Of a stretch of DNA of 64,000 nucleotides, positions 1 through 64,000 are shown piece by piece. Position numbers and translations under genes: made by a program. Under the pieces are notes generated by a model, which did no database searches, was not told the DNA's origin, and saw nothing but the letters and a program-made list of their open reading frames with translations. This DNA comes from Hoylesella buccalis ATCC 35310 (lineage in GTDB: Bacteria; Bacteroidota; Bacteroidia; Bacteroidales; Bacteroidaceae): positions 248,001 to 312,000 of the forward strand of contig NZ_CP102287.1 of the NCBI RefSeq assembly GCF_025151385.1. The letters run 5' to 3'. Position 1 is the stretch's first letter; each line of letters begins with the position of its first letter.

Positions 1-19
1 TGCTTCCTAAATATTTCAT
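1..19 (-). CDS. Start of a gene running off the left edge, possibly an adenine methylase
   Basis: An ATG (complement of 17-19) begins two bases before the stop codon of the upstream methyltransferase piece. Only six residues, MKYLGS, are inside the window. That start resembles D12-class (Dam-type) adenine methylases, which often begin MKYxGSK and often sit beside C5 methyltransferases in phages. Six residues cannot prove it. Confidence 0.3.
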
Positions 20-604
20 CTAAAATAATTTTAATTGCACAGGCTCTTGTTTCCTTTTCTCTTCTTCTGGAACACCTATGAACAAGTTCCTAAACATGTA
101 CTCCATACAACTCACAACTATGCTGTTGCCAGCTAATTTGTAAAGTTGTGAATTGGATATAAGCTGCAATCCTTTCTCATTCTTGGCATTTAGCAGTTTG
201 TCTGTTTTTTCTTCATCCACATCCATAAGGCGGAAACACTCTCTTGGAGTCAATTTCCTTATCCTAAATCGTTTGCCAACATATTCTTTCGGTAGCTTTA
301 ACTTCACTGCTACCTCTTCTGTTATCAACTTGCCTTTGTTTCTCTTTTGTTCTATCATAATATTGTCTTTTGTCAAAGTGGTGATACAATTAGAGACCCC
401 ATCTTTGCGAGGTCTCCATATACGCATGTCTTGCCTTTTGATACCTAATTCGTGCCTCTCATATTCTTTCCTGACAGATTTCCCAAATTCTGTCCGCTCA
501 GATCTCATTATTTGCGGAAACTCCATAAGCAGATAGTCTTTTTGAACTGTTGTGATGGTATTTGAATTGCCACTATTGTTAATCTCAATTCTCTGTCTAT
601 ACAT
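20..604 (-). CDS. C5-cytosine DNA methyltransferase, C-terminal half (TRD, motifs IX-X)
   Basis: This 194-residue product is the DNA-recognition and C-terminal half of a C5-cytosine methyltransferase. Two target-recognition-like cores are visible at about residues 11-28 (NSNTITTVQKDYLLME) and 68-85 (GVSNCITTLTKDNIMIE). Motif IX follows at about 116-128 (RKLTPRECFRLM) and motif X at about 150-165 (SNSQLYKLAGNSIVV). The catalytic motifs I-VIII are absent. They lie 3.6 kb upstream in the 4201-4944 gene, and the short cassette frames and a second methyltransferase lie between. The start is the ATG directly after an in-frame TGA at 605-607, so reading through that stop would join it to the short frame upstream. 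It may act in trans with the catalytic half, as two-subunit C5 enzymes do, or be a remnant. Confidence 0.75.
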   Translation of the reverse strand: MYRQRIEINNSGNSNTITTVQKDYLLMEFPQIMRSERTEFGKSVRKEYERHELGIKRQDMRIWRPRKDGVSNCITTLTKDNIMIEQKRNKGKLITEEVAVKLKLPKEYVGKRFRIRKLTPRECFRLMDVDEEKTDKLLNAKNEKGLQLISNSQLYKLAGNSIVVSCMEYMFRNLFIGVPEEEKRKQEPVQLKLF

Positions 605-676
605 TCAACGAGACCTATTTCGCTCACTTGAATTATCGGGGTCCCTCCCGCGACTTGCGCATGATAAAAACATCAT
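605..676 (-). pseudogene. 23-residue piece of a TRD-like cassette, in frame with the C-terminal half
   Basis: The ATG overlaps the TGA of the previous cassette by one base (TGATG). The frame runs 23 codons to a TGA that is immediately followed, in the same frame, by the ATG of the motif IX-X piece. Its RGRDPDNSSERN stretch resembles the start of a recognition cassette that would continue into RQRIEINNSGNSNTITT. The TGA is therefore probably a nonsense codon splitting one cassette, though reinitiation is possible. Confidence 0.45.
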
Positions 677-837
677 CACTCTATCACCACTATTTTCGGC
701 TGCAGATTTCCGCCTTGCATCGCATTAAGGGTAGGACTTACCCCATCAACGCTGTAAACCCTGCCTCTCTGTTTGTCTGGACGTTTGACAGACGGTGGAC
801 AAATATTGAATAGCTGAATTATTTTTGCCTTAGTCAT
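676..837 (-). CDS. Small TRD-like cassette protein (53 aa)
   Basis: A 53-residue frame whose ATG lies inside the last codons of the previous frame (an 8-bp ATGACTAA overlap), which suggests translational coupling. Its core RGRVYSVDGVSPTLNAM followed by GGNLQPKIVVIE matches the S-P-T-L target-recognition core of multi-repeat C5-methyltransferases. It has no catalytic motif. It reads as one of about nine recognition cassettes between the catalytic and C-terminal halves. The product has not been recognised as a named family; the function is inferred. Confidence 0.6.
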   Translation of the reverse strand: MTKAKIIQLFNICPPSVKRPDKQRGRVYSVDGVSPTLNAMQGGNLQPKIVVIE

Positions 838-979
838 AAACTATCATAATTTTAGGTTCAACACCAGCGTGGCAACCACAAGAAATGGTTGGAGATACAC
901 CGTTCAATGAATATACATATCCGTTTTGTGAACTATGCCAGACTTTGAACAGCTTGATTATCCTGTTGTTTTTAGTCAT
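830..979 (-). CDS. Small TRD-like cassette protein (49 aa)
   Basis: A 49-residue frame starting MTKNNR within the end of the upstream cassette (ATGACTAA overlap, 8 bp) and ending in the same sequence, which starts the next one. Its core NGYVYSLNGVSPTIS, then HAGVEPKIMIVYD, is a close relative of the 676-837 cassette: a G-x-V-Y-S turn, S-P-T-I/L, then a P-K-I hydrophobic strand. It has no catalytic residues. It is probably a separately translated target-recognition unit, or one unit of a broken multi-repeat enzyme. Confidence 0.6.
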   Translation of the reverse strand: MTKNNRIIKLFKVWHSSQNGYVYSLNGVSPTISCGCHAGVEPKIMIVYD

Positions 980-1118
980 ACACTTCCAATATAAAGTAAT
1001 CTGCACTTCCTCCACTTCCCGTGTACGTAGTGACTGTATTCGCTATATCTTTAATGTGTCTCGAAGATACTTTCCCTCTATAATCTCTCGTATATCCAAG
1101 CCCGTGAATTTTAGTCAT
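972..1118 (-). CDS. Small TRD-like cassette protein (48 aa)
   Basis: A 48-residue frame, first of the three linked by ATGACTAA overlaps. Its core HIKDIANTVTTYTGSGGSAD, then YFILEVYD, has the same N-T-V/I-T-T then hydrophobic-strand pattern as the cassette in the 20-604 gene. The IHGLGYTRDYRGKVSSRH start is mirrored by a degenerate copy at 3703-3820. It begins 55 bp after the end of the interrupted permuted methyltransferase. The intervening 1119-1173 is AT-rich and may carry a promoter, but no clear box is seen. Confidence 0.6.
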   Translation of the reverse strand: MTKIHGLGYTRDYRGKVSSRHIKDIANTVTTYTGSGGSADYFILEVYD

Positions 1119-1173
1119 ATACTTATATTAAAAATCGCAAAGAAACGGAATTGATATATTATATCATTTTACT

Positions 1174-1809
1174 TTATCTCTTACACATTAATTTGTAAAA
1201 TGTGTCAAAGTCAATCTCTCTTTTCATTAGCAAATCATATAATGATGGCTTTTTAAAATCCCACTCCATTTTAAATTCACCACCACCATCTTCTATTTTA
1301 GGTAAGTTTCCTATTGCATCCTTTACAGTTACTGGCTCTGGCAAGTACATATCATTGTATTCAAATAAAGGCTCTGGTTGTTCAATTTTTATATTTTCAT
1401 CCAATGAACCAATGATAAACACTCGCTTGCGTTTTTGAGGAACACCATACCACATTGAATTGAGTTTTAATGGTTTACCAATATAATATCCCTCATCTCT
1501 AAATGAATGAACTATATCTTTAATCACCTCGCCATTTTCCATTGTTAAGATTCCCATTACATTCTCCATGACAAAGAATTTCGGTTTCAAAACTCTAACG
1601 ATAGAAACAAATTCTCTAAAAAGTTGATTACGCTTATCTATTGGATTACGCAACCCTGCATAAGAAAAACCTTGACAAGGAGGGCCTCCAAGGATAACAT
1701 CAACCTGATTTTCTCCGCATGCTGTGAAAATCTTTTGCTTGGTGTCATCTTTTATAATATCACCAAGGATAAACTTTCCCTCACTTGCATGTTTTGAATG
1801 ATTGAATTT
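1174..1809 (-). pseudogene. Permuted C5-methyltransferase, catalytic part (motifs IV-VIII), cut off by the IS
   Basis: This 3' fragment holds the catalytic core of a C5-cytosine methyltransferase: motif IV with the catalytic cysteine (GGPPCQGFSYAG), motif VI (FVMENVMG) and motif VIII (VPQKRKRVFIIG). It then ends in a normal stop after KLMCKR without any recognition domain or motifs IX-X. Those are encoded upstream at 3307-3702, so the gene is circularly permuted. The IS4-family element at 1810-3167 separates this part from its motif I. Removing the IS and one copy of the 9-bp duplication joins ...SNKFN to HSKHASEGK in frame, so the insertion is clean. A GTG in the IS end could restart translation here, but the product would lack the cofactor motif I. 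Confidence 0.85.
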
Positions 1810-3167
1810 CACTACTGTCCACGAAAACCCTTTAACATTTCAAAAAGTAACAAATTGATAGTTACCCATCAAAATTGAGGCAGAGCTGCAGGTTTTTTCC
1901 TTCAGTAAATTCTTCCTCTTTCTGTTCAATGAGCAAGTCACACAATGGCATTTTTGTCAACAATGCCGTGCTTAAAATTCTTAGAACATCATAGGTTTGA
2001 AGCTTTAGCCCCATACATTCTTGTACGATAACGACAAGACAATATGCAATGATAGCTGCATAGATTTGTATTTTTACAGCATTCTCCGAGGTTCCATAAA
2101 ACTCTTTGATGCGCAGATGTTGCTTCAGCCATTTGAAGAACAGTTCTACTCTCCATCTGTATTTGTAAAGCATAGCAACCTGTTCCGCTGTAATTTCAAA
2201 ATTGTTCGTGTAAAATACAAATGTCCTATTACCATCATAGTCATAGAATACCACTCGTCGAAGTTTATTTGGATATTGCTTCTTAGTCTTGTATCCCTTG
2301 AAACGTATAATTTGGTCAGCCATAATTCCAGATGAAGGGTTGTTGTATTCTTTATCCTCTATGACCTCAAACGGCATTTTATGCTTCTCTCTCACGACAA
2401 AGTAAGCTTCTGCTCCTTCTATTATATAAAGTTTCCTAGTTGCCATATACGCTCTGTCAAATATATAGAAACTCTCTTTCTCATAGGGAATTAGCTCCAT
2501 CACTTGAGAATCGTGAACTGAAGCGTCTGTAATGACAGAAAATGTCGGAATGTCTGTCTTCACGTCATACAGTTCATGCAATTTCACTCCTCCTTTCCCA
2601 TGATGCAGTTTAGTCCACCAGTATACAGAAAGGCACAATGATATTGTTGAGGAGTCAAACGCATAGACATTGTTCGATATGAAGAAGTCCTTGACGACTC
2701 CTCGTTTCTCTCTTGCTATGGAAACCATCTTGTCTGCAAACTCTTGGAATATCTTGACTTCGCGTATTTCATTGGCCTTGCTCAAATTGCTTCTACTGAC
2801 ATTCTTTCCAAAACCAAGATGGTGGAACGCTGACTTGAACGGAGTGATGGTTACAATAAGGTCTCGTAATCCCTCACGATTAGACAACTGACCAAATAGA
2901 AGAACCATCAGATGATTCCAACAAGTGAAACTCTTCACATATTTATTACCTTCATACTTTTTTATCAACCATTTGAAATGGTCTGTCGGCAGAAAGTCGC
3001 ACAGCTGTGAAAATACGTATCGACCTTTGTTCATAAGTATCTGCTTTCAAATTGTAATTTGTGGCAAAGATACTCTTTTCAAAAGTAGGGAGTCTATTTT
3101 ATCTCCTACAAGCTTGTATTTATAGGCGTTTCAAGAGATTATTAAAAGATTTTCGTGGACAGTAGTG
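1810..3167 (-). mobile_element. IS4-family insertion sequence, copy 1 (1358 bp)
   Basis: The element is bounded by inverted repeats beginning CACTACTGTCCACGAAAA at both ends and flanked by a perfect 9-bp target duplication ATTGAATTT (1801-1809 and 3168-3176). It encodes one 390-aa transposase on the minus strand and has interrupted the permuted C5-methyltransferase. A second copy lies at 50073-51431 and encodes an identical transposase. In the stretch upstream of the transposase gene I see one difference, a T4 run here against T5 in the other copy. A TATCTTTG -7 box lies within the element upstream of the transposase gene. Confidence 0.95.
1862..3034 (-). CDS. IS4-family transposase (DUF4372-type N-terminus)
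   Basis: A 390-residue DDE transposase. The N-terminal region (FSQLCDFLPTDHFKW) is the DUF4372-type domain common in Bacteroidota IS4 elements. The catalytic residues are visible as the first Asp in VYAFDSSTISL, the second in YIFDRAYM, and the Y-x2-R-x3-E-x6-K signature YKYRWRVELFFKWLK near residue 300. It catalyses cut-and-paste transposition of its own element. It is intact and identical in protein sequence to the copy at 50207-51379, so it is probably recently active. Confidence 0.95.
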   Translation of the reverse strand: MNKGRYVFSQLCDFLPTDHFKWLIKKYEGNKYVKSFTCWNHLMVLLFGQLSNREGLRDLIVTITPFKSAFHHLGFGKNVSRSNLSKANEIREVKIFQEFADKMVSIAREKRGVVKDFFISNNVYAFDSSTISLCLSVYWWTKLHHGKGGVKLHELYDVKTDIPTFSVITDASVHDSQVMELIPYEKESFYIFDRAYMATRKLYIIEGAEAYFVVREKHKMPFEVIEDKEYNNPSSGIMADQIIRFKGYKTKKQYPNKLRRVVFYDYDGNRTFVFYTNNFEITAEQVAMLYKYRWRVELFFKWLKQHLRIKEFYGTSENAVKIQIYAAIIAYCLVVIVQECMGLKLQTYDVLRILSTALLTKMPLCDLLIEQKEEEFTEGKNLQLCLNFDG

Positions 3168-3353
3168 ATTGAATTTATTGGATTCAAATACACTTTCATC
3201 AAACTCATTGGCTGCTAATAGGTTAAAACCATTTTGAATAAAACCTTCTGACAACCCTCCACACCCAGCAAAAAGGTCTACAATGTTGTAACTATCCAAA
3301 TGGGGCTTAATGAGTGTAGAAATCATTCTTGCCAATAATGGGGGGGACAGCAT
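3168..3353 (-). pseudogene. Permuted C5-methyltransferase, motif I part, frameshifted and IS-truncated
   Basis: This piece encodes PPLLARMISTLIKPH (the end of motif X) running straight into motif I (NIVDLFAGCGGLSEGF) and AANEFDES (motif II). It is then cut off at NKFN by the IS. It overlaps the upstream frame by 47 bases. The two frames meet at a run of seven C (coding strand, 3340-3346). With six C they form one continuous QIGNAVPPLLARMIS motif X. The ATG at 3353 could let this half start on its own. Motif X directly before motif I is the hallmark of a circular permutation. Confidence 0.8.
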
Positions 3354-3702
3354 TCCCTATTTGTTTGTATATCCCAGATTTTGTTTTTGATATAAACACA
3401 AAATCATCAGGGAAAGACTGAAGACGAGCTGCTTCACGAGTCGAAATAACACGCATCTGATCTGGATGGAGATTACAACCGTTAGGTACGCGATTAAAAA
3501 AAGTGTTTATGGTATAACTTGGTTTATCCCATGTAAGACGCCCGTAATAGGTTGTTCTGCCTCCGCTGTCACGAATCTTAGCAAGTCTATTATCCGTAAT
3601 CTCTTCAGGAATATCCTTCCAGTTGCCACCAGCTGGGATATGCCGTGCCATATCTACTTCATGTTGGCACATCTTGTAAGCTACATGATTATATAGTTTC
3701 AT
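3307..3702 (-). pseudogene. Permuted C5-methyltransferase, N-terminal part (TRD, motifs IX-X)
   Basis: This frame holds what is normally the C-terminal third of a C5-methyltransferase. It starts with the NHVAYKM stretch, the HIPAGGNWKDIPEE and YGRLTWDKPSYTIN recognition region, motif IX (STREAARLQSFPDDF) and the start of motif X (YKQIGNAVPP). It then goes out of frame into IIGKNDFYTH and stops. The start at 3702 (MKLYNH) is chosen over a TTG at 3729. The natural order would be motifs I-VIII and then this segment. Here it comes first, so the intact ancestral protein was about 400 residues in the order TRD-IX-X-I-IV-VI-VIII, the arrangement known for M.BssHII-type enzymes. Confidence 0.8.
3340..3346. 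repeat. Seven-base G/C homopolymer at the MTase frameshift point
   Basis: A run of seven G on the plus strand (seven C on the coding strand) lies exactly where the two frames of the permuted methyltransferase separate. Six C would restore the canonical GNAVPPLLA of motif X. Seven puts the upstream frame into a premature stop. This is a natural slippage site. Confidence 0.8.
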
Positions 3703-3820
3703 AATATTGCTTTTACACCGATATTTCAATCTTAACCAGTTAATTATGTGAACAGCATTCTATGCTTTGCAGTCACTTTTATCCTAAACAGTTTCTTGTG
3801 CAACCAAATCCATAAATCAT
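3703..3820 (-). pseudogene. Degenerate TRD-like cassette
   Basis: An ATG at 3820 overlaps the TGA of the cassette above (ATGA) and gives only 13 codons (MIYGFGCTRNCLG) before a stop at 3779. Allowing one frame change, the sequence continues IKVTAKH, which parallels the IHGLGYTRDYRGKVSSRH start of the 972-1118 cassette. It looks like a decayed copy of that cassette, truncated where the permuted methyltransferase was inserted. Confidence 0.5.
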
Positions 3821-3969
3821 AATGCGCATTCTATTATTCCAGTTATCCCATGTCCCGTGCCGACAAAAACACTATCAAAACCACACTTACCATATACTCC
3901 ACGAATAGTGGATGACACTTCCTTGCCATTTCTCTTATAGCCATTGATTACAAAAACATCTTCAATCAT
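3817..3969 (-). CDS. Small TRD-like cassette protein (50 aa)
   Basis: A 50-residue frame starting MIEDVFVINGYKRNGKE, three bases after the stop of the cassette above and overlapping the degenerate cassette below by ATGA. Its core EVSSTIRGVYGKCG, followed by DSVFV and a closing hydrophobic GIIE strand, fits the S-x-T-I recognition core of this array. No catalytic residues are present. Function is inferred from pattern and position only. Confidence 0.55.
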   Translation of the reverse strand: MIEDVFVINGYKRNGKEVSSTIRGVYGKCGFDSVFVGTGHGITGIIECAL

Positions 3970-3972
3970 AAT

Positions 3973-4128
3973 TCACTCATAAATTTCTACCACTCCTGCT
4001 ATGGGGAAATGCGCTAACGAAACAAGGTTGGCACACCCCATGTTTTTCACACTCGCTGTTATCGTTGGGCTTGCCCCCCCCCTCATTACTTGCGGTATGA
4101 TGACGGCTTCCATTATCTTATTCTTCAT
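3973..4128 (-). CDS. Small TRD-like cassette protein with a G9 tract (51 aa)
   Basis: A 51-residue frame whose ATG lies 11 bases inside the end of the cassette above. Its core RGGASPTITASVKNMG, then LVSLAHFPIAGVVEIYE, fits the array consensus. The two glycines before the core are encoded by nine consecutive G. With nine the frame is open; with eight it stops after QAQR; with seven or ten it runs into an unrelated frame. The recognition core therefore depends on the tract length. Confidence 0.55.
   Translation of the reverse strand: MKNKIMEAVIIPQVMRGGASPTITASVKNMGCANLVSLAHFPIAGVVEIYE
4074..4082. repeat. Nine-base G/C homopolymer inside a TRD-like cassette
   Basis: Nine consecutive C on the plus strand (nine G on the coding strand) lie about 46 bases after the start codon of the 3973-4128 cassette and just before its S-P-T-I core. 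Tracts of this length commonly slip during replication. Confidence 0.85.
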
Positions 4129-4198
4129 TTATCACAAAGTTGTCATCTACACGACTGCCTGCCTTGCACCTTATGGCGCAGGCTATCCCTCCACCCAT
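4118..4198 (-). CDS. Very small TRD-like cassette (26 aa)
   Basis: A 26-residue frame beginning MGGGIACAIRCKAGSRVDDNF. Its ATG is three bases after the stop codon of the catalytic half. In single-chain members of this methyltransferase family an SxGGGIAxxIRCKAGSRVDDNF-like stretch follows the HNF motif directly. The TAA after HCHNFK therefore looks like the point where a once continuous protein was split. It ends overlapping the next cassette. Confidence 0.5.
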   Translation of the reverse strand: MGGGIACAIRCKAGSRVDDNFVINEE

Positions 4199-4200
4199 CC

Positions 4201-4944
4201 TTATTTGAAATTATGACAATGTGTCTTGTCTTCATTAACTCTGTTGAAATACTCAAGCGCCTTGTCAGACAGATAGTATTTCTCGTTCACTTTCTTCGGA
4301 CTTCCGTCCTCATTCTTCTCCACAATGTCTTTCAATCTCTTTTCAAGTGGAAAGGGTACGGGAAAGTGGAAGACTGGCATAGGTTCATCTTCTGTCTTCA
4401 ATATTGATATGCAGAACACCCTCTCTCTGTTCTGCGGCACACCAAAATCAGTAGCGTTGAGTACTTTCCAATAGTTGACATAACCGTAACTCTCAAGCTC
4501 GTCAAGCCACTTTTGAAACAATGGCATGAACTTCTTGCTTGTTAATGCCTTTACATTTTCAAGCATCAAGTATTTTGGCTTCTTTGCGAGAATTGCCTTT
4601 CTGCATTCCCATAGCAACGAACTGCGCGTGCCGCTCCCTTCCTCGCCACCTCGTTGCAGACCGCTTTGGCTGAAATCTTGGCAAGGCGATGAGAACGTAA
4701 ATAAATCAAAATCAGGAACTTTCGCCCAATCTATCTTCGATATGTCACCAAAGTTTCTGTCTTTGTATTGAGGGAATAGAACGTTATGCGCTTGTATGGC
4801 ATACTTGTCTATTTCTGACCAGCCAACAAGGTCATACTCGAAATCCTTGTCATATTTTTTCAATCTTTCCAATGCAAGACATTGACTATCGTACCCACTG
4901 AACGCAGTGAATACTTTTAATGGGTTCTCTTTGTCATATTTCAT
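4201..4944 (-). CDS. C5-cytosine DNA methyltransferase, catalytic half (motifs I-VIII)
   Basis: A 247-residue catalytic half that transfers a methyl group from SAM to cytosine C5. Motif I is VFTAFSGYDSQ (about residues 11-21), motif IV is SSPCQDFSQSG with catalytic Cys88, motif VI is MLENV (about 127-131), and motif VIII is QNRERVF (171-177). It stops after HCHNFK, just where the recognition domain should begin. That domain and motifs IX-X are encoded in separate frames downstream. The ATG overlaps the TGA of the small frame upstream (ATGA). It could be the alpha subunit of a split enzyme that pairs with the 20-604 product, or a truncated remnant. Confidence 0.8.
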   Translation of the reverse strand: MKYDKENPLKVFTAFSGYDSQCLALERLKKYDKDFEYDLVGWSEIDKYAIQAHNVLFPQYKDRNFGDISKIDWAKVPDFDLFTFSSPCQDFSQSGLQRGGEEGSGTRSSLLWECRKAILAKKPKYLMLENVKALTSKKFMPLFQKWLDELESYGYVNYWKVLNATDFGVPQNRERVFCISILKTEDEPMPVFHFPVPFPLEKRLKDIVEKNEDGSPKKVNEKYYLSDKALEYFNRVNEDKTHCHNFK

Positions 4945-5072
4945 TTTTCTATCTCTATTATCAATGGTGGTGATTTATAATCTGTTGCGAGCATGGTTGG
5001 TGCAAAAGATTTAGACATCCTTATGGCGCCAAAATGCTTGCACGGATTTGGCGTTAAAAAAAACTCATTCAT
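4941..5072 (-). CDS. Small TRD-like cassette protein upstream of the catalytic half (43 aa)
   Basis: A 43-residue frame overlapping both neighbours: its ATG lies eight bases inside the frame above, and its TGA overlaps the ATG of the catalytic half. The core MSKSFAPTMLATDYKSPPLIIE has the A-P-T-x-L-A-T-D-Y-K pattern seen in recognition domains of phage C5-methyltransferases. It is on the wrong side of the catalytic half to be a simple truncation product, which argues that cassettes can exist as free units here. Confidence 0.6.
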   Translation of the reverse strand: MNEFFLTPNPCKHFGAIRMSKSFAPTMLATDYKSPPLIIEIEK

Positions 5073-5244
5073 CTTCCAAAACTACTACCGCCGCGTCATT
5101 CAAGCTGGCTTTGATACACCTGCTTATTCCTCTAACTCCTCCTCTGAAAAACCTCTCTGAAGTACCTATGTACAGACCATCGTATGGGTAAAGCGGTTTG
5201 CCTTTGAAAATGATGTACGGTTCTCCATCTCTAACGTGAATCAT
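5065..5244 (-). CDS. Small cassette-like protein (59 aa)
   Basis: A 59-residue frame starting MIHVRDGEPYIIFKGK and overlapping the DUF4406 gene above by ATGA. Its second half, GVRGISRCIKASLNDAAVVVLEDE, follows the pattern of the array (G-x-S-x-x-I-x-A, then a hydrophobic strand). It is the first unit of the array in transcription order. The first half is not recognised. Confidence 0.55.
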   Translation of the reverse strand: MIHVRDGEPYIIFKGKPLYPYDGLYIGTSERFFRGGVRGISRCIKASLNDAAVVVLEDE

Positions 5245-5552
5245 ATTATCTCTGCAAATTCAAACATTATTTTTATTCCACACGCAAGCGCAGCGTTCAA
5301 CTCTGCACGACAGCCAACTGAACGTTCCCATTCTTGCCCCATAAGGATGTAGTCGCAATCGAGCAATAACTTAAAATCCGCTCTCATGTGTTCTGCGTGA
5401 GTGGCATTGAAGTCAACATCCCTGTCAAATGGTGAAACAGGTACAAAACCTTTATCTTCCAATTTGCGCTTCAACTCCGCTATTATTTCCCTAACATCAT
5501 CCAAATCTCTGTCTGTTATCGGCAGAGAGATGTAACATTTCTTTTCTCTCAT
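5241..5552 (-). CDS. DUF4406 protein (nucleoside 2-deoxyribosyltransferase-like fold)
   Basis: A 103-residue protein with the layout of DUF4406: CYISLPITDRD at the N-terminus, a helix with AELKRKLEDKGF, VSPFDRDV, an acidic LLDCDYILMG strand and a final GCRAELNAALACGIKI helix. The fold is related to nucleoside 2-deoxyribosyltransferases, and such proteins are common in phage early regions. No substrate can be named. It starts three bases after the methyltransferase upstream and overlaps the first cassette frame by four bases, so it sits in the same transcription unit as the modification genes. Confidence 0.75.
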   Translation of the reverse strand: MREKKCYISLPITDRDLDDVREIIAELKRKLEDKGFVPVSPFDRDVDFNATHAEHMRADFKLLLDCDYILMGQEWERSVGCRAELNAALACGIKIMFEFAEII

Positions 5553-5555
5553 AAT

Positions 5556-6323
5556 TCAAGCAAATAAATTTGGCTGTATCTTTTTCAACATAATGTCATT
5601 CGCTTTTTTGAAAAACTCTTTGTCTATCTCAAACCCAAAGGAACGACGACTCAAATTGGCAGCGGCAAGTAGCGAACTTCCACTTCCTGCCGTTGGGTCA
5701 ATCACTACATCTCCCTTGTCGGTAAACAGCTCTATCAGTCTTTCAAGCAATGGAACACTTTTCTGTGTAGGGTGTATTCGTGGTGTTTCCGTGTCTCTTG
5801 GATAATCCATGCAGTTAAACACCATTTGTCCCTTATTGTTAAACTTCGGGAGTTTGTTGCGATAAAGCAATACGCCATACTCGCAGTTGCCAACGATTTT
5901 CATATTGGCTTTCAATACCTGCGGAGAGTAGTTCTTGCGGAATACGAGCGGTATGTAGTGCATCAGTCCGTATTTCTTTCCTAATCTTATGAACTCAAAC
6001 TGCTGCTCGTATTCGCAGAATATTATCATGCACGGCGCCTTGCCAGCTTCTTTTGGCTCTTTCATGAGCATCTGCGTACAGAAGTGAATAAACTCGGCTG
6101 GCTTGAACGAATAATCAGAATTAAAGAATGCTTTTTTTGCAAATTCACTCTCTCCATTCTTGTTATCTCCATTATTATACCATTGAGGATTTGAGCCATA
6201 CGCATTTTCACCTATACCGAACGGAACATCCGCTAAAATTAATTGAGCTTTCGGTATGTTATATTTCTTAAAATTCTGATATGAGTCGTTGAACAACTGC
6301 GGCTTTATCTTTTTGTCTATCAT
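5556..6323 (-). CDS. N6-adenine/N4-cytosine DNA methyltransferase
   Basis: A 255-residue amino-methyltransferase of the pfam N6_N4_Mtase group. The catalytic motif appears early as ADVPFG, a variant of DPPY. The SAM-binding motif I follows late (DPTAGSGSSLLAAANL), preceded by HPTQKSVPLLERLI, which gives the beta-type order. The start at 6323 (MIDKKIKP) is preferred because the upstream ATG at 6350 lies inside a hairpin. The VP in place of PP in the catalytic motif is unusual. No restriction enzyme is adjacent, so it is probably an orphan phage methylase that protects phage DNA. Confidence 0.85.
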   Translation of the reverse strand: MIDKKIKPQLFNDSYQNFKKYNIPKAQLILADVPFGIGENAYGSNPQWYNNGDNKNGESEFAKKAFFNSDYSFKPAEFIHFCTQMLMKEPKEAGKAPCMIIFCEYEQQFEFIRLGKKYGLMHYIPLVFRKNYSPQVLKANMKIVGNCEYGVLLYRNKLPKFNNKGQMVFNCMDYPRDTETPRIHPTQKSVPLLERLIELFTDKGDVVIDPTAGSGSSLLAAANLSRRSFGFEIDKEFFKKANDIMLKKIQPNLFA

Positions 6324-6341
6324 TTTTTTACTCAAATAAAT

Positions 6342-6369
6342 AGCCACCATAGGTTGCCCTATGGCGGCT
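6342..6369 (-). terminator. Hairpin terminator after the Mom-like gene
   Basis: An AGCCxCCATAGG / CCTATGGxGGCT stem with a four-base loop lies between the Mom-like gene and the N6/N4 methylase. On the minus strand it is followed by TATTTGAGTAAAAAAATG. The U-tract is imperfect, so it may be only a weak terminator or a processing site. Confidence 0.5.
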
Positions 6370-6379
6370 TAAAACATTT

Positions 6380-6991
6380 CTATAACTTTTTGATAAATTT
6401 AAGCTGGAAGCCATCTGCCTTCCTTATGCCTGGTATCTTCTTTTGCAGAAAGTTCCAAGCTCTTGTGTTGTAACGATGCCACATCGTAACAGGATGGACT
6501 CGTTCTCCATCTGGAAGAATGTAGAAGTCTGCCTTTATCTTGCCTATAAGGGTATAGTTAGCTGCCTTATAAATCGTACCTGTCATCCCTGCTGACGTGT
6601 CGGCGTAGCTTATCAAGTACTTGATGTTTGGATATACTTTTTTAAGGAAATGATGAAGTAGGCTTATCACTATCGTCTCCGAATATTTTGGCATATCGTC
6701 AGAAAGCCACATTCTGTCAAATTCTCTTGTTTCGTCACAAGAATAATCTCCTTTTATTTTTGGTCTTATACCATAACCCAACTGCAATGCTCCGCTAACC
6801 TTACCCTTGTATAAGACAAGAAAAGAAAGAAACGAATTTTTTGTTACCTTATGAGAATAGTGGTGTTTCTTAATAATAGTATCAGCTTGTCCTTTCTCAC
6901 ATGATATAATTTCAATCTGTTTAGAAGGACAAGAAAATCCATTGCAGTATCCTAATAAATCAAATAGAGCAACCTTTTTAAGTTTTCTCAT
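6380..6991 (-). CDS. Mom-like DNA adenine modification protein
   Basis: A 203-residue protein resembling the Mom family (phage Mu Mom converts adenine to a carbamoylmethyl-type modification that blocks restriction). It has an acyltransferase-like layout: KKHHYSHKV near residue 42, FLVLYKGKVSGALQLGYG, EFDRMWLSDDMPKYSET, then KYLISYADTSAGMTGTIYKAANYTLIGK, and a closing MWHRYNTRAW region. Neighbouring C5 and N6/N4 methylases support a role in protecting phage DNA. The assignment rests on recalled family pattern, not on a search. Confidence 0.75.
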   Translation of the reverse strand: MRKLKKVALFDLLGYCNGFSCPSKQIEIISCEKGQADTIIKKHHYSHKVTKNSFLSFLVLYKGKVSGALQLGYGIRPKIKGDYSCDETREFDRMWLSDDMPKYSETIVISLLHHFLKKVYPNIKYLISYADTSAGMTGTIYKAANYTLIGKIKADFYILPDGERVHPVTMWHRYNTRAWNFLQKKIPGIRKADGFQLKFIKKL

Positions 6992-7017
6992 TGGTTAAAT
7001 GTTATATCAAATGCTGT

Positions 7018-7227
7018 TTACGCATATTCAAACAAATATCCTCCTTTTACAATTACCCCATATTTGCAGCTCACGCAAATCATCGAACTTGGAATATTGA
7101 GCTTCTCACTCGCTTCTTTCAAAGAAGAAAAGGTTAGCGTTTCTCCATTGCGAGTGGTGCTAACCTTTCTCCTTCTGCATTGTGCCGCATAGTAGGCACT
7201 TGCTATTTGTTTTTCTCTTCTTTTCAT
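7018..7227 (-). CDS. Small basic protein with a NUMOD1-like helix-turn-helix
   Basis: A 69-residue protein starting MKRREKQIASAYY. The segment LTFSSLKEASEKLNIPSSMICVSCK resembles the short NUMOD1-type DNA-binding helices that accompany homing endonucleases and appear alone in phages. It overlaps the gene above by ATGA, which fixes the start. No nuclease domain is present. Confidence 0.6.
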   Translation of the reverse strand: MKRREKQIASAYYAAQCRRRKVSTTRNGETLTFSSLKEASEKLNIPSSMICVSCKYGVIVKGGYLFEYA

Positions 7228-7601
7228 TTTGGTAACACTCTTACAAAATGCAGTCCGTCTACAGTCATGTTGGTATCTAACACTCTTCTTATTCTGTAAG
7301 CACTCAGGCCTAAGTCGTAAGCACATGATTTCACGGTACCATATATCTTATCTTTCTCCACACATTTCACCCGAATACTCCAATGAGACTTAGTTAATCT
7401 TGTTCCTTCTTCGCCGTGTCTCTTCTCTTGTTCTTCGGTTAAAAACAATGGAAATTCGCAGGTTAAAACCTCTACAATCATCCCCTTATCTTTGTGTTGT
7501 TTACACCATTCCAAAGCCATAACATTATATTCTTCATAAAATGTTACGTCTCTTATTTTGCCACCACTCTCAGCAACACATACTACAATACTCTTACTCA
7601 T
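7224..7601 (-). CDS. Hypothetical phage protein (125 aa)
   Basis: The product starts MSKSIVVCVAESGGKIRDVTF. A longer frame upstream would overlap the DUF4494 gene and is rejected. The C-terminal half, YGTVKSCAYDLGLSAYRIRRVL, looks like another short helix-turn-helix of the kind in the next gene. I do not recognise a named family. It sits in a tightly packed run of small phage genes. Confidence 0.6.
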   Translation of the reverse strand: MSKSIVVCVAESGGKIRDVTFYEEYNVMALEWCKQHKDKGMIVEVLTCEFPLFLTEEQEKRHGEEGTRLTKSHWSIRVKCVEKDKIYGTVKSCAYDLGLSAYRIRRVLDTNMTVDGLHFVRVLPK

Positions 7602-7615
7602 CTCTGTTTTTCGTT

Positions 7616-8062
7616 TTATCCGTTTTCCAACACATCCACAAACCGCACTTTCGCCATGCCAGTGATTTCTGTGCCGCATCCGTCATGTAACGACAATGCT
7701 TCTGCCGTTTTCTTTCTGGCACTTTCTATACTGCTTGCTTCTACAAGTATATAGACAGTTTCTTCTTTCTCATCTCCGTTATCTGTAATATAGCATGATG
7801 ACAGCTTTACTTTGTAATAGATGCCGCAGTGTTTTTCATCATCAAAATACACTTCTTGATAGCTCGCTCTGGCTATCTTTTGAACGTCTATCTCGCCTAT
7901 CGCTACCATCGGACTTGTTTCTTCGATAATGGTGTTTTCTGCCTCGCCAAAGCTGCATGCTTCCACCACATAGCGTTCTCTTACCCGCTTCTCTACTCCA
8001 TCTTCTGTCAGCTTTTCATAGCTGACGGTGGTTTCAAACCAATTGGATGTTTTCTTTCTCAT
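7616..8062 (-). CDS. DUF4494 domain protein
   Basis: A 148-residue protein matching DUF4494, a family of Bacteroidota chromosomes and phages. It has the typical start NWFETTVSYEKLTEDGVEKRV, the YVVEACSFGEAENTIIEE stretch, ARASYQEVYFD, and a second repeat-like half with VYILVEASSIESARKK. The function is unknown. It is separated from dut by a hairpin terminator. Confidence 0.8.
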   Translation of the reverse strand: MRKKTSNWFETTVSYEKLTEDGVEKRVRERYVVEACSFGEAENTIIEETSPMVAIGEIDVQKIARASYQEVYFDDEKHCGIYYKVKLSSCYITDNGDEKEETVYILVEASSIESARKKTAEALSLHDGCGTEITGMAKVRFVDVLENG

Positions 8063-8097
8063 AATTGTTTTTTTTAGTTGTATAGTCTTTTGTAAAA

Positions 8098-8124
8098 TGG
8101 CAATAGCCGAAAAGCCATTGCCAT
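8098..8124 (-). terminator. Hairpin terminator after dut
   Basis: An ATGGCAATGGC / GCTATTGCCAT stem with a short TTTTC loop, followed on the minus strand by TTTTAC. It lies between dut and the DUF4494 gene. Confidence 0.7.
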
Positions 8125-8178
8125 CATAATTGTGTTATCCTCAATCTTTTTCCTAAAAACTATATACCTTACTTGCTT

Positions 8179-8679
8179 TTATTGACCAGTACTTCCATAT
8201 CCTCCTGCCTTGCGCTCTGTCTCGTTGAGTTCTTCTACAATGTCAAAGTCTACGGGCAGAGTAAAACCTATCTTCATCTGCGCCACTCTATCCCCAACCT
8301 TATATATAGGTAGGGTAGGGACTACATGATAGAATACAACTGACATTTCGCCCGTATAACCCTCATCTACCGTTCCTATACTGTTAGATAGTACCAATCC
8401 TGTCTTCCACACCGATGAGCGTGGACGAATGTCTATATCAAACAGCAATGGCATCTTAGAGGTATCTATGCTCACATACTCTCGTACCTTGTCGTTGCCT
8501 ATCTCTAACACGTACTCCTCGCCACGCTCTATCTGCATGGCGATACCAAAACCATACTTATACACGTTTGGAGCTATCTCCTCGCATGATGTGGCGTACA
8601 GATCAAAGCAGAAATCATCCGCATGTTTCTTATAAGGCAACTTTGCGTTGCTCGACAGCTTCTTAATCTTTATCTTCAC
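8179..8679 (-). CDS. dut: dUTP diphosphatase
   Basis: A 166-residue dUTPase, which hydrolyses dUTP to dUMP and PPi, keeps uracil out of DNA and feeds thymidylate synthesis. The five trimeric-dUTPase motifs are visible: FDLYA (about 26-30), RPRSSVWKTG, NSIGTVDEGYTGE, GDRVAQM and GGYGSTG. An insertion between motifs 1 and 2 makes it slightly longer than usual. The C-terminal arm lacks the common RGxGGFGS arginine spacing but keeps GGYGSTG. The substrate link to ThyX, four genes upstream, fits phage nucleotide metabolism. Confidence 0.93.
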   Translation of the reverse strand: MKIKIKKLSSNAKLPYKKHADDFCFDLYATSCEEIAPNVYKYGFGIAMQIERGEEYVLEIGNDKVREYVSIDTSKMPLLFDIDIRPRSSVWKTGLVLSNSIGTVDEGYTGEMSVVFYHVVPTLPIYKVGDRVAQMKIGFTLPVDFDIVEELNETERKAGGYGSTGQ

Positions 8680-9136
8680 GGTGTTCCACTCCTTTCCACT
8701 CTAATTTTAATGGCATTCCTGTTTGCTTGTAAAACGAACGTTGCAACTCATGTATGAATGGACCTTCCAATGTGTCTATATAACTTTCGTCTGCATTTTT
8801 ATAGAACAACACTTTATTTGGTAATCCAAACAATATCGAATATTCCTTATAAAGTAACAACCATTCGTAGCCTTCGTTAGCTTTTTTCATAAAGCCAAAT
8901 CCTTCGAGTATCTCTTCATTGACCTTTATTCCATAAATGTCTTTGTCATAACTTTCCATTGGCTCAAACTCCGAATATCTCTCATTGTCAAAGCCTAAAT
9001 TCAAACTTCCGTCAGCGAAAATGTCTTTCACCACCAACGGACAGCTCATCCTTTTTGCTATTCCACTGTACTCTTGCACCCAATCACCAACATGGATGTC
9101 GTTCAATGTCAAATGTTCATTTTCTCTCATATTCAT
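8663..9136 (-). CDS. Hypothetical phage protein (157 aa)
   Basis: The product resembles the conserved Bacteroidota phage proteins that begin with LTLNDIHVGDWVQ and contain an IYGIKVNEEILEGFGFMK stretch followed by a WLLLYKEYSI segment and FIHELQ. No function is known. It overlaps the start of dut by 17 bases. It is the first gene after the tRNA. Confidence 0.65.
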   Translation of the reverse strand: MNMRENEHLTLNDIHVGDWVQEYSGIAKRMSCPLVVKDIFADGSLNLGFDNERYSEFEPMESYDKDIYGIKVNEEILEGFGFMKKANEGYEWLLLYKEYSILFGLPNKVLFYKNADESYIDTLEGPFIHELQRSFYKQTGMPLKLEWKGVEHREDKD

Positions 9137-9160
9137 TTTTATTTATGGTTTTCATTGTTG

Positions 9161-9265
9161 TGGAATGGGCAGGGGTCGAACCTGCAATGAGACCGTTTGT
9201 TGCAAGTCGGCTTCTCATAACGTGCGCGCTATCCTCGTTGCGTCTACCATTTCCGCCACCATTCC
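9161..9265 (-). tRNA. Atypical tRNA gene with Leu-type features (105 nt)
   Basis: The acceptor stem is perfect (GGAATGG pairs with CCATTCC). The D-arm GGCGGAAATGGTAGACGC and the T-arm GCAGG-TTCGACC-CCTGC are textbook. Between them lie two hairpins instead of a normal anticodon arm plus a class II variable arm. One is AACGAG / CACGTT with an A-A mismatch and a nine-base loop. The other has an ATGAGA / TCTCAT stem and a long loop. At 105 nt it is about 20 nt longer than a usual tRNA-Leu, and the anticodon is not clear. It may be a specialised phage tRNA or a decayed one. Confidence 0.65.
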
Positions 9266-9267
9266 AA

Positions 9268-9295
9268 ATAAAAAAGTGAGGGACGCTTCCCTCAC
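9268..9295 (-). terminator. Intrinsic terminator after the truncated methyltransferase
   Basis: A perfect GTGAGGGA / TCCCTCAC stem with an AGCG loop is followed on the minus strand by TTTTTTATT. It lies three bases before the tRNA and so separates the tRNA from the upstream replication genes. Confidence 0.85.
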
Positions 9296-9331
9296 AATGG
9301 AAATAAAAGTAAAAATATTCGCCCTCACGGG

Positions 9332-9694
9332 TTAATGTATTCTATGTTGTTTTATTTGTTTTATTACTAACCGATAAGGTGGATTGGTTATCACATCACC
9401 ATTCCATAACGTATTGTCAACACTCAAGAAGTCTGCCACATCGCCATAACCTCTATCTACCAAATCTCTGCTTACCACATGGTAGCCGTTACGTTTCAGT
9501 ACCTCTGAGATATGCCCCTCACCACAGGCAGGCTCTAAGATAGAATCGCAAAAGGTTTCTATCTTCAATAGCTCTGCTACGGCTTTTGGCTCTGTCGCAT
9601 AGTAATCTTCTCGTTGTCGCTCATTGTCGCTATGGCTGCTGGCTCCAAGTGTGACAAAGGTTGATTTCTTGTTTCCTATCCAGTCCTTACTCAT
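9332..9694 (-). CDS. Truncated SAM-dependent DNA methyltransferase
   Basis: A 120-residue N-terminal part of a phage N6-adenine-type methyltransferase. It has the start DYYATEPKAVAELL, the SAM-binding motif LEPACGEGHISEVL (about residues 53-66), and catalytic DVITNPPY (about 99-106). It ends 17 residues after NPPY, while relatives continue for about another 100 residues. A strong terminator and a tRNA follow at once. This may be a deletion scar. Binding residues are present, but a functional fold is doubtful. Confidence 0.7.
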   Translation of the reverse strand: MSKDWIGNKKSTFVTLGASSHSDNERQREDYYATEPKAVAELLKIETFCDSILEPACGEGHISEVLKRNGYHVVSRDLVDRGYGDVADFLSVDNTLWNGDVITNPPYRLVIKQIKQHRIH

Positions 9695-9963
9695 TTGTCT
9701 GAAAGATATGCTTCTACACTTACCAACTGACCGTCCTTATTTCGTTCGTGATTTCTAAACCTAATGTAATCGAAACGAGAAGAAATAAAACTGTCAATTG
9801 CTTTATCACTGCTCATCAATAGGTTTATAACGGCTTGGTCGTAAATGACATGTTCTTTTGTTTTTGCTTTGAAAAAGCCATAATCACGAAGCTGACATAA
9901 CAACTGCAACCTTGCCATCCGCCTGATAACGCATGGTATCATGTCTTCAACTTTCTGCATCAT
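9691..9963 (-). CDS. Hypothetical phage protein (90 aa)
   Basis: It starts MMQKVEDMIPCVIRRMARLQLL inside the last codons of thyX and ends with an ATGA overlap onto the next gene, so the three are coupled. It is a helical protein with SSRFDYIRFRNHERNKDGQLVSVEAYLSDK at the end. I do not recognise a family. A longer frame beginning at 10053 is rejected because it only shadows thyX. Confidence 0.55.
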   Translation of the reverse strand: MMQKVEDMIPCVIRRMARLQLLCQLRDYGFFKAKTKEHVIYDQAVINLLMSSDKAIDSFISSRFDYIRFRNHERNKDGQLVSVEAYLSDK

Positions 9964-10759
9964 ATTGCTCTTCTTCTTCGTAAATAATTTCTTTCGCCTT
10001 TTCCGCCAAAAACCTTGCGTCAGGATGTGCGTCATTGGCACAACGCAACTCAAAAAAGTTATTCCACTCTGTCCTTGTGCCTGTCATCACTAACTCGGTT
10101 TTCATACCTAACGGCAACAAGTCCCTGGCTATTTCTGGTTTTACTTTGCTCTCCGAAAGTTCCATATACCAATGCTCTGCATAGCGCATCGCCTTTTTCC
10201 ATTGGAGATATTGTACGGTATTTGGCTTTATTGCTGTAGGTATCACGCATTCTATCTGCCCACCAAAGCGACCTTTACTGTAATTACACCATCGGGTACT
10301 CTCTTGCACAAAACTAAAATGCCTATGCCGCACAAACTCGTTGGCGATAGCTCTTGATGTGATGAACGATAGGGTGTATCTGCGCTCATGAAGTTGAGTT
10401 GGCTCACATAGGTATTGCAAGTCATCATCCCATCCGTTTTCAACGATCACTCTATAGTTTGTCGTTATGTATTTGCGATTGTCTTGTATTTGATTACCAC
10501 CGCATACAATTGAATATGGATTGTTCATATACTTCAAACTAACGCTTTTTGATGTCGTACACAGGTATATCGTCCCATGCTCAAAAACGGCATTGTGCCT
10601 TTTCTCTTTCAGCATCTCAACAAAGCGGTCGGCACTCCCATCGTGTATCTTATTTACAGACTTGTAGGCTGTCCGCCCAGCTCTCTCTATCTGTTTCTTT
10701 ACGCCATCCATGCCTTCGGATTGACGCAAGAGTGCTACACTTGCGTTAATTGCTTTCAT
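9947..10759 (-). CDS. thyX: Flavin-dependent thymidylate synthase
   Basis: A 270-residue ThyX that makes dTMP from dUMP with FAD, NADPH and methylene-THF. The family signature RHRxxS-x-x-x-x-S-x-R appears as RHRHFSFVQESTRW (about residues 144-157). NEFVRHRH precedes it, and the DLLPLGMKTELVMTGT region follows, with the RTEWNNFFELR substrate-binding helix. It overlaps the alpha-CTD-like gene upstream by 14 bases. Together with dut it supplies dTTP during phage replication. Confidence 0.95.
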   Translation of the reverse strand: MKAINASVALLRQSEGMDGVKKQIERAGRTAYKSVNKIHDGSADRFVEMLKEKRHNAVFEHGTIYLCTTSKSVSLKYMNNPYSIVCGGNQIQDNRKYITTNYRVIVENGWDDDLQYLCEPTQLHERRYTLSFITSRAIANEFVRHRHFSFVQESTRWCNYSKGRFGGQIECVIPTAIKPNTVQYLQWKKAMRYAEHWYMELSESKVKPEIARDLLPLGMKTELVMTGTRTEWNNFFELRCANDAHPDARFLAEKAKEIIYEEEEQYDAES

Positions 10760-10991
10760 GCGCTGTTTCTTTTATTTGTTTGTCGTATTGATGGGTATGC
10801 AGTAAGTTGTGTTCTTTTGCATAGTTATAAAGTTCATTCACGCATGCGTCACCAAGGTTTGGTATGCGTTTCAACTTACTAATTGGCATATTCAATGCTT
10901 TATACACGGTTTTAATCCCAGCCGCAGCAAGTGCGTTGGTCAGCCTTACAGAAAAACCTGCGTTTCTAATCATTTTATCATTCTTTCTCAT
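10746..10991 (-). CDS. Small helix-hairpin-helix protein resembling the RNA polymerase alpha C-terminal domain
   Basis: An 81-residue protein made almost entirely of one domain. Its segment RLTNALAAAGIKTVYKALNMPISKLKRIPNLGDACVNELYNY (given in parts: RLTNALAAAGIKTVYKALNM, then KLKRIPNLGDACVNEL) follows the alpha-CTD layout of L-x-x-x-G-I-x-T-hydrophobic, then K-x-R-N-L-G-x-x-x-x-x-E-hydrophobic. Such a free domain could bind DNA or contact host RNA polymerase partners. The role is inference. It lies between dnaB and thyX. Confidence 0.6.
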   Translation of the reverse strand: MRKNDKMIRNAGFSVRLTNALAAAGIKTVYKALNMPISKLKRIPNLGDACVNELYNYAKEHNLLHTHQYDKQIKETAHESN

Positions 10992-11014
10992 ATCTATATC
11001 TTTTTTTTATTATG

Positions 11015-12424
11015 TCAAAATGGTAATGCTCCTTTCTCTGGTGGGATAAAAGCTAAATCGTCTTTCTTGGCTTTTGTATTTCCCATGTTATCCTGCGGCA
11101 TCACTGAAAATTCTCTATCATAAAATTTCGTACTCATCGCATCAAATCCTACCAAGCAGTTTCTCGTTCCTGCATTTCTGCCTTTCGCCCATATCAACTC
11201 TGCCGTTCCTGTTACATCTCTCACATGGGGATAGTTTTTGTAGGTGGTCTTACCAACCATCTCTGGTCTATAAATGAAAAAGACATTATCCGATGCTTCT
11301 GTTATCTGACCGCTTCCTCGTAATCTTGAGGTGGTCGGGTAGGGGTCTTCCCTGTCTCTTGCTAACTGCGATAGCAAAACAACACATACGTTTTCTTTTT
11401 TTGCAGTGTTCTTCAGCACTCGTGTCACCTTGCCCAAAAATTGCTCCTGGTTGGATATTTTACCCGTTGAGCATAGTATCTGCAGGTAGTCTATCACAAA
11501 CATCTTTGCCTTGCCTTTTCTGGCATTCCTGTGTATGCTCTCGTCTATGGCTTCAAAACTACTGGTCGCCTTGTCATCAAAAAGAATGGGTAGTTTGCTC
11601 GTTGTCCTCATGGCTTCTCTCGCTTCGTCATACTGCGCATCACTCAACCGCTTGTATTGCAAGGTGCTTGAACTCAAATTCAAACGTGAGGCATTTATCC
11701 TTGACGCTAACTGCATGGCATTCATTTCCAATGAATAATACATCACAGGGATACCACGCTCTGCTGCGTTGACAGAAATATTTATTGCTAACGATGTTTT
11801 ACCAATACTCGATTCTGCGGCTATCACATTAAGGTCTGTCAACTGAAAACCGCTCACCTCGTCTATCATCTTGAAACCTGTTGGAATGGATGTGTTATTC
11901 TTTCCCTCACGGTTGTCATCTATGCGCTGTAACAATGAGCCGTTCACAGCCGCCAAACTTTTTACTGGCTCTATGCCTGTGTCAGTGTCCGATAATATGG
12001 AAGACAGTTGTTGCTTGAGTTCGTCTACACTGACGGTCATGTCTATACCTGACAGGATGAGTTTCTGCCCAAACTGCCAATAGCTTCTGCGTAGCTGCAA
12101 TTCTCGTAACAGATACACATTTTGTAAAAAGGTGACATCGGTCACAACCTTTGAGCTTACTTCCACTATCTCAAACGGTTGCCATAATGTTGCGTCCTTC
12201 TGCACCATATAATATTGACTGACGCTTATGATGTCGGCTATCTTCTCATTCAGGATAAGTGTTTCTATGCAGTGGTAAAGACTTTTGTTTTTTGCCCCCC
12301 AGAACAACTTCTCACATAACAAACCGTCTGCACGATAATAATTCTCGTTGTTGACAAGCAAGGCTCCTAACACAGCTTCCTCTGCGTCATCGTTATGTAA
12401 TAAAACGTGATTGTCTTGTTTCAT
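11015..12424 (-). CDS. dnaB: Replicative DNA helicase, DnaB family
   Basis: A 469-residue hexameric 5'-3' helicase. The N-terminal domain (EEAVLGALLVNNENYY) is followed by the RecA-like domain with Walker A AAESSIGKTSLAIN (about residues 198-211) and Walker B MFVIDYLQIL (about 302-311). The usual glycine that begins Walker A (GxPxxGKT) is replaced by Glu-Ser, but the Gly-Lys-Thr is kept. The start overlaps the stop of the initiator gene by ATGA, so helicase and initiator are coupled. It acts in phage DNA replication. Confidence 0.93.
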   Translation of the reverse strand: MKQDNHVLLHNDDAEEAVLGALLVNNENYYRADGLLCEKLFWGAKNKSLYHCIETLILNEKIADIISVSQYYMVQKDATLWQPFEIVEVSSKVVTDVTFLQNVYLLRELQLRRSYWQFGQKLILSGIDMTVSVDELKQQLSSILSDTDTGIEPVKSLAAVNGSLLQRIDDNREGKNNTSIPTGFKMIDEVSGFQLTDLNVIAAESSIGKTSLAINISVNAAERGIPVMYYSLEMNAMQLASRINASRLNLSSSTLQYKRLSDAQYDEAREAMRTTSKLPILFDDKATSSFEAIDESIHRNARKGKAKMFVIDYLQILCSTGKISNQEQFLGKVTRVLKNTAKKENVCVVLLSQLARDREDPYPTTSRLRGSGQITEASDNVFFIYRPEMVGKTTYKNYPHVRDVTGTAELIWAKGRNAGTRNCLVGFDAMSTKFYDREFSVMPQDNMGNTKAKKDDLAFIPPEKGALPF

Positions 12425-13293
12425 CTATCATACACTCCCTCATATATCTTCTGGAAATTCCTTGGGTCAAAAATAAAATCGTAACTCGCCACAAAACCTT
12501 TCTCACCATTCAGACTTGGACTTGCAAGTACCTTCTCCATGACCAATTTTATCTGATGATACTTCAAACAATATGCAATGTTGAATTTTACTCTTCTTTC
12601 TTCTGTCAAACCTGTCCTCATGTCAACAGGCGGTATTTTCGTTCCTGCCACAAATTTATTGAAGTGGTCTACAAATTGATAAAAAAGGCTGTTCTCTCCA
12701 TCCACCAATAGGCTCGCATTAAAGTTCTTTACATTGATGCTGTCATAACCAACGGATATGGTTTCGTTCTCCCAAGTCCTTTGATTTAGAAATGTAGATA
12801 ACATTTTCCGATACTTATACTCTGTTAAGGCAACGTATTTGGGAACGAACTCGAAAACCTTTTCTTTCGTTTCCTCATCAAAAGTATTCCACTTCTTTCT
12901 TAACCTATCCTTTGGACCCTCTTTTTTCTTGTATAAATCCCATAGTTTTTCAAATGTAAAAGCTGTGCCCTTTGCTGTGCCCTTCTCAAAAAACGTAATT
13001 GAGTATTCGCTTGTATTACAGACACTTATGATTGTATTTTGCTGTGCCCTTTGCTGTGCCCTTCTTGTTTCTTGAGAGCTTAATTTTATGAGTTTTTTTT
13101 TAACCATAAAATCAATGGCATTTCGCACAACCTTTACAGATAGATTAGATACAGTAGATAGTGAGCGAATAGACAAATCGCATATTCCTTTTCTGTTGAC
13201 ATTATCTAAAATGCAAGCAAACAAGTAATAGTAATTGGCTTTCCCATCGAATTTGGTTAAAATATCTATCGGAATGCTTATATCTTTTCTCAT
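12421..13293 (-). CDS. Phage replication initiator-like winged-helix protein
   Basis: A 290-residue protein directly coupled to dnaB. The N-terminal 80 residues form a winged helix (YYYLFACILDNVNRKG, then LSIRSLSTVSNLSVKVVRNAIDFMVKKKLIKL). The middle carries KGTAKGTAFTFEKLWDLYKKK, and the C-terminal part resembles DnaD/primosome-type domains. The gene contains two perfect 25-bp repeats, 79 bp apart, that are translated in two different frames (RAQQRAQQ and KGTAKGTA). This recalls initiators such as lambda O whose genes contain the origin iterons. Origin binding and helicase loading are inferred. Confidence 0.75.
   Translation of the reverse strand: MRKDISIPIDILTKFDGKANYYYLFACILDNVNRKGICDLSIRSLSTVSNLSVKVVRNAIDFMVKKKLIKLSSQETRRAQQRAQQNTIISVCNTSEYSITFFEKGTAKGTAFTFEKLWDLYKKKEGPKDRLRKKWNTFDEETKEKVFEFVPKYVALTEYKYRKMLSTFLNQRTWENETISVGYDSINVKNFNASLLVDGENSLFYQFVDHFNKFVAGTKIPPVDMRTGLTEERRVKFNIAYCLKYHQIKLVMEKVLASPSLNGEKGFVASYDFIFDPRNFQKIYEGVYDR
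12962..12986. repeat. 25-bp direct repeat, copy 1 (candidate origin iteron)
   Basis: The sequence is two tandem 12-bp halves of TTTGCTGTGCCC type. It is identical to 13041-13065, and both copies lie inside the initiator gene. Confidence 0.85.
13041..13065. repeat. 25-bp direct repeat, copy 2 (candidate origin iteron)
   Basis: A perfect second copy of 12962-12986, with starts 79 bp apart. The spacing is not a multiple of three, so the two copies encode different peptides. Confidence 0.85.
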
Positions 13294-13339
13294 CCTTATC
13301 TCTACTGAATATTGAATAATTGGTTAATATAGTTCAATA

Positions 13340-13720
13340 TTAAAATCTAAAGAAATCATCATTATTCTCGTTGTGTCCCGTTCCAAGTTCCGTTCCATTA
13401 ACATTTGAAAGCCCCCTCAATCTCCTTATGTTACAGATAGTTATAATAGTTACGTTCCGTTCCACATTCCGTTCCATTAACACTTCCTCGACTTCTTTCG
13501 AAGATACCTTTTTTAGTGCTAAAATGTTTCCTTCGGATAATGTTTTTAGACTTCTGCTGAGGGTTGATTTGGCAAGTCCTGTTTCCTCTTCGAGGATTTT
13601 ATATGTGGTGATAAATCTCCCTTCTTTATCTGCATTCCTTATAAGATAAATGAGTAGGTGTTCAAGACGATAATCAGACCCAATAACTGAAAACACATTA
13701 TCATCAAGTACTACTTTCAT
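13340..13720 (-). CDS. Small winged-helix protein, replication or regulatory
   Basis: A 126-residue protein with one winged helix (HLLIYLIRNADKEGRF, then ITTYKILEEETGLAKSTLSRSLKTLSEGNI). The tail carries MERNVERNV and NGTELGTGHNEN, encoded by a 29-bp repeat read in two frames. The repeat spacing, 79 bp, equals that in the next gene, and both proteins have a similar IIxxCN stretch between the repeats. The two genes thus look related in design. It may control replication start or autoregulate. Confidence 0.65.
   Translation of the reverse strand: MKVVLDDNVFSVIGSDYRLEHLLIYLIRNADKEGRFITTYKILEEETGLAKSTLSRSLKTLSEGNILALKKVSSKEVEEVLMERNVERNVTIITICNIRRLRGLSNVNGTELGTGHNENNDDFFRF
13375..13403. repeat. 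29-bp direct repeat, copy 1
   Basis: It differs from 13454-13482 at three positions. The shared 16-bp core is TTCCGTTCCATTAACA. It lies inside the small winged-helix gene. Confidence 0.8.
13454..13482. repeat. 29-bp direct repeat, copy 2
   Basis: Second copy of 13375-13403, with starts 79 bp apart, the same distance as the repeat pair in the neighbouring initiator gene. Confidence 0.8.
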
Positions 13721-13799
13721 TTCTTATTATAGTATAGTTCAAATTTACAGATATTGATACGACAGGTTCAATCTTAATCTAACATTTAATTACGCTCCA

Positions 13800-14462
13800 T
13801 TATTCCATAAATACAGTAGGCATGTTCCTACGTTTGTATTCATCACGGAGATAAGATAGCAAGCATTTATAGTCTTTTATAAAACCTTTATTTATAAGCA
13901 TTGCTATCTCTCTTTCAAGGTCGAACAAAGAGTGCATTTTTCCCTCATCACCATGTTTGTTGCGGAGCGCCTTCTCGTGCTTGTTGAAGATTATCCAATT
14001 CAACGCCTCACCAACTTTCTTCATCGCCACGCACATAAAATTTGGAGCAACAATTTTTTGAACTGCACTTCCAAGGTCTTTATATGCGTCACCTGCGTCG
14101 TTGCGAAATTCTATCATCCTATCGAACACGAACTTAATTACATCATATTTGAAAGATGGATTTATCCACATAGCAAAGTCAATGAATAGGATAGGCGACA
14201 TCCAAGTTCCAGCATTTGCACCGCGTGACGCGCGGGATTTTACATACACCATTTTCGGGGTATGTAAATTTTCCTTAGACATAATCGTTTCTATAAATTC
14301 CTGTGTTTTAGGAGAGTTGAAATACAGGTCCATCTTTCTATCTCCTTTCGAGGTTGCATTCCATTGCTTGAGCAAAGCTGTGGCGTTAAACATAGAATCT
14401 TTCGTTCTCTGCTCAACACTAAACATGCCCATCGGGCGTATCATTATCTGATTTGTTTTCAT
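13800..14462 (-). CDS. KilA-N domain protein
   Basis: A 220-residue protein with a KilA-N DNA-binding domain. Typical stretches are MFNATALLKQWN near residue 23, LYFNSPKTQEFIETI, KSRASRGANAGTWMSPILF and IDFAMWINPSFKYDVIKFVFD. The C-terminal part is helical and not recognised. The start at 14462 (MKTNQIM) is chosen because the upstream ATG at 14492 lies in a terminator hairpin. KilA-N proteins are frequent in phage early regions as regulators. Confidence 0.88.
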   Translation of the reverse strand: MKTNQIMIRPMGMFSVEQRTKDSMFNATALLKQWNATSKGDRKMDLYFNSPKTQEFIETIMSKENLHTPKMVYVKSRASRGANAGTWMSPILFIDFAMWINPSFKYDVIKFVFDRMIEFRNDAGDAYKDLGSAVQKIVAPNFMCVAMKKVGEALNWIIFNKHEKALRNKHGDEGKMHSLFDLEREIAMLINKGFIKDYKCLLSYLRDEYKRRNMPTVFME

Positions 14463-14480
14463 CTTTTTTTTCAAATAAAA

Positions 14481-14506
14481 AAGCCCCACCAATAAAAGCA
14501 GGGCTT
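14481..14506 (-). terminator. Intrinsic terminator after the DUF3127 gene
   Basis: An AAGCCC / GGGCTT stem is followed on the minus strand by TTTTTTATTTG. It lies ten bases after the DUF3127 stop codon. Confidence 0.75.
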
Positions 14507-14515
14507 CATTTAATT

Positions 14516-14983
14516 CTAAAATGGCAATGGTTCAGCTTCTTGTGCTTGTGGTGCAGCCTGTTGCTGTGGTTCACCTTGACTATTCACCTGCGGCGGAAAC
14601 TGCTGTTGCGTTGGTTGTGTAACCGTCTCTTGCGGTGGCTGCTGATTGGGTGCCGCTTGTTGGCTTGCATTCACGACAGCATTGTCTTGCTGCTGTTGAT
14701 GGTCGCTGTTCCTGTCAACTTTCCAACAGTCTATGCTGTTGTAAAACTTTCCATTGTATTCGTTGGCTCGTATCTCCAAATGCACGCGCACACGCTCGTT
14801 TTCCTTCAACCCTATTCTCGCTATCTTTTCAGCACCGAATATCTGAAAGCAAACCTTTTTGTCATAACGTTCACCCTCTACACTAAGTAGATAGTCCTGC
14901 TTCTGCCATTCACCACCATCTCTCTTTGTGCCGCTCTGCATGGGCAACACTCTTACAATCGTTCCTATTAATTGTATGTCCAT
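14516..14983 (-). CDS. DUF3127 protein, single-stranded DNA-binding (SSB)-like
   Basis: A 155-residue protein whose first 90 residues match the DUF3127 OB-fold family of Bacteroidota phages (LIGTIVRVLPMQSG, KQDYLLSVEGERYDKKVCFQIFG, ENERVRVHLEIRANEYNGKFYNSI). A Gln/Pro/Ala-rich linker (about 95-145) leads to an acidic-hydrophobic tip EAEPLPF. That design mirrors bacterial SSB, whose DDIPF tail recruits partner proteins. It probably coats single-stranded DNA during phage replication. Confidence 0.85.
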   Translation of the reverse strand: MDIQLIGTIVRVLPMQSGTKRDGGEWQKQDYLLSVEGERYDKKVCFQIFGAEKIARIGLKENERVRVHLEIRANEYNGKFYNSIDCWKVDRNSDHQQQQDNAVVNASQQAAPNQQPPQETVTQPTQQQFPPQVNSQGEPQQQAAPQAQEAEPLPF

Positions 14984-15027
14984 ATTTTTTTAATTTTTAT
15001 TGATTTGACAAAAATTCTACATGTTTC

Positions 15028-15255
15028 TTATGGCTCATTGCCATTGCGCTCTTTATCTTCTACGGCATCAAACGATAAACTGTTGACCGTTTGATGAAAC
15101 ACCACATGCTTGCTCTTCACAAGCTCGTTTATCTCTTTCTTTACCACTACTGCCACAGCGGCTGTTATCTCGCTGAATAAAGCAGAGGTAGGATGAAGTT
15201 TCTTTTCCTTTTTCTCCTCGTTGATTGACTTGATTATGTCGTACACATCTATCAT
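15028..15255 (-). CDS. Hypothetical phage protein (75 aa)
   Basis: A small helical, charged protein (MIDVYDIIKSINEEKKEKK at the start, AAVAVVVKKEINELVKSKHV in the middle). It is not recognised. It lies between the SSB-like gene and the resolvase in the recombination and replication block, with a strong terminator just upstream. Confidence 0.6.
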   Translation of the reverse strand: MIDVYDIIKSINEEKKEKKLHPTSALFSEITAAVAVVVKKEINELVKSKHVVFHQTVNSLSFDAVEDKERNGNEP

Positions 15256-15275
15256 AAAAATTTGGAAATAAAAAA

Positions 15276-15305
15276 AGCTACCCCATCTTCACAGACAAGG
15301 TAGCT
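15276..15305 (-). terminator. Intrinsic terminator after the resolvase gene
   Basis: An AGCTACC / GGTAGCT stem with the loop TTGTCTGTGAAGATGG, followed on the minus strand by TTTTTTTATT. The loop matches that of the 15840-15869 hairpin. Confidence 0.85.
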
Positions 15306-15341
15306 GTCACGTTTTATAACATAAAAACACTAAAGCGAGTA

Positions 15342-15815
15342 CTATTTGTCGTTCCGTATTTCTTGATGGCGACCATAAGAGGCTATCAAAAGCGCATCAC
15401 AAGTCGCTAAGGTTATCTTCTTACCAAGCGTAGGAAACAACTGCTGGCATTTTTCTTTCAACCTGCGCTTCCAATCCGTCTTGCTATAGTCTTTGCTCTT
15501 GCCCAATTGATAGGTCTTCATCCATTTTTGTGGAGTACACTTAATGGTTCGCAAACCGCAAGACAAAAGTGCCATTTCCAAATGTCCGTTATGTCTCGCA
15601 AAGGTTGCTGTCGCCTTGGACGACTGCCCTGGCATGCCGTGTCCCACGTCTTCCAAATACACGGCCGTATGCGCTATATCATATTGCCTGAAATAGGTCA
15701 ATATGTCAAGTGGCGTCTGTGGCATCTTTTCTACGTCAGTTACGTTACCATCTTCGTCCAACACAGCGATTCCACCGTGCAGACCAGGGTCTATACCTAT
15801 ATAAATATTGTTCAT
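15342..15815 (-). CDS. RuvC-like Holliday junction resolvase
   Basis: A 157-residue RNase H-fold nuclease. Acidic residues expected for RuvC-type metal binding are visible in IGIDPGLHGG (about residues 6-15), VYLEDVG (about 52-58) and ATCDALLIA (about 139-147). The start at 15815 (MNNIYIG) is preferred, because the longer frame reads through a terminator hairpin. It should resolve recombination or replication junctions in phage DNA. Confidence 0.85.
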   Translation of the reverse strand: MNNIYIGIDPGLHGGIAVLDEDGNVTDVEKMPQTPLDILTYFRQYDIAHTAVYLEDVGHGMPGQSSKATATFARHNGHLEMALLSCGLRTIKCTPQKWMKTYQLGKSKDYSKTDWKRRLKEKCQQLFPTLGKKITLATCDALLIASYGRHQEIRNDK

Positions 15816-15839
15816 TTGCTTGTTTTTTTTAATAAAAAA

Positions 15840-15869
15840 GGTTGTTCTATCTTCACAGACAAAACAACC
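15840..15869 (-). terminator. Intrinsic terminator upstream of the resolvase
   Basis: A GGTTGTT / AACAACC stem is followed on the minus strand by TTTTTTATTAAAAAAAAC. Its loop contains TTGTCTGTGAAGAT, also found in the 15276-15305 hairpin. Confidence 0.75.
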
Positions 15870-15955
15870 AAAAGAGTTAAATAATATCACTTACAAAAAG
15901 TGGTTTCCATACTTCTTCGAGAACAAAGCCTTATTGCAGCTTATATGGAAACTTC

Positions 15956-16017
15956 TATATACGAAAAATCCCCATTTCAAACCGTGATGATTTGAAACAG
16001 GGACTTCTTGTATATAG
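15956..16017 (-). terminator. Large hairpin after the antirepressor gene
   Basis: A long imperfect stem: the outer arms are TATATACAAGAAGTCCC and GGGGATTTTTCGTATATA, and the inner arms are TTTCAAA / TTTGAAA. It lies 22 bases after the antirepressor stop codon. It may terminate transcription or stabilise the 3' end. Confidence 0.6.
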
Positions 16018-16038
16018 TTTTTATATGCTTACATTTTT

Positions 16039-16908
16039 TTATTTATTCTTGTTTGTAGCACACTGAGGTCGTAGTAGCGTCATCCAAAAATCAGGACTTA
16101 TCTCCCTCCGTGTCTTCTTTGCATCAAAGTTATTGTTGCGCAACATCGTCACAAACTGCTTTCCTCGTTCATTCCATACAAGATACTGCTTGGTCAGCGT
16201 CCTTCCGTCAGAAGTTGTGTATGGATAGGAGCGGACTCCTGTCAAGTTGTATGAAGAATATGGGGAGCGAAGAATGTACATTCCGCTTTGCCTGAATTGT
16301 ATACCTGCGTTGCAAAGTTTCTTATTTAGGGTGTTGGCTGTCATACCTATGCTCATCGCAAGTTGTCTCGTGGTCATCGTACCCTCACTCTGCAACACTT
16401 GGTCGTAATAATCCACCTTCGGAGCCTGCGACTTCAATTGCTCACCTTGTAACGCTATTCTCTCATTTGCCAATTCCAACTGCTTCTTGTGCCTGTCAAT
16501 GGTCGCCTGAGCAACTTGCAAGGCGCGAGCCATAATCAGCTCGGGTGTGTCCTCTTGCGTGGTGGCAATGTAGCCACCCGTCTTGCGGATTTCTTTGAGA
16601 ATAGCCTTGATACCTTTCTTAAATTGCTTGGCGATTGGCTTGCGGCTCTGCATCAACACCTCATATAAGCCGTTCTCTGTCAACATCCAAACCTCTCTGT
16701 TTTGACCTGACCTAAGAATTGTTGAGGTCAGCTTTTCGTCATCATCAACGAGTTTAACAAGTTCGCTTGTGTTAGGGTGGTTAATCATTGTCGCAACATC
16801 AGAAGCTACGAATAAAGGGTCTTGCATTGAGCCATACACCGTGAATTGCTGTCCACACAATTCTGTCTGTTTTAGGACTGAAATTTGATTATTCATAACT
16901 GTTTGCAT
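16039..16908 (-). CDS. Phage antirepressor, BRO-N and KilAC domains
   Basis: A 289-residue antirepressor. The BRO N-terminal domain spans about residues 10-115 (FTVYGSMQDPLFVASDVATM, then REVWMLTENGLYEVLMQSRKP, AKQFKKGIKAILKEIRKTGGY). A coiled-coil linker spans about 130-180, and a KilAC DNA-binding domain about 185-285 (MTTRQLAMSIGMTANTLNKKL, SGMYILRSPY, TSDGRTLTKQYLVWNERGKQF). Such proteins counter the phage repressor. The coding start lies in a sequence, GCAAACAGTTATG, that is complementary to an element in its own leader, so translation may be controlled by RNA structure. Confidence 0.9.
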   Translation of the reverse strand: MQTVMNNQISVLKQTELCGQQFTVYGSMQDPLFVASDVATMINHPNTSELVKLVDDDEKLTSTILRSGQNREVWMLTENGLYEVLMQSRKPIAKQFKKGIKAILKEIRKTGGYIATTQEDTPELIMARALQVAQATIDRHKKQLELANERIALQGEQLKSQAPKVDYYDQVLQSEGTMTTRQLAMSIGMTANTLNKKLCNAGIQFRQSGMYILRSPYSSYNLTGVRSYPYTTSDGRTLTKQYLVWNERGKQFVTMLRNNNFDAKKTRREISPDFWMTLLRPQCATNKNK

Positions 16909-17122
16909 TTAAAGTTATGTGATAGGCAGACTTTATACAAAGAAAGCGGCTACCATATACGCTGCAAACAGTTAATGCACTCACCCCGAAGGACTTGTAT
17001 ATAACTACGTATAGGCAACCGCCAATATCTTAATGTACGGGCATAAAAAATGCCCAACCTTGATTGAGCAACTTGACCGCTTGCCCTGCGAAATGAATGT
17101 GATTCATTAACTGTTTGCGCTA
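16909..17122 (-). promoter_or_regulatory. Structured leader of the antirepressor gene
   Basis: Transcribed from the promoter at 17123-17154, the RNA would begin near element A (17105-17118, GCAAACAGTTAATG). Element B (16964-16977) is the exact reverse complement of A. The antirepressor start (16896-16908) repeats A nearly exactly, GCAAACAGTTA with one base missing before TG. B can therefore pair with A or with the start codon region, but not both. The AUG in A opens a 25-codon frame ending at 17030. A GGGCAT / ATGCCC hairpin (17039-17055) lies near its end. This suggests attenuation of antirepressor translation. Confidence 0.55.
17030..17107 (-). CDS. Possible 25-residue leader peptide
   Basis: The frame starts in element A of the antirepressor leader and begins MNHIHFAGQAVKLLNQGW, ending MPVH. 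Its translation would keep element A from pairing with B. A second open stretch in the same frame continues after its TAA to overlap the antirepressor start. No family is recognised. It may simply be chance. Confidence 0.35.
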   Translation of the reverse strand: MNHIHFAGQAVKLLNQGWAFFMPVH

Positions 17123-17154
17123 CAAAGATATTCAAATCCTGCGAAACATCCAAA
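17123..17154 (-). promoter_or_regulatory. Bacteroidota-type promoter for the antirepressor leader
   Basis: TATCTTTG (minus strand, 17123-17130) is preceded after 20 bases by TTTG (17151-17154). This matches the Bacteroidota sigma-factor consensus TTTG-N19/20-TAnnTTTG. Transcription should start around 17116. Confidence 0.7.
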
Positions 17155-17476
17155 TTTGCGCAAGAAAATTTAACTTCTTTAGATAGAGCCTCCTTGTCAA
17201 TTCGATTGCAGTGCCATGTTTCAACACGCAAGGAGGCTGTATTTAGTTTGGGCGCACTGCGCTACCAGTACATTAAAGTCCATGACTACCCCTTGTTCTT
17301 TATAGCCTTCATTTCGTTTTTACCATACCTATCGTATCAGTGTATGTATAGAGGTGCAACTTTCAATCCTCCACCCCAACCGCTTTACCTACTCATCAAC
17401 TTGAAACGTCTTTCGGCTGACGCAACGGCTGCGTCCGTTTTCCAATAAATAAAAATCAAAGCTAAGTCATAACTCC
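17155..17476. other. Intergenic region without a convincing gene
   Basis: No supported reading frame is seen. A 10-bp inverted repeat AGCCTCCTTG / CAAGGAGGCT (17187-17196 and 17229-17238) with a 32-base loop is the only clear structure. It has no U-tract and may be a regulatory or RNA element. Confidence 0.5.
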
Positions 17477-17644
17477 TTACAACTCGTTGTTATAAAAGGC
17501 ATCAATACTGCTCGTTGAGAAGTAATACCTGCCTTTCGGACGGATGTAGGGTATCTCTCCCTCTCTTGCCCACCTAAGCAGAGTCTTTGGATGAACCTGC
17601 AATCGGTCAGCTGCCGCCTTTGTTTTTAGATATTTCTCTTTCAT
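17477..17644 (-). CDS. Excisionase-like helix-turn-helix protein (55 aa)
   Basis: A small MerR/excisionase-type (HTH_17) protein: MKEKYLKTKAAADRLQVHPK, then TLLRWAREGEIPYIRPKGRY, and a YFSTSSIDAFYNN end. The A-A-x-x-L-x-V-x-x-x-T-L-x-R-W-x-x-x-G-x-I-P pattern is typical of DNA-binding excisionases and Cox-type regulators. It is transcribed divergently from the repressor across a 237-bp control region, the position expected for a lytic-side regulator. Confidence 0.8.
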   Translation of the reverse strand: MKEKYLKTKAAADRLQVHPKTLLRWAREGEIPYIRPKGRYYFSTSSIDAFYNNEL

Positions 17645-17881
17645 TTTTACCATAATTTAACATAAACAGTTGACGACTTTCCACCGTTATTTTATATATT
17701 TGTAGCAAATAAAGCGATAAACAAATTATATCATCTCAATTGCTACGATAATCTAAATCACCATTAGATTTTCTGTGCAAATATATATAATTAAATTAGA
17801 ATATCGAAGAATTTTGTTAGTTTATTAACATAATATAACACAAACGCTCAAAACGTTTAATTAACATAAAAACTCATAGGT
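17645..17881. promoter_or_regulatory. Divergent phage control region with candidate operators
   Basis: This 237-bp AT-rich region separates the repressor from the leftward phage genes. It contains an inverted repeat AATCTAA-N7-TTAGATT (17750-17770) and three copies of TTAACATAA (near 17656, 17826 and 17862). These are candidate repressor or excisionase sites. Which of them is the true operator cannot be told from sequence. Confidence 0.55.
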
Positions 17882-18571
17882 ATGGAAATCAAAGCGGTCA
17901 AAGGAACGAGGAAAAGGTTAGAGCTTTTACTCGAAGATTTTATCAACAAAGGTGGTAATACCACTCAGTTTACAAATGAGTTCGGACTTAGCAACGGCTA
18001 TTTTAATTCAAAGGGTGACAAAGAACTAAAACCATCCACCATCAGGAAAATCTGCGACGCCAAACCAGAGCTAAACAGCGATTGGCTCTGCTATGGAATT
18101 GGAAGTCCTTGGAGATCAGAGGAGGATATAGAAGAAGAATACGCCAAAGACGCACTGAAAAAAGTTGGAAGACCATATTTCGACATTGACTTCCTCGGTG
18201 GGTTCGACCTCGTGAACCTGGACACCGTAGAATATGCAGACGATTACATATCTATGGAGCCATACAACAAAGAGGGGTATTTCTGGTGCAGACTCTCAGG
18301 AGACAGCATGTACCCACTCATCAAAAGTGGTTCAAGAATCTGTCTTCGTCATATACCAGAAGGTGTGCAAGATATCATCTACGGAGAAGTATATGCCATC
18401 GTTACAAAAAACGAGATGCGAACCGTAAAATGGGTGAGCCGGGCAGACGATGAGCAAAATATCCGTCTCATTCCAGAAAACAAAGACCCCAAATATGGCG
18501 ACTACCAGGACATTGCAAAAGAAGACGTTATCCATCTCTTCAAGTTCATCGGGTCTTTCAAAGAATTTTGA
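17882..18571 (+). CDS. Phage repressor, HTH plus S24 (LexA/CI-like) peptidase
   Basis: A 229-residue CI-like repressor. The N-terminal 70 residues are a helix-turn-helix (GGNTTQFTNEFGLSNGYFNS). The C-terminal half is the S24 peptidase fold, with the catalytic serine in LSGDSMYPLIKSG (Ser142) and the lysine in MRTVKWV (Lys183). It would hold the prophage silent and self-cleave on RecA activation. A classic Ala-Gly cleavage site is not obvious; LGGFD near residue 107 may serve. It is the only rightward gene of the phage region. Confidence 0.92.
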   Translation: MEIKAVKGTRKRLELLLEDFINKGGNTTQFTNEFGLSNGYFNSKGDKELKPSTIRKICDAKPELNSDWLCYGIGSPWRSEEDIEEEYAKDALKKVGRPYFDIDFLGGFDLVNLDTVEYADDYISMEPYNKEGYFWCRLSGDSMYPLIKSGSRICLRHIPEGVQDIIYGEVYAIVTKNEMRTVKWVSRADDEQNIRLIPENKDPKYGDYQDIAKEDVIHLFKFIGSFKEF

Positions 18572-18803
18572 TTTAAAAAAAGAAAGTATTCATATAATAA
18601 AACGATTGATTTTTAACATAAAACACAAATTCGTACCAAAGTGCCAATAATTTGCACCAAAACATCTGTAACGCATTGATAATCAGCTATCGTTATTACC
18701 CCAACGGAATCACTTGAGATTCAATGCGTTACATCCTACGCTAATAAGCCAATTCTTTCAATTTTCTTTAGAGTTCAGCACCTGAATGAACGTCCAGCAA
18801 AAT
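18572..18803. other. Prophage-chromosome boundary region
   Basis: No gene is seen. Two similar motifs, TTCGTACCAAA and TTTGCACCAAA, lie at about 18630-18662. They are followed by a 13-bp inverted repeat TGTAACGCATTGA / TCAATGCGTTACA (18667-18679 and 18721-18733). Arm-type repeats next to an inverted pair are what an integrase attachment region could look like. No integrase gene is present, so this is inference. Confidence 0.4.
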
Positions 18804-19733
18804 TTAATCTTTTATTTCTTTCTTGTTACGATGCTTACCGTGTGCAATGGTTGCGTAAAACCCTAATTTGTAACATTTGTAGATGAAGAGAGAGGGATGG
18901 GTACCCAGCAGATTGGTTTTCATCTTTGTTTTTGCAGCATGAAAGAACCACCGAAGGAGAGGTGCCAGGCCCAGAAGACGAAGTTTGTGATAAGCATCCA
19001 AAACTTTCGAATAGCCTTTCAGTTCTTCGTGGTATAAGTTGAGCGTGTACATGGCTTCCTCTGTTTTTGCCAGAAAGCTGACGTTTGATTCAAACTGTTG
19101 AAAACCAACAGGATTGTCAATGTGGTAAATGTTGATGCCGGCTGCCTCTAAAGACCTGCCAAACAGCACGTCTTCATAGCCATAGGTTTGTATTCGGTCA
19201 TCAAAAGGAAGAGCCTCCATCACCGACTTGGCCACCAGGAAGTTGGAAGTGTTAAACTGTTGATAGGGTGACTTGTTGCGCTCTGCTGCCGAATGTGAAT
19301 CCTCAGCCGCAGTCTCATAACGATATTTCAACGTTCCATCGGCTGGTTTGGGCGGGCGTTGCACGCAGTTGCCGCCATAGATGACCATCGCCTGTCGGTC
19401 GGCTTGAAGATATTGCAGAATGAAATCGTCTCTCGTGATTTTCATGTCACTATCCAAGAACAGCAGCCAGTGATGGCGCGCCATGACAGTGAGAATGTTA
19501 CGAATTTTAGCACGCCCAACATTGATGTTTCTACTGATGAACCTACAGTTGTCCAACGCATTGATTTCAGTAGCTTGCAGTTTGGTTTCAGGGCGTGTGG
19601 AACCATCATCTACCACGATGATTTCATAGTGTAGTTTGGGTATGTTCGCTGCTTGACAAGCCAGTGCTTTGACCAAATCTACACAACAATCGTTGTAGGT
19701 AGGGATTAAGATGGATAGCTCGCTGCGATTCAT
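18804..19733 (-). CDS. Family 2 glycosyltransferase
   Basis: A 309-residue GT-A glycosyltransferase. The nucleotide-sugar region begins SILIPTYNDCCVDLVKAL and EIIVVDDGSTRPET. The metal-binding DxD appears in LLFLDSDMKI (about residues 93-102). YGYEDVLFGRSLEAAG (about 205-220) matches the ED acceptor-binding motif. It transfers a sugar to an unknown acceptor, probably a surface polysaccharide or lipid. There is no membrane segment. It follows uvrA by 52 bases and may be in the rho-uvrA transcript. Confidence 0.88.
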   Translation of the reverse strand: MNRSELSILIPTYNDCCVDLVKALACQAANIPKLHYEIIVVDDGSTRPETKLQATEINALDNCRFISRNINVGRAKIRNILTVMARHHWLLFLDSDMKITRDDFILQYLQADRQAMVIYGGNCVQRPPKPADGTLKYRYETAAEDSHSAAERNKSPYQQFNTSNFLVAKSVMEALPFDDRIQTYGYEDVLFGRSLEAAGINIYHIDNPVGFQQFESNVSFLAKTEEAMYTLNLYHEELKGYSKVLDAYHKLRLLGLAPLLRWFFHAAKTKMKTNLLGTHPSLFIYKCYKLGFYATIAHGKHRNKKEIKD

Positions 19734-19785
19734 GGTTGTCTGAAATAATGGGAGTGATATCGTTTGAGATGAGTTTAGTTGGTTG

Positions 19786-22611
19786 TTACAACTGCTCAGC
19801 TTTAAGGTACTGCCCGGTAAGACTTTCCTTACAGTTGACTACCTCTTCAGGTGTGCCTGCGACAACCAATGAGCCGCCCTTGTCACCCCCGTCCGGACCA
19901 AGGTCGATGACGTAATCGGCATAGTTGATGACATCCAGATTGTGTTCGATGACGATGATGGAGTGTCCTCGTTCTATCAATGCATCGAATGCCGACAGCA
20001 GACGTTTGATGTCCAGATAATGTAGTCCGGTGGTTGGTTCGTCAAAGATAAATAAGGTAGGTTCTTGCTTCTCGCGCCCAATGAAGTAAGCCAGTTTTAC
20101 GCGTTGGTTTTCACCACCCGAAAGCGTAGACGAGCTTTGTCCCAACTTGATGTATCCCAATCCCACGTCATCCAGCGGTTGCAGTCGGCTGACAACCGTT
20201 TTCTCATTCAAGCGATTGAAAAACTCAAGGGCCTCTGTAACCGTCATGTTCAGCACGTCATTGATGTTTTTTCCATCTACCCGCACATCCAATATGTCCT
20301 TCTTGAATCGTTGACCATGGCACGCTTCGCATTCCAATTCGAGGTCGGCCATAAACTGCATCTCAACGGTGATGGTTCCTGCGCCCTTACATTCTTCGCA
20401 TCTGCCGCCTTCGGTGTTGAAGGAGAAGTATTGTGGTGAGAAGCCCATTTGCTTGGCAAGCGGTTGTTCGGCAAACAATTGTCTGATGGCATCGTAGGCC
20501 TTGACGTAAGTTGCCGCATTGCTGCGCGTGCTCTTGCCTATGGGATTTTGGTCAACAAACTCTACATGCTCGATGTGTTTCCAGTCGCCTTCCAGCGAAA
20601 TATATTCGCCAGGCTGATCGGCTACCTCATTCAAATGTCGCTTTAAGGCGGGATAGAGGATGCCCTTCACCAAGGTTGACTTACCCGATCCGCTAACGCC
20701 AGTCACCACATCCAGCACGTTCAGCGGGAACTTTACGTCAATTCCCTTTAAGTTGTTTTGTCTGGCACCTTTCAGTTCGATGGCCATGTTCCATGACCTT
20801 CGAGAACTGGGTTTATCGATTGTTTCTTTTCCTGTGAGGTATTGGATGGTGTGAGAGCGAGAGAATTGTTTGGCAAATTGCTCCTTATTGCGGTCAATAT
20901 CTTTGATGGATCCATTGAAAACAATTTCTCCTCCCAGTCTACCCGCATTGGGACCTACATCTATCAAGGTGTCTGCGGCTTGCATGATTTCCTTGTCATG
21001 CTCCACCACGATGACGGTATTGCCCAATGCTTGTAGCTTTTTTAGCACACCAATCAATCGTTTTGTATCGCGACTATGCAAGCCAATGCTGGGTTCGTCC
21101 AGGATATAAAGTGAGCCCACCAAGGAACTTCCAAGCGATGTGGTGAGGTTGATGCGCTGACTCTCGCCGCCACTCAATGTGTTGGATTGGCGGTTGAGCG
21201 TGAGATAGCCCAGTCCCACGTCAATAAGAAACTGCAATCGGTTGTTGATTTCGGTGAGCAATCGTTTGCCAATCTCTGCGTCATGGTCGTCCAAGGCAAG
21301 TTGTTTGAACCACGCATGGAGGTTGGAGATGGACATTTCTACCAGGTCAGTGATGCTCATGCCGTTGATCTTCACCCAACTGGCCTCTCTTTTCAGACGT
21401 GTACCATGACAGGTTGGACAAGTGGTTCTGCCCCGATAGCGACTCATCATCACACGGTATTGAATCTTGTATTGATTCTCTTTCACCATTTGGAAAAAGG
21501 CATCAATGCTCACTCGGTCACGCTCGTCTTCGTGCATGTCGGATGGTAAGCCATGCCACAGCATGTCTTTCTCTTTTCTTGTCAACTCCAGGTAGGGCTT
21601 GAATATCGGGAAATTGTCTCGTTTCGCACGTCGACAGAACTCATCTTTCCACTGACCCATCTTTTCGCCGTGCCAGCATTGTACACAACCGTCATAGACA
21701 CTAAGGGTAGAGTTGGGAATAACCAGTTTTTCATCAATGCCTATGATGCTGCCAAACCCTTCGCAAGTTGGGCATGCTCCCAAAGGAGAATTGAATGAAA
21801 ACATGTTGTCATTGGGCTCCTCGAAGGTCATTCCGTCAGCTTCATAACGCATGGAAAACTCATAAGTTATGTTGGAGGGGAAGAACACCAATTGGCATTC
21901 ACCACGTCCTTCGTAGAAAGCAGTCTCTGCAGAGTCTATCAATCGGGAGATAACATCCTTGGCGTCGTCAACAGACAGGCGGTCAATCAACAGGAAAATC
22001 TCGTCAACCTTTGCTTTTTCCAACGCTTCTTTGTCAGCCAGAAAGTCGTCTATCCGCACGAAATCGTTCTTGAACCAAAGACGAGTGTAGCCCTCCTGGA
22101 TTTCCATTTCAAGTTGTTTCTCCAGCGTTCTGCCTTCAATCAGGTGCAATGGAGCCAGGATGGCAAACTTGGTTCCCTTAGAATATTGTTGCGTACAGTT
22201 GACGATGTCGTCAGTTGAATGTTTCTTTACCTCTTCGCCACTGATAGGAGAGAATGTCTTACCAATACGAGCATATAGCAAACGTAGATATTCGTATATT
22301 TCGGTTGACGTGCCAACTGTGCTTCGAGGATTGCGAGAAATCACTTTTTGTTCAATGGCTATGGCTGGTGGCAGTCCCTTGATGAAGTCACATTCGGGTT
22401 TGCTCATGCGCCCCAAGAACTGTCTTGCATAGGAGGAAAGTGATTCTACATAGCGACGTTGGCCTTCGGCATATAATGTGTCGAAGGCCAAGGATGATTT
22501 GCCGGAACCCGATAGGCCGGCTATAACAATAAATTGATTTCGGGGAATATTGATGCTGATGTTCTTCAGATTGTTGACACGGGCACCTTTTATTTCAATA
22601 TTTTTGTTCAT
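19786..22611 (-). CDS. uvrA: Excinuclease ABC subunit A
   Basis: A 941-residue UvrA, the damage-recognition ATPase of nucleotide excision repair. Two ABC modules are visible: Walker A GLSGSGKSSLAF near residue 32 and GVSGSGKSTLVK near residue 640, each with a signature LSGGESQRINL or LSGGENQRVKL. Zinc-finger cysteines appear as CPTCEGFG, CPTCHGTR, CEECKGAG and CEACHGQR. The start at 22611 (MNKNIEIKG) overlaps the rho stop codon, so the two genes are coupled. The length is normal. Confidence 0.97.
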   Translation of the reverse strand: MNKNIEIKGARVNNLKNISINIPRNQFIVIAGLSGSGKSSLAFDTLYAEGQRRYVESLSSYARQFLGRMSKPECDFIKGLPPAIAIEQKVISRNPRSTVGTSTEIYEYLRLLYARIGKTFSPISGEEVKKHSTDDIVNCTQQYSKGTKFAILAPLHLIEGRTLEKQLEMEIQEGYTRLWFKNDFVRIDDFLADKEALEKAKVDEIFLLIDRLSVDDAKDVISRLIDSAETAFYEGRGECQLVFFPSNITYEFSMRYEADGMTFEEPNDNMFSFNSPLGACPTCEGFGSIIGIDEKLVIPNSTLSVYDGCVQCWHGEKMGQWKDEFCRRAKRDNFPIFKPYLELTRKEKDMLWHGLPSDMHEDERDRVSIDAFFQMVKENQYKIQYRVMMSRYRGRTTCPTCHGTRLKREASWVKINGMSITDLVEMSISNLHAWFKQLALDDHDAEIGKRLLTEINNRLQFLIDVGLGYLTLNRQSNTLSGGESQRINLTTSLGSSLVGSLYILDEPSIGLHSRDTKRLIGVLKKLQALGNTVIVVEHDKEIMQAADTLIDVGPNAGRLGGEIVFNGSIKDIDRNKEQFAKQFSRSHTIQYLTGKETIDKPSSRRSWNMAIELKGARQNNLKGIDVKFPLNVLDVVTGVSGSGKSTLVKGILYPALKRHLNEVADQPGEYISLEGDWKHIEHVEFVDQNPIGKSTRSNAATYVKAYDAIRQLFAEQPLAKQMGFSPQYFSFNTEGGRCEECKGAGTITVEMQFMADLELECEACHGQRFKKDILDVRVDGKNINDVLNMTVTEALEFFNRLNEKTVVSRLQPLDDVGLGYIKLGQSSSTLSGGENQRVKLAYFIGREKQEPTLFIFDEPTTGLHYLDIKRLLSAFDALIERGHSIIVIEHNLDVINYADYVIDLGPDGGDKGGSLVVAGTPEEVVNCKESLTGQYLKAEQL

Positions 22612-22613
22612 TA

Positions 22614-24611
22614 TCATGAGTTCATTGACATCAAGAACTCGTCATTGCTGTGGGTTCTTATCATTCTGTCATGAATTGAGTTCATTGCTTCTATTGGGTT
22701 CATGTCGGCAATATACTTGCGCAGAATCCACATCCTATCCAGTGTGGTCTTGTCTTGTAGCAAGTCGTCACGACGGGTGCTCGATGCAACCAGGTTGACA
22801 GCTGGGAAGATGCGCTTGTTAGAAAGTGACCGGTCTAATTGAAGTTCCATGTTGCCGGTACCCTTGAACTCTTCGAAGATTACCTCATCCATCTTACTGC
22901 CCGTGTCAATCAGTGCTGTAGCGATGATGGTGAGTGATCCACCACCTTCTATGTTGCGGGCTGCACCAAAGAATCGTTTCGGCTTTTGTAATGCGTTGGC
23001 GTCCACACCACCGGTCAATACCTTGCCTGATGCAGGGCTTACTGTGTTGTAGGCGCGGGCCAAACGGGTAATAGAGTCGAGGAATATCACCACATCATGC
23101 CCACATTCAACCATCCGTTTGGCTTTCTCAAGCACGATTCCTGCAATCTTAACATGTCGTTCTGCCGGCTCATCGAATGTTGATGCGATGACCTCTGCAT
23201 TCACAGTTCGCGCCATGTCGGTCACTTCCTCTGGTCGTTCGTCGATTAAAAGCATCATCAAATAAGCCTCGGGGTGGTTGGCAGCGATGGCATTGGCAAT
23301 GTCTTTCATCAAGATGGTCTTACCGGTTTTGGGTTGTGCCACAATGAGTGCGCGCTGTCCTTTGCCGATAGGAGAGAAGAGGTCGACCACCCTTGTAGAC
23401 AGATTGGTCGTTGCTTTATCACCACAGAGTGTGAATTTCTCTTCTGGGAAGAGCGGAGTGAGATGTTCAAATTGTATTCTGTCACGAATCTCATTTGGGT
23501 TTCTTCCGTTGATCTTGTCGATGTTGGTCAGTGGGAAGTACTTCTCTCCGTCATGTGGAGGGCGAACATGACACTGTACCACATCACCTGTTTTCAGGCC
23601 ATACTTCTTGATTTGTGAGCTGGCAACGTACACATCATCAGGCGAAGACAGATAATTGTAGTCGCTTGAACGTAGGAATCCATAGCCATCTGGCATGATT
23701 TCCAGCACACCATTTGCTTCAATAATGTCAGAAAAGTCGTATGCAGGCTGGTTGGTAGCGTTCGTGTTTACAGGCGTTTGGTATGAAGCCGACGGCATCA
23801 CGGGTGTGGTAGGATTGTCAAACATATCATAACTTGGCACCGCACCTTGATCTACGATGGGTAAGTCTTGCACAACGATAAAGTCTGTACCATCAGCAGG
23901 ATCTCCTTCCCAAATGCCTTCTGCGATGGCCTCGCGACGTTCTTGCTCGTTCTCGTTGTGCGCATTCACTTTCGCTTGTAAGCGTTCCAATAAGTTGGTC
24001 ATACCAGAGTCTTTATGAATTGTGTCTTCTGAGTTTGCCTCTGAAGCCTCTTCTTCCGCGTTCTCAGAATCTTTTTCATTCACCTCATCATGTGCTTCAT
24101 TTGAGCGTAATGCTTCGGTATCGTCGTTATCTTCTGCCTCTTTTTCTTGTTTTTCTGTATCTTCTTGGTTCTCTTCCTTCTTGGCATCAATCATTGCAAG
24201 AAGTTCAAGCTCGCGTTTTGTCTTCCTTCCCCTATGCTTAGGGATGGCTGCAAGTTCTTCTTCAGGAGTCAATTCCTTCTCTTCTTTAGACGAAATATCT
24301 TCTTTGGTCATGTCGTCCTCTTTGAATAAGGAAGTAGGCTCGCTGGCTGGTTTTTTCTTTTTCAGGTCGAAGTTCTCACCCTCTTTCCCATTCACCGAGT
24401 ACACTCTGTCAGTTTCACGTACCGGTATGCGAATACGACGCCGCTTGGTACCTGTGGCGTTTTCATCTGTTTCTGACATTGCTTGTTTATCGAGTATTGA
24501 ATATATGATTTCTTCTGGCGTATTGTTTTCGTCAATTTCGGCACCCAATTTTTGAGCGATATCCGACAATTCCTGGATATCTTTAGATGATAATTCGTCT
24601 TTGCTATACAT
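22614..24611 (-). CDS. rho: Transcription termination factor Rho with a long acidic N-terminal region
   Basis: A 665-residue Rho, a hexameric RNA helicase that ends transcription. The first 290 residues include the SAP-like start ([16 protein letters not shown]), then an acidic, low-complexity stretch of Glu, Asp and Lys. RNA-binding follows at [17 protein letters not shown]. The Walker A is [13 protein letters not shown], Walker B is [16 protein letters not shown], and the Q-loop/R-loop region is [23 protein letters not shown]. coli Rho is about 419 residues, so about 240 residues are extra, as is usual in Bacteroidota. Transcription probably starts at the box at 24686-24693. Confidence 0.97.
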
Positions 24612-24685
24612 TGTTGTATAATAAGTGTTGATAGAAATTTCTGCGTTTCAGAAGAGAAACGACTTTGTATGTTTTTATTTGCTTG

Positions 24686-24693
24686 CAAAGATA
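24686..24693 (-). promoter_or_regulatory. Promoter -7 box for rho
   Basis: TATCTTTG on the minus strand, 75 bases before the rho start, matches the Bacteroidota TAnnTTTG box. The leader is about 70 bases. The rest of the rho-nifJ gap holds only the nifJ terminator. Confidence 0.65.
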
Positions 24694-24970
24694 CAAAAAA
24701 AGAATGCAGCATACGGTTACCTACCAATACTTTTTACCGCCTTTAAATTTTGTTAACAGATAGGGTGACCGTTAGACTTCTATTGAGTGGTTCACATGCA
24801 GAATGGACTTTAAAATAGAGAGAAGTCTTGTTCGTTAGATATTTTTAAGTGCTGTATTAGACGGATCACGCTGCAAATTTTGCTGAACTTGATGAACCAT
24901 ACTCCTTCATAATCATTCTTGGAAAGCCAAGAATTTGTTCATTCATCTTGAATCCATCGTAAAATAAGAA

Positions 24971-25008
24971 AAAAAGAGGGGTATCATGTTGCTGATACTC
25001 CCTCTTTT
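24971..25008 (-). terminator. Intrinsic terminator of nifJ
   Basis: An AAAAGAGGG(A)GTATCA / TGATACCCCTCTTTTT stem with a six-base loop lies 28 bases after the nifJ stop codon. The A-rich and T-rich flanks could make it work in both directions. Confidence 0.85.
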
Positions 25009-25035
25009 CTAAATATGATGAGCTATGTTTCTTGC

Positions 25036-28000
25036 TTAAGATTTAGCATCAACATGCTCGGCCTTTGAATCTTCCTTCGGTTCACTTGCTACCACTTTTT
25101 CTGTAGCTTCGGCTGTATTAGGATCCTCATTGGCGGTTTTGTCAACTTCTCCATTTGACATACTCCAATCCTCTTGCGATTTGCGAACATAGCTGTTATA
25201 GCGCAGTTTCGCCATATCCTCTGCAGCTTGGAATAGTTCATCGGCTTCGTTCGGATATGCTTTCTTCACAGACAGGTAGCGAACTTCACCCAATAAGAAA
25301 TCGCGGAACTTGCTCCAGTCTGGTTCTTTAGAGTCGAGTAAGAATGGATTCTTGCCTTCATCGGCCAGCTGAGGATTGTATCTCCACAAGTGCCAGTAAC
25401 CGCAAGCAACGGCGCGAGTTTCCTCTGCCTGGCTCTTACCCATGCCACCCTTGGCTTTCAAGCCGTGGTTGATACAGGGTGAATAGGCGATGATGAGCGA
25501 TGGTCCGGGATAAGCCTCTGCTTCACGAATGGCTTTCAGCGTTTGAGCCTGGTCGGCACCCATTGCTATTTGTGCAACATACACATACCCATAGGTCGTA
25601 GCCATCAAGCCTAAGTCCTTTTTGCGGATGCGTTTTCCTTGGGCTGCGAATTGAGCAATGGCCCCAAGTGGTGTTGCCTTTGAGCTCTGTCCACCCGTAT
25701 TCGAGTAAACTTCCGTATCGAGAACTAAGATGTTAACATCTTCACCTGATGCGATAACGTGGTCGAGTCCACCGAAACCGATGTCATACGATGCACCGTC
25801 ACCACCAATAATCCACTGTGAACGTTTGATGAGGTAGTGCTCCAGCGTCATCAGTTCTTTGCAAGTGTCACAACCTTTCTCTGCACCTGCTTTGATAAGA
25901 GGCTTGAGTTGTTCTGTGACTTCCTTAGAGCCTTGAGCGTCTTCTTTCGCTTCCATCCACTTCTGAACGGCTTCTTTCAACTCGTTAGACGAATCTTCTT
26001 TTTCTGCCAGTTGCTCGAGTAGGAGAGCAAGACGGTCACGCATCTTCTTGTTGCCCATTACCATACCCATACCAAATTCGCAGAAGTCTTCAAACAATGA
26101 GTTGGCAAAGGCCGGCCCCTTACCGTCTGCATTGGTCGTGTACGGTGTTGAAGGCAGTGATGCAGAGTAAATAGATGAACAACCTGTTGCGTTGGCAAGC
26201 ATTTCACGATCGCCAAACAATTGTGAAACCAATTTTACATAAGGTGTTTCACCACATCCGGCGCATGCACCCGAGAACTCAAACAAAGGTTGTGCAAATT
26301 GAGAATTCTTCACATTGCTCTGGATATCAACAAGATGTTGTTTGCTCTTCACATTCTTGGTGAGATAGTTCCAGTTCTCAATCATCTTCTCATCGCGTGT
26401 AAATGGAACCATCTTCAATGCCTTACCTTGTTTGTTTCCAGGGCAGACATCGGCACAGTTACCACAACCTACACAGTCGAGTACACTTACCTGAATGCGG
26501 AAGTTCATGCCAGCCATCGGTCTTGGAACCTTCATAGCCAGGGTCTTGTCATTGAAACCTTTCACCTCTTCCTCATCCAATACGAATGGACGAATGGCTG
26601 CGTGAGGACAAACGTAAGCACATTTGTTACACTGGATACAGTTTTCGGGTGTCCACTCGGGGTTGAATGCTTCAACGCCTCGCTTCTCATAGGCCGACGA
26701 ACCATTCAGCATGGTACCGTCAACCATATCGTATTTCACGAAATCGGATACTTTCAGCAAATCGCCATTCTGTGCATTGATTGGACGTACGATTTCCTTG
26801 ATGTATGCCGGAACATCCTCTTCTGGTGCTTCTTCTTCATCTGCAAGGTTTGCCCATGCTGGGTCAACCGTCAATTGCTGATACTCCACACCGCGTTCTA
26901 CAGCTGCGTAGTTCTTGTCAACGATGTCCTGTCCCTTGTTACCATAAGACTTCACGATGAACTTCTTCATCTGTTCAACGGCAAGGTCAACAGGAATCAC
27001 CTCGGTGATACGGAAGAAGGCACTCTGTAGAATAGTGTTGGTGCGGTTGCCCAAACCAATTTCTTGCGCAATCTTCGTCGCGTTGATGTAATATACCGTA
27101 ATGTTGTTTTGAGCAAAGTAGCGCTTCAGTCTGTTTGGAATAAAGTTGGCCAACTCTTCTCCCTCAAATACGGTGTTCAAAAGGAAGGTACCATTCTTGC
27201 GCAGACCGCGAATCACGTCATACATTCTCAAGTATGCCTGAACGTGGCAAGCCACAAAGTTAGGTGTGATTACTTTGTAGGTAGAGTGAATGGGCTGATC
27301 GCCAAAGCGAAGATGTGAGCAGGTGAAACCTCCTGACTTCTTCGAGTCGTACGAGAAGTAGGCCTGACAATATTTATCGGTATTATCACCGATAATCTTC
27401 ACAGAGTTCTTGTTGGCACCTACAGTACCGTCGGCACCCAGTCCAAAGAACTTAGCTTCGAACGTTCCTTCGGCTCCCAGAGGAATGTCTTCGAGCAAAG
27501 GAAGTGAAGTAAAGGTCACGTCATCAACGATACCAACCGTAAAGTGGTTCTTTGGCTCGTTCATCTCCAGGTTGTTGAACACGGAAATGATGTGGCTTGG
27601 CGTGATGTCAGCTGACCCAAGTCCATAGCGTCCACCCACAATCAGTGGCTTGTTTTCTACGTCATAGAAAGCACTCTTCACGTCAAGGTATAGCGGTTCG
27701 CCTTCGGCACCTGGCTCTTTCGTGCGATCCAACACTGCAATACGCTTAACAGTCTTTGGCACTGCGGCCAGCAGGTGTTTAACGGAGAAAGGACGATAGA
27801 GGTGTACCGAAATCATTCCGACCTTCTTACCTTCCTTCAACTGGTGGTCAATCACCTCGCGAGCGGCTTCGGTAGCCGAACCCATCAAGATGATGATGTT
27901 CTCTGCATCCTCTGCTCCATAATAAGAGAAGATGTGGTATTCGCGACCTGTAAGCTCAGAGATTTGTTTCAGATAGCCTTCCACAACATCTGGCACATCC

Positions 28001-28716
28001 TCGTAATGCTTGTTGCATGCTTCGCGATGTGTGAAGAATGTTTCTGGGTTTTCAGCCGTACCACGGGTTACTGGGCGCTCTGGAGTGAGTGCGCGGTCGC
28101 GGAAACGCTTGATATCGTCATAGTCAATCAATTTCTTGATTTCCTCTTCGTCAATCATTTCAATTTTTTGATACTCATGCGAGGTGCGGAAACCATCGAA
28201 GAAATTGATGAAAGGAATGCTTGTCTTTAAGGTAGCCAAATGAGGTACAGTCGACAAATCCATCACCTCTTGAACGGATCCAGCGCAGAACATGGCGAAA
28301 CCGGTTTGACGGCAAGCCATTACGTCAGAGTGGTCACCAAAGATACACAATGAGTGTGTGGCAATGGTGCGCGCAGAAACGTTGATGACGCAAGGCAACT
28401 GTTCGCCAGCTATCTTGTACATGTTTGGTATCATGAGTAGCAAACCCTGCGATGCTGTATAGGTTGTGGTCAATGCGCCTGATTGAAGAGAGCCATGCAC
28501 GGCACCGGCTGCGCCTCCTTCCGACTGCATTTCTTGTACCGTAACCGTTTGACCAAATAGGTTCTTTCGTCCCTTGGCAGCCCATGTATCAACATGTTCG
28601 GCCATAGGAGAAGACGGTGTGATGGGGTAGATGGCAGCTACCTCAGAAAACATGTAACTGATATGAGCTGCGGCTTCGTTACCATCACAAGTGATAAACT
28701 TTTTTTCTTTTGCCAT
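25036..28716 (-). CDS. nifJ: Pyruvate:ferredoxin (flavodoxin) oxidoreductase
   Basis: A 1226-residue single-chain PFOR that converts pyruvate and CoA to acetyl-CoA and CO2, reducing ferredoxin. The domains run in the usual order. The pyrimidine-binding domain starts ITCDGNEAAAHISYMFSEV. Two 4Fe-4S clusters appear as CIQCNKCAYVCP and CVGCGNCADVCP near residues 690-760. A further cluster cysteine set is CAGCGETPY. The thiamine-PP domain is GGDGASYDIGFGGLDH ... VYSNTGGQSSKATP. About 40 extra acidic residues form the C-terminus (KTANEDPNTAEATEK, then EPKEDSKAEHVDAKS), which is not part of the family fold. It is the main pyruvate-using enzyme of an anaerobe. Confidence 0.96.
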   Translation of the reverse strand: MAKEKKFITCDGNEAAAHISYMFSEVAAIYPITPSSPMAEHVDTWAAKGRKNLFGQTVTVQEMQSEGGAAGAVHGSLQSGALTTTYTASQGLLLMIPNMYKIAGEQLPCVINVSARTIATHSLCIFGDHSDVMACRQTGFAMFCAGSVQEVMDLSTVPHLATLKTSIPFINFFDGFRTSHEYQKIEMIDEEEIKKLIDYDDIKRFRDRALTPERPVTRGTAENPETFFTHREACNKHYEDVPDVVEGYLKQISELTGREYHIFSYYGAEDAENIIILMGSATEAAREVIDHQLKEGKKVGMISVHLYRPFSVKHLLAAVPKTVKRIAVLDRTKEPGAEGEPLYLDVKSAFYDVENKPLIVGGRYGLGSADITPSHIISVFNNLEMNEPKNHFTVGIVDDVTFTSLPLLEDIPLGAEGTFEAKFFGLGADGTVGANKNSVKIIGDNTDKYCQAYFSYDSKKSGGFTCSHLRFGDQPIHSTYKVITPNFVACHVQAYLRMYDVIRGLRKNGTFLLNTVFEGEELANFIPNRLKRYFAQNNITVYYINATKIAQEIGLGNRTNTILQSAFFRITEVIPVDLAVEQMKKFIVKSYGNKGQDIVDKNYAAVERGVEYQQLTVDPAWANLADEEEAPEEDVPAYIKEIVRPINAQNGDLLKVSDFVKYDMVDGTMLNGSSAYEKRGVEAFNPEWTPENCIQCNKCAYVCPHAAIRPFVLDEEEVKGFNDKTLAMKVPRPMAGMNFRIQVSVLDCVGCGNCADVCPGNKQGKALKMVPFTRDEKMIENWNYLTKNVKSKQHLVDIQSNVKNSQFAQPLFEFSGACAGCGETPYVKLVSQLFGDREMLANATGCSSIYSASLPSTPYTTNADGKGPAFANSLFEDFCEFGMGMVMGNKKMRDRLALLLEQLAEKEDSSNELKEAVQKWMEAKEDAQGSKEVTEQLKPLIKAGAEKGCDTCKELMTLEHYLIKRSQWIIGGDGASYDIGFGGLDHVIASGEDVNILVLDTEVYSNTGGQSSKATPLGAIAQFAAQGKRIRKKDLGLMATTYGYVYVAQIAMGADQAQTLKAIREAEAYPGPSLIIAYSPCINHGLKAKGGMGKSQAEETRAVACGYWHLWRYNPQLADEGKNPFLLDSKEPDWSKFRDFLLGEVRYLSVKKAYPNEADELFQAAEDMAKLRYNSYVRKSQEDWSMSNGEVDKTANEDPNTAEATEKVVASEPKEDSKAEHVDAKS

Positions 28717-28839
28717 TTTGTTATAAATAAAATATGAATAAATGTTTCGTATGAATCTTTTAATTCTTTACTATTACTCTTGTTCTTTTGTTGCTGTATT
28801 TATTTGTTCGCTTGTCTTGATTCGCCCCTCTGTCGCCTG

Positions 28840-30027
28840 TCAATATAGAAAACCAAACAGCCATAGGGGGATGCGGTTGTCTTGTCCCACCTCTGTGTTG
28901 TATCGGGCGTAGACGGTATCACTGCTGTAATGTATCTTATGTTCGCTCTTTGCATCGCAAATTCTGAACTTCTGTTTGCCGTCAACCAGGTAGAAACGGT
29001 CTTTGCCAGCTTGGTTCACTGCGTGGTCTTTCCACATGCAGTTCACGAAGAAAGTCTCCATCAAGTCTTGTGTATCTGCCTTGTTCGGATAGATCACATA
29101 TTGCAGATTGGTGTTGTGCATCATCACTTTGCTGGGCTTCTTCGGGAAATCTTGACCCATGGGATAGATGATGTTAATCAATCGGGCATCGGCCAGGTAT
29201 TTGATGTAATTCATCACCGTAGCGCGACTGGTATGTATCTCGTGCGCCAGATTGCTGATATTAGGCGCACACTGCCCTTCAGTGGCCAACAGGTAGAACA
29301 ACTTCTTGATTTTTGTGAGGTATTTCAGTTCAATTTGCTTGATGAGCAGAATGTCTACTTCCGTCATCATGTTCATGGTCTTCAGCAGATTCTCCGAGAA
29401 ATTGCGATTCTCCAGGAAGAATGGGTAGAAGCCATGGTGGATATAGTCCATGAAGTATTTCGCCGGACTGGCCTTTGGCAGGATTTGCTTGATGATGTAT
29501 TCGTGATTCGTGAGTATCTCGTCAAGCGTGTAAGGCGTAAACTGGTTGTTGGTCTTGAGGTTGAGAAACTCGCGAAACGAGAATCCTCGCAGATTATAAC
29601 TCTTCACGATGCCGTTCAGTTCGGGATTCTCTTCCTTGAGCCTCATCACGCTCGAGCCGGTGAAAATCACCTTCAACTCCGGAAAACGGTCGTGGCATCG
29701 CCTTAGCTCCTCACTCCAGTTGGGCTGCTTGAACACCTGATCAATGAGCAGCACCTTACCGCCCTGCTCAACAAATTGCTTCGCAAAATCATCTATTCCG
29801 CAGCCTTGGAAGTAGAAGTTGTTCATGTTGATGTACAGGCAGCGGCGATCAGTACTCTCAAAATTTTCTTGTGCGTATTGCAACAAGAATGTGGTCTTTC
29901 CCACACCTCTTGTTCCCTTGATGCCTATCAAGCGGTCGTTCCAGTCAATCTCATCCATGAGGGTGCGACGAACTGGCGCTTTGGTGTGCTCTACAAGGCT
30001 TTTATGAGTGCGGAAGAAAGATTCCAT
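28840..30027 (-). CDS. AAA-family ATPase with DUF4143 domain
   Basis: A 395-residue member of the AAA_14/DUF4143 group. Walker A is GTRGVGKTT (about residues 36-44), and the Walker B region is GKVLLIDQVFK with Gln where Glu is usual. The sensor strand is KVIFTGSSVMRL. The C-terminal half includes a winged helix (ISNLAHEIHTSRATVMNYIKYLADARLI) and the DUF4143 end FRICDAKSEHKI. Relatives are common in Bacteroidota, and their role is unknown. A TATCTTTG box lies upstream at 30062-30069. Confidence 0.88.
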   Translation of the reverse strand: MESFFRTHKSLVEHTKAPVRRTLMDEIDWNDRLIGIKGTRGVGKTTFLLQYAQENFESTDRRCLYINMNNFYFQGCGIDDFAKQFVEQGGKVLLIDQVFKQPNWSEELRRCHDRFPELKVIFTGSSVMRLKEENPELNGIVKSYNLRGFSFREFLNLKTNNQFTPYTLDEILTNHEYIIKQILPKASPAKYFMDYIHHGFYPFFLENRNFSENLLKTMNMMTEVDILLIKQIELKYLTKIKKLFYLLATEGQCAPNISNLAHEIHTSRATVMNYIKYLADARLINIIYPMGQDFPKKPSKVMMHNTNLQYVIYPNKADTQDLMETFFVNCMWKDHAVNQAGKDRFYLVDGKQKFRICDAKSEHKIHYSSDTVYARYNTEVGQDNRIPLWLFGFLY

Positions 30028-30061
30028 TTCTAAATCCTTTTAAATTGCATAATCGTCACTG

Positions 30062-30131
30062 CAAAGATACTATTTATTTCTATAATTGCAAACTCTATAT
30101 TGCAAAATATCATCTTTTTTTATTATTTTTG
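30062..30131. promoter_or_regulatory. Back-to-back promoters between the AAA ATPase and the ATP-grasp-like gene
   Basis: On the minus strand TATCTTTG (30062-30069) faces the AAA gene. On the plus strand TATTTTTG (30124-30131), with TTG 18 bases before it (30103-30105), faces the ATP-grasp-like gene, whose start is 32 bases on. Both fit the Bacteroidota TAnnTTTG pattern. Confidence 0.6.
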
Positions 30132-30162
30132 TACCCAGTTAAAAGAATGAGGCTTTCCGACG

Positions 30163-31272
30163 ATGAAATTACATATCTTCAATCCAGATCACGATGTAGC
30201 ATTGGCGTCCAACATGGATGCTTTCACAGCTCCGCATGCCGCACGCGAATTGCGTGCCGACTTAGGCTATCTGCCGGCTCTGTGGGCTGATGACGGTGAT
30301 ATGGTGCTGGTGGATGACGTGTCGGCTGCACTCGAATCGGCACGCCGTCTTGGCGGTTTGGTGCATGATGTGTTGTTTATTTCGCATGCCGATTTGTGCC
30401 GCTTTCCCATCGATTTCTCCACGGTGAAGGTCGAACCTTGGGGGTGGAACAGGGCCTTGTGTCACTATTTGGTGTCGTCCAACGCGACGTTCAGACAAAC
30501 AGTGCCCACGGCCAAGCAATTGGATGTTATGCGCAAACTGAGCAGTCGCACGTTTGCTGCAACCCATTTGCTACCTGTTCTTGCTGCGTCACACGAGCGT
30601 TTCGTGGGAACCAGCACTTTTTTCTCGGACGATGCCGCTCAGTTGGCCGACCTGCTCATGGCAGACGGTGATCGATTTGTATTGAAGGCACCCTGGAGCA
30701 GTAGCGGTAGGGGGTTGAGATATGTAGACCATGATTTCAGTGGCCATGTTGAAGGGTGGTGCCGAAACCTCATCAAAAAGCAGGGTGGCATCATGATAGA
30801 GCCGCAATATAATAAGGTCTGTGATTTTGGAATGGAATTCATGGCCATGGACAACGGCCGTGTGGCATACCTTGGTCTATCACTGTTCTCGACGGTTCAT
30901 GGTGCCTATACGGGCAACATCATCGCTTCGGAGGCGGTGAAGCGCGACATGATGGCGCGGTATGTACCCCTCGAATTGCTCGATTTCATTCAGGCGCATG
31001 TTATCTCGCTGGTGGGTTCGCTCTTCAAAGGCAAATATGTGGGGCCGTTTGGCATCGACATGATGGTGGTTCGGATGGAGGATCGCGAGGAGTTGTGCAT
31101 CCATCCTTGTGTCGAACTCAATCTCCGCCGTACCATGGGGCATGTGGCCTTGGCGTTGACGGAACCGCAGTCAACCGCTCCCAAACAACTCATGCATGTG
31201 GAGTACACCGATAAGTATCGCTTGAAAGTCTCGCTGGCCGGTGATGATTTGCTGATACCGTATGTCTTATAA
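30163..31272 (+). CDS. ATP-grasp-like protein of unknown substrate
   Basis: A 369-residue protein that looks like an ATP-grasp ligase. DRFVLKAPWSSSGRGLRYV (about residues 166-184) is a lysine plus glycine-rich nucleotide loop. GIMIEPQYNKVCDFGMEF follows, then GPFGIDMMVV. The Mg-binding end is HPCVELNLRRTMGHVAL, similar to the E-x-N pair of the family. The N-terminus, HIFNPDHDVALASN, is conserved in Bacteroidota. The substrate is unknown. It has its own promoter and ends before the palindrome array at 31355-31435. Confidence 0.65.
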   Translation: MKLHIFNPDHDVALASNMDAFTAPHAARELRADLGYLPALWADDGDMVLVDDVSAALESARRLGGLVHDVLFISHADLCRFPIDFSTVKVEPWGWNRALCHYLVSSNATFRQTVPTAKQLDVMRKLSSRTFAATHLLPVLAASHERFVGTSTFFSDDAAQLADLLMADGDRFVLKAPWSSSGRGLRYVDHDFSGHVEGWCRNLIKKQGGIMIEPQYNKVCDFGMEFMAMDNGRVAYLGLSLFSTVHGAYTGNIIASEAVKRDMMARYVPLELLDFIQAHVISLVGSLFKGKYVGPFGIDMMVVRMEDREELCIHPCVELNLRRTMGHVALALTEPQSTAPKQLMHVEYTDKYRLKVSLAGDDLLIPYVL

Positions 31273-31354
31273 ATGGTTTGATACACAGCTTATTATTTAC
31301 TTCTTTTGAAGTAAAGCATGTCCTCGTTTCTCTTCTTTTTTCCCTTGTGAAACT

Positions 31355-31435
31355 AAAAGCATTGACTTTGAAGGTTAATGTCTATGACTTTGGGGTCCAA
31401 AGTCATAGACATTGATGCCCAAAGTCAACGTCCTT
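31355..31435. repeat. Four-unit palindrome array, 22-bp period
   Basis: Four 15-bp imperfect palindromes start at 31355, 31377, 31399 and 31421, exactly 22 bp apart. Their sequences are AAAAGCATTGACTTT, AATGTCTATGACTTT, AAAGTCATAGACATT and AAAGTCAACGTCCTT, with 7-bp spacers gaaggtt, ggggtcc and gatgccc. Units 2 and 3 are exact reverse complements and could form one 17-bp stem. The same design is found at 60142-60250. It lies between convergent genes. Confidence 0.85.
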
Positions 31436-31485
31436 GGTTGGCAGCCTTCGTGGGGCGCCATCCGTGGGGGCTGTGAGCCCCGTTT

Positions 31486-31845
31486 TTAATTCGATTTTCT
31501 GGTGGGTTTCGTGCGAGGTTTACTCGGGTTTTTCAGATAGCGTGTCCAAGCGTATGGCCGTCGGTTGAGCAAATAGTTGGGATCGTCCATGTGTCTGTAT
31601 GCCTCGCGCTCAAATGAAATGTTCAGGTAGGCGCGCCCGCTCATCGGCAGGCGAACGAGCCACTCGATGACGTAGAAAAGATAGAAGAATATAAATCCCA
31701 GTTCAATCATCTGTCGGGTATGGATGCGCTCATGCTGGATAAGGTCGGCCGTGATGGTCGTTCCCTTGCGGCAAAACAACATTCCCAGAATGTTGATGGC
31801 ATCATAATTTTTGAAGGGTATCAGTCGGTTGTGAACGATGAGCAT
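31486..31845 (-). CDS. Conserved Bacteroidota hypothetical protein (119 aa)
   Basis: The product begins MLIVHNRLIPFKNYDAINILG. It contains LIQHERIHTRQMIELGF, an H-E-x-I-H arrangement followed by a hydrophobic stretch (FIFFYLFYVIEWLVRL), and a Lys/Arg-rich tail. The HExxH-like motif next to a membrane segment recalls a membrane peptidase fragment of the M56 kind, but the protein is too short to assign. An apparent longer frame upstream only shadows the EamA gene. Confidence 0.65.
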   Translation of the reverse strand: MLIVHNRLIPFKNYDAINILGMLFCRKGTTITADLIQHERIHTRQMIELGFIFFYLFYVIEWLVRLPMSGRAYLNISFEREAYRHMDDPNYLLNRRPYAWTRYLKNPSKPRTKPTRKSN

Positions 31846-31886
31846 GGGTGTGATGTGAACGATTTTTTGTGTGTTTCCGTGTTTTA

Positions 31887-32786
31887 TTATTCCACGTTTT
31901 TTCTGGTGATGATGTAGGCACTCAGCAAAACGAGAATGCCGGCCACCGGTTTGTCCCAGGTCAGCACGTCCTGTCCGATGTAGATGGCTACCAACGAAGC
32001 AACCACAGGTTGCAGATTGGTGTAAATGCTTACGGTGGTAGCGGTCAGGTAGCGCATGGCGAACGGTATGGCAAAGTAGCCCATCACGGTAGCGAACAGC
32101 ACGATGAAGGCCATTTCGGCTACGCCTGTCCAGGCCCATGCGGCAGAGAAAAGTTTCTGCTGACCCCATTCGGGGGCGGCAAATGGCAGCACGGCGATGG
32201 TAGAAATGAGGAAAATCCACTTCATCTGGGTCACGGCCGAGTACTTCTGAGAAACGTTTCGGGTAATCAACAGATAGATGACCCAGGTGAGCAGACTCAG
32301 AATGGTGAGGAAGATGCCCAGCACGTCGTTGGTTCCTGAGCCGCCCTGCCAGCCCATGAATACCATCAATAGCGCACCGGCAATACCGATGAGTACGCCT
32401 ATCGTCTTCTTTCCATTGAGCGTCTCTTTCAAAAAAACGGCTGCCATCAGCATGGTGGCAACGGGTGTCAGTGTGGCAATCAGTGAAAAGTAAACGGGCG
32501 TGGTGTATACCAAAGCCCAGGCGGTGAGCGTTTGTGAAACCACGAATCCAAGCAAACCACCCAGCATAATGATGAGTAAGTCTTTGCGTTCAACATGCTC
32601 TTTGGGCATGAACAGACTAATCAACCAGAATATCACCGCAGCACCCAGGCATCGGGTGAACATGTATCCCATGGGCGACACCCATTCGTCGAGCAAGAGT
32701 TTGGTAACGGGTACACCTAAACCAAAGATTACGTTGGCCAGTATCACGGCACTGTGTGCCTGTATTTTGTTTTTATTTTTCATCAT
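31887..32786 (-). CDS. EamA/DMT-family transporter
   Basis: A 299-residue inner-membrane protein with two EamA repeats and about ten predicted transmembrane segments (for example VILANVIFGLGVPVTKLLL, TIGVLIGIAGALLMVFMG, VVASLVAIYIGQDVLTW). Such proteins export metabolites or amino acids; the substrate is unknown. The start MMKNKNKIQ at 32786 is preferred to an upstream ATG. A TATATTTG -7 box lies at 32843-32850. It is divergent from the helicase gene. Confidence 0.88.
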   Translation of the reverse strand: MMKNKNKIQAHSAVILANVIFGLGVPVTKLLLDEWVSPMGYMFTRCLGAAVIFWLISLFMPKEHVERKDLLIIMLGGLLGFVVSQTLTAWALVYTTPVYFSLIATLTPVATMLMAAVFLKETLNGKKTIGVLIGIAGALLMVFMGWQGGSGTNDVLGIFLTILSLLTWVIYLLITRNVSQKYSAVTQMKWIFLISTIAVLPFAAPEWGQQKLFSAAWAWTGVAEMAFIVLFATVMGYFAIPFAMRYLTATTVSIYTNLQPVVASLVAIYIGQDVLTWDKPVAGILVLLSAYIITRKNVE

Positions 32787-32842
32787 GTTTAATTGGGTTT
32801 GCGTTGCGAGTAGATGGTCATTCATCGTCTACAAATCAACTG

Positions 32843-32899
32843 CAAATATAGTATTTTTTTGGAGAATGCCGGGTAGCTCAAATAAAAATGATATATTTG
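32843..32899. promoter_or_regulatory. Divergent promoter boxes between EamA and the helicase
   Basis: TATATTTG on the minus strand (32843-32850) and TATATTTG on the plus strand (32892-32899) face the transporter and the helicase respectively. The helicase start is 18 bases after the plus box, so its leader is very short. Confidence 0.6.
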
Positions 32900-32917
32900 T
32901 AGGATTAAACGATAACG

Positions 32918-35632
32918 ATGCAGGCCATGAACACGAATAAGATTCAGACAACTTTTACGCCCGACCAGTTTCAACAGGCGGTGATACAGGCCGAGGGTGG
33001 GTACCACCTGGTGCTGGCTCCGCCGGGATGTGGCAAGACCCAAATTCTCACCGAGCGCATTCGTAGGGCGCACGAACAAGGAATGCCATTCGATAAGATG
33101 CTGTGTTTGACGTTTACAAACCGCGCTGCCCGTGGCATGAAAGAACGTATTGAGGCGCATATTGCGGATGAAGGCGTTAACGAGGTGTATGTAGGAAACG
33201 TGCATCGGTTTTGTTCCAAATTCTTGTTCGACAATAGTTTGGTGCCTGCCGAGAGTTCGGTTATTGACGATGACGATGCTGTCAGCATCCTGGCTCGCTA
33301 TCGGGATGAGGACGAATATGCGGTGCAGGCGAATTATCGAGCGAAAAGTGAATATACGGAGGTGTTTCATTTTGCGGGATTCATCCATCAACTGGTGCAT
33401 GAACATCCCAAAAAACTGCGTCTACACCCTGAATGTGTGACGGCAAGGGACGTGACGGCGTTGCGCACGTTGTGCCAAGTGCAGCGAATGGAGATGACGC
33501 CTGCCACGATGTTGAATGTGTTCAGGCATTCGGATGTGTACGAGGATCTCATCCAGACCGAGGCATACGACCTGGGAAGTCAGCGTGATATTGGTGCCTT
33601 GCTGAAAAAGATGGACCAGGCGCGGCATTACATGGCGTACAAGAAAGAGAACAAACTGCTGGATTTTGAGGACTTGTTGATGCTTACTTACGATGCGCTG
33701 CGGGCCGACGACAAGCATGAGCTGAAGCGGTATGACTGGATACAGGTTGATGAGGTGCAAGACCTCAACCCGTTGCAGCTGGCACTTGTCGACGGTTTTA
33801 CAAGTAGCGACTTCCACACCGTGATGTATCTGGGTGACGAGCAGCAGGCCATCTTTTCGTTCATGGGTGCCAAGATGAGCACGCTGGACGCCCTGAGGGA
33901 GCGTTGTGAGGGGCATGTTCACCGGCTGTTTGTCAACCATCGTTCCCCTCAATATCTGCTTGAAGTGTTCAATGTGTATGCCGAACAGCAGCTGGGAATA
34001 GACAAAAACGTGCTGCCAACGACCAATTATCTTCCCCAACGTAAGGGAGATGAGTTGCAAGTGATGGATAGCGTGACCATTGACTCGGAATACCGTGACG
34101 TTGCTGATGTGGTGAATCGGTTGCAAGCGGCGGATGCGAGGGAAACATCGGCGGTCATCGTGAGCGCCAATGCCGATGCCGAAATGATGAGTAGGGCGTT
34201 GAACGACTTGTCATTATCGCATTTTAAGGTGTCGGGAGATGATTTGTTCGCCTCGCAGGGCGTGAAGTTGCTGCTGGCACACCTGAATGTTTTGGCCAAC
34301 GAGCACAACTTCATCGGTTGGTCACGATTGTTCATGGGGCTGCATGTCTTTGAGAGCAATGCGGCGGCGCGTGGCTTTGTGCGAGGATTGTTGGACAGGG
34401 CGATGCTACCAACCGACCTTCTGATATATCCAGAGAGCAGTTATGTGCAGGAATTTGTAAAGTGTTATGAGCAGCAGGATATTGTGGTGTTCGACACAGA
34501 AACCACCGGACTGAATGTTTTTGAGGACGACATCGTGCAGATTGCAGCTGTCAGGATGCGGCAAGGGAAAGTGGTTCCAGGCTCGTCGTTTGTCGTTTTT
34601 ATGGAAACCGACCGTGACATTCCGCAACGACTGGGAGAGATTGAAAATCCATTGATTGCTGAAATGCAGCGACATGAGCTGCATAGTCATGCTGAAGGGT
34701 TACAGATGTTCATGGAATACGTGGGCGACAGCATGCTTTTGGGACATAATGCCGACTACGATTATCATATTCTGGATTTCAATCTGCAACGCTATTTGCC
34801 CGCCATATCGTTGAAAGAGCAGTGTCCACGCTATCTGGATTCGCTCAAACTCGTTCGGTTATTAGAGCCAAATCTGCGTGAGTACAAACTCAAGCACTTG
34901 CTCTCGGTGTTGCATTTGGAAGGAGAAAACGCCCATTTGGCCGATGCCGACGTTGATGCAACGTGCAATGTGGTGCGCCATTGCTATGGAAAAGCCAAGC
35001 TCATGGTACCTTCTCAGTTGGAATGGATACGTCATCCGCGGTTCAAGAAGCGGGCAGAGGTGTTGCGAAAAAACTATTTAGACATATACAATGCGGCCAA
35101 ACAGCGGCTGTATCAGCGAGAAAAACCTGGCGATGAACCTGTGTTGGTGCAGGAAATGCAACGCTTCTATGCGTTTCTTTGTAGTGAAAAACTGTTGGAA
35201 CCGCAAGATAAATTGCATTATATCACGCAGTTTCTCACGGATGATATCATTGACCAGGCAGCGGCACCATCGTTGGTGGAGCAGCTGTGGGCCTACGTCA
35301 CGGAAATAAACACGTTGAAAGAGGCCGACTTGTGTAACAGTCAAACGCTGCAAGAGCGCATCTTTGTGACAACCGTTCACAAGGCAAAAGGACTGGAATT
35401 TGACAATGTCATCATCTTTGATGCCGTTGACGGACGCTATCCCAACTTCTACAATCAAAACAACGAACGGCTGTTGGCCGAAGACAAGCGTAAATTTTAT
35501 GTAGCCATGACGCGGGCAAAGAAACGTCTTTATGTGGCTTGGTCGACCACAAGGATTGACTATTACAATCGTTCTCACCCGCGCGACATCACTCCCTTCA
35601 TGAGGCCAATACTGCAATTCTTCGAAGAATGA
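32918..35632 (+). CDS. UvrD-like helicase with an internal DEDDh 3'-5' exonuclease domain
   Basis: A 904-residue SF1 helicase. Motif I is LAPPGCGKTQILTERI (about residues 33-48), then LTFTNRAARGM, motif II IQVDEVQDL and motif III GDEQQAIFSFMGA. An exonuclease domain is inserted at about 520-700: VVFDTETTGLNVFEDDIVQIAA (first Asp-Glu), LLGHNADYDYHILD, and HLADADVDAT (DEDDh histidine and Asp). The helicase then resumes with TTVHKAKGLEFDNV and YVAMTRAKKRLYV. It probably unwinds and trims DNA ends. MQAMNT and the inner MNTNK are both possible starts. Confidence 0.9.
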   Translation: MQAMNTNKIQTTFTPDQFQQAVIQAEGGYHLVLAPPGCGKTQILTERIRRAHEQGMPFDKMLCLTFTNRAARGMKERIEAHIADEGVNEVYVGNVHRFCSKFLFDNSLVPAESSVIDDDDAVSILARYRDEDEYAVQANYRAKSEYTEVFHFAGFIHQLVHEHPKKLRLHPECVTARDVTALRTLCQVQRMEMTPATMLNVFRHSDVYEDLIQTEAYDLGSQRDIGALLKKMDQARHYMAYKKENKLLDFEDLLMLTYDALRADDKHELKRYDWIQVDEVQDLNPLQLALVDGFTSSDFHTVMYLGDEQQAIFSFMGAKMSTLDALRERCEGHVHRLFVNHRSPQYLLEVFNVYAEQQLGIDKNVLPTTNYLPQRKGDELQVMDSVTIDSEYRDVADVVNRLQAADARETSAVIVSANADAEMMSRALNDLSLSHFKVSGDDLFASQGVKLLLAHLNVLANEHNFIGWSRLFMGLHVFESNAAARGFVRGLLDRAMLPTDLLIYPESSYVQEFVKCYEQQDIVVFDTETTGLNVFEDDIVQIAAVRMRQGKVVPGSSFVVFMETDRDIPQRLGEIENPLIAEMQRHELHSHAEGLQMFMEYVGDSMLLGHNADYDYHILDFNLQRYLPAISLKEQCPRYLDSLKLVRLLEPNLREYKLKHLLSVLHLEGENAHLADADVDATCNVVRHCYGKAKLMVPSQLEWIRHPRFKKRAEVLRKNYLDIYNAAKQRLYQREKPGDEPVLVQEMQRFYAFLCSEKLLEPQDKLHYITQFLTDDIIDQAAAPSLVEQLWAYVTEINTLKEADLCNSQTLQERIFVTTVHKAKGLEFDNVIIFDAVDGRYPNFYNQNNERLLAEDKRKFYVAMTRAKKRLYVAWSTTRIDYYNRSHPRDITPFMRPILQFFEE

Positions 35633-35705
35633 GGGTAGAGAGGGTTGTAAACTTTGTTTAATGTCTTTTACTTTTTGGTAATGACGAATGTAAAGAGCAT
35701 GAAAA

Positions 35706-35743
35706 ATGGATTCACGGTGTCGGTTGAAACCATGAATCCATTG
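35706..35743 (-). terminator. Hairpin terminator of pepD
   Basis: An ATGGATTCATGG / CCGTGAATCCAT stem is followed on the minus strand by TTTTTC. It lies 17 bases after the pepD stop and also sits between two convergent genes, so it may serve both. Confidence 0.65.
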
Positions 35744-35759
35744 ATGCTATTTGCGTGCA

Positions 35760-37220
35760 CTATTTGCGTACAGGGATGTTCTTCAATATCTCAAGAAGGT
35801 GATCCCAAACCATTTGTACGGTAGGGATGTGCAAACGTTCATCGGGTGTATGAACGAAACGAAGCGTGGGTCCGAAGCTAACCATGTCGATATGGGGATA
35901 ACGTTCCGAGAACAATCCGCACTCAAGTCCTGCATGAATGCCCAATACTTCTGGCTCTTTGTTGAACAATTTCTTGTAAGTCTCGACCGTCAGTTTGACT
36001 AATTTGCTGTCTGGGTTCATGTTCCAAGCTGGATAGCCATCGGTTTGTTCAACCTTTGCGCCTGCCAATTGGTAAGCGGCCTTCACGGTGTTACACATAT
36101 TGTCCAAATTGCTCATCACGTTGCTGCGTTGCGACGACAAGATTTCAACCTTGCCATCCATGGTCTTCACCGCTGCCACGTTGCTTGATGTTTCAACCAT
36201 ATTGGCCAATAATTCATCTTGGCACATGGCAAAGATGCCATTGTCAACGGCTTGCAGAGCCAGTATCAGTTTGCTGCTTACGTCCTTAGGAAGCACCTGT
36301 TGGGGCTCGGTACTTTCCATGTTGAACACCATGTCGGTATCTGTAACATGGAATTCTTGCATCACTTCATGATGGAAGACATTCCAATCGGCACGCACTT
36401 GCTCTTTCGCATCATTGGGAACGGCGAACACAACCTTTCCATCACGCGGGATGGCGTTGTGCAATTTGCCACTATTAAAACTTGCTAAGCGCAAATCAAA
36501 TTTCTCTTGTTCGTTGAAAAGAAATCTCGTTAAAACCTTGATGGCATTGGCACGCTTCTTATTGATGTCATCCCCAGAGTGGCCTCCCACCAAACCTTTC
36601 AGCGAAATTTGCATGAAGAAGTGGTCCTTTGGAGCCTCTTCTGCCTTGTAATCGAAGGTGGCAATGGTGCTACGGCCACCCGCACAGCTTACATATATTT
36701 TGCCTTCGTCTTCAGAATCTAAGTTGATGAGATAATCACCCGTCATGAATCCGGCCTTCATCCCTAACGCTCCCGTTAGTTGTGTCTCTTCGTCAACGGT
36801 GAAAACACATTCTATCGGACCGTGTTCAATGTCGTCACTTTCGAGCACAGCCAATTCCATAGCCACGCCGATGCCATCGTCTGCACCGAGCGTTGTGCCC
36901 TTGGCGGTAAGCCATTCGCCATCAATGTAGGTCTGGATGGCATCCTTATCGAAATCGAACTCAACGTCTACAAGTTTGTCACACACCATGTCCATGTGGC
37001 TCTGGAGTATCACCGTAGCACGATCCTCATAGCCTTTGGTGGCTGGTTTGCGGATAATCACGTTGCCTGTTTCATCTACTGACGTTTCCAGTTGATGACT
37101 CTTGCCAAACTCTTTGAGGTATTCTATCATCTTTTCCTCACGCTTGGAAGGGCGTGGTATCTCGTTGATTTTGGCGAACTGCTTGAAGACGCTAGCTGGT
37201 TGTAAGTCTTTCTTTTCCAT
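35760..37220 (-). CDS. pepD: Aminoacyl-histidine dipeptidase (M20 family)
   Basis: A 486-residue cytosolic PepD-type dipeptidase. The zinc ligands and catalytic residues are visible: VILQSHMDMVCD (about 68-79), LGADDGIGVAMEL (about 112-124), VDEETQLTGALG (about 143-154) and NLDSEDEGKIYVSCAGG (about 169-185). The late HAGLECGLFSE supplies the last metal ligand. It cleaves X-His and other dipeptides. The length is normal. No signal peptide is present. Confidence 0.93.
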   Translation of the reverse strand: MEKKDLQPASVFKQFAKINEIPRPSKREEKMIEYLKEFGKSHQLETSVDETGNVIIRKPATKGYEDRATVILQSHMDMVCDKLVDVEFDFDKDAIQTYIDGEWLTAKGTTLGADDGIGVAMELAVLESDDIEHGPIECVFTVDEETQLTGALGMKAGFMTGDYLINLDSEDEGKIYVSCAGGRSTIATFDYKAEEAPKDHFFMQISLKGLVGGHSGDDINKKRANAIKVLTRFLFNEQEKFDLRLASFNSGKLHNAIPRDGKVVFAVPNDAKEQVRADWNVFHHEVMQEFHVTDTDMVFNMESTEPQQVLPKDVSSKLILALQAVDNGIFAMCQDELLANMVETSSNVAAVKTMDGKVEILSSQRSNVMSNLDNMCNTVKAAYQLAGAKVEQTDGYPAWNMNPDSKLVKLTVETYKKLFNKEPEVLGIHAGLECGLFSERYPHIDMVSFGPTLRFVHTPDERLHIPTVQMVWDHLLEILKNIPVRK

Positions 37221-37239
37221 ACTATTTTTTCTTATTTTA

Positions 37240-37306
37240 TTTTGTATATTGCTCTATTTGCACTACCTTTGCCAAATTGAAATGACAAAGTGACAGTGCA
37301 AATATA
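37240..37306. promoter_or_regulatory. Divergent promoter boxes between pepD and the small membrane protein
   Basis: TATATTTG on the minus strand (37299-37306) points to pepD. TACCTTTG on the plus strand (37264-37271), with a TTG about 20 bases before it, points to the small membrane protein gene. The two promoters overlap. Confidence 0.6.
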
Positions 37307-37313
37307 ATAAGAA

Positions 37314-37508
37314 ATGTTGAAAACATTACTTCTTAGCATGTTAATAATTGCAATATGTATTGCATTGATGGCTGTGAAATTGATTTTTCAGAAGAATGGA
37401 AAGTTCGATTCCATGCACATACATGACAGTGACGCTATGAAAGAGCGTGGCATTCATTGTGTGGTAGATCAAGACAAAGAGGCAAGAAAGCAGAATAAGG
37501 CGTTTTGA
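37314..37508 (+). CDS. Small single-span membrane protein (64 aa)
   Basis: The first 25 residues are one membrane segment (LLLSMLIIAICIALMAVKLIF). The rest is soluble and contains HIHDSDAMKERGIHCVVDQD. Proteins of this size and design are conserved in Bacteroidota but unnamed. It lies 77 bases before the OmpH-like gene, perhaps in one transcript. Confidence 0.7.
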   Translation: MLKTLLLSMLIIAICIALMAVKLIFQKNGKFDSMHIHDSDAMKERGIHCVVDQDKEARKQNKAF

Positions 37509-37585
37509 AATGGATGTCATGGGCAGCATGCTGTCATGGTCATGAGACAAAATAATACGTAAACAATTAAATATCAGTATACAAA

Positions 37586-38203
37586 ATGAAGAAAAAGATT
37601 ATCCGTTCGGTAGCGGTTGCAGCACTTGCGACACTGGCTTTCACGGCATGTGACAATTCAAAACCTCAGGTTGATAAGAAGTCAGAAGGTACAACAGCTG
37701 CTGTTCCTACAGACATGAAAATTGCCTATGTTGAGGTAGACAGCATCATGACCCAGTATAAGTTCTGCAAAGACTATAGTTTGATTTTGCAGAAGAAGGG
37801 TCAAAACATTCAGAACACGCTGGCTGGAAAGCAGAAACAGTTGGAGCAAGCAGCTGCAAACTTCCAGCAGAAGCTTCAACAAAATGCATATACTCGTGAC
37901 CAGGCAGAATCCATTCAGGCTGGATTGCAGAAGCAGAGTGCCGATCTACAGGCGCTCAATCAGCGTCTGAGCAATGAGTTTCAAACAGAAACCGATAAGT
38001 ACAACAAGGCTCTCCGCGACTCCATTCAGCACTTCTTGGCAAGCTATAACAAGGATAAGAAGTATAGCCTCATCCTTTCCAAGGCAGGAGATAATCTGCT
38101 GTATGCCGACAAGAGCTATGACATCACCAAGGATGTGGTTGCTGGTTTGAACAAGGCTTATAAGCCAATCGACACAAAGAAAAAGGCTGACGCAAAGAAA
38201 TAA
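37586..38203 (+). CDS. OmpH/Skp-like lipoprotein
   Basis: A 205-residue periplasmic protein of the OmpH (Skp-like) family. It begins with a lipoprotein signal (VAVAALATLAFTACDN, lipobox FTAC near residue 21), so it should be membrane anchored. A start strand IAYVEVDSIMTQYKF is followed by a long coiled coil (LAGKQKQLEQAAANFQQKLQ, about residues 80-150) and a closing helix. Skp-like proteins shield outer-membrane proteins. The lipid anchor is unlike E. coli Skp. Confidence 0.85.
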   Translation: MKKKIIRSVAVAALATLAFTACDNSKPQVDKKSEGTTAAVPTDMKIAYVEVDSIMTQYKFCKDYSLILQKKGQNIQNTLAGKQKQLEQAAANFQQKLQQNAYTRDQAESIQAGLQKQSADLQALNQRLSNEFQTETDKYNKALRDSIQHFLASYNKDKKYSLILSKAGDNLLYADKSYDITKDVVAGLNKAYKPIDTKKKADAKK

Positions 38204-38247
38204 GAAAGTTTCTTTTGCACAGTTTCCTTCATGGTCATTGTACATGA

Positions 38248-38284
38248 TAAAATCGCGAGCACCTTGTTCGCGATTTTTTTTTTG
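38248..38284 (+). terminator. Intrinsic terminator after the OmpH-like gene
   Basis: An AAATCGCGA / TCGCGATTT stem is followed by ten T on the plus strand. It is a strong rho-independent terminator. Confidence 0.92.
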
Positions 38285-38403
38285 CTTAATTCAGCAAAGC
38301 TTCAATGAGAAAGTAGTGAACGTTCATGAGTAATTGATGGGATTTTAACAGGTTTGTAATGTGATATAATTATTTTTGCGCGAACAAATCTTATAACTAT
38401 CGT

Positions 38404-40785
38404 ATGATGAAAAGGTGGATTGGCACTGGTATACTGTTGTTAGTTGTTTCCATGGCCATCATGGCACAAGGAAACAGAACGCAAAAGGTATTGGGTAGGG
38501 TGACGGACGTTCATGGAAACCCGTTGGCTGATGTTAGTTTGAGCATTTTAAATGCGGAGCCTTTAATTACCCAAACCACAGATAAAGCGGGTCGTTTTGA
38601 ACTACAAGTACCGTTGGGCAGGCAAGTTTTGCGGGCCAGTTCAGTGGGCTACCAGGACAAGGAGATCAGTTTGTTGTTGGTTATGGGTGAAGAAGTGTCG
38701 CTTGATGTCAAACTGGAGTCTGCCACTTATAATCTCAAGGGGGTAGAGGTGAAGCGATATTACAACAAAGCTCGGCCCCTACAGCCGCTTGCCTATGCAG
38801 GTGCGCGAAGCTTTAGTGTGGAAGAAACAGAGCGATATGCGGGTTCGTTAGGCGATCCAAGCAGGATGGTGAGGAGCTTTGCAGGCGTGATGCCCATCAA
38901 CGATTCGCGTAATGAGATCGTGGTGAGAGGCAACTCATCATTAGGGGTGCAATATCGATTGGATGGGATTGAAATTCCAAATCCTAACCATTTCAACGCC
39001 GGACTGGGAATGACGGCTGGACAGGTAACTGCCCTTAATATGAATGTTGTTACCAACTCTGATTTTTTATTGGGCGGTTGGCAGGCAACAAAAGGCAATG
39101 CACTGGCGGCAATCTTTGATCTGAATCTGAGAAAAGGCAATCCCAACAACCACCAAATGCGCTTCCAGATGGGCTATAATGGAGCCGAACTCATGACAGA
39201 GGGGCCGATGAACAAGGATGGTTCGATGACCTATCTTGCCTCCTATCGTTATTCCATCCCAGAGTTGGCAAGCTATGCCATGAAGATTTTTGGCAAATCC
39301 ATGGCCGTTGTGCCAAGATATCAAGACCTTACCACCAAGATAGATTGGCGCATCCATGAGGGTCACACGCTTTCATTGATTGGCATTGTAGGTACAAGTA
39401 GCATTCATCTCAAGACATCAGAACTCTCCGGGGCGGGTACGACCGTGCAAGTTGACAAGCTATCGTTTGACCAAAAGGTTAACTTACGCAGTGGCTTGGC
39501 ATTGTTAGGTATGGTCTATCATGGCCAACTGGCTGCTCGGACCGATCTTCATGCCACACTTTCTTGGAACTATAATGATATAAAGATGAGAGTGTACAAT
39601 AAGGAATTGGCCAATCAAGAAGACTTTAAAATGATTTTTACGGATCTAACCAAGGAACGCAAACTCTCGTTTTCGGCCGATATCCGTCATCGATTATCCA
39701 CGCATCACGACAATCTTTATGTGGGTACGGTTGTCGATCAATATTATCTCAATATGTTCAATGAGGTGGAAGATACACCCTATCCCCTCAATGACGATAG
39801 AAGCACATTATCACTTTATCGCGCTTATGCGCAGTATCAACATTTGTTCAGCGATGCTTTTACTGTCACTGCAGGCGTACATGGCAGTTATTTGCCCCTG
39901 AATGGCAACTATGCTTTGGAACCACGTGCTGCTGCTGAGTTAAAACTTGGTACCCATCACACCATTGGCCTCGCAGGAGGCCTTTACAGTCAGTTGCCTC
40001 CGCACACTTTTTTCTTCGTCAGAGAGGCCGATGGTCATTATTCGGACAGCAATCATCACTTGGGGTTCTCCAAGAGTTGGCATGCAAACCTCTCGCACAA
40101 CTACCAAATTAACAAGGATTGGCGTGTGCATACAGAACTGTATTGTCAATGGCTTTTTGATATTGCGGCTGAGGACAAGGCCTATGGAGTGTCGCTACTC
40201 AATTATGGAGCAGGCGAAAACTCCATGGAACGCATCGCCGGACTTCGCAATATTGGCAGGGGACGAAACTATGGACTTGAACTGACGGTGGAAAAATTCT
40301 TCAGCAAAAATTATTTCTTCTTGATGTCCGGCACCCTCTATCGCTCACGCTATACCGACCCAGTACTCAACCATGAATTCAGCACAGTGTTTGATGGTGG
40401 TTACATCCTGAATGTCACTGGTGGGTTTGAATGGCCTGTGAGCAGCCGTTGGACCCTCTTTGCCTCACCTCAGTTGGCGCTCTCGGGTGGTTTGAAATAC
40501 ACGCCTGTTGATGAGGTGGCATCTCAAGCGGCTCACGACCAGGTGTACCAATACGATCAGTGGTATCAAAAACAAATGCCTGCTTACTTCAGATTGGACA
40601 CTCGTTTGGGCGGCAGACTGAATGGTAAGAAGGTTTCACAGGAGTGGGGAATTGACTTGATTAACCTCACCAATCGAAAAAATATCGCATACATGTTTTA
40701 TGATATTGACAAACGTGCGTATGTGTCACAATATCATTTCTCCTTTTTCCCAATGGTAGTCTACCGCCTACATTTTGGTCTGTAA
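38404..40785 (+). CDS. TonB-dependent receptor-like outer-membrane protein
   Basis: A 793-residue outer-membrane protein. A signal peptide (ILLLVVSMAIMAQG) precedes a carboxypeptidase-regulatory-like domain (VLGRVTDVHGNPLADVSLSI, about residues 29-120). The plug domain follows, with VVRGNSSLGVQYRLDGIEIP (about 170-190). The remainder is beta-barrel strands ending in FSFFPMVVYRLHFGL with the terminal aromatic-x-Leu pattern. It is probably a nutrient importer that uses the TonB system. The substrate is unknown; no SusD partner follows. A TATTTTTG box lies at 38371-38378. Confidence 0.9.
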   Translation: MMKRWIGTGILLLVVSMAIMAQGNRTQKVLGRVTDVHGNPLADVSLSILNAEPLITQTTDKAGRFELQVPLGRQVLRASSVGYQDKEISLLLVMGEEVSLDVKLESATYNLKGVEVKRYYNKARPLQPLAYAGARSFSVEETERYAGSLGDPSRMVRSFAGVMPINDSRNEIVVRGNSSLGVQYRLDGIEIPNPNHFNAGLGMTAGQVTALNMNVVTNSDFLLGGWQATKGNALAAIFDLNLRKGNPNNHQMRFQMGYNGAELMTEGPMNKDGSMTYLASYRYSIPELASYAMKIFGKSMAVVPRYQDLTTKIDWRIHEGHTLSLIGIVGTSSIHLKTSELSGAGTTVQVDKLSFDQKVNLRSGLALLGMVYHGQLAARTDLHATLSWNYNDIKMRVYNKELANQEDFKMIFTDLTKERKLSFSADIRHRLSTHHDNLYVGTVVDQYYLNMFNEVEDTPYPLNDDRSTLSLYRAYAQYQHLFSDAFTVTAGVHGSYLPLNGNYALEPRAAAELKLGTHHTIGLAGGLYSQLPPHTFFFVREADGHYSDSNHHLGFSKSWHANLSHNYQINKDWRVHTELYCQWLFDIAAEDKAYGVSLLNYGAGENSMERIAGLRNIGRGRNYGLELTVEKFFSKNYFFLMSGTLYRSRYTDPVLNHEFSTVFDGGYILNVTGGFEWPVSSRWTLFASPQLALSGGLKYTPVDEVASQAAHDQVYQYDQWYQKQMPAYFRLDTRLGGRLNGKKVSQEWGIDLINLTNRKNIAYMFYDIDKRAYVSQYHFSFFPMVVYRLHFGL

Positions 40786-40922
40786 GCTCAACAGATGTCC
40801 ATTGGTGAGCGTGCATGATGCTCTTGACACGGTTTTGAAGGCACAAAGCATGTGAACGTACGTGCTTGATGGTGATGTACTTCTTATTTGAATCTTCACA
40901 ATGATTTTAAAAATCTTTTCAT

Positions 40923-40930
40923 TATTTTTG
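40923..40930 (+). promoter_or_regulatory. Promoter -7 box for the M6-type protease
   Basis: TATTTTTG lies 22 bases before the start codon of the protease and fits the TAnnTTTG pattern. The leader would be very short. Confidence 0.5.
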
Positions 40931-40951
40931 TCATCAAATAGAAAATATGGC

Positions 40952-43087
40952 ATGAAAAGATTATTCTCCATTTTATTATTTATATGGATGACGCCGTGGA
41001 TTGTCGCCATACCAGTCAAAAAGAGCGGATGGAAAGTCATTCGTCTTGCGCGTGGAGTAGAGGTAAAAGCGATGTTCAAAGGCGATGAACACTTGCATTA
41101 CATGGAGGCAGAAGATGGTCAGAAATACGTTTTTGACGAACAACTTCAAGCTTATCGACCTGCCGATTTCACAACCTTAGCAAGAAAAGCTGCTGCAAAA
41201 AGATGCAGATTAGCAGCTCGTAGACAGGCAAAGACACGTGTTTCCTTGGGCGAAAAGCACGCTGGCTACGAAGGAAAGAAAAAAGGTTTGATGATTTTGG
41301 TGGATTTTGAGGACGCCAAATTCAACGAAACGCATACAAAAGAGCTTTATCAACAGATAACCAATAAGTTGGGATTTGTTCACGAATTGGGATTTAGAGG
41401 AAGTGTAAGAGATTATTTCTTAGACCAGAGCAGGGGTAAATTTGATTTAACTTTTGATGTCGTAGGCCCCATACGCATGAAGAAAGGTTATGCTTACTAT
41501 GGTGCCAACGACCGTGAAGGTTACGATGTCCGACCGCACGAAATGATACAAGAGGCTTGCATGGGTGCAGATGCAGAGGTGGATTTCAAAGATTACGATT
41601 GGGATCATGATGGGAAAGTGGATGCGCTTTACGTGTTGTATGCCGGTCAAGGTGAAAATTCAGCAGAAGGACAAGATTCCAAGCGCGTGTGGCCACACCA
41701 GGCGGAACTGTCTGAATCCAACTTTGATTTTAACTTGGATCAGGTGACAATCGATACTTATGCCTGTGGTCCTGAATTGTCTTCACGAACACAAATCGAA
41801 GGTATCGGAACCATCTGTCATGAGTTTTCGCATGTGTTGGGGCTGCCTGACATGTATGACACGCTTAATGGCGAGGCTTATGGCATGTTTTCATGGGATG
41901 TGATGGATCAAGGAAGTTACAACGTTGATGGCTTCGTTCCAGCTGGTTATACCAGTTATGAGCGCACTTATTTAGGTTGGTTGAATCCAATAGAGCTAAC
42001 CAGCGACCTCACTGTCACGAACATGAAGCCGCTCAGTGAACAGGGTGAGGCCTATGTTATTTACAACGAAAACAATAGAAATGAATATTACCTGTTGGAA
42101 AATAGGCAAAAAACAGGTTGGGATGCAGGACTTGGTGGAGAAGGATTGCTGATTCTTCATGTTGATTTTGATGCCAAGACATGGGCCGACAATACTGTGA
42201 ACAGTCAGAAAGATCATCAAAGATGTACTATTTTTCATGCCGACAATTCAGATGTTTACCTCGACATGTGGGGAAATTATAGTGCCTCAGAGATTGCAGG
42301 CGATGCCTATCCATATAAGGCCAATGACAGTCTGACAGCCAATTCTAAGCCTGCGGCCCGTTTGTTCAATGCGAATAGGTGGGGAACCTATTTCATGAAT
42401 AAGGACGTGAATGAGATAACAAGAAATGATGACGGAACCATTTCTTTTCGTTTCAAGGTGGTTGCTGCCTCAACAAAACCGAATCAGACGCCGTCTGACG
42501 GCATTTTATTCCACGAAACATTTGACCAGTGTAAGGGAACGGGTGGAAATGACGGCAAGTTTAGCGGGCAAGTGGCCCGAAGCATGAATGATTTCATGAC
42601 GGATATGGAAGGCTGGAACGTGCCATCAGGTGCCGCATACGGTGGCGACCGATGTGCGAAGTTTGGCACATCGTCAAAAAATGGCACCGTGTTGTCACCC
42701 GAATTTGTTGCGCACGGTAAAGACACACTCATCTTCGTGGCTGCACCTTTTGGAAAAGATGTTAACACGTTGGATGTGTACATCAACGACTCGCCGTTGG
42801 GCGTCTTTACATTGGAAAGAGGGAAGTGGACTACCATCAAGGTTCCTTTCACGGGAACCGGAGCGACGACCATCCAATTTATACCTTACAACCGCTTTTT
42901 CTTGGATGACGTAAAGGTGATAGGACCTACGAACAAGCAGGAAACTGGTATCAAACAGCTTGAGGCCAAGCCCAACACTCGCCAGCCTTTCAAAATTTAT
43001 AATCTCAATGGACAGTTCGTGGGAACCAAACTCGATGCCCTGCCAAAGGGGATATACATCTTGGATGGAAAGAAAATTCTGAAATAA
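40952..43087 (+). CDS. M6-family (immune inhibitor A-like) secreted metalloprotease
   Basis: A 711-residue secreted protease. The signal peptide is RLFSILLFIWMTPWIVA. The peptidase domain has the zinc motif ICHEFSHVLGLPDMYD (about residues 290-305), with DGKVDALYVLYAGQGEN before it. The middle is followed by a beta-sandwich with FDQCKGTGGNDG and SGAAYGGDRCAKF. The end FKIYNLNGQFVG, then ALPKGIYILDGKK, resembles C-terminal sorting tails of Bacteroidota. The start at 40952 is chosen because the signal peptide begins there. It may act as a virulence or nutrition protease. Confidence 0.88.
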   Translation: MKRLFSILLFIWMTPWIVAIPVKKSGWKVIRLARGVEVKAMFKGDEHLHYMEAEDGQKYVFDEQLQAYRPADFTTLARKAAAKRCRLAARRQAKTRVSLGEKHAGYEGKKKGLMILVDFEDAKFNETHTKELYQQITNKLGFVHELGFRGSVRDYFLDQSRGKFDLTFDVVGPIRMKKGYAYYGANDREGYDVRPHEMIQEACMGADAEVDFKDYDWDHDGKVDALYVLYAGQGENSAEGQDSKRVWPHQAELSESNFDFNLDQVTIDTYACGPELSSRTQIEGIGTICHEFSHVLGLPDMYDTLNGEAYGMFSWDVMDQGSYNVDGFVPAGYTSYERTYLGWLNPIELTSDLTVTNMKPLSEQGEAYVIYNENNRNEYYLLENRQKTGWDAGLGGEGLLILHVDFDAKTWADNTVNSQKDHQRCTIFHADNSDVYLDMWGNYSASEIAGDAYPYKANDSLTANSKPAARLFNANRWGTYFMNKDVNEITRNDDGTISFRFKVVAASTKPNQTPSDGILFHETFDQCKGTGGNDGKFSGQVARSMNDFMTDMEGWNVPSGAAYGGDRCAKFGTSSKNGTVLSPEFVAHGKDTLIFVAAPFGKDVNTLDVYINDSPLGVFTLERGKWTTIKVPFTGTGATTIQFIPYNRFFLDDVKVIGPTNKQETGIKQLEAKPNTRQPFKIYNLNGQFVGTKLDALPKGIYILDGKKILK

Positions 43088-43194
43088 GCGGACAATTAAA
43101 TCATTGTCTTACTTTTTAAAACAAATGCTTTGCCTTCACAGAATGGACTCCCGAAGGCGTGCTGTCGTCCGTGTAACCTGACAACGTGAACTAT

Positions 43195-43282
43195 CAAAAA
43201 AAATTGATTGTCTCACGACAACCAATCTTCATTAACCTTAATAATCTAATACCATGAAAAACACAATGCAAAGGTAGTAAAA
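43195..43282 (+). promoter_or_regulatory. Orphan SusC-type leader followed by a seven-codon frame
   Basis: A hairpin GATTGTC-TCAC-GACAACCAATC (near 43207-43228) leads to CATTAACCTTAATAATCTAA and an ATG. In Prevotella-type genomes such leaders precede SusC genes. Here the frame is ATGAAAAACACAATGCAAAGG and stops at once. No susC follows. It reads as the leftover front end of a deleted locus. The rest of the gap up to 43510 shows no gene. Confidence 0.45.
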
Positions 43283-43509
43283 TATTTCATCCGTGCAAGT
43301 TTTCTGGTCTATACAGGGCGTTTTTATAACATAAATTATATTTTTAATCTGCCATTTAAACTTCCTTTGCATCCTTCTCGGCTGAATCTTTAATAATACG
43401 TACTTGACGGATTCTCTTTGAGAGATGCCATTTCGATATAGATGATTACGACCGAGCCGACCCTTAAAATGTTATATCGAAAGTAAGAAACTGTTGATGG
43501 CGGTAATGA

Positions 43510-43555
43510 AAAAAGTAGGAGACAAACCTCCATGATGGGCGTTTATCTCCTACTT
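43510..43555 (-). terminator. Intrinsic terminator of the galM lipoprotein gene
   Basis: An AGTAGGAGA / TCTCCTACT stem is followed by TTTTTT on the minus strand. It lies about 40 bases after the galM stop codon. Confidence 0.85.
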
Positions 43556-43593
43556 GATAGCGTTGATGCGGAACATTGTTGCCGCAGCGGGGT

Positions 43594-44760
43594 TTATCTT
43601 ACACTAAACTTATAGGCAACGTGACTGAAATATTTCTCACCTGGCTTGAGGTAAGGTGAAGGCCAGTCTTTCTTGTTTGGAGAATCAGGGAATTTCTGGG
43701 TCTCCAAACAAACTGAGGCACGCTGTGGATAGGCGATGCCCTTTTTGCCGATGACACTGCCAGAAAGGAAGTTGCCAGAATAAACCTGTATACCTGGTTC
43801 GTTGGTGTACACTTCCATATAGATGCCCGACTCGGGAGAGTATAGGCTGGCAGCTACCTTGGTGTCGTCACCCTTACCGTCCTTGTAGGTGTTCAGCACA
43901 TAGTTGTGGTCATACCCTCTGCCATATTTGAGTTGTGTGAAGGTAGTGTCCCCGATGGTTTCATACAGTGCGTGACGCTTGGTGAAGTCCATGGGTGTGC
44001 CATAAACTGGTTTGATTTCTCCTGTTGTCATAAAGGTACTGTCGCAGGGTGTATAGTTGTCGGCATTGACATAAAGAACCATGTTGGTGCCGGCCTTTGA
44101 GGGATCGCCAGAGAGGTTGAAGTACGAGTGATTCGTCATGTTGATGACGGTTTCTTCGTCGGTGGTAGCCTCAAACTTCATGTCCAGGGTGTTGTCGCTG
44201 GTTACCGTGTAGGTAACTGTTGCCGTTACATTGCCAGGGAAGTTGTTGTCACCGTCAGGAGAATGCAAGACAAGCTGTAGCGTTGAGTCGTTCAACTGGT
44301 TACCTTCGTATACAGAATATTGCCAGCCTGAGGGACCACCATGCAGACAGTGTCCAAAGTTGTTGCGTGGCAATTGAATCTTCTTTCCTGCAACAGTGAT
44401 TTGACCCTGATTGATGCGGTTGGCGTAACGACCAATGGCTGCGCCGAAATCGCTGGCGTTATTGACAGAATCGGCATACTGCGCAATGTTGTCATATCCT
44501 AGCACTACATCGGTAGCAACACCGGCTTTGTTGGGTACGCAGATTGACACGACGCGTGCACCAAAGTTTGTGACGCAAACTTCCATGTCATTGCTGTTCT
44601 TTAAAACGAACAGCTTAACTGGCTTTTCGTTGAGTGTTGTGTCGAACTTGGCAGGGTCTAAGCCTGAAACAGTTAACTTACTGCTGTCACTGGACGAGCA
44701 ACCCGTAAACAGTGCCATGGCAAATGCTGCGCCCACGAATAATCCTTTAGTTAGTTTCAT
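43594..44760 (-). CDS. galM: Aldose 1-epimerase (galactose mutarotase), lipoprotein form
   Basis: A 388-residue mutarotase that interconverts alpha and beta aldoses. It has a lipoprotein signal (FVGAAFAMALFTGCSS, lipobox FTGC near residue 20), so it is exported. Catalytic stretches are visible: IGRYANRINQGQI, NFGHCLHGGPSGWQY (catalytic His), INMTNHSYFNLSG (His) and PGIQVYSGNFL. The catalytic Glu lies in VCLETQKFPDSPN. It probably works on sugar outside the cytoplasm, while a second galM gene (47456-48547) lacks a signal. Confidence 0.93.
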   Translation of the reverse strand: MKLTKGLFVGAAFAMALFTGCSSSDSSKLTVSGLDPAKFDTTLNEKPVKLFVLKNSNDMEVCVTNFGARVVSICVPNKAGVATDVVLGYDNIAQYADSVNNASDFGAAIGRYANRINQGQITVAGKKIQLPRNNFGHCLHGGPSGWQYSVYEGNQLNDSTLQLVLHSPDGDNNFPGNVTATVTYTVTSDNTLDMKFEATTDEETVINMTNHSYFNLSGDPSKAGTNMVLYVNADNYTPCDSTFMTTGEIKPVYGTPMDFTKRHALYETIGDTTFTQLKYGRGYDHNYVLNTYKDGKGDDTKVAASLYSPESGIYMEVYTNEPGIQVYSGNFLSGSVIGKKGIAYPQRASVCLETQKFPDSPNKKDWPSPYLKPGEKYFSHVAYKFSVR

Positions 44761-44804
44761 CTTGAATGTTTTTGGTAATATTTGTTATGAATGAGTAAAA
44801 ACAA

Positions 44805-44844
44805 AAAGATACCTGTTATCACAATGTTGATAACAGATATCTTT
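44805..44844 (-). terminator. Intrinsic terminator of galK
   Basis: An AAAGATATCTGTTATC / GATAACAGGTATCTTT stem with an eight-base loop is followed by TTGTTTTT on the minus strand. It separates galK from the galM lipoprotein gene. Confidence 0.88.
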
Positions 44845-44856
44845 CTTTGCTATCAA

Positions 44857-46020
44857 TTAGCATACTTTGTGAGAGCCCTGGCTGATGACTACGTCATAGA
44901 TTTCAGGTTTCTTGCCAAATTTAGCAAGATATTTTTCTGTGACATCGGCCACGAACTTGTCATGAATTTCATCCTTCACCAGGTTGATGGTGCAGCCACC
45001 GAAGCCACCGCCCATGATACGACTGCCTGTAACGCCGTTCTCTTTGGCAACGTCATTGAGGAAATCAAGCTCTTCGCAAGATACCTCATAGTCCTTGCTC
45101 AGACCTTCATGGGTCTCGTACATCTTCTTACCCACCGTCTCGTAGTCGCCAGCTTCCAATGCATCGCATACGGCCAGCACGCGGTCTTTCTCACCCAGAA
45201 CGAAGCGGGCGCGGTTGTAATCTTCCTCACCAACTTCGGCTTTCACGGCTTCTAATTGCTCCCATGTGCAGTCGCGCAGGGTTTCAAATTTCTCATTGGG
45301 GTACTTGGCTGCAATGTGTTTAACGACATTCTCGCAAGATTTGCGACGGTCGTTGTATGGCGAACCAACTAATTCGTGTTTCACGCATGAGTTGACGAGC
45401 ATGAGTCTGTAGCCCTCTGGGTTGAATGGGAAGTATTCGAACTCGCGACTACGGCAGTCGAGGCGCATGAGCTTACCCTCTTGTCCGAAGACACTGGCAA
45501 ACTGATCCATGATACCGCAGTTAACGCCTACATACTTGTGCTCTGTAGCTTGTCCTGCCAAAGCCATGTCCCATTTAGACACTTTGTTATCACCAAACAA
45601 ATCATTCAAGGCAAAGGCGAAACAGCTTTCCAATGCTGCCGATGAAGACATACCAGCACCTAAGGGCACATCGCCAGAGAAAGCGGTGTTGAAGCCTTTT
45701 ACGTCGACGCCGAGTTTCTTCATTTCTTGCACCATGCCGTAGATGTAGCGTGCCCAACTGGTGCGGGGACCTTCGGGATCGTCTACCTTAAACTCTACAC
45801 GGTCTTTCATATCTATAGCGTAGCACATGACCGTATTGGTGCCATTGGGGCGAACTTCAGCCATGATTCCCTTGTCTACTGCGCCTGGAAATACGAATCC
45901 ACCGTTATAATCTGTATGTTCGCCAATCAAATTAATACGACCTGGTGAGAAATAAATATTTCCTGTTTTGCCATCAAAGTGCTTGATGAAACGACTTCTT
46001 ACATGATCTATGTCCATCAT
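44857..46020 (-). CDS. galK: Galactokinase
   Basis: A 387-residue GHMP kinase that makes galactose-1-phosphate from galactose and ATP, the first step of the Leloir pathway. The signature GRINLIGEHTDYNGG spans about residues 27-41. The ATP loop PLGAGMSSSAALE spans about 120-132. The third motif MGGGFGGCTINL spans about 339-350. The Asp base is in DYNGG, and the length is normal. It is flanked by a sugar MFS transporter upstream and a mutarotase downstream, each set off by terminators. Confidence 0.96.
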   Translation of the reverse strand: MMDIDHVRSRFIKHFDGKTGNIYFSPGRINLIGEHTDYNGGFVFPGAVDKGIMAEVRPNGTNTVMCYAIDMKDRVEFKVDDPEGPRTSWARYIYGMVQEMKKLGVDVKGFNTAFSGDVPLGAGMSSSAALESCFAFALNDLFGDNKVSKWDMALAGQATEHKYVGVNCGIMDQFASVFGQEGKLMRLDCRSREFEYFPFNPEGYRLMLVNSCVKHELVGSPYNDRRKSCENVVKHIAAKYPNEKFETLRDCTWEQLEAVKAEVGEEDYNRARFVLGEKDRVLAVCDALEAGDYETVGKKMYETHEGLSKDYEVSCEELDFLNDVAKENGVTGSRIMGGGFGGCTINLVKDEIHDKFVADVTEKYLAKFGKKPEIYDVVISQGSHKVC

Positions 46021-46063
46021 AATTAATAGGGTTTAGGGGTTTATAATCTAAAAATTGTTTTAT

Positions 46064-46109
46064 CATAAAAAATGCTGAATGTACTTATCTGGGATAAGCA
46101 TTCAGCATT
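46064..46109 (-). terminator. Intrinsic terminator of the sugar MFS gene
   Basis: An AATGCTGAATG(C)CTTATC / GATAAG(T)CATTCAGCATT stem is followed by TTTTTTATG on the minus strand. It lies 13 bases after the MFS stop codon. Confidence 0.88.
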
Positions 46110-46121
46110 CTTTGTTGCTTA

Positions 46122-47405
46122 TTATTCTACAGGAATGTCTTTGTTCACATTCTTGCAGCCTACCAGAGCGTAGTAGAGTAGGTATGCGAGCATGGCTATA
46201 ACAAGCCAGTAGCTGGCAATGTAATCGTTGAGGCTGGTTGCAATTTGGTCTTGGATGAATGGCATCACACCACCACCAACAACCATCATCATAAAGATAC
46301 CTGACGCTGCGGCCGTGTATTTACCCAGACCTTCTGTCGCTAAGTTGAAGATACAGCCCCACATGATTGAGGTACAGATACCACATGAAATGATGAAGAA
46401 GCACTTGATAGGAACTTCAGAGCCACGGAATGACACGGCAGAACTCTCGGGGAGCACAATGGCAACCAATAAAAGGATGATGGCCAAGGATGAGGTGAAA
46501 ATCATCTGTGTACGTGAAGATACTTTACCACTGATGAAACTGCTGACGAAACGGCCAACGAGCATCAACAACCAATAGATGGCTACGATACCACCAGCTA
46601 CGGCTGCCGCACCAGGGAAATCGAGCTTGGTGATGTAGAAATTCAATTCAGCTGGAATACCCACTTCAATTCCCACATAGAAGAAAATGGCAATCACGCC
46701 GAGGATGAAGTGACGGAAGTTCCATGGACTGTATTCAGACTTAACGCCTGGGGCGGTTGACTGTGGTTCTGGAATGGCTACGAATGAAATAATCAGGAAG
46801 GTAACGGCAAACACGCCCATGGCTACCCAAAGCAAGGGGGTAACGTCAGTCATGCTGGTTTTGTCCGTAACTTGACCAATGAGCACACCAACAAAGAACG
46901 GGGTGAGTGTTGCTGCGAGTGAGTTTAATGTTCCTCCTGTTTGGATGAGTTGGTTTCCACGGTTACCGCCTCCGCCAAGAAGGTTCAACATGGGGTTCAC
47001 CACCGTGTTTAACATACATACACAGAATCCGCAAATGAACGCACCTAACAAATAGACGATGAAGTTGAGCATAACTGGTTGTCCCTGAACGCTGAACATC
47101 TCACTGCTTCCGCCAAACGTACTTGATAAATACTGTACAAACAAACCGATGAAACCGATTGCGATAGCAATCAGTGCAGTTTTCTTGTAACCGTATTTCA
47201 CAAGCATCTTGCCTGCTGGGATTCCCATGAAAAGATAAGCCAGGAAGTTCATTAAGTTACCAACCATACCAGCCCAAGAGTAGGTTTTACCCCAAATATT
47301 TCCGAATGGTGCTGCAAGGTTGGTTACGAATGAAATCATAGCAAAGAGGAACATCATTGAGATAATCGCAACAATGACGCCATTTTTGTTAGTCTGTTGT
47401 TCCAT
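46122..47405 (-). CDS. Sugar MFS transporter (FucP/GluP-like)
   Basis: A 427-residue inner-membrane transporter with about 12 predicted helices. Segments such as WAGMVGNLMNFLAYLFMGIPAG (given as WAGMVGNLMNFLAYLF, then MGIPAG), LGAFICGFCVCMLNTVVNPM and MLNLLGGGGNRGNQLIQ match the glucose/galactose MFS group. Position between galM and galK suggests galactose or glucose uptake by proton symport. Spacing to galM upstream is 50 bases, so they likely share one transcript. Confidence 0.88.
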   Translation of the reverse strand: MEQQTNKNGVIVAIISMMFLFAMISFVTNLAAPFGNIWGKTYSWAGMVGNLMNFLAYLFMGIPAGKMLVKYGYKKTALIAIAIGFIGLFVQYLSSTFGGSSEMFSVQGQPVMLNFIVYLLGAFICGFCVCMLNTVVNPMLNLLGGGGNRGNQLIQTGGTLNSLAATLTPFFVGVLIGQVTDKTSMTDVTPLLWVAMGVFAVTFLIISFVAIPEPQSTAPGVKSEYSPWNFRHFILGVIAIFFYVGIEVGIPAELNFYITKLDFPGAAAVAGGIVAIYWLLMLVGRFVSSFISGKVSSRTQMIFTSSLAIILLLVAIVLPESSAVSFRGSEVPIKCFFIISCGICTSIMWGCIFNLATEGLGKYTAAASGIFMMMVVGGGVMPFIQDQIATSLNDYIASYWLVIAMLAYLLYYALVGCKNVNKDIPVE

Positions 47406-47455
47406 TTTTTGTTGAAAGATTTTTTTATTAGTTATTTTAGATATTTCTTCCTGGA

Positions 47456-48547
47456 TTATTTCTGTGTATAAAACTTATAAACAGTCTTTTGCTTATATTC
47501 TTGGTTAGGTTTCAATACCACTGATGGGAAATAAGGATGGTTAGGTGAATCAGGGAAATGTTGCGCCTCGAAACACACGGCACTGCGGCGTGGGAAAGTG
47601 GCACCATGCTGCCCTTTGTATCCGTCTGCCCAGTTGTCAGTGTACAATTGTACGCCTGGTTCGGTGGTATACACTTCCATGATGCGACCGCTCGTTGGAT
47701 CGGTCAATCTGGCTGCAAAGCTTAGTTCACCTTCTTCTTTCTTGTTCAACACGAAGCAATGATCATATCCGGCACCATTTTTAATTTGCACGTCGTCTGC
47801 TTCTATGTCTTGACCGATGGACTTAGGCTGACGGAAGTCAAATGGTGTTCCTTCTACAAATCGAATTTCACCCGTGGGAATGGAGGTATCATCGATTGGA
47901 ATATAATAATCTGCATTGATTTCGCAAATCTGGTTTTCTATTGTAGGAGTAGGATTTGCGATGCCTGGCAGTGAGAAAAAGCCATGGCTGGTGAGGTTGA
48001 TAATTGTCTTTTTATTGGTGGTCGACATGTATTCTATCGACAGTTCGTTATCATCATTGAACGAATACACAACCGTTGTCCTTAATTCTCCTGAAAAGCC
48101 TTCTTCGCCATAAGGGCTTACATATTTAAGAACCAGGGTTTGATCGTCCATCTGAAGGGCATCCCAAACTCGGGCATTGAACCCTTTGTTGCCACCATGA
48201 AGGCAATTTGGACCATTGTTGATGGGCAAGTTATATTCCTTGCCATGCAAATGAAATTTACCTTTTGCGATGCGATTACCATATCGGCCAATCAAAGTAG
48301 ACAGGTAAGGTTCAGGTGAATCAATGACATCCTGGATGTTGTCGTGACCTTGAATGACGTTGGCGAGTTTGCCCTCTTTGTCAGGAACCATGATGGCAAC
48401 GATGGCACCACCGTAGTTGGTGATGGCTACTTCGTTTCCAACATTATTTTTGAGAATATAAAGATCTGTATTTTTTCCGTCGATGGTGGTTTGAAAATCC
48501 TTGGACTTCAATCCACAGAGGTTTTCTGTTTCTGTTGTGTTCGTCAT
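47456..48547 (-). CDS. galM: Aldose 1-epimerase (galactose mutarotase), cytoplasmic form
   Basis: A 363-residue mutarotase without a signal peptide. Catalytic features match the family: IGRYGNRIAKGKF, NNGPNCLHGGNKGF (catalytic His), INLTSHGFFSLPG (second His), PGVQLYTDNW and VCFEAQHFPDSPN (Glu). It equilibrates galactose anomers for GalK. It is the first gene of the galM-MFS pair. Its upstream region was altered by the IS1634-like insertion, which lies 77 bases away. Confidence 0.94.
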   Translation of the reverse strand: MTNTTETENLCGLKSKDFQTTIDGKNTDLYILKNNVGNEVAITNYGGAIVAIMVPDKEGKLANVIQGHDNIQDVIDSPEPYLSTLIGRYGNRIAKGKFHLHGKEYNLPINNGPNCLHGGNKGFNARVWDALQMDDQTLVLKYVSPYGEEGFSGELRTTVVYSFNDDNELSIEYMSTTNKKTIINLTSHGFFSLPGIANPTPTIENQICEINADYYIPIDDTSIPTGEIRFVEGTPFDFRQPKSIGQDIEADDVQIKNGAGYDHCFVLNKKEEGELSFAARLTDPTSGRIMEVYTTEPGVQLYTDNWADGYKGQHGATFPRRSAVCFEAQHFPDSPNHPYFPSVVLKPNQEYKQKTVYKFYTQK

Positions 48548-48623
48548 AAAAATAAGTTTTTAGTTACTTGATGCTTTTGCAAAGTAACTGAAAAAAAATG
48601 AATATGACAAACTTAAGTCATAA

Positions 48624-48741
48624 AAAAACATTGACTTTTGGTGTTAAAATCTATTAAAGTATCATTGTTTGAGAAAGGTCAATAAATCGGCTACCACATA
48701 ACTACTTCCACCGATGAAAATGAAATCCTGCGCATCTGCGT
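48624..48741. repeat. 118-bp direct repeat, left copy (target duplication)
   Basis: Identical as far as I can read to 51782-51899. It includes the last 26 codons of folC, its stop and the downstream 38 bases. It marks the left boundary of the IS1634-like element. Confidence 0.9.
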
Positions 48742-48846
48742 CCTGACTTCGTCACTCAAAAAACATGTATTTTATAACTGGTTGATAAACACTATTTTGT
48801 ATCTTTGTGTCATCTAATATTGGGTGACACGAAAGATATTTTAACT

Positions 48847-50072
48847 ATGTTTGTCCGCAAAAAGAAATATCCATCTGGCAATATCGGAGTTATCGTTGTT
48901 GAGAAAATTGGAGGCAAAATGAAGGAACTTGCCACAATTGGAGTAGCCTATAATGAAGGTGAGGTTGAAAATCTTGTCATTGAAGCAAAAGAATGGATTT
49001 CCAGAGAGAATTCACGCCGCCAGCCCCAGCTTGATCTATTCGGCGAGGAACGTGAGGCCTGTGACCATGAGCGTGAAGAAGTCCGCCGTGTCCTGTCCAA
49101 TGTCAGCAATATCTTTCTCAACGGATGCGACTTGATATTAGACCGCACGTTTGACAGGATTGGTTTCAATCGGATTGACGATGATGTATTCCGCAAGCTT
49201 GTTAAGGCTCGTTTGGCATATCCAACAAGCAAAGCTGCCACGGTGGAATACCTTAAAAACCACTTTGACGAAGATATGGATCTCTCAAAAATCTATCGCT
49301 ATCTTGACAAGCTTAGCGACCATCAGCACGAAATCGTACAGGACATAAGCGTGCAACATACAGCTAAACTGTTCGGTGGAAATATCGGTGTGTTATTCTA
49401 TGATGTTACCACACTTTACTTTGAAGCGGATTATGAGGACGAATTACGCAAGACAGGTTTCTCGAAAGAGGGACGTCACAGTAATCCTCAAATCATACTT
49501 GGACTGCTTGTCAGCCTTGGTGGCTATCCGCTTGCCTATTGCATCCATGAAGGCAACAAATATGAGGGTCATACGATGCTGCCGACGATAAACGAGTTTG
49601 TAAGCAAATACGGATTGGAAAACTTCGTTGTAGTGGCAGATTCTGGTCTGATGAACAATGCCAACATAGCGGAACTTGAATCGCACGGCTACAAGTATAT
49701 AATAGGTGCGAAGATAAAGAATGAAAGTCAAGAGGTCAAGAACTGGATACTGGAACAGCCCAAGCGCGACTGCCAGATGGTTGAATATGACAAAGGAGGC
49801 GGACGTCGTCTCTTGGTCGGCTATACAGATGACCGTGCTAAGAAAGATGCCTATAACCGGGAAAAGGGAATACGCAGGTTGGAAAAGGCTTACAAGCATG
49901 GTGCGCTCACGAAAGGCAACATCAACAAGAGAGGTTACAATAAGTTCTTATCCATGGATGGTGAAGTGAAAGTCGCCATCAATTATGACCGTGTTGCCGA
50001 CGACTCCAAATGGGACGGCCTAAAGGGATATCTCACCAATACGGATATACCAATACAGGACATATACACGGC
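48847..50072 (+). pseudogene. IS1634-like transposase, N-terminal part
   Basis: The 5' part of an IS1634-family transposase: MFVRKKKYPSGNIGVIVVEK, then LLVSLGGYPLAYCIHEGN and FVVVADSGLMNNANIAEL, which contain catalytic aspartates. The frame is cut by the IS4-family element after IQDIYTA and then reads a short way into it. With the insertion removed the protein continues AYHNLWHVERAFRIAKSKIE. The C-terminal part at 51441-51771 contains the missing glutamate. Confidence 0.88.
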
Positions 50073-51431
50073 CACTACTGTCCACGAAAATCTTTTAATA
50101 ATCTCTTGAAACGCCTATAAATACAAGCTTGTAGGAGATAAAATAGACTCCCTACTTTTTGAAAAGAGTATCTTTGCCACAAATTACAATTTGAAAGCAG
50201 ATACTTATGAACAAAGGTCGATACGTATTTTCACAGCTGTGCGACTTTCTGCCGACAGACCATTTCAAATGGTTGATAAAAAAGTATGAAGGTAATAAAT
50301 ATGTGAAGAGTTTCACTTGTTGGAATCATCTGATGGTTCTTCTATTTGGTCAGTTGTCTAATCGTGAGGGATTACGAGACCTTATTGTAACCATCACTCC
50401 GTTCAAGTCAGCGTTCCACCATCTTGGTTTTGGAAAGAATGTCAGTAGAAGCAATTTGAGCAAGGCCAATGAAATACGCGAAGTCAAGATATTCCAAGAG
50501 TTTGCAGACAAGATGGTTTCCATAGCAAGAGAGAAACGAGGAGTCGTCAAGGACTTCTTCATATCGAACAATGTCTATGCGTTTGACTCCTCAACAATAT
50601 CATTGTGCCTTTCTGTATACTGGTGGACTAAACTGCATCATGGGAAAGGAGGAGTGAAATTGCATGAACTGTATGACGTGAAGACAGACATTCCGACATT
50701 TTCTGTCATTACAGACGCTTCAGTTCACGATTCTCAAGTGATGGAGCTAATTCCCTATGAGAAAGAGAGTTTCTATATATTTGACAGAGCGTATATGGCA
50801 ACTAGGAAACTTTATATAATAGAAGGAGCAGAAGCTTACTTTGTCGTGAGAGAGAAGCATAAAATGCCGTTTGAGGTCATAGAGGATAAAGAATACAACA
50901 ACCCTTCATCTGGAATTATGGCTGACCAAATTATACGTTTCAAGGGATACAAGACTAAGAAGCAATATCCAAATAAACTTCGACGAGTGGTATTCTATGA
51001 CTATGATGGTAATAGGACATTTGTATTTTACACGAACAATTTTGAAATTACAGCGGAACAGGTTGCTATGCTTTACAAATACAGATGGAGAGTAGAACTG
51101 TTCTTCAAATGGCTGAAGCAACATCTGCGCATCAAAGAGTTTTATGGAACCTCGGAGAATGCTGTAAAAATACAAATCTATGCAGCTATCATTGCATATT
51201 GTCTTGTCGTTATCGTACAAGAATGTATGGGGCTAAAGCTTCAAACCTATGATGTTCTAAGAATTTTAAGCACGGCATTGTTGACAAAAATGCCATTGTG
51301 TGACTTGCTCATTGAACAGAAAGAGGAAGAATTTACTGAAGGAAAAAACCTGCAGCTCTGCCTCAATTTTGATGGGTAACTATCAATTTGTTACTTTTTG
51401 AAATGTTAAAGGGTTTTCGTGGACAGTAGTG
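50073..51431 (+). mobile_element. IS4-family insertion sequence, copy 2 (1359 bp)
   Basis: Same element as 1810-3167, in the opposite orientation. The inverted ends begin CACTACTGTCCACGAAAA. The 9-bp target duplication is ATACACGGC (50064-50072 and 51432-51440), inside the IS1634-like transposase gene. The transposase protein is identical. In the stretch upstream of the gene I see one extra T. Confidence 0.95.
50207..51379 (+). CDS. IS4-family transposase (DUF4372-type N-terminus), second copy
   Basis: A 390-residue DDE transposase, residue for residue the same as the one at 1862-3034, including FDSSTISL, FDRAYM and the YKYRWRVELFFKWLK signature. It is intact. A TATCTTTG -7 box at 50169-50176, inside the element, probably drives it. 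Its presence in two unrelated sites with perfect 9-bp duplications shows recent movement. Confidence 0.95.
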   Translation: MNKGRYVFSQLCDFLPTDHFKWLIKKYEGNKYVKSFTCWNHLMVLLFGQLSNREGLRDLIVTITPFKSAFHHLGFGKNVSRSNLSKANEIREVKIFQEFADKMVSIAREKRGVVKDFFISNNVYAFDSSTISLCLSVYWWTKLHHGKGGVKLHELYDVKTDIPTFSVITDASVHDSQVMELIPYEKESFYIFDRAYMATRKLYIIEGAEAYFVVREKHKMPFEVIEDKEYNNPSSGIMADQIIRFKGYKTKKQYPNKLRRVVFYDYDGNRTFVFYTNNFEITAEQVAMLYKYRWRVELFFKWLKQHLRIKEFYGTSENAVKIQIYAAIIAYCLVVIVQECMGLKLQTYDVLRILSTALLTKMPLCDLLIEQKEEEFTEGKNLQLCLNFDG

Positions 51432-51440
51432 ATACACGGC

Positions 51441-51771
51441 ATATCACAACCTTTGGCATGTGGAACGAGCCTTCCGCATAGCCAAATCAAAGATAGAGAT
51501 ACGTCCCATGTTTCACTTTACGCGCAAACGAATCGAGGCTCATATATGCATCTGCTTCGTGGCTTTGAAAGTATACAAGGAATTGGAGCGTATGTTGAAA
51601 GTCTCAGAGATTAAGATGAGCATAGACAAGGTGCTTGCATTGGCAAAGACCATTACAACGATACAAATCAAGCTACCTCTGAACAAGGAGGTTTATACGC
51701 AGACTATGCTGATGGCAAGACATCAGAGAATAGCTAAACTCTTTGACGAAGATTTTTGGGTGACACGATGA
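51441..51771 (+). pseudogene. IS1634-like transposase, C-terminal part
   Basis: The 3' part of the interrupted transposase: YHNLWHVERAFRIAKSKIEI, then RPMFHFTRKRIEAHICICFV. The E in HVERAFR is the expected third catalytic residue of the DDE set. It ends FWVTR and stops ten bases before the right end of the outer element. Confidence 0.85.
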
Positions 51772-51781
51772 CGAAGTCAGG

Positions 51782-51899
51782 AAAAACATTGACTTTTGGT
51801 GTTAAAATCTATTAAAGTATCATTGTTTGAGAAAGGTCAATAAATCGGCTACCACATAACTACTTCCACCGATGAAAATGAAATCCTGCGCATCTGCGT
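51782..51899. repeat. 118-bp direct repeat, right copy (target duplication)
   Basis: Second copy of 48624-48741. This copy belongs to the complete folC gene, whose stop codon is at 51820-51822. Confidence 0.9.
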
Positions 51900-53115
51900 C
51901 ATGCATGGCTGCTTGGTATGCATCCTTCACGGTTGGGAACGCTTTTCCATGAAGATGGTTTTCACGCCCTAATTGTGCTACTTTTTCAACAGGAAAAGCG
52001 CGTTGACATGCAGGTTGTGTCCAATAGTATTGTGCATTCTGGGGCAACATTTGCATGATAGTCGACAGGTCTTTATCGTCCACCATACCGAATACGATTC
52101 TCATTTGCGCACAATCTTGTTGCGCCAATTGTTGGCTCAGATAGGTCCATCCGCCAACATTGTGTCCCGTGTCACAATAGGTTGCCGGCGACTTTTGAAT
52201 GCATTGCCATCTTCCCAGCAGTCCGGTGGTGGTCGAAACCTGTTTGAAGCCTTGGTGAATACTGTTGTCTGACAACTTGATGAGGTCGTAGTTCTTCAGC
52301 ACTTTCACTGCATTCAAGACGGTGTTGGTGTTTTTGTCTTGATAATTTCCCATCAAGTCACCATGAATTTCTCCGAACGACTGCGTTTTATAGATTCTTT
52401 CTTGCAACGCATTATCATACCTGGAGGCGATGATTTCATTGTTATCTTCAGCGAAAATAAGGGGAGCTTCATGTTGGTTTGCAACTTCTTCAAACACGTT
52501 TTTCGTCTCTGCCGTTGTCTCACCCACCACCACTGGAATGTGGTTTTTGATGATGCCGGCTTTTTCTTTGGCGATTAATGGCAGCGTGTTACCCAGAAAC
52601 TGGGTATGATCCAGACTGATGTTGGTAATGATGGATAGGAAAGGGGTGATGATATTGGTACAATCGAGCCTACCTCCCAGTCCCACTTCTATAACCGCAA
52701 CATCGATTTTCTGCTCTGCAAAATATGTAAATGCCAGTGCTGTTGTCAGTTCAAAGAATGAGGGATGAAGGGGTTCAAAGAAACTTCTTTCTTCTTCTAC
52801 AAATCTGATAACGCGTTCTTGGTCGATGCATTTGCCGTTGACGCGTATGCGTTCCCTGAAATCAATGAGGTGAGGAGAGGTGTAAAGTCCTACTTTATAC
52901 CCTTCTGCTTGCAGAATCGAGGCTAATGTATGCGAGCACGATCCCTTGCCATTGGTGCCTGCTACATGAATGGTCTTATATTGTCTGTGTGGATGATTAA
53001 AATGCTCATCCAATGCCAATGTGTTTGTTAAGCCTTCTTTGTAGGCCGATGCGCCCACATTTTCAAACACAGGGGTTGCGTGAAAAAGGTAATCAATCGT
53101 TTCTTCGTATGTCAT
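51820..53115 (-). CDS. folC: Folylpolyglutamate synthase / dihydrofolate synthase
   Basis: A 431-residue Mur-ligase-type enzyme that adds glutamate to folate (and, in bifunctional forms, makes dihydrofolate). The ATP loop is HVAGTNGKGSCSHTLAS (about residues 51-67). Further stretches are FFELTTALAFTYFAEQKIDV, EVGLGGRLDCTNI (about 143-155), NISLDHTQFLGNTL and YCDTGHNVGGW. The end FIFIGGSSYVVADLLTFLKQ is duplicated at 48624-48741 by the IS insertion. It lies downstream of dnaJ and is separated from it by a terminator. Confidence 0.95.
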   Translation of the reverse strand: MTYEETIDYLFHATPVFENVGASAYKEGLTNTLALDEHFNHPHRQYKTIHVAGTNGKGSCSHTLASILQAEGYKVGLYTSPHLIDFRERIRVNGKCIDQERVIRFVEEERSFFEPLHPSFFELTTALAFTYFAEQKIDVAVIEVGLGGRLDCTNIITPFLSIITNISLDHTQFLGNTLPLIAKEKAGIIKNHIPVVVGETTAETKNVFEEVANQHEAPLIFAEDNNEIIASRYDNALQERIYKTQSFGEIHGDLMGNYQDKNTNTVLNAVKVLKNYDLIKLSDNSIHQGFKQVSTTTGLLGRWQCIQKSPATYCDTGHNVGGWTYLSQQLAQQDCAQMRIVFGMVDDKDLSTIMQMLPQNAQYYWTQPACQRAFPVEKVAQLGRENHLHGKAFPTVKDAYQAAMHDADAQDFIFIGGSSYVVADLLTFLKQ

Positions 53116-53132
53116 CTTAAACGATAAAAAAT

Positions 53133-53157
53133 GCAGTTGATGATAGCCATCAACTGC
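53133..53157 (-). terminator. Intrinsic terminator after dnaJ
   Basis: A GCAGTTGATG / CATCAACTGC stem with a five-base loop is followed by ATTTTTTATC on the minus strand. Confidence 0.88.
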
Positions 53158-53166
53158 GAGTTTAAC

Positions 53167-54333
53167 TTAATCAAAATAATTTCTGAACTTCTTGAAGATA
53201 GACCGTTTGGTCACATTGTCGCCTTTGAAATTATCATTGTTGCGCAAATTCTCCAGCATGTTCTTTTCCTCACGACTCAAAGTCTTTGGTACGAAGACGC
53301 TGATGTGCACCACCAAGTCACCTTTTCCGCTGCCATATCCTTGCACGGCGGGCAATCCCTTGCCTCTCAGGCGCAATGTCTTCCCAGGTTGTGTACCAGC
53401 ATCAATCTTGATTCTAACCCGCGTTCCTTCCAGTGTGGGTATCTCTACGTCTCCTCCGAGGGCCGCAGTTGGGAAGTCAAGCAGCAGGTTGTAAACGATG
53501 TCCTGACCATCACGAATGAAAGTATCGTTTTCCTCTTCTTCGATGTACACCTGGATATTCCCGCTGATACCGTTTCGTTGGCCTGCGTTACCCTTGCCCG
53601 GAACGTTCACGACCATGCCTTCTGCCACGCCTGCCGGTATTTTAATCTCAACGATTTCCTCGCCTTTTACCACTCCGGTGCCATGACACTGATGGCATTT
53701 GTCTTTGATGACGGTGCCTTCTCCGTGACAGGTTGGACATTCCGTTTGTGTTTGCATCATGCCCAGCATGGTTCTTACCGTCTTGACTACAACGCCACTT
53801 CCGTGACAGGTAGGGCAGGTCTCTGACTTACTTCCGTTTTCTGCACCGCTACCATGACAGTGCGTACAGGTAACATCCTTTTTTACTTTGAACTTTTTGG
53901 TAACTCCGGTCGCAATTTCTTGTAGCGAGAGTTTCACTTTCAGCCGCAGGTCTGAACCTCTGTATTGAGGTCGTTGCCTACTGCCTTCGCCACCAAATCC
54001 ACTGAATCCACCAAAACCTCCATGTCCGCCAAATACATCACCGAACATAGAGAATATGTCGTCCATGGAGAATCCGCCTGTTTCTCCGAATCCTCCAAAG
54101 CCCCCTGCACCGGGAGCGTTAAAGCCAAACTGATCGTACTGTTGTCTCTTTTGTGGATCATGCAATACGTCATAGGCCTCGGCTGCTTCCTTGAACTTCT
54201 CTTCAGCTTCCTTGCTGTCGGGATTGCGGTCGGGGTGATATTTGATAGCTAGTTTGCGGTAAGCTTTCTTTATTTCGTCTTCTGAAGCGTTCTTGTTAAT
54301 GCCAAGCACTTCATAGTAATCACGTTTTGCCAT
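53167..54333 (-). CDS. dnaJ: Chaperone DnaJ
   Basis: A 388-residue type I Hsp40. The J-domain has the HPD motif in [11 protein letters not shown] (about 30-40). A Gly/Phe-rich region spans about 70-125. Four zinc repeats follow: [24 protein letters not shown] and CHQCHGTG (about 155-230). The C-terminal substrate domains complete it. It delivers unfolded proteins to DnaK and stimulates its ATPase. It follows grpE by 44 bases, so the two are cotranscribed. Confidence 0.97.
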
Positions 54334-54377
54334 TTATTTAATCCTATATATACTCTCTTATATACACTGTTCCTCGT

Positions 54378-54992
54378 TTACTGGCCTACAGCCACTTTGG
54401 CATGTCTGATGACCTTTTCGTTGAGGGTGTATCCTGTTTGTACGCAGTCAACTACTTTTCCTTTTTTGTCTTCTTCCACACCAGGAACCATGGCAACGGC
54501 CTCATGAAAATCTACATCAAAATCTTTGTCCTTTGTCTCGATTTTCTTGACGCCTAAGCCCTCTAATGTGGTTTGAAGTTTCTTGAAAATCAACTCCCAA
54601 CCCTCTTCCAATGCCTGGATATCCTCTGTGTTTGCTGAATTTGCTGCTGCTCTTTCCATGTCATCAAGGATGGGCAGAATGGCCGAAACCGTTTTTTCGC
54701 TACCATTGAAAATCAATTCAGCTTTCTCTTTTTGCGTGCGCTTTTTGTAATTTTCGAACTCTGCAACAGTGCGTAGATATTTGTCTTTCAGTTCATCAAG
54801 CTCGGCTTGTGCCTTCTGAAGCGGATCTTCTTTAGTTTCTGAAGTATCTTCTACTTCTTCAGTTTCTTTCTGTTTCTCTGAAACTTCGGCGTTCGCTTCA
54901 TTGTCTACTGTAGCTTGTGTGTCTACATCACCTTCTTGATTTTTGAGAATGTCTTCTTTCGCTTGGTGCTTCAATTTATTTTTATTGCTCAT
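54378..54992 (-). CDS. grpE: Nucleotide exchange factor GrpE
   Basis: A 204-residue GrpE that drives ADP release from DnaK. An acidic disordered N-terminus of about 65 residues is followed by the long coiled coil (AQAELDELKDKYLRTVAEFE, NYKKRTQKEKAEL). The compact beta domain then reads EAVAMVPGVEEDKKGKVVDC and VQTGYTLNEKVIRHAKVAVG, the usual family end. It precedes dnaJ. No CIRCE or heat-shock box is obvious. Confidence 0.96.
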   Translation of the reverse strand: MSNKNKLKHQAKEDILKNQEGDVDTQATVDNEANAEVSEKQKETEEVEDTSETKEDPLQKAQAELDELKDKYLRTVAEFENYKKRTQKEKAELIFNGSEKTVSAILPILDDMERAAANSANTEDIQALEEGWELIFKKLQTTLEGLGVKKIETKDKDFDVDFHEAVAMVPGVEEDKKGKVVDCVQTGYTLNEKVIRHAKVAVGQ

Positions 54993-55030
54993 TTTCCTAA
55001 TAATTGATAATTCTTCTGTTATATCATAGC

Positions 55031-55066
55031 AAAAAGCTTGCCAAGTTTCAATTACTTGTCAAGCTG
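55031..55066 (-). terminator. Intrinsic terminator of the ABC-F gene
   Basis: An AGCTTGACAAG / CTTGGCAAGCT stem is followed by TTTTGC on the minus strand. It separates the ABC-F gene from grpE. Confidence 0.8.
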
Positions 55067-55111
55067 TTTTGTCTTTGTGAGATACTGCTATAGAAAGCAC
55101 ACCATTCTTTC

Positions 55112-56746
<1,635 letters not shown>

Positions 56747-56760
56747 TTATGATTTGGGTG

Positions 56761-56768
56761 CAAAGGTA
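56761..56768 (-). promoter_or_regulatory. Promoter -7 box for the ABC-F gene
   Basis: TACCTTTG on the minus strand, 33 bases before the ABC-F start, fits the TAnnTTTG pattern. Confidence 0.6.
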
Positions 56769-56827
56769 ATCATTTTTATCTACAATTTTGGTGCAACTGG
56801 CTGATAAATTACACCAGCCAGTCGTTG

Positions 56828-57649
56828 CTATTCTGCCAACTTGTATGGGGTTTTTACAGCGGCATGTGCGGCTTTTTGTGCAGTCAACGCATCTTTGGCC
56901 GTTACTTTTGCGGGGCGAAACTTCTTGCCTACACAGCTTTTCCCCGTCAGTGCTTCTGCCCATGTACATGCGGCGATGTAGCGACCTAAGCCCAAATCCA
57001 AGTGAAAACCGTCGCGGTTGAGGTGATCGCCAAGGTAGGTGGCGCGAGCGTTTTGCACAGCCGTACCAGAAGGAATGACGAAATGGATGTCGGGATGATG
57101 CTCCAAGTTTTGACGAACGGCATCGCAAATGGCGTTGTACATGGTCATTTGGTCATTGTTGTAACTCTTGAATCCTCCGTGTTTTGAATATTGAGGATAA
57201 GCCCACGTCATGTGAAAACCTATGCGCGGATTCTTGTTCGTCGCAATTGCTTTGACGTATCGGATGAGGTTTGTCTGAAAAGGTTCGTAGGTGCGATACA
57301 AACCAGCGTCGTGACTTACTTGCTGAAAGGTGATGATATCCCACTCTTCATCAATGACGATGGAGGTAAGCGTGCGCTTCTCAGATGTTGTTTTTTTGCC
57401 TTTTACAATCTTCCTGTAGCTGAAAGCCGGCTCTTGGTTCACTACTACTTTCCAGTGCGATTCAAGCCCTTGTCCGCCTCGGTAGGCATTTCCAATAATC
57501 AGTTGGTCGCCGTTCTCGGCGCAAAGTTCGTAAAGATACTGTTCAACGGCGTCTTCGGAAAAACTGTTTCCAATGGCCAACACTCTAATGGTTTTTGCTG
57601 ACAGGCTTACCGAAATCAGCAAAAGTAATGTTAATAATGCATGTTTCAT
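56828..57649 (-). CDS. DUF4886 protein (SGNH-hydrolase-like), secreted
   Basis: A 273-residue protein with a signal peptide (ALLTLLLLISVSLSA). RVLAIGNSFSEDAVEQYLYE carries the GNS of the first SGNH block with the serine in GNSFS. DIITFQQVSHDAG is the next block, and DGFHLDLGLGRYIAA has the D-x-x-H pair of the last. DUF4886 proteins of this type are found beside carbohydrate-active enzymes and probably act as esterases or deacetylases. It starts 34 bases after the GH92 gene and is likely in the same operon. Confidence 0.85.
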   Translation of the reverse strand: MKHALLTLLLLISVSLSAKTIRVLAIGNSFSEDAVEQYLYELCAENGDQLIIGNAYRGGQGLESHWKVVVNQEPAFSYRKIVKGKKTTSEKRTLTSIVIDEEWDIITFQQVSHDAGLYRTYEPFQTNLIRYVKAIATNKNPRIGFHMTWAYPQYSKHGGFKSYNNDQMTMYNAICDAVRQNLEHHPDIHFVIPSGTAVQNARATYLGDHLNRDGFHLDLGLGRYIAACTWAEALTGKSCVGKKFRPAKVTAKDALTAQKAAHAAVKTPYKLAE

Positions 57650-57683
57650 TTTTGTAATTTGATAGATAATTAATATTTAACTT

Positions 57684-59852
57684 TTATTTTTGACAATCTC
57701 CGGGTGCAGTCACTATCGTCAGCTCACGACCTTGTTGAAGGGCTGCATCTTGAATAAACCATCCTTTCAATCGTTTACCGCCATATTCAATGCGTTTGAT
57801 TTTATTGCCTTTTCCCTGCTTGCGTATGGTGAACGTCTTGCCATTGTTCAATTTCAGTTTTACTTGGTCGAACAAAGGTACGGTTACAATGTATTCGGGG
57901 TCGGCTGGCGATAGGGTGTAGAGCCCCATTGCATTGAAGACAAACCAGGAGGACATTTCCCCCGCATCATCCATGCCGGCCAAGGCCAAACGGTCTTCAC
58001 CCATATCGTAATAGTGGTTCATGATGCTGTCTAAAACACACTGTGCCTTGTCTTGGCGTCCCACAAAATAGTACATGTAGGGTATGCTGTGGCCAGGTTG
58101 GTTGCCATGGCAATAGTTACCGATGAAGCCAGTTAGATTCTCAACTTCGTATCCCCGCCATGGTTCCGAAAACATCTTGTCCAACTTCTTTTCTATTGTT
58201 TTCTTGTTAGGATACAAACGGATGATGCCCGGTATGTCATGGGGTGCGAAAAACAGGTTGTTCCATGCATTGGATTCACGGTACATGTACGCAAAGTATG
58301 GATAATAAGGGTCAAACTCCTTGATGAATGAGCCGTCGGCAATCCTTCCTCTAAAGAACCCCGTGGATGGGTCGAATACATTCTTGTAGTTTTGTGAATG
58401 CTTCATCAGCAGTTTGTAGTTCTTGGTGTCACCCAGTATTTTAGCCACCTGCGCCGTTGCATAGTCATCGTACGCATATTCCAAGGTCTTGGTGACGGCC
58501 GCCTTGTATTCGTCGTAGTAAGGAACCTGGGTTGTGTCCTTCTCTGCAACCCAGCCTTGTTTGAGGTATTCATCCAGATAAGGTCTTCCGCCTCTGCCTG
58601 GCACCGTGGCGTTTTTCAAGATAAGCTGATAGGCACGGTTGAGGTCAAATCCGCGTAAGCCCCGCCGATAACTGCCGGCAACAAAGGTCGAGGCATGGTC
58701 GCCATGGAAGAAAGTGGGCATGTAACCGTTGCGCTTCTCGCCTTCGTCAATGAGCGAACGTAAGATGTCGACGGTAATCTTTGGCTCTACCAGTCCTATC
58801 AACACCAGCTTGTTGCGATAATCGTCCCAAAACGATGGGTTGGTGTAGTAGTGAAATCCATTGTTTACCGTGTTTCCTCGTGCATCTGTATAGTCTTTGT
58901 TCACGTCGCTTCTAAGGCAAGGCCATAAGCATGAGCGGTACAGACAGGAGTAGAACAATTGTTTTTGCCGCTTCGTACCGCCTGTCACCTGAATCTTGTT
59001 GAGCAGCGCCTCCCAGGTCTGGTCGGCCTCATTTCTCACTTGCGCGAAATCTTTTTGTCGCATTTCGGCTTCCAAATTGGCTTTGGCACCTGCTACGCTT
59101 ACAAACGAGAAGCCTATTTTGAGCTCCAACGGCTGCTGGGTGGTCGAATTCTTAAAGTCAACTACCGAAACGGTGTGGTTTCTTCCTTGCAGCTGTCCGA
59201 TGTGGTCGACTGCATAATTGGATATAGCATAGAAATATATTTTACCATCCGCATGCTGATAACCAGAGAACGAATGCTCACCAACCTTTTCGATTGCCCA
59301 TTCGCGAACGTGGTTGTTGGTGCGCGTCATGTCGGCAATCAGTCGCTTGCGGTCTCCCGGTTTGAACGTGTATTTGTGGTAGCCGCATCGCAGGGTAGAG
59401 GTCAATTCAGCATTGATTCCATAGCGTTCGAGGTACACTTGATAGTAGCCTGGGTGGGCACTCTCGTTGTGGTGCGAGAAGGGTGATGCAAAGTCGTCGG
59501 CGTTCACCCGTTCTGCATTCGTCGGCAATAAGGGCAGATGCAGCAAATTCCAGTGGCCTTTACAGGTGTGTGCAAATCCATAAATCTGTTTGTCTTCATA
59601 CTGATAACCGGCTCCACTTCGATACATGGTTACCGGTGTGAGTTGTACCATGGCATGTGGCAATGACGCCCCTGGGAAAGTTTCGCCTCCCCATGTGCGG
59701 GTTTCTCGTTTCCTCTCATATTGAAGATCTTGTTGGGTCCATAGGGTGGCCGTACCCAAAAACGGGTTTACATATTGCGTGAGATTCTCTGTGGCCCAAG
59801 CTTGGTAAGTGAAGAAAACAAGCAGCACGGAGATCAGGGCATATCTTTTCAT
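57684..59852 (-). CDS. GH92-family glycosidase (alpha-mannosidase type)
   Basis: A 722-residue secreted enzyme. A signal peptide (ALISVLLVFFTYQAWA) precedes the GH92 beta-sandwich (QYVNPFLGTATLWTQ, near residue 26). The catalytic (alpha/alpha)6 barrel includes YTNPSFWDDYRNKLVLIGL, FHGDHASTFVAGSYRRGLRG, LDEYLKQGWVAEKD, LTGFIGNYCHGNQPGHSIPY and MDDAGEMSSWFVFNAMGLY. These match calcium-dependent exo-alpha-mannosidases that trim host N-glycans. The fold fits, but exact linkage is unknown. A TACCTTTG box lies at 59936-59943. Confidence 0.93.
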   Translation of the reverse strand: MKRYALISVLLVFFTYQAWATENLTQYVNPFLGTATLWTQQDLQYERKRETRTWGGETFPGASLPHAMVQLTPVTMYRSGAGYQYEDKQIYGFAHTCKGHWNLLHLPLLPTNAERVNADDFASPFSHHNESAHPGYYQVYLERYGINAELTSTLRCGYHKYTFKPGDRKRLIADMTRTNNHVREWAIEKVGEHSFSGYQHADGKIYFYAISNYAVDHIGQLQGRNHTVSVVDFKNSTTQQPLELKIGFSFVSVAGAKANLEAEMRQKDFAQVRNEADQTWEALLNKIQVTGGTKRQKQLFYSCLYRSCLWPCLRSDVNKDYTDARGNTVNNGFHYYTNPSFWDDYRNKLVLIGLVEPKITVDILRSLIDEGEKRNGYMPTFFHGDHASTFVAGSYRRGLRGFDLNRAYQLILKNATVPGRGGRPYLDEYLKQGWVAEKDTTQVPYYDEYKAAVTKTLEYAYDDYATAQVAKILGDTKNYKLLMKHSQNYKNVFDPSTGFFRGRIADGSFIKEFDPYYPYFAYMYRESNAWNNLFFAPHDIPGIIRLYPNKKTIEKKLDKMFSEPWRGYEVENLTGFIGNYCHGNQPGHSIPYMYYFVGRQDKAQCVLDSIMNHYYDMGEDRLALAGMDDAGEMSSWFVFNAMGLYTLSPADPEYIVTVPLFDQVKLKLNNGKTFTIRKQGKGNKIKRIEYGGKRLKGWFIQDAALQQGRELTIVTAPGDCQK

Positions 59853-60141
59853 GAGCATATCGTTAAGTTAAAGTTTAGTTAGGGCAGGGCAGGCCGCATT
59901 ACCAGAAAAGATAGCGACCTATCCATTAGCAGAAGCAAAGGTACAATTTTATTTTTTGAAAAAAGAACCGGACAGCTTAAAAAAAACGCAAATGATTCAT
60001 CTGCATCATGAGCCAGTGCTGAAAACGGTTCTGTTTTGCCACGAAAAATACGCTGCTGATGATTGACGGGTATTACTTCATTTTAGAGTAAATGTTCCCT
60101 GAAATAAGGTGTTGATAGTCACCGCGTTATGCTGTCTTTTC
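59853..60141. other. Intergenic region upstream of the GH92 operon
   Basis: It holds the TACCTTTG promoter box (59936-59943, minus). The rest, up to the palindrome array, shows no gene or clear structure. Confidence 0.5.
59936..59943 (-). promoter_or_regulatory. Promoter -7 box for the GH92-DUF4886 operon
   Basis: TACCTTTG on the minus strand, about 84 bases before the GH92 start. Confidence 0.6.
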
Positions 60142-60250
60142 AAACTCATGGAGTTTACGCACCAAACTCATGAAGTTTAAACGGTAAAGTCATTGACTAT
60201 GAGGCGTAAATTCAATGACTTTAAAGCGGCACTTTAATATCATGGAGATT
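60142..60250. repeat. Palindrome array, 22-bp period, second location
   Basis: Imperfect palindromes start at 60142 (AAACTCATGGAGTTT), 60164 (AAACTCATGAAGTTT), 60186 (AAAGTCATTGACTAT) and 60208 (AAATTCAATGACTTT), exactly 22 bp apart. Their 7-bp spacers are acgcacc, aaacggt and gaggcgt. A looser fifth unit, AATATCATGGAGATT, lies at 60236. Same design as 31355-31435. It lies between the divergent GH92 and PBP genes. Confidence 0.85.
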
Positions 60251-60356
60251 CCTCTCTGGGAAGATGCCGTAATCGTACCGCTTTCGCCAGATGAGGAAGG
60301 TTTGATGTCGTTCTAGCATTTTAAGAAAAATTGCTGCGGCGGTCGATAATTTTTAT

Positions 60357-60364
60357 TATCTTTG
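60357..60364 (+). promoter_or_regulatory. Promoter -7 box for the PBP gene
   Basis: TATCTTTG, 30 bases before the ATG, fits the Bacteroidota TAnnTTTG pattern. Confidence 0.6.
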
Positions 60365-60393
60365 CCTGAAAATTCAACGAGTTGAACTAAACG

Positions 60394-61557
60394 ATGATAC
60401 GAACTATTTTCCAGATACTTTTCGCTTTTTTTATGGTCGTTTTTCCCCTCCATGGGTTTACCCAAGAGAGTACAAGTGTAGAAAAGCTGACGATAAATCA
60501 ATCGCTACAGCGCCTGGCGAAACGCCTGTTGCAAAACAAGCAGGGCAGTATTGTGGCCATCGAGCCAGCTACGGGGCGAGTGCTTGCGCTGGTTAGTAAC
60601 GATAAATTGGACGATGGCGTCAATCGTGCCATATCCACATCTTATTCGCCCGGATCCACTTTCAAGGTGGCTCAAGCCTTGTTCATGCTGTCAGAAGGAG
60701 CCATAGACACGAAGAAGACGTATGCTTGTCAACGCGGTTTCTCGTTTAATGGCATTCGTATTGGCTGTCATCCACATCGCACGCCGCTGGCAATGATTCA
60801 AGCCATTGGGCAGTCGTGTAACGCATTTTTTTGCAAATCGTTCCAAGAAACAATCGACAACCGGCAGCTGTATCCATCACCATCCGCCGCTATCAATCGG
60901 TGGGCCGACTACATGCACAGCATGGGACTGGGCGTATCGCTTGGCATTGATTTGGAAAATGAAGACCGTGGATTGATTCCTGATTCGGCTTATCTGCAAA
61001 ACCTGCACAGGAAATGGAATGGAACCACCATTATGTGGGTAGGAATGGGGCAGGGGGAAGTAAAAGCCACGCCCTTGCAACTCTGCAATTTGGCCGCAAT
61101 GGTCGGCAATCGCGGTTATTACATCACTCCCCATATTCACGAAAACGCCTCCGGGCACGCCGTTGATACCACCCGACACCACTGCATGGCCACGCCCGAA
61201 GCTATTGACGTTGTCATCAAAGGCATGCGAGCAGCCGTCAAAGGAGGCACGGCACACGCCATCAACGCTCATCAATATGAAATATGTGGCAAGACCGGAA
61301 CCGCTGAAAACAAGGGGGATGACCATTCTACCTTTATGGGTTTCGCCCCAAAAGATTTGCCTCGCATCGCTGTGAGCGTATATGTTGAGAATGGTGGTTT
61401 CGGTGCTGATTTGGCTGCACCGATGGCCTCTCTCATCATCGAGCAATACCTCAATGGCCGACTATCTGAGAAGTCGGCCCAAAAGGCTGAGAGGTGGGCG
61501 AAAAAGAAAGTGAAAATCACCCCGATAGAAATTCCCATTACACTTGATGACATGTGA
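60394..61557 (+). CDS. Short penicillin-binding protein (transpeptidase domain only)
   Basis: A 387-residue D,D-transpeptidase that would cross-link peptidoglycan in the periplasm. All three active-site motifs are present: SxxK in STSYSPGSTFKVAQAL (about 87-102), SxN as QSCNAFF (about 146), and KTG in EICGKTGTAENKGD. A signal or anchor segment lies at 1-22 (ILFAFFMVVFPLHGF). The family PBP2/PBP3 dimerisation domain (about 200 residues) is absent, so it is far shorter than normal class B PBPs (about 600 residues). It may be a specialised or accessory enzyme. Confidence 0.85.
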   Translation: MIRTIFQILFAFFMVVFPLHGFTQESTSVEKLTINQSLQRLAKRLLQNKQGSIVAIEPATGRVLALVSNDKLDDGVNRAISTSYSPGSTFKVAQALFMLSEGAIDTKKTYACQRGFSFNGIRIGCHPHRTPLAMIQAIGQSCNAFFCKSFQETIDNRQLYPSPSAAINRWADYMHSMGLGVSLGIDLENEDRGLIPDSAYLQNLHRKWNGTTIMWVGMGQGEVKATPLQLCNLAAMVGNRGYYITPHIHENASGHAVDTTRHHCMATPEAIDVVIKGMRAAVKGGTAHAINAHQYEICGKTGTAENKGDDHSTFMGFAPKDLPRIAVSVYVENGGFGADLAAPMASLIIEQYLNGRLSEKSAQKAERWAKKKVKITPIEIPITLDDM

Positions 61558-61796
61558 TGAGGAACATGAAAAAAAGAAGAGTTGAAGTTATGTTCTTCTT
61601 CACTTACGTCCCTCACAATCCCGAGAGTTCAATGTGATCCGCATTACAATGGGTAAAGTCAATATTGTGACGACCTTGGGACATATGGTGGTGGATGGCT
61701 TGCAACAAGTTCTGTTGATATGATATATGGAAGATAATGGTATAATTATGAATAAGAAATTTGAATATTTTTTGAATGCGGTTCATTATTGCATGT

Positions 61797-63121
61797 CATT
61801 AGTGTCCCGTTAAAATCGGGACCAGTTAAATATTAATCAAATAACCCCGGAAAGAGGGGACAATCGAGTTCTTTGACATTATTGAAATCAGTCCTTTCGA
61901 AGAGATCTACGAGTGGTGTCTTATCCATAAGCGAAATACTTAGAATCTGAAGAACCTCATAAGTCGATCGCTTAAGTTGAAAATCATGTTGTACGATAGC
62001 AACAAGGCAATAGGCTATGATTGCCGATGAAATTTGGATTCTCACAGCATTCTCTGTAGTACCCCAAAACTTCTTGATCTTGAGGTGCTGCTTTAGCCAT
62101 TTGAAGAACAGCTCTATCTGCCATCTATTCTTGTAAAGATTGGCGATTTCAGGTGCTGTAAGATGAAAGGCATTGGTTAGGAAAGCAAACTCCCTGTCTT
62201 GTTCTTCATCATAGAATTTGACGAGTCTGAGTTTCTCTGGATACTTTCGGTATGAATTGTATTCAATGAATTCAATTACAGCATCTGTCAATATATTCTT
62301 TGGCAACCTGCGTCTCCATTTACAGCATTTGTATTGCAGATTCTTCTTGGCTCGCACAACAAAGAACGATTCATGCTGATGTATTTTGAAAAGTTCCTTG
62401 AATGCATTATATCCACGGTCGAATACATAGTAAGAACCTGATTCATAAGGAATTTCCTTCATGGAATTTGAGTCGTAAATGGATGCTGTAGAGATATGGA
62501 AGAAAGCAGGAACCTGAGATTCGAGGTCATATAACACATGTGCTTTTATCCCTCCCTTCTTCTTACGGAACTTTGCCCACCAGAAGACTGACAAACACAA
62601 AGGAATTGTCGTTGAGTCGAAGGCATACACATTGCCTTTCAACTTGAAGACATCCGTTACCCGTTTCTTTCTGGCTTGCTCCATCATATAGAAAGCAAAG
62701 TCTTCAAAGATACGGTAGTCACGATTCTGATTGGCTGAAGCAAATGTCGTTTTCGCAATAGGCTTACGCCCTAATCCAAGATGGTATTGCTTTGCTCTAT
62801 GTGCTTCAAAAGCAACTATCAAATCTCGCAAACTCTCTCGATTACTCAGTTGACCAAACATCATAGCAAGCAACTGATTCCAACAAGTGAAATGCTTCAC
62901 ATAGCGGTTTCCATCATACTTGCGAACATAGTTGTTAAACTGAGTTCTGTTCAAAAAAGCGGTGAGCTGGGCAAAAACGTATTTGTCTTGGAACATAACA
63001 GTCATTTAAATTTGACTGCAAAGTTACGAAATCAAGTCCGTTTCATTTCAAAACACCACCTAATAGACTGTATTTCAATTAATTCAAAGAGCGATTAGCC
63101 CACCTTAACGGGACATTAGTG
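61797..63121 (-). mobile_element. IS4-family insertion sequence, second type (1325 bp)
   Basis: The ends are CATTAGTGTCCCGTTAA (left) and CACTAATGTCCCGTTAA (right, inverted). A perfect 9-bp target duplication ATTGCATGT flanks it (61788-61796 and 63122-63130). It encodes one transposase on the minus strand. It is related to but different from the 1810-3167 and 50073-51431 elements. It lies just upstream of a small membrane protein gene. Confidence 0.93.
61833..63005 (-). CDS. IS4-family transposase (DUF4372-type), second type
   Basis: A 390-residue DDE transposase similar to the copies at 1862 and 50207. The N-terminus FAQLTAFLNRTQFNNYVRKY matches the DUF4372-type domain. The catalytic residues are VYAFDSTTIPL, YVFDRGYN and the Y-x2-R-x3-E-x6-K signature YKNRWQIELFFKWLK. 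It is intact. Either MTVMFQ or the inner MFQDKY could be the start. A TAACTTTG box lies at 63019-63026. Confidence 0.94.
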   Translation of the reverse strand: MTVMFQDKYVFAQLTAFLNRTQFNNYVRKYDGNRYVKHFTCWNQLLAMMFGQLSNRESLRDLIVAFEAHRAKQYHLGLGRKPIAKTTFASANQNRDYRIFEDFAFYMMEQARKKRVTDVFKLKGNVYAFDSTTIPLCLSVFWWAKFRKKKGGIKAHVLYDLESQVPAFFHISTASIYDSNSMKEIPYESGSYYVFDRGYNAFKELFKIHQHESFFVVRAKKNLQYKCCKWRRRLPKNILTDAVIEFIEYNSYRKYPEKLRLVKFYDEEQDREFAFLTNAFHLTAPEIANLYKNRWQIELFFKWLKQHLKIKKFWGTTENAVRIQISSAIIAYCLVAIVQHDFQLKRSTYEVLQILSISLMDKTPLVDLFERTDFNNVKELDCPLFPGLFD

Positions 63122-63150
63122 ATTGCATGTATCTAAAAGAAATATGGTCA

Positions 63151-63642
63151 ATGAAAAAAGTCGATAAAGGTGTGTTGCGGATAATGCACTATTTATCCGT
63201 TCTTTTTTCTTTTGAGAACTTCTACAATAAGAAAGTGGATGAGAGAAAGAATGAGAAAGAATTGTGGGATTATATGTATGAGAAGGATGGAGGGGTGTCT
63301 ATAGGCTTCGCCCACCATTGGTTTGGGTATTTCTATTCTGGTTATTCTATATTCTTGTCATTTGTTTTACTGGGAATCCCAGATGGTATGTTTGGGGGTG
63401 TGAATCTAATTGTAGCAATGACAATAATCGCACTGCCTATCGGTTTGTGTTATATCCCTGCATATAGGGCCGTTTTTTCAAAAGACCGTTATCTGAAATA
63501 CTTTAAGCAATTTGAGAAAGAAGATGAGCAATGGCATAAGAAATGGAATCGGATAACATGGGCGTTCTGCATCGGCTCTGTAGTTTTCACAATTAGCGGA
63601 ATATTTGCGATGTGGGGAGTCAGCTTATTATTCAGAGGATAA
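63151..63642 (+). CDS. Small integral membrane protein (163 aa)
   Basis: The product starts MKKVDKGVLRIMHYLSVLFS. It has about three membrane segments (YSIFLSFVLLGIPDG, VAMTIIALPIGLCYIPAY, FCIGSVVFTISGIFAMWG). No family is recognised. An ATG at 63127 lies in the IS target duplication and is less likely to be the start. The IS now sits directly upstream and may have removed or replaced its promoter. Confidence 0.65.
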   Translation: MKKVDKGVLRIMHYLSVLFSFENFYNKKVDERKNEKELWDYMYEKDGGVSIGFAHHWFGYFYSGYSIFLSFVLLGIPDGMFGGVNLIVAMTIIALPIGLCYIPAYRAVFSKDRYLKYFKQFEKEDEQWHKKWNRITWAFCIGSVVFTISGIFAMWGVSLLFRG

Positions 63643-63696
63643 AATGAATAAAAGTTATCCAAGGCCATGCCAAAGTGAGATTAAAAACAGATAGAA

Positions 63697-64000
63697 ATGA
63701 ACACTTTAAAGTTATCTATAATTACTTGTCTTTCAATACTATATTCTCTCACATCTTTTGCAGAGGTAAAATCGGATGTCAGCATTGAAATAGGAAGCTT
63801 CGACTCTATACCATCAGAGATAGATGGTGGTTGTTGTGTTTTTTATAAGTATCCAGGCAAAGTGCGAAATAAAGGCTACATTATGGTGAACGATCTTGCG
63901 ACCACAGCTTACATGATGGTTAATCGTCATCTTGAAGAGTTTACTCTTGTGGCCAATAAGAAAGATGTTTTTTGGTATAAGAATAAAAAATTCACTTTAA
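63697..64000 (+). CDS. Secreted hypothetical protein, runs off the right edge
   Basis: The frame begins MNTLKLSIITCLSILYSLTS with a clear signal peptide (cleavage after SFA) and is open to the end of the window (101 codons). Visible text includes VSIEIGSFDSIPSEIDGGC, CVFYKYPGKVRNKGYIMVND and LEEFTLVANKKDVFW. No family is recognised. It follows the small membrane protein by 54 bases and may be cotranscribed. Confidence 0.7.
   Translation, partial: MNTLKLSIITCLSILYSLTSFAEVKSDVSIEIGSFDSIPSEIDGGCCVFYKYPGKVRNKGYIMVNDLATTAYMMVNRHLEEFTLVANKKDVFWYKNKKFTL

Follow-up and report, generated by a model that had tools for sequence, protein, structure and literature searches.

Altering what a C5-methyltransferase recognises is difficult, because its target-recognition domain (TRD) is built into the chain. 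At the locus described here, the two halves of such an enzyme are surrounded by tiny, stop/start-linked reading frames, which raises the question whether these are the remains of one decayed gene or separate recognition peptides. Judged from sequence, the small frames most likely encode TRDs that are each translated on their own and belong to a phage C5-cytosine methyltransferase, rather than being mere debris. This is based on TRD homology, conservation of the short frames, purifying selection, loci whose catalytic and IX-X frames have no recognised TRD and one exact cassette indel. The features in question, all from one end of the window (the whole 64,000-nucleotide stretch that was analysed), are given below; W1, W2 and W4-W8 are window cassettes, F-numbers cassette profile families and L-numbers related loci.

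5065-5244, minus strand: cassette W1, a TRD-like frame of 59 codons that lies upstream of the catalytic half
4941-5072, minus strand: cassette W2, a TRD-like frame of 43 codons that lies upstream of the catalytic half
4201-4944, minus strand: catalytic half, C5-methyltransferase motifs I-VIII (PF00145 positions 5-221, E 5e-53)
4118-4198, minus strand: small frame (ORF), 26 codons, probable partial cassette
3973-4128, minus strand: cassette W4, 51 codons, putative free-standing TRD
3817-3969, minus strand: cassette W5, 50 codons, TRD-like frame
3120-3729, minus strand: second C5-methyltransferase, front part (PF00145 positions 210-313 and 1-43)
1862-3034, minus strand: transposase of an insertion sequence (Pfam DDE_Tnp_1 and DUF4372) that splits the second methyltransferase
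1174-1812, minus strand: second C5-methyltransferase, rest (PF00145 positions 44-194)
972-1118, minus strand: cassette W6, 48 codons, putative free-standing TRD
830-979, minus strand: cassette W7, 49 codons from its ATG, putative free-standing TRD
676-837, minus strand: cassette W8, 53 codons, putative free-standing TRD
602-677, minus strand: remains of an F06 cassette start, whole in L009 (frames compared by eye)
20-604, minus strand: motif IX-X half (PF00145 positions 184-322, E 1.5e-7)

All eight small ATG frames are found in the ORF list where the original prediction had put them, on the minus strand (for W7, the list begins at a GTG upstream of the ATG), and PF00145 matches confirm its placement of both methyltransferase halves, with PCQ, ENV and QNRER readable in the translation of the catalytic one. 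Motifs I-VIII and IX-X stand on different frames (frames only, as read from DNA), and rather than TRDs in one chain between motifs VIII and IX, the window has recognised cassettes in frames of their own, upstream as well as downstream of the catalytic half, and in that half the cassette profiles recognise none. By homology, the profiles count several TRDs, seven of them free and two, the truncated F06 cassette and an F11 cassette, fronting the IX-X half. Since these profiles were seeded from survey loci together with the window's seven longer frames, window self-matches are trivial and it is the matches elsewhere that count. An S-x-T-[ILV] core, claimed for every intact frame, holds strictly for four of the eight (3973, 3817, 830, 676) and not for the others: 4941 has APTM, 972 has NTV, and 5065 and 4118 have neither. 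Neighbours are, as claimed, linked mostly by overlap (8, 4, 11, 8 and 8 nt by coordinates, with gaps of only 2 and 3 nt); W1 shares 4 nt with a DUF4406 gene, and W6, W7 and W8 each start within TATGACTAA.

Could frames of this size arise by chance? Each stretch was compared with 1000 dinucleotide shuffles of itself, counting frames of at least 40 codons. The 100% frame cover of 676-1118, against a shuffle mean of 11%, was reached in 0 of 1000 and its frame number in 2 of 1000, so that chance is excluded for this group on composition alone. For 3817-4200 (80% cover), shuffles reached cover and frame number in 6 and 40 of 1000, and for 4945-5244 (60% cover, 56% on the opposite strand; the shuffled stretch omits the stop of 4941-5072) in 38 and 187 of 1000. 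The reality of the frames in these two stretches is therefore decided by homology and selection, not composition.

Between 3729 and 1174, and so between two cassettes, lie the pieces of a second C5-methyltransferase, whose parts are permuted and which is absent from the original prediction. In its front, 3307-3729 is the TRD/IX-X part and 3120-3353 the motif I part. This enzyme is inserted into the array and is itself no array member.

Pfam returned nothing for the eight small frames at E<=10, and Rfam nothing at gathering scores for window positions 1-7000. Comparison with phage proteins and profile building, both proposed earlier, uncovered TRD homology for most of the longer cassettes: for six of the seven, profile matches fall inside longer relative chains that also hold a catalytic or IX-X part. 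In single-chain L116, W1 aligns with part of the variable region (48% over 31 aa, 3e-5), and its family profile F08 matches L116 (1.4e-5) and the IX-X frames of L127 and L128, while F21, made from the W2 sequence alone, has seven matches in IX-X frames and four free ones (best 1.9e-5, in L108 and L109). Single chains are likewise matched by the W4 profile F02 (L107, 1.6e-14; L102, 2.2e-14) and the W7 family profile F01 (L115, 6e-16; L112, 2.1e-15), families having been merged by single linkage, which leaves F01 and F02 coarse; a narrower W4 profile (15 relatives plus W4) finds mainly free frames and no catalytic-part chain. W6 resembles the variable region of single-chain L032 (56% over 25 aa, 4e-5), and its profile F04 matches L104, L032, L029 and L030. 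For W5, there was no profile match in any frame with a recognised catalytic or IX-X part, and F09 (W5 plus its L009 copy) matches one frame of L154. The 26-codon frame at 4118-4198 matches no cassette profile and, compared by eye, looks like the tail of an L011 chain that holds the catalytic part.

Short relatives exist as well. Among predicted proteins 0.55-1.75 times as long as the query, W8 has 16 and W4 has 15 (48-56 aa) small-protein relatives, nearly all equal in length, and a profile of F01 members has 152 small-protein clusters, including a 48-aa protein, P0051, that is near-identical to W7. Of 120 clusters listed for a single profile, a Pfam domain is present in one and a source name in three (two 'hypothetical protein', one methyltransferase), so the cassettes, if truly separate TRDs, would form a small-protein family overlooked by annotation. 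In annotated phages, tblastn with W8 matches 94 records, the 15 listed all lying under methyltransferase genes; W1, W2 and W4-W7 have zero matches there at E<=0.01, and blastn with the L078 array has none. Annotation tables give the methyltransferase across two neighbouring genes in Streptococcus phage Javan172, and in one gene in Pectobacterium phage PcaP2EGY and Anaeroplasmataceae phage NatCom_34063.

Are the frame breaks unique to this strain? Our survey, which included the best 80 of 390 loci from one search, came to 95 sequences (window included) once 13 repeat loci were dropped; L151, L154 and L155 bring the cassette map to 98, and 83 of these had a cassette match. As near-identical contigs were kept (L108/L109/L139/L142, L085/L097, L090/L093/L094), the counts are not independent. 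With "free" meaning that a cassette lies in another open frame, ATG or not, 40 of the 83 loci (15 + 20 + 5) have at least one recognised cassette in a frame other than the catalytic and IX-X ones, so the breaks are not peculiar to the window. In 15 loci the catalytic and IX-X frames have no recognised cassette and every cassette is in other frames, five have IX-X fused ahead of the catalytic part, and four are unclassed (among them L151, L154 and L155, whose catalytic and IX-X frames lay outside the search). Stand-alone frames with an ATG near the profile start occur in 32 of the 83, a count biased by the ATG-frame seeds. A search for the permuted form at E<=1e-60 in 395 genomes of the phylum returned only the window's own catalytic half; close catalytic halves are rare in genomes, with three of 299 in the genus (own included) having one, and this speaks against the split-enzyme reading proposed below. 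The closest relative, L009 (catalytic half 95% identical), retains three of the eight small window frames (5065, 3973 and 3817), each still separate and unbroken, and holds two more besides.

These relatives bear directly on decay, which the original prediction had named as the plain alternative, namely that a former single-chain multispecific phage methyltransferase was cut by stops and frameshifts, with perhaps a few pieces still active. The single-chain homologues sought to check this, carrying the same cassette families, are common (28 of those 83 loci), and some cassettes are broken: the one at 602-677 in the window; in L009 the 4941 unit, which has an internal stop and no ATG, and the 4118 and 676 units, which have no ATG; and in L093 one disrupted by a 5-nt indel in a C run that is open in L094. 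In metagenome contigs, sequencing errors may lie behind part of the splits. The insertion sequence that cuts the second methyltransferase mid-gene also fits decay, as do start codons without enrichment beyond the seed cassettes (see below).

Split frames nevertheless show purifying selection. For the three cassettes intact in both the window and L009 (5065, 3973, 3817), the predicted synonymous bias is present, with a pooled dN/dS of 0.19 (Fisher 2e-7; W1 0.19, W4 0.12, W5 0.39) compared with 0.04 for the catalytic half, and this is not what a pseudogene would show. Elsewhere, some pairs show weak or uncertain selection: a third L012/L013 pair gives 0.60 and L019/L024 0.59 (Fisher 0.04), while L078/L083 and L020/L024 are saturated and yield no ratio, with synonymous change in excess. 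Further points against decay are short relatives with mostly fixed ends, recurring overlap lengths, the 15 loci without a recognised cassette in their catalytic and IX-X frames, and L020 and L024, whose permuted chains are TRD-less. Moreover, comparison of related phages for cassette gain and loss, as had been suggested, brought up two near-identical phages whose difference is precisely one cassette of 145 nt, situated where a stop/start junction is repeated. So to our minds, decay accounts for individual broken cassettes, yet as the main explanation of the array it is unlikely.

How, then, might the cassettes be translated? Across all loci the commonest overlaps are 14 nt and 4 nt (8 nt in the window), with -14 in 21 and -4 in 11 of 72 close junctions, near-identical phages included. 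At the commonest junction, TAT-GAN codons (C-terminal Tyr-Glu or Tyr-Asp) contain the ATG of the next cassette. By hand count, the downstream frame is +1 in 45 of the 72, the other shifted frame in 20 and the same frame in seven. That bias could suggest recoding, in which ribosomes slip at each junction, mostly by +1, to make one multi-TRD polypeptide. It would also suit the start codons, which are not enriched outside the seeds: an in-frame ATG lies near the profile start of 55 of 104 such cassettes (39 and 41 for the remaining two frames), and of 57 of 105 fused ones, so that these counts do not demonstrate separate starts for free cassettes. Over all 195 cassettes needing one, 144 have such an ATG (68 and 75 in the other frames), a count we do not use as support because it is mostly built in by the ATG-frame seeds. 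An ATG within a TAT-GAN pair, however, yields the same +1 bias, and one chain is impossible across the second methyltransferase and insertion sequence in the window, across the HNH gene between cassettes in L090, or for cassettes behind a chain with IX-X before the catalytic part; a long array such as that of L078 would require many successive shifts. Recoding hence strikes us as very unlikely.

We therefore return to separate TRD peptides. That a phage or prophage C5-methyltransferase is split into a catalytic chain, an IX-X chain and separately translated TRD peptides used as exchangeable parts is, we think, a fairly probable account. Motifs I-VIII would make up the catalytic chain, motifs IX and X would form the second, and the TRD peptides, about 45-60 residues each, would come as a series. 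As neighbouring cassettes are linked by stop/start overlaps, ribosomes probably terminate at one and re-initiate at the next, which would couple their translation. A cassette might then fit between the catalytic part and the IX-X part, filling the gap there, so that one core with different cassettes would read different target sequences and the phage DNA could be protected against several restriction enzymes. The idea, already in the original prediction, that the peptides combine with both halves gains from the non-unique breaks, the selection, the homologues and the whole-cassette difference between related phages, so the cassettes probably work in trans, as specificity subunits that can be exchanged. 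That they are translated, dock and set specificity is our inference; docking itself has no structural support, as the TRD region of the single-chain L092 model is poor (residues 244-287 below pLDDT 50). With its own stop and start, and a short repeat that can be shared at junctions, a cassette could be gained or lost without disturbing its neighbours. For the fuller scheme, in which one core and IX-X subunit are served by up to at least ten interchangeable peptides of about 50 residues from coupled arrays, and phages alter their repertoire by single cassettes at stop/start repeats, we see slightly better than even chances.

The peptides might instead be translated TRD homologues in another role, for instance as decoys or regulators, and not methyltransferase subunits, given that homology and position are what tie them to the methyltransferase. 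Against this, in the 15 loci with no recognised cassette in the adjoining catalytic and IX-X frames, the enzymes would otherwise have no recognition part, and we hold such a role to be highly improbable. If the cassettes are indeed subunits, separate mini-genes could let a prophage enzyme gain, lose and swap the sequences it marks module by module. They would amount to a library of small recognition modules for one fixed core and to a route for phages to track host restriction repertoires, and fragmented phage methyltransferase genes would not always be pseudogenes.

In open-access titles and abstract starts, most subscription papers being outside that scope, we found no description of free-standing TRD peptides of C5-methyltransferases. 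The closest kin may be the multispecific phage enzymes SPR, phi3T and H2, which, like the window, combine several TRDs with one catalytic core, and window cassette families also occur in single-chain relatives. In that kind, PMC12707154 places the TRDs in one polypeptide, whereas most window TRDs are separate frames. M.phiBssHII, by its title (cited in PMC8936443) one phage C5-methyltransferase with TRDs at separated locations, is a precedent for TRDs beyond the usual slot; unlike there, the window's upstream TRDs are separate frames. M.AquI, with motifs I-VIII and IX-X on separate chains (PMC3404938), and M.EcoHK31I are two-chain enzymes, the variable region of M.AquI being shared between both chains, whereas the window has extra frames, about 50 codons long, as its recognition units. 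M.SssI and M.HhaI have been split artificially, and their inactive fragments assemble in vivo; they are engineered and do not come with alternative TRD pieces in a natural array. Type I HsdS and BsaXI-type subunits hold recognition in a separate chain, as proposed for the cassettes, albeit as different proteins whose partners are not known to be PF00145 enzymes. Instead of two TRDs, conserved helical regions and an HsdM partner, the window has frames of 26-59 codons and a PF00145 partner; helical spacers between HsdS TRDs are described in PMC12707154, and stand-alone TRD homologues of 175-240 aa are reported for BsaXI in PMC9159934. The cassette system would follow a specificity-subunit logic similar to that of Type I enzymes, with much smaller parts.

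The genes in and beside the array are listed below; small frames of about 45-60 codons, which we read as target-recognition domains (TRDs) of a C5-cytosine methyltransferase, are called cassettes.

Genes of the array region (window coordinates)
6380-6991, minus, Mom-family protein (Pfam PF25680, E 1.1e-37)
5556-6350, minus, N6/N4 methylase
5241-5552, minus, DUF4406 (Pfam)
5065-5244, minus, cassette
4941-5072, minus, cassette
4201-4944, minus, C5-methyltransferase catalytic half (CAT)
4118-4198, minus, small frame of 26 codons
3973-4128, minus, cassette
3817-3969, minus, cassette
3729-1174, minus, second C5-methyltransferase, parts in permuted order, interrupted by an insertion sequence
972-1118, minus, cassette
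830-979, minus, cassette
676-837, minus, cassette
20-604, minus, motif IX-X half with one truncated and one whole cassette in front

In the 6 kb or so to the left of the window (locus L156) stand genes for an integrase, a Rha/anti-repressor protein and an additional N6/N4 methylase; others, for a DnaB-like helicase, a replication initiation protein and an anti-repressor, lie at 11-17 kb. Judged by this gene content, the array region is a prophage or the remnant of one. The Mom-family gene (6380-6991) adjoins the methyltransferases and gives this prophage a DNA modification of a second kind. DUF4406 genes (Pfam) recur beside split or multi-TRD methyltransferases (window 5241-5552, L009:5390-5704, L034:6075-6509, L151:7257-7634), and just right of the window the same genome carries another C5-methyltransferase in two frames (G000:C1:313818-314847).

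Pfam recognised none of the eight small window frames. Profiles of cassette families were seeded from the window and from collected loci - 20 viral and 9 genome contigs gathered around catalytic-half relatives plus, from a profile search that hit 390 viral contigs, the best 80 - and then used to map all loci. Thirty-six collected sequences hold CAT and IX-X in one chain of usual order. Of 1147 small frames in the neighbourhood of split or permuted genes, 73 are matched by the variable regions of these chains (E<1e-3). In the profile map, families that are fused in one frame in some loci (L032, for example, reads CAT-F01-F04-F06-IX) stand in separate frames elsewhere, ten of them in L078; single-chain homologues holding the same cassette families, a kind of homologue for which the original prediction proposed to look, thus exist. 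Of the seven longer window frames, six have family profiles that also match frames holding a catalytic or IX-X part, while the seventh (3817-3969) matches L009, the closest relative of the window array, and one frame of L154, a locus whose CAT and IX-X parts were not searched. The 26-codon frame (4118-4198) matches no cassette profile. Among 50,697 annotated phage records, cassette 676-837 matches 94, of which 65 are Streptococcus phages; all 15 of the matches listed fall under methyltransferase genes. The six other longer frames match none of these records.

Short relatives were sought by a protein search limited to gene predictions between 0.55 and 1.75 times as long as the query, which can therefore show short relatives, not fused ones. 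It returned 17 clusters for 676-837 (one the window's own; 16 at 48-54 aa, one at 85 aa), with a 54-aa relative recorded from Prevotella disiens, and 15 for 3973-4128 (48-56 aa), starts and ends mostly agreeing within a few residues. For one family, a profile made from 12 members reached 152 clusters at E<=1e-5, some of which may be ends of short contigs. Synonymous bias, the absence of which the original prediction named as a refuting result, is present: dN/dS is 0.19 (0.21 with other trimming) for the three cassettes intact in both window and L009, compared with 0.04 in the catalytic half (95% identical), 0.15 in DUF4406 and 0.32 in the IX-X frame. Similar or lower values come from two L012/L013 cassettes (0.19) and six L090/L093 cassettes (0.08); selection is weaker on a third L012/L013 pair (0.60) and on L019/L024 (0.59), and two more comparisons are saturated, yet synonymous change is significantly in excess.

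Decay is also real in these arrays. In L009, the unit corresponding to 4941-5072 has an internal stop and lacks an ATG, the units corresponding to 4118-4198 and 676-837 likewise lack an ATG, and cassettes 972-1118 and 830-979 are missing; L009 in turn holds two cassettes absent from the window, and its F06 cassette preceding IX-X is whole where that of the window is broken. One L093 cassette that is open in L094 is broken by an indel of 5 nt within a C run. The array is a changing set, working and dead members together.

Gain or loss of cassettes between related phages, a comparison that the original prediction proposed, is seen in L093 and L094, which are identical at 1643 of 1670 aligned positions and differ by one exact cassette of 145 nt, absent from L093 and present in L094 and L090. 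This cassette starts with TATGAGACTGATTAAGG and the same 17 bases stand after the gap, as would be expected after recombination between repeats at the junctions. The commonest close junctions in split loci are overlaps of 14 nt (21/72) and 4 nt (11/72; near-identical phages counted), and L078 has ten consecutive frames (45-58 codons, 5216 to 6622) overlapping by 11 or 14 nt. At the 14-nt junction a single stretch, e.g. TATGAGACTGATTAA, encodes Y-E-T-D-stop in one frame while giving M-R-L-I in the next; the shared piece of the window is TATGACTAA. At 45 of 72 close junctions (counted from the junction list) the next frame is in +1 relation; TAT-GAN doubling as a start accounts for this, yet it also leaves frameshifting at cassette junctions as a rival. 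Of 195 cassettes first in their frame, 144 have an in-frame ATG close to where the profile begins (68 and 75 in the other two frames), and so do 57 of 105 fused cassettes; counts that include seeds are biased, as the profiles were seeded with ATG frames. With seeds removed (55/104 versus 39 and 41) the rate is no better than in fused cassettes, so ATG counts do not separate re-initiation, frameshifting and decay.

Cassettes on both sides remain open despite an intervening NUMOD4/HNH gene (L090:5941-6429) or, in the window, a whole second methyltransferase. In this second enzyme (3729-1174) the TRD/IX-X part leads and motif I onwards follows; it sits between two cassettes of the first, is split by the insertion sequence and is absent from between the two halves of L009. 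The transposase (1862-3034; DDE_Tnp_1, DUF4372) is present a second time, some 16 kb to the left of the window (L156:23-889; 288/288 residues identical over the compared part). HNH endonuclease genes in L090:5941-6429 and L076:6614-7036 sit either among the cassettes or between these and IX-X, which looks as though homing elements exploit the array. In L025:207-1982 an intein-like stretch interrupts the catalytic half in frame (Hint_2, 9.9e-8; Intein_splicing below cut-off). Four loci on contigs of 233-412 kb (L010, L069, L070, L071) have a bare IX-X frame of 72-85 codons besides further frames of one cassette plus IX-X. Close catalytic-half relatives are rare in the genus (3/299 genomes, own genome included), and two of these looked at further (L154, L155) both have small frames behind the catalytic part.

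From sequence, the best-supported mechanism is one in which cassettes would be translated in turn through coupled re-initiation, each docking in the cleft between the catalytic and IX-X chains and specifying one methylated motif, so that phage DNA may be protected from several restriction enzymes alongside Mom and the N6/N4 methylases. As a guess, docking could involve a helical-looking N-terminal extension of about 100 residues, alike between loci, on the IX-X frames of the split loci L033, L075, L078, L083, L090 and L093, which no cassette profile matches. Searches of open-access literature turned up no account of C5-methyltransferase TRD peptides encoded as separate frames. Feasibility has precedents in natural two-chain C5-methyltransferases and in complementation of split M.SssI (PMC3404938), in a phage enzyme whose TRDs occupy separated locations, going by its title as cited in PMC8936443, and in the multiple TRDs within one Bacillus phage enzyme (PMC12707154).
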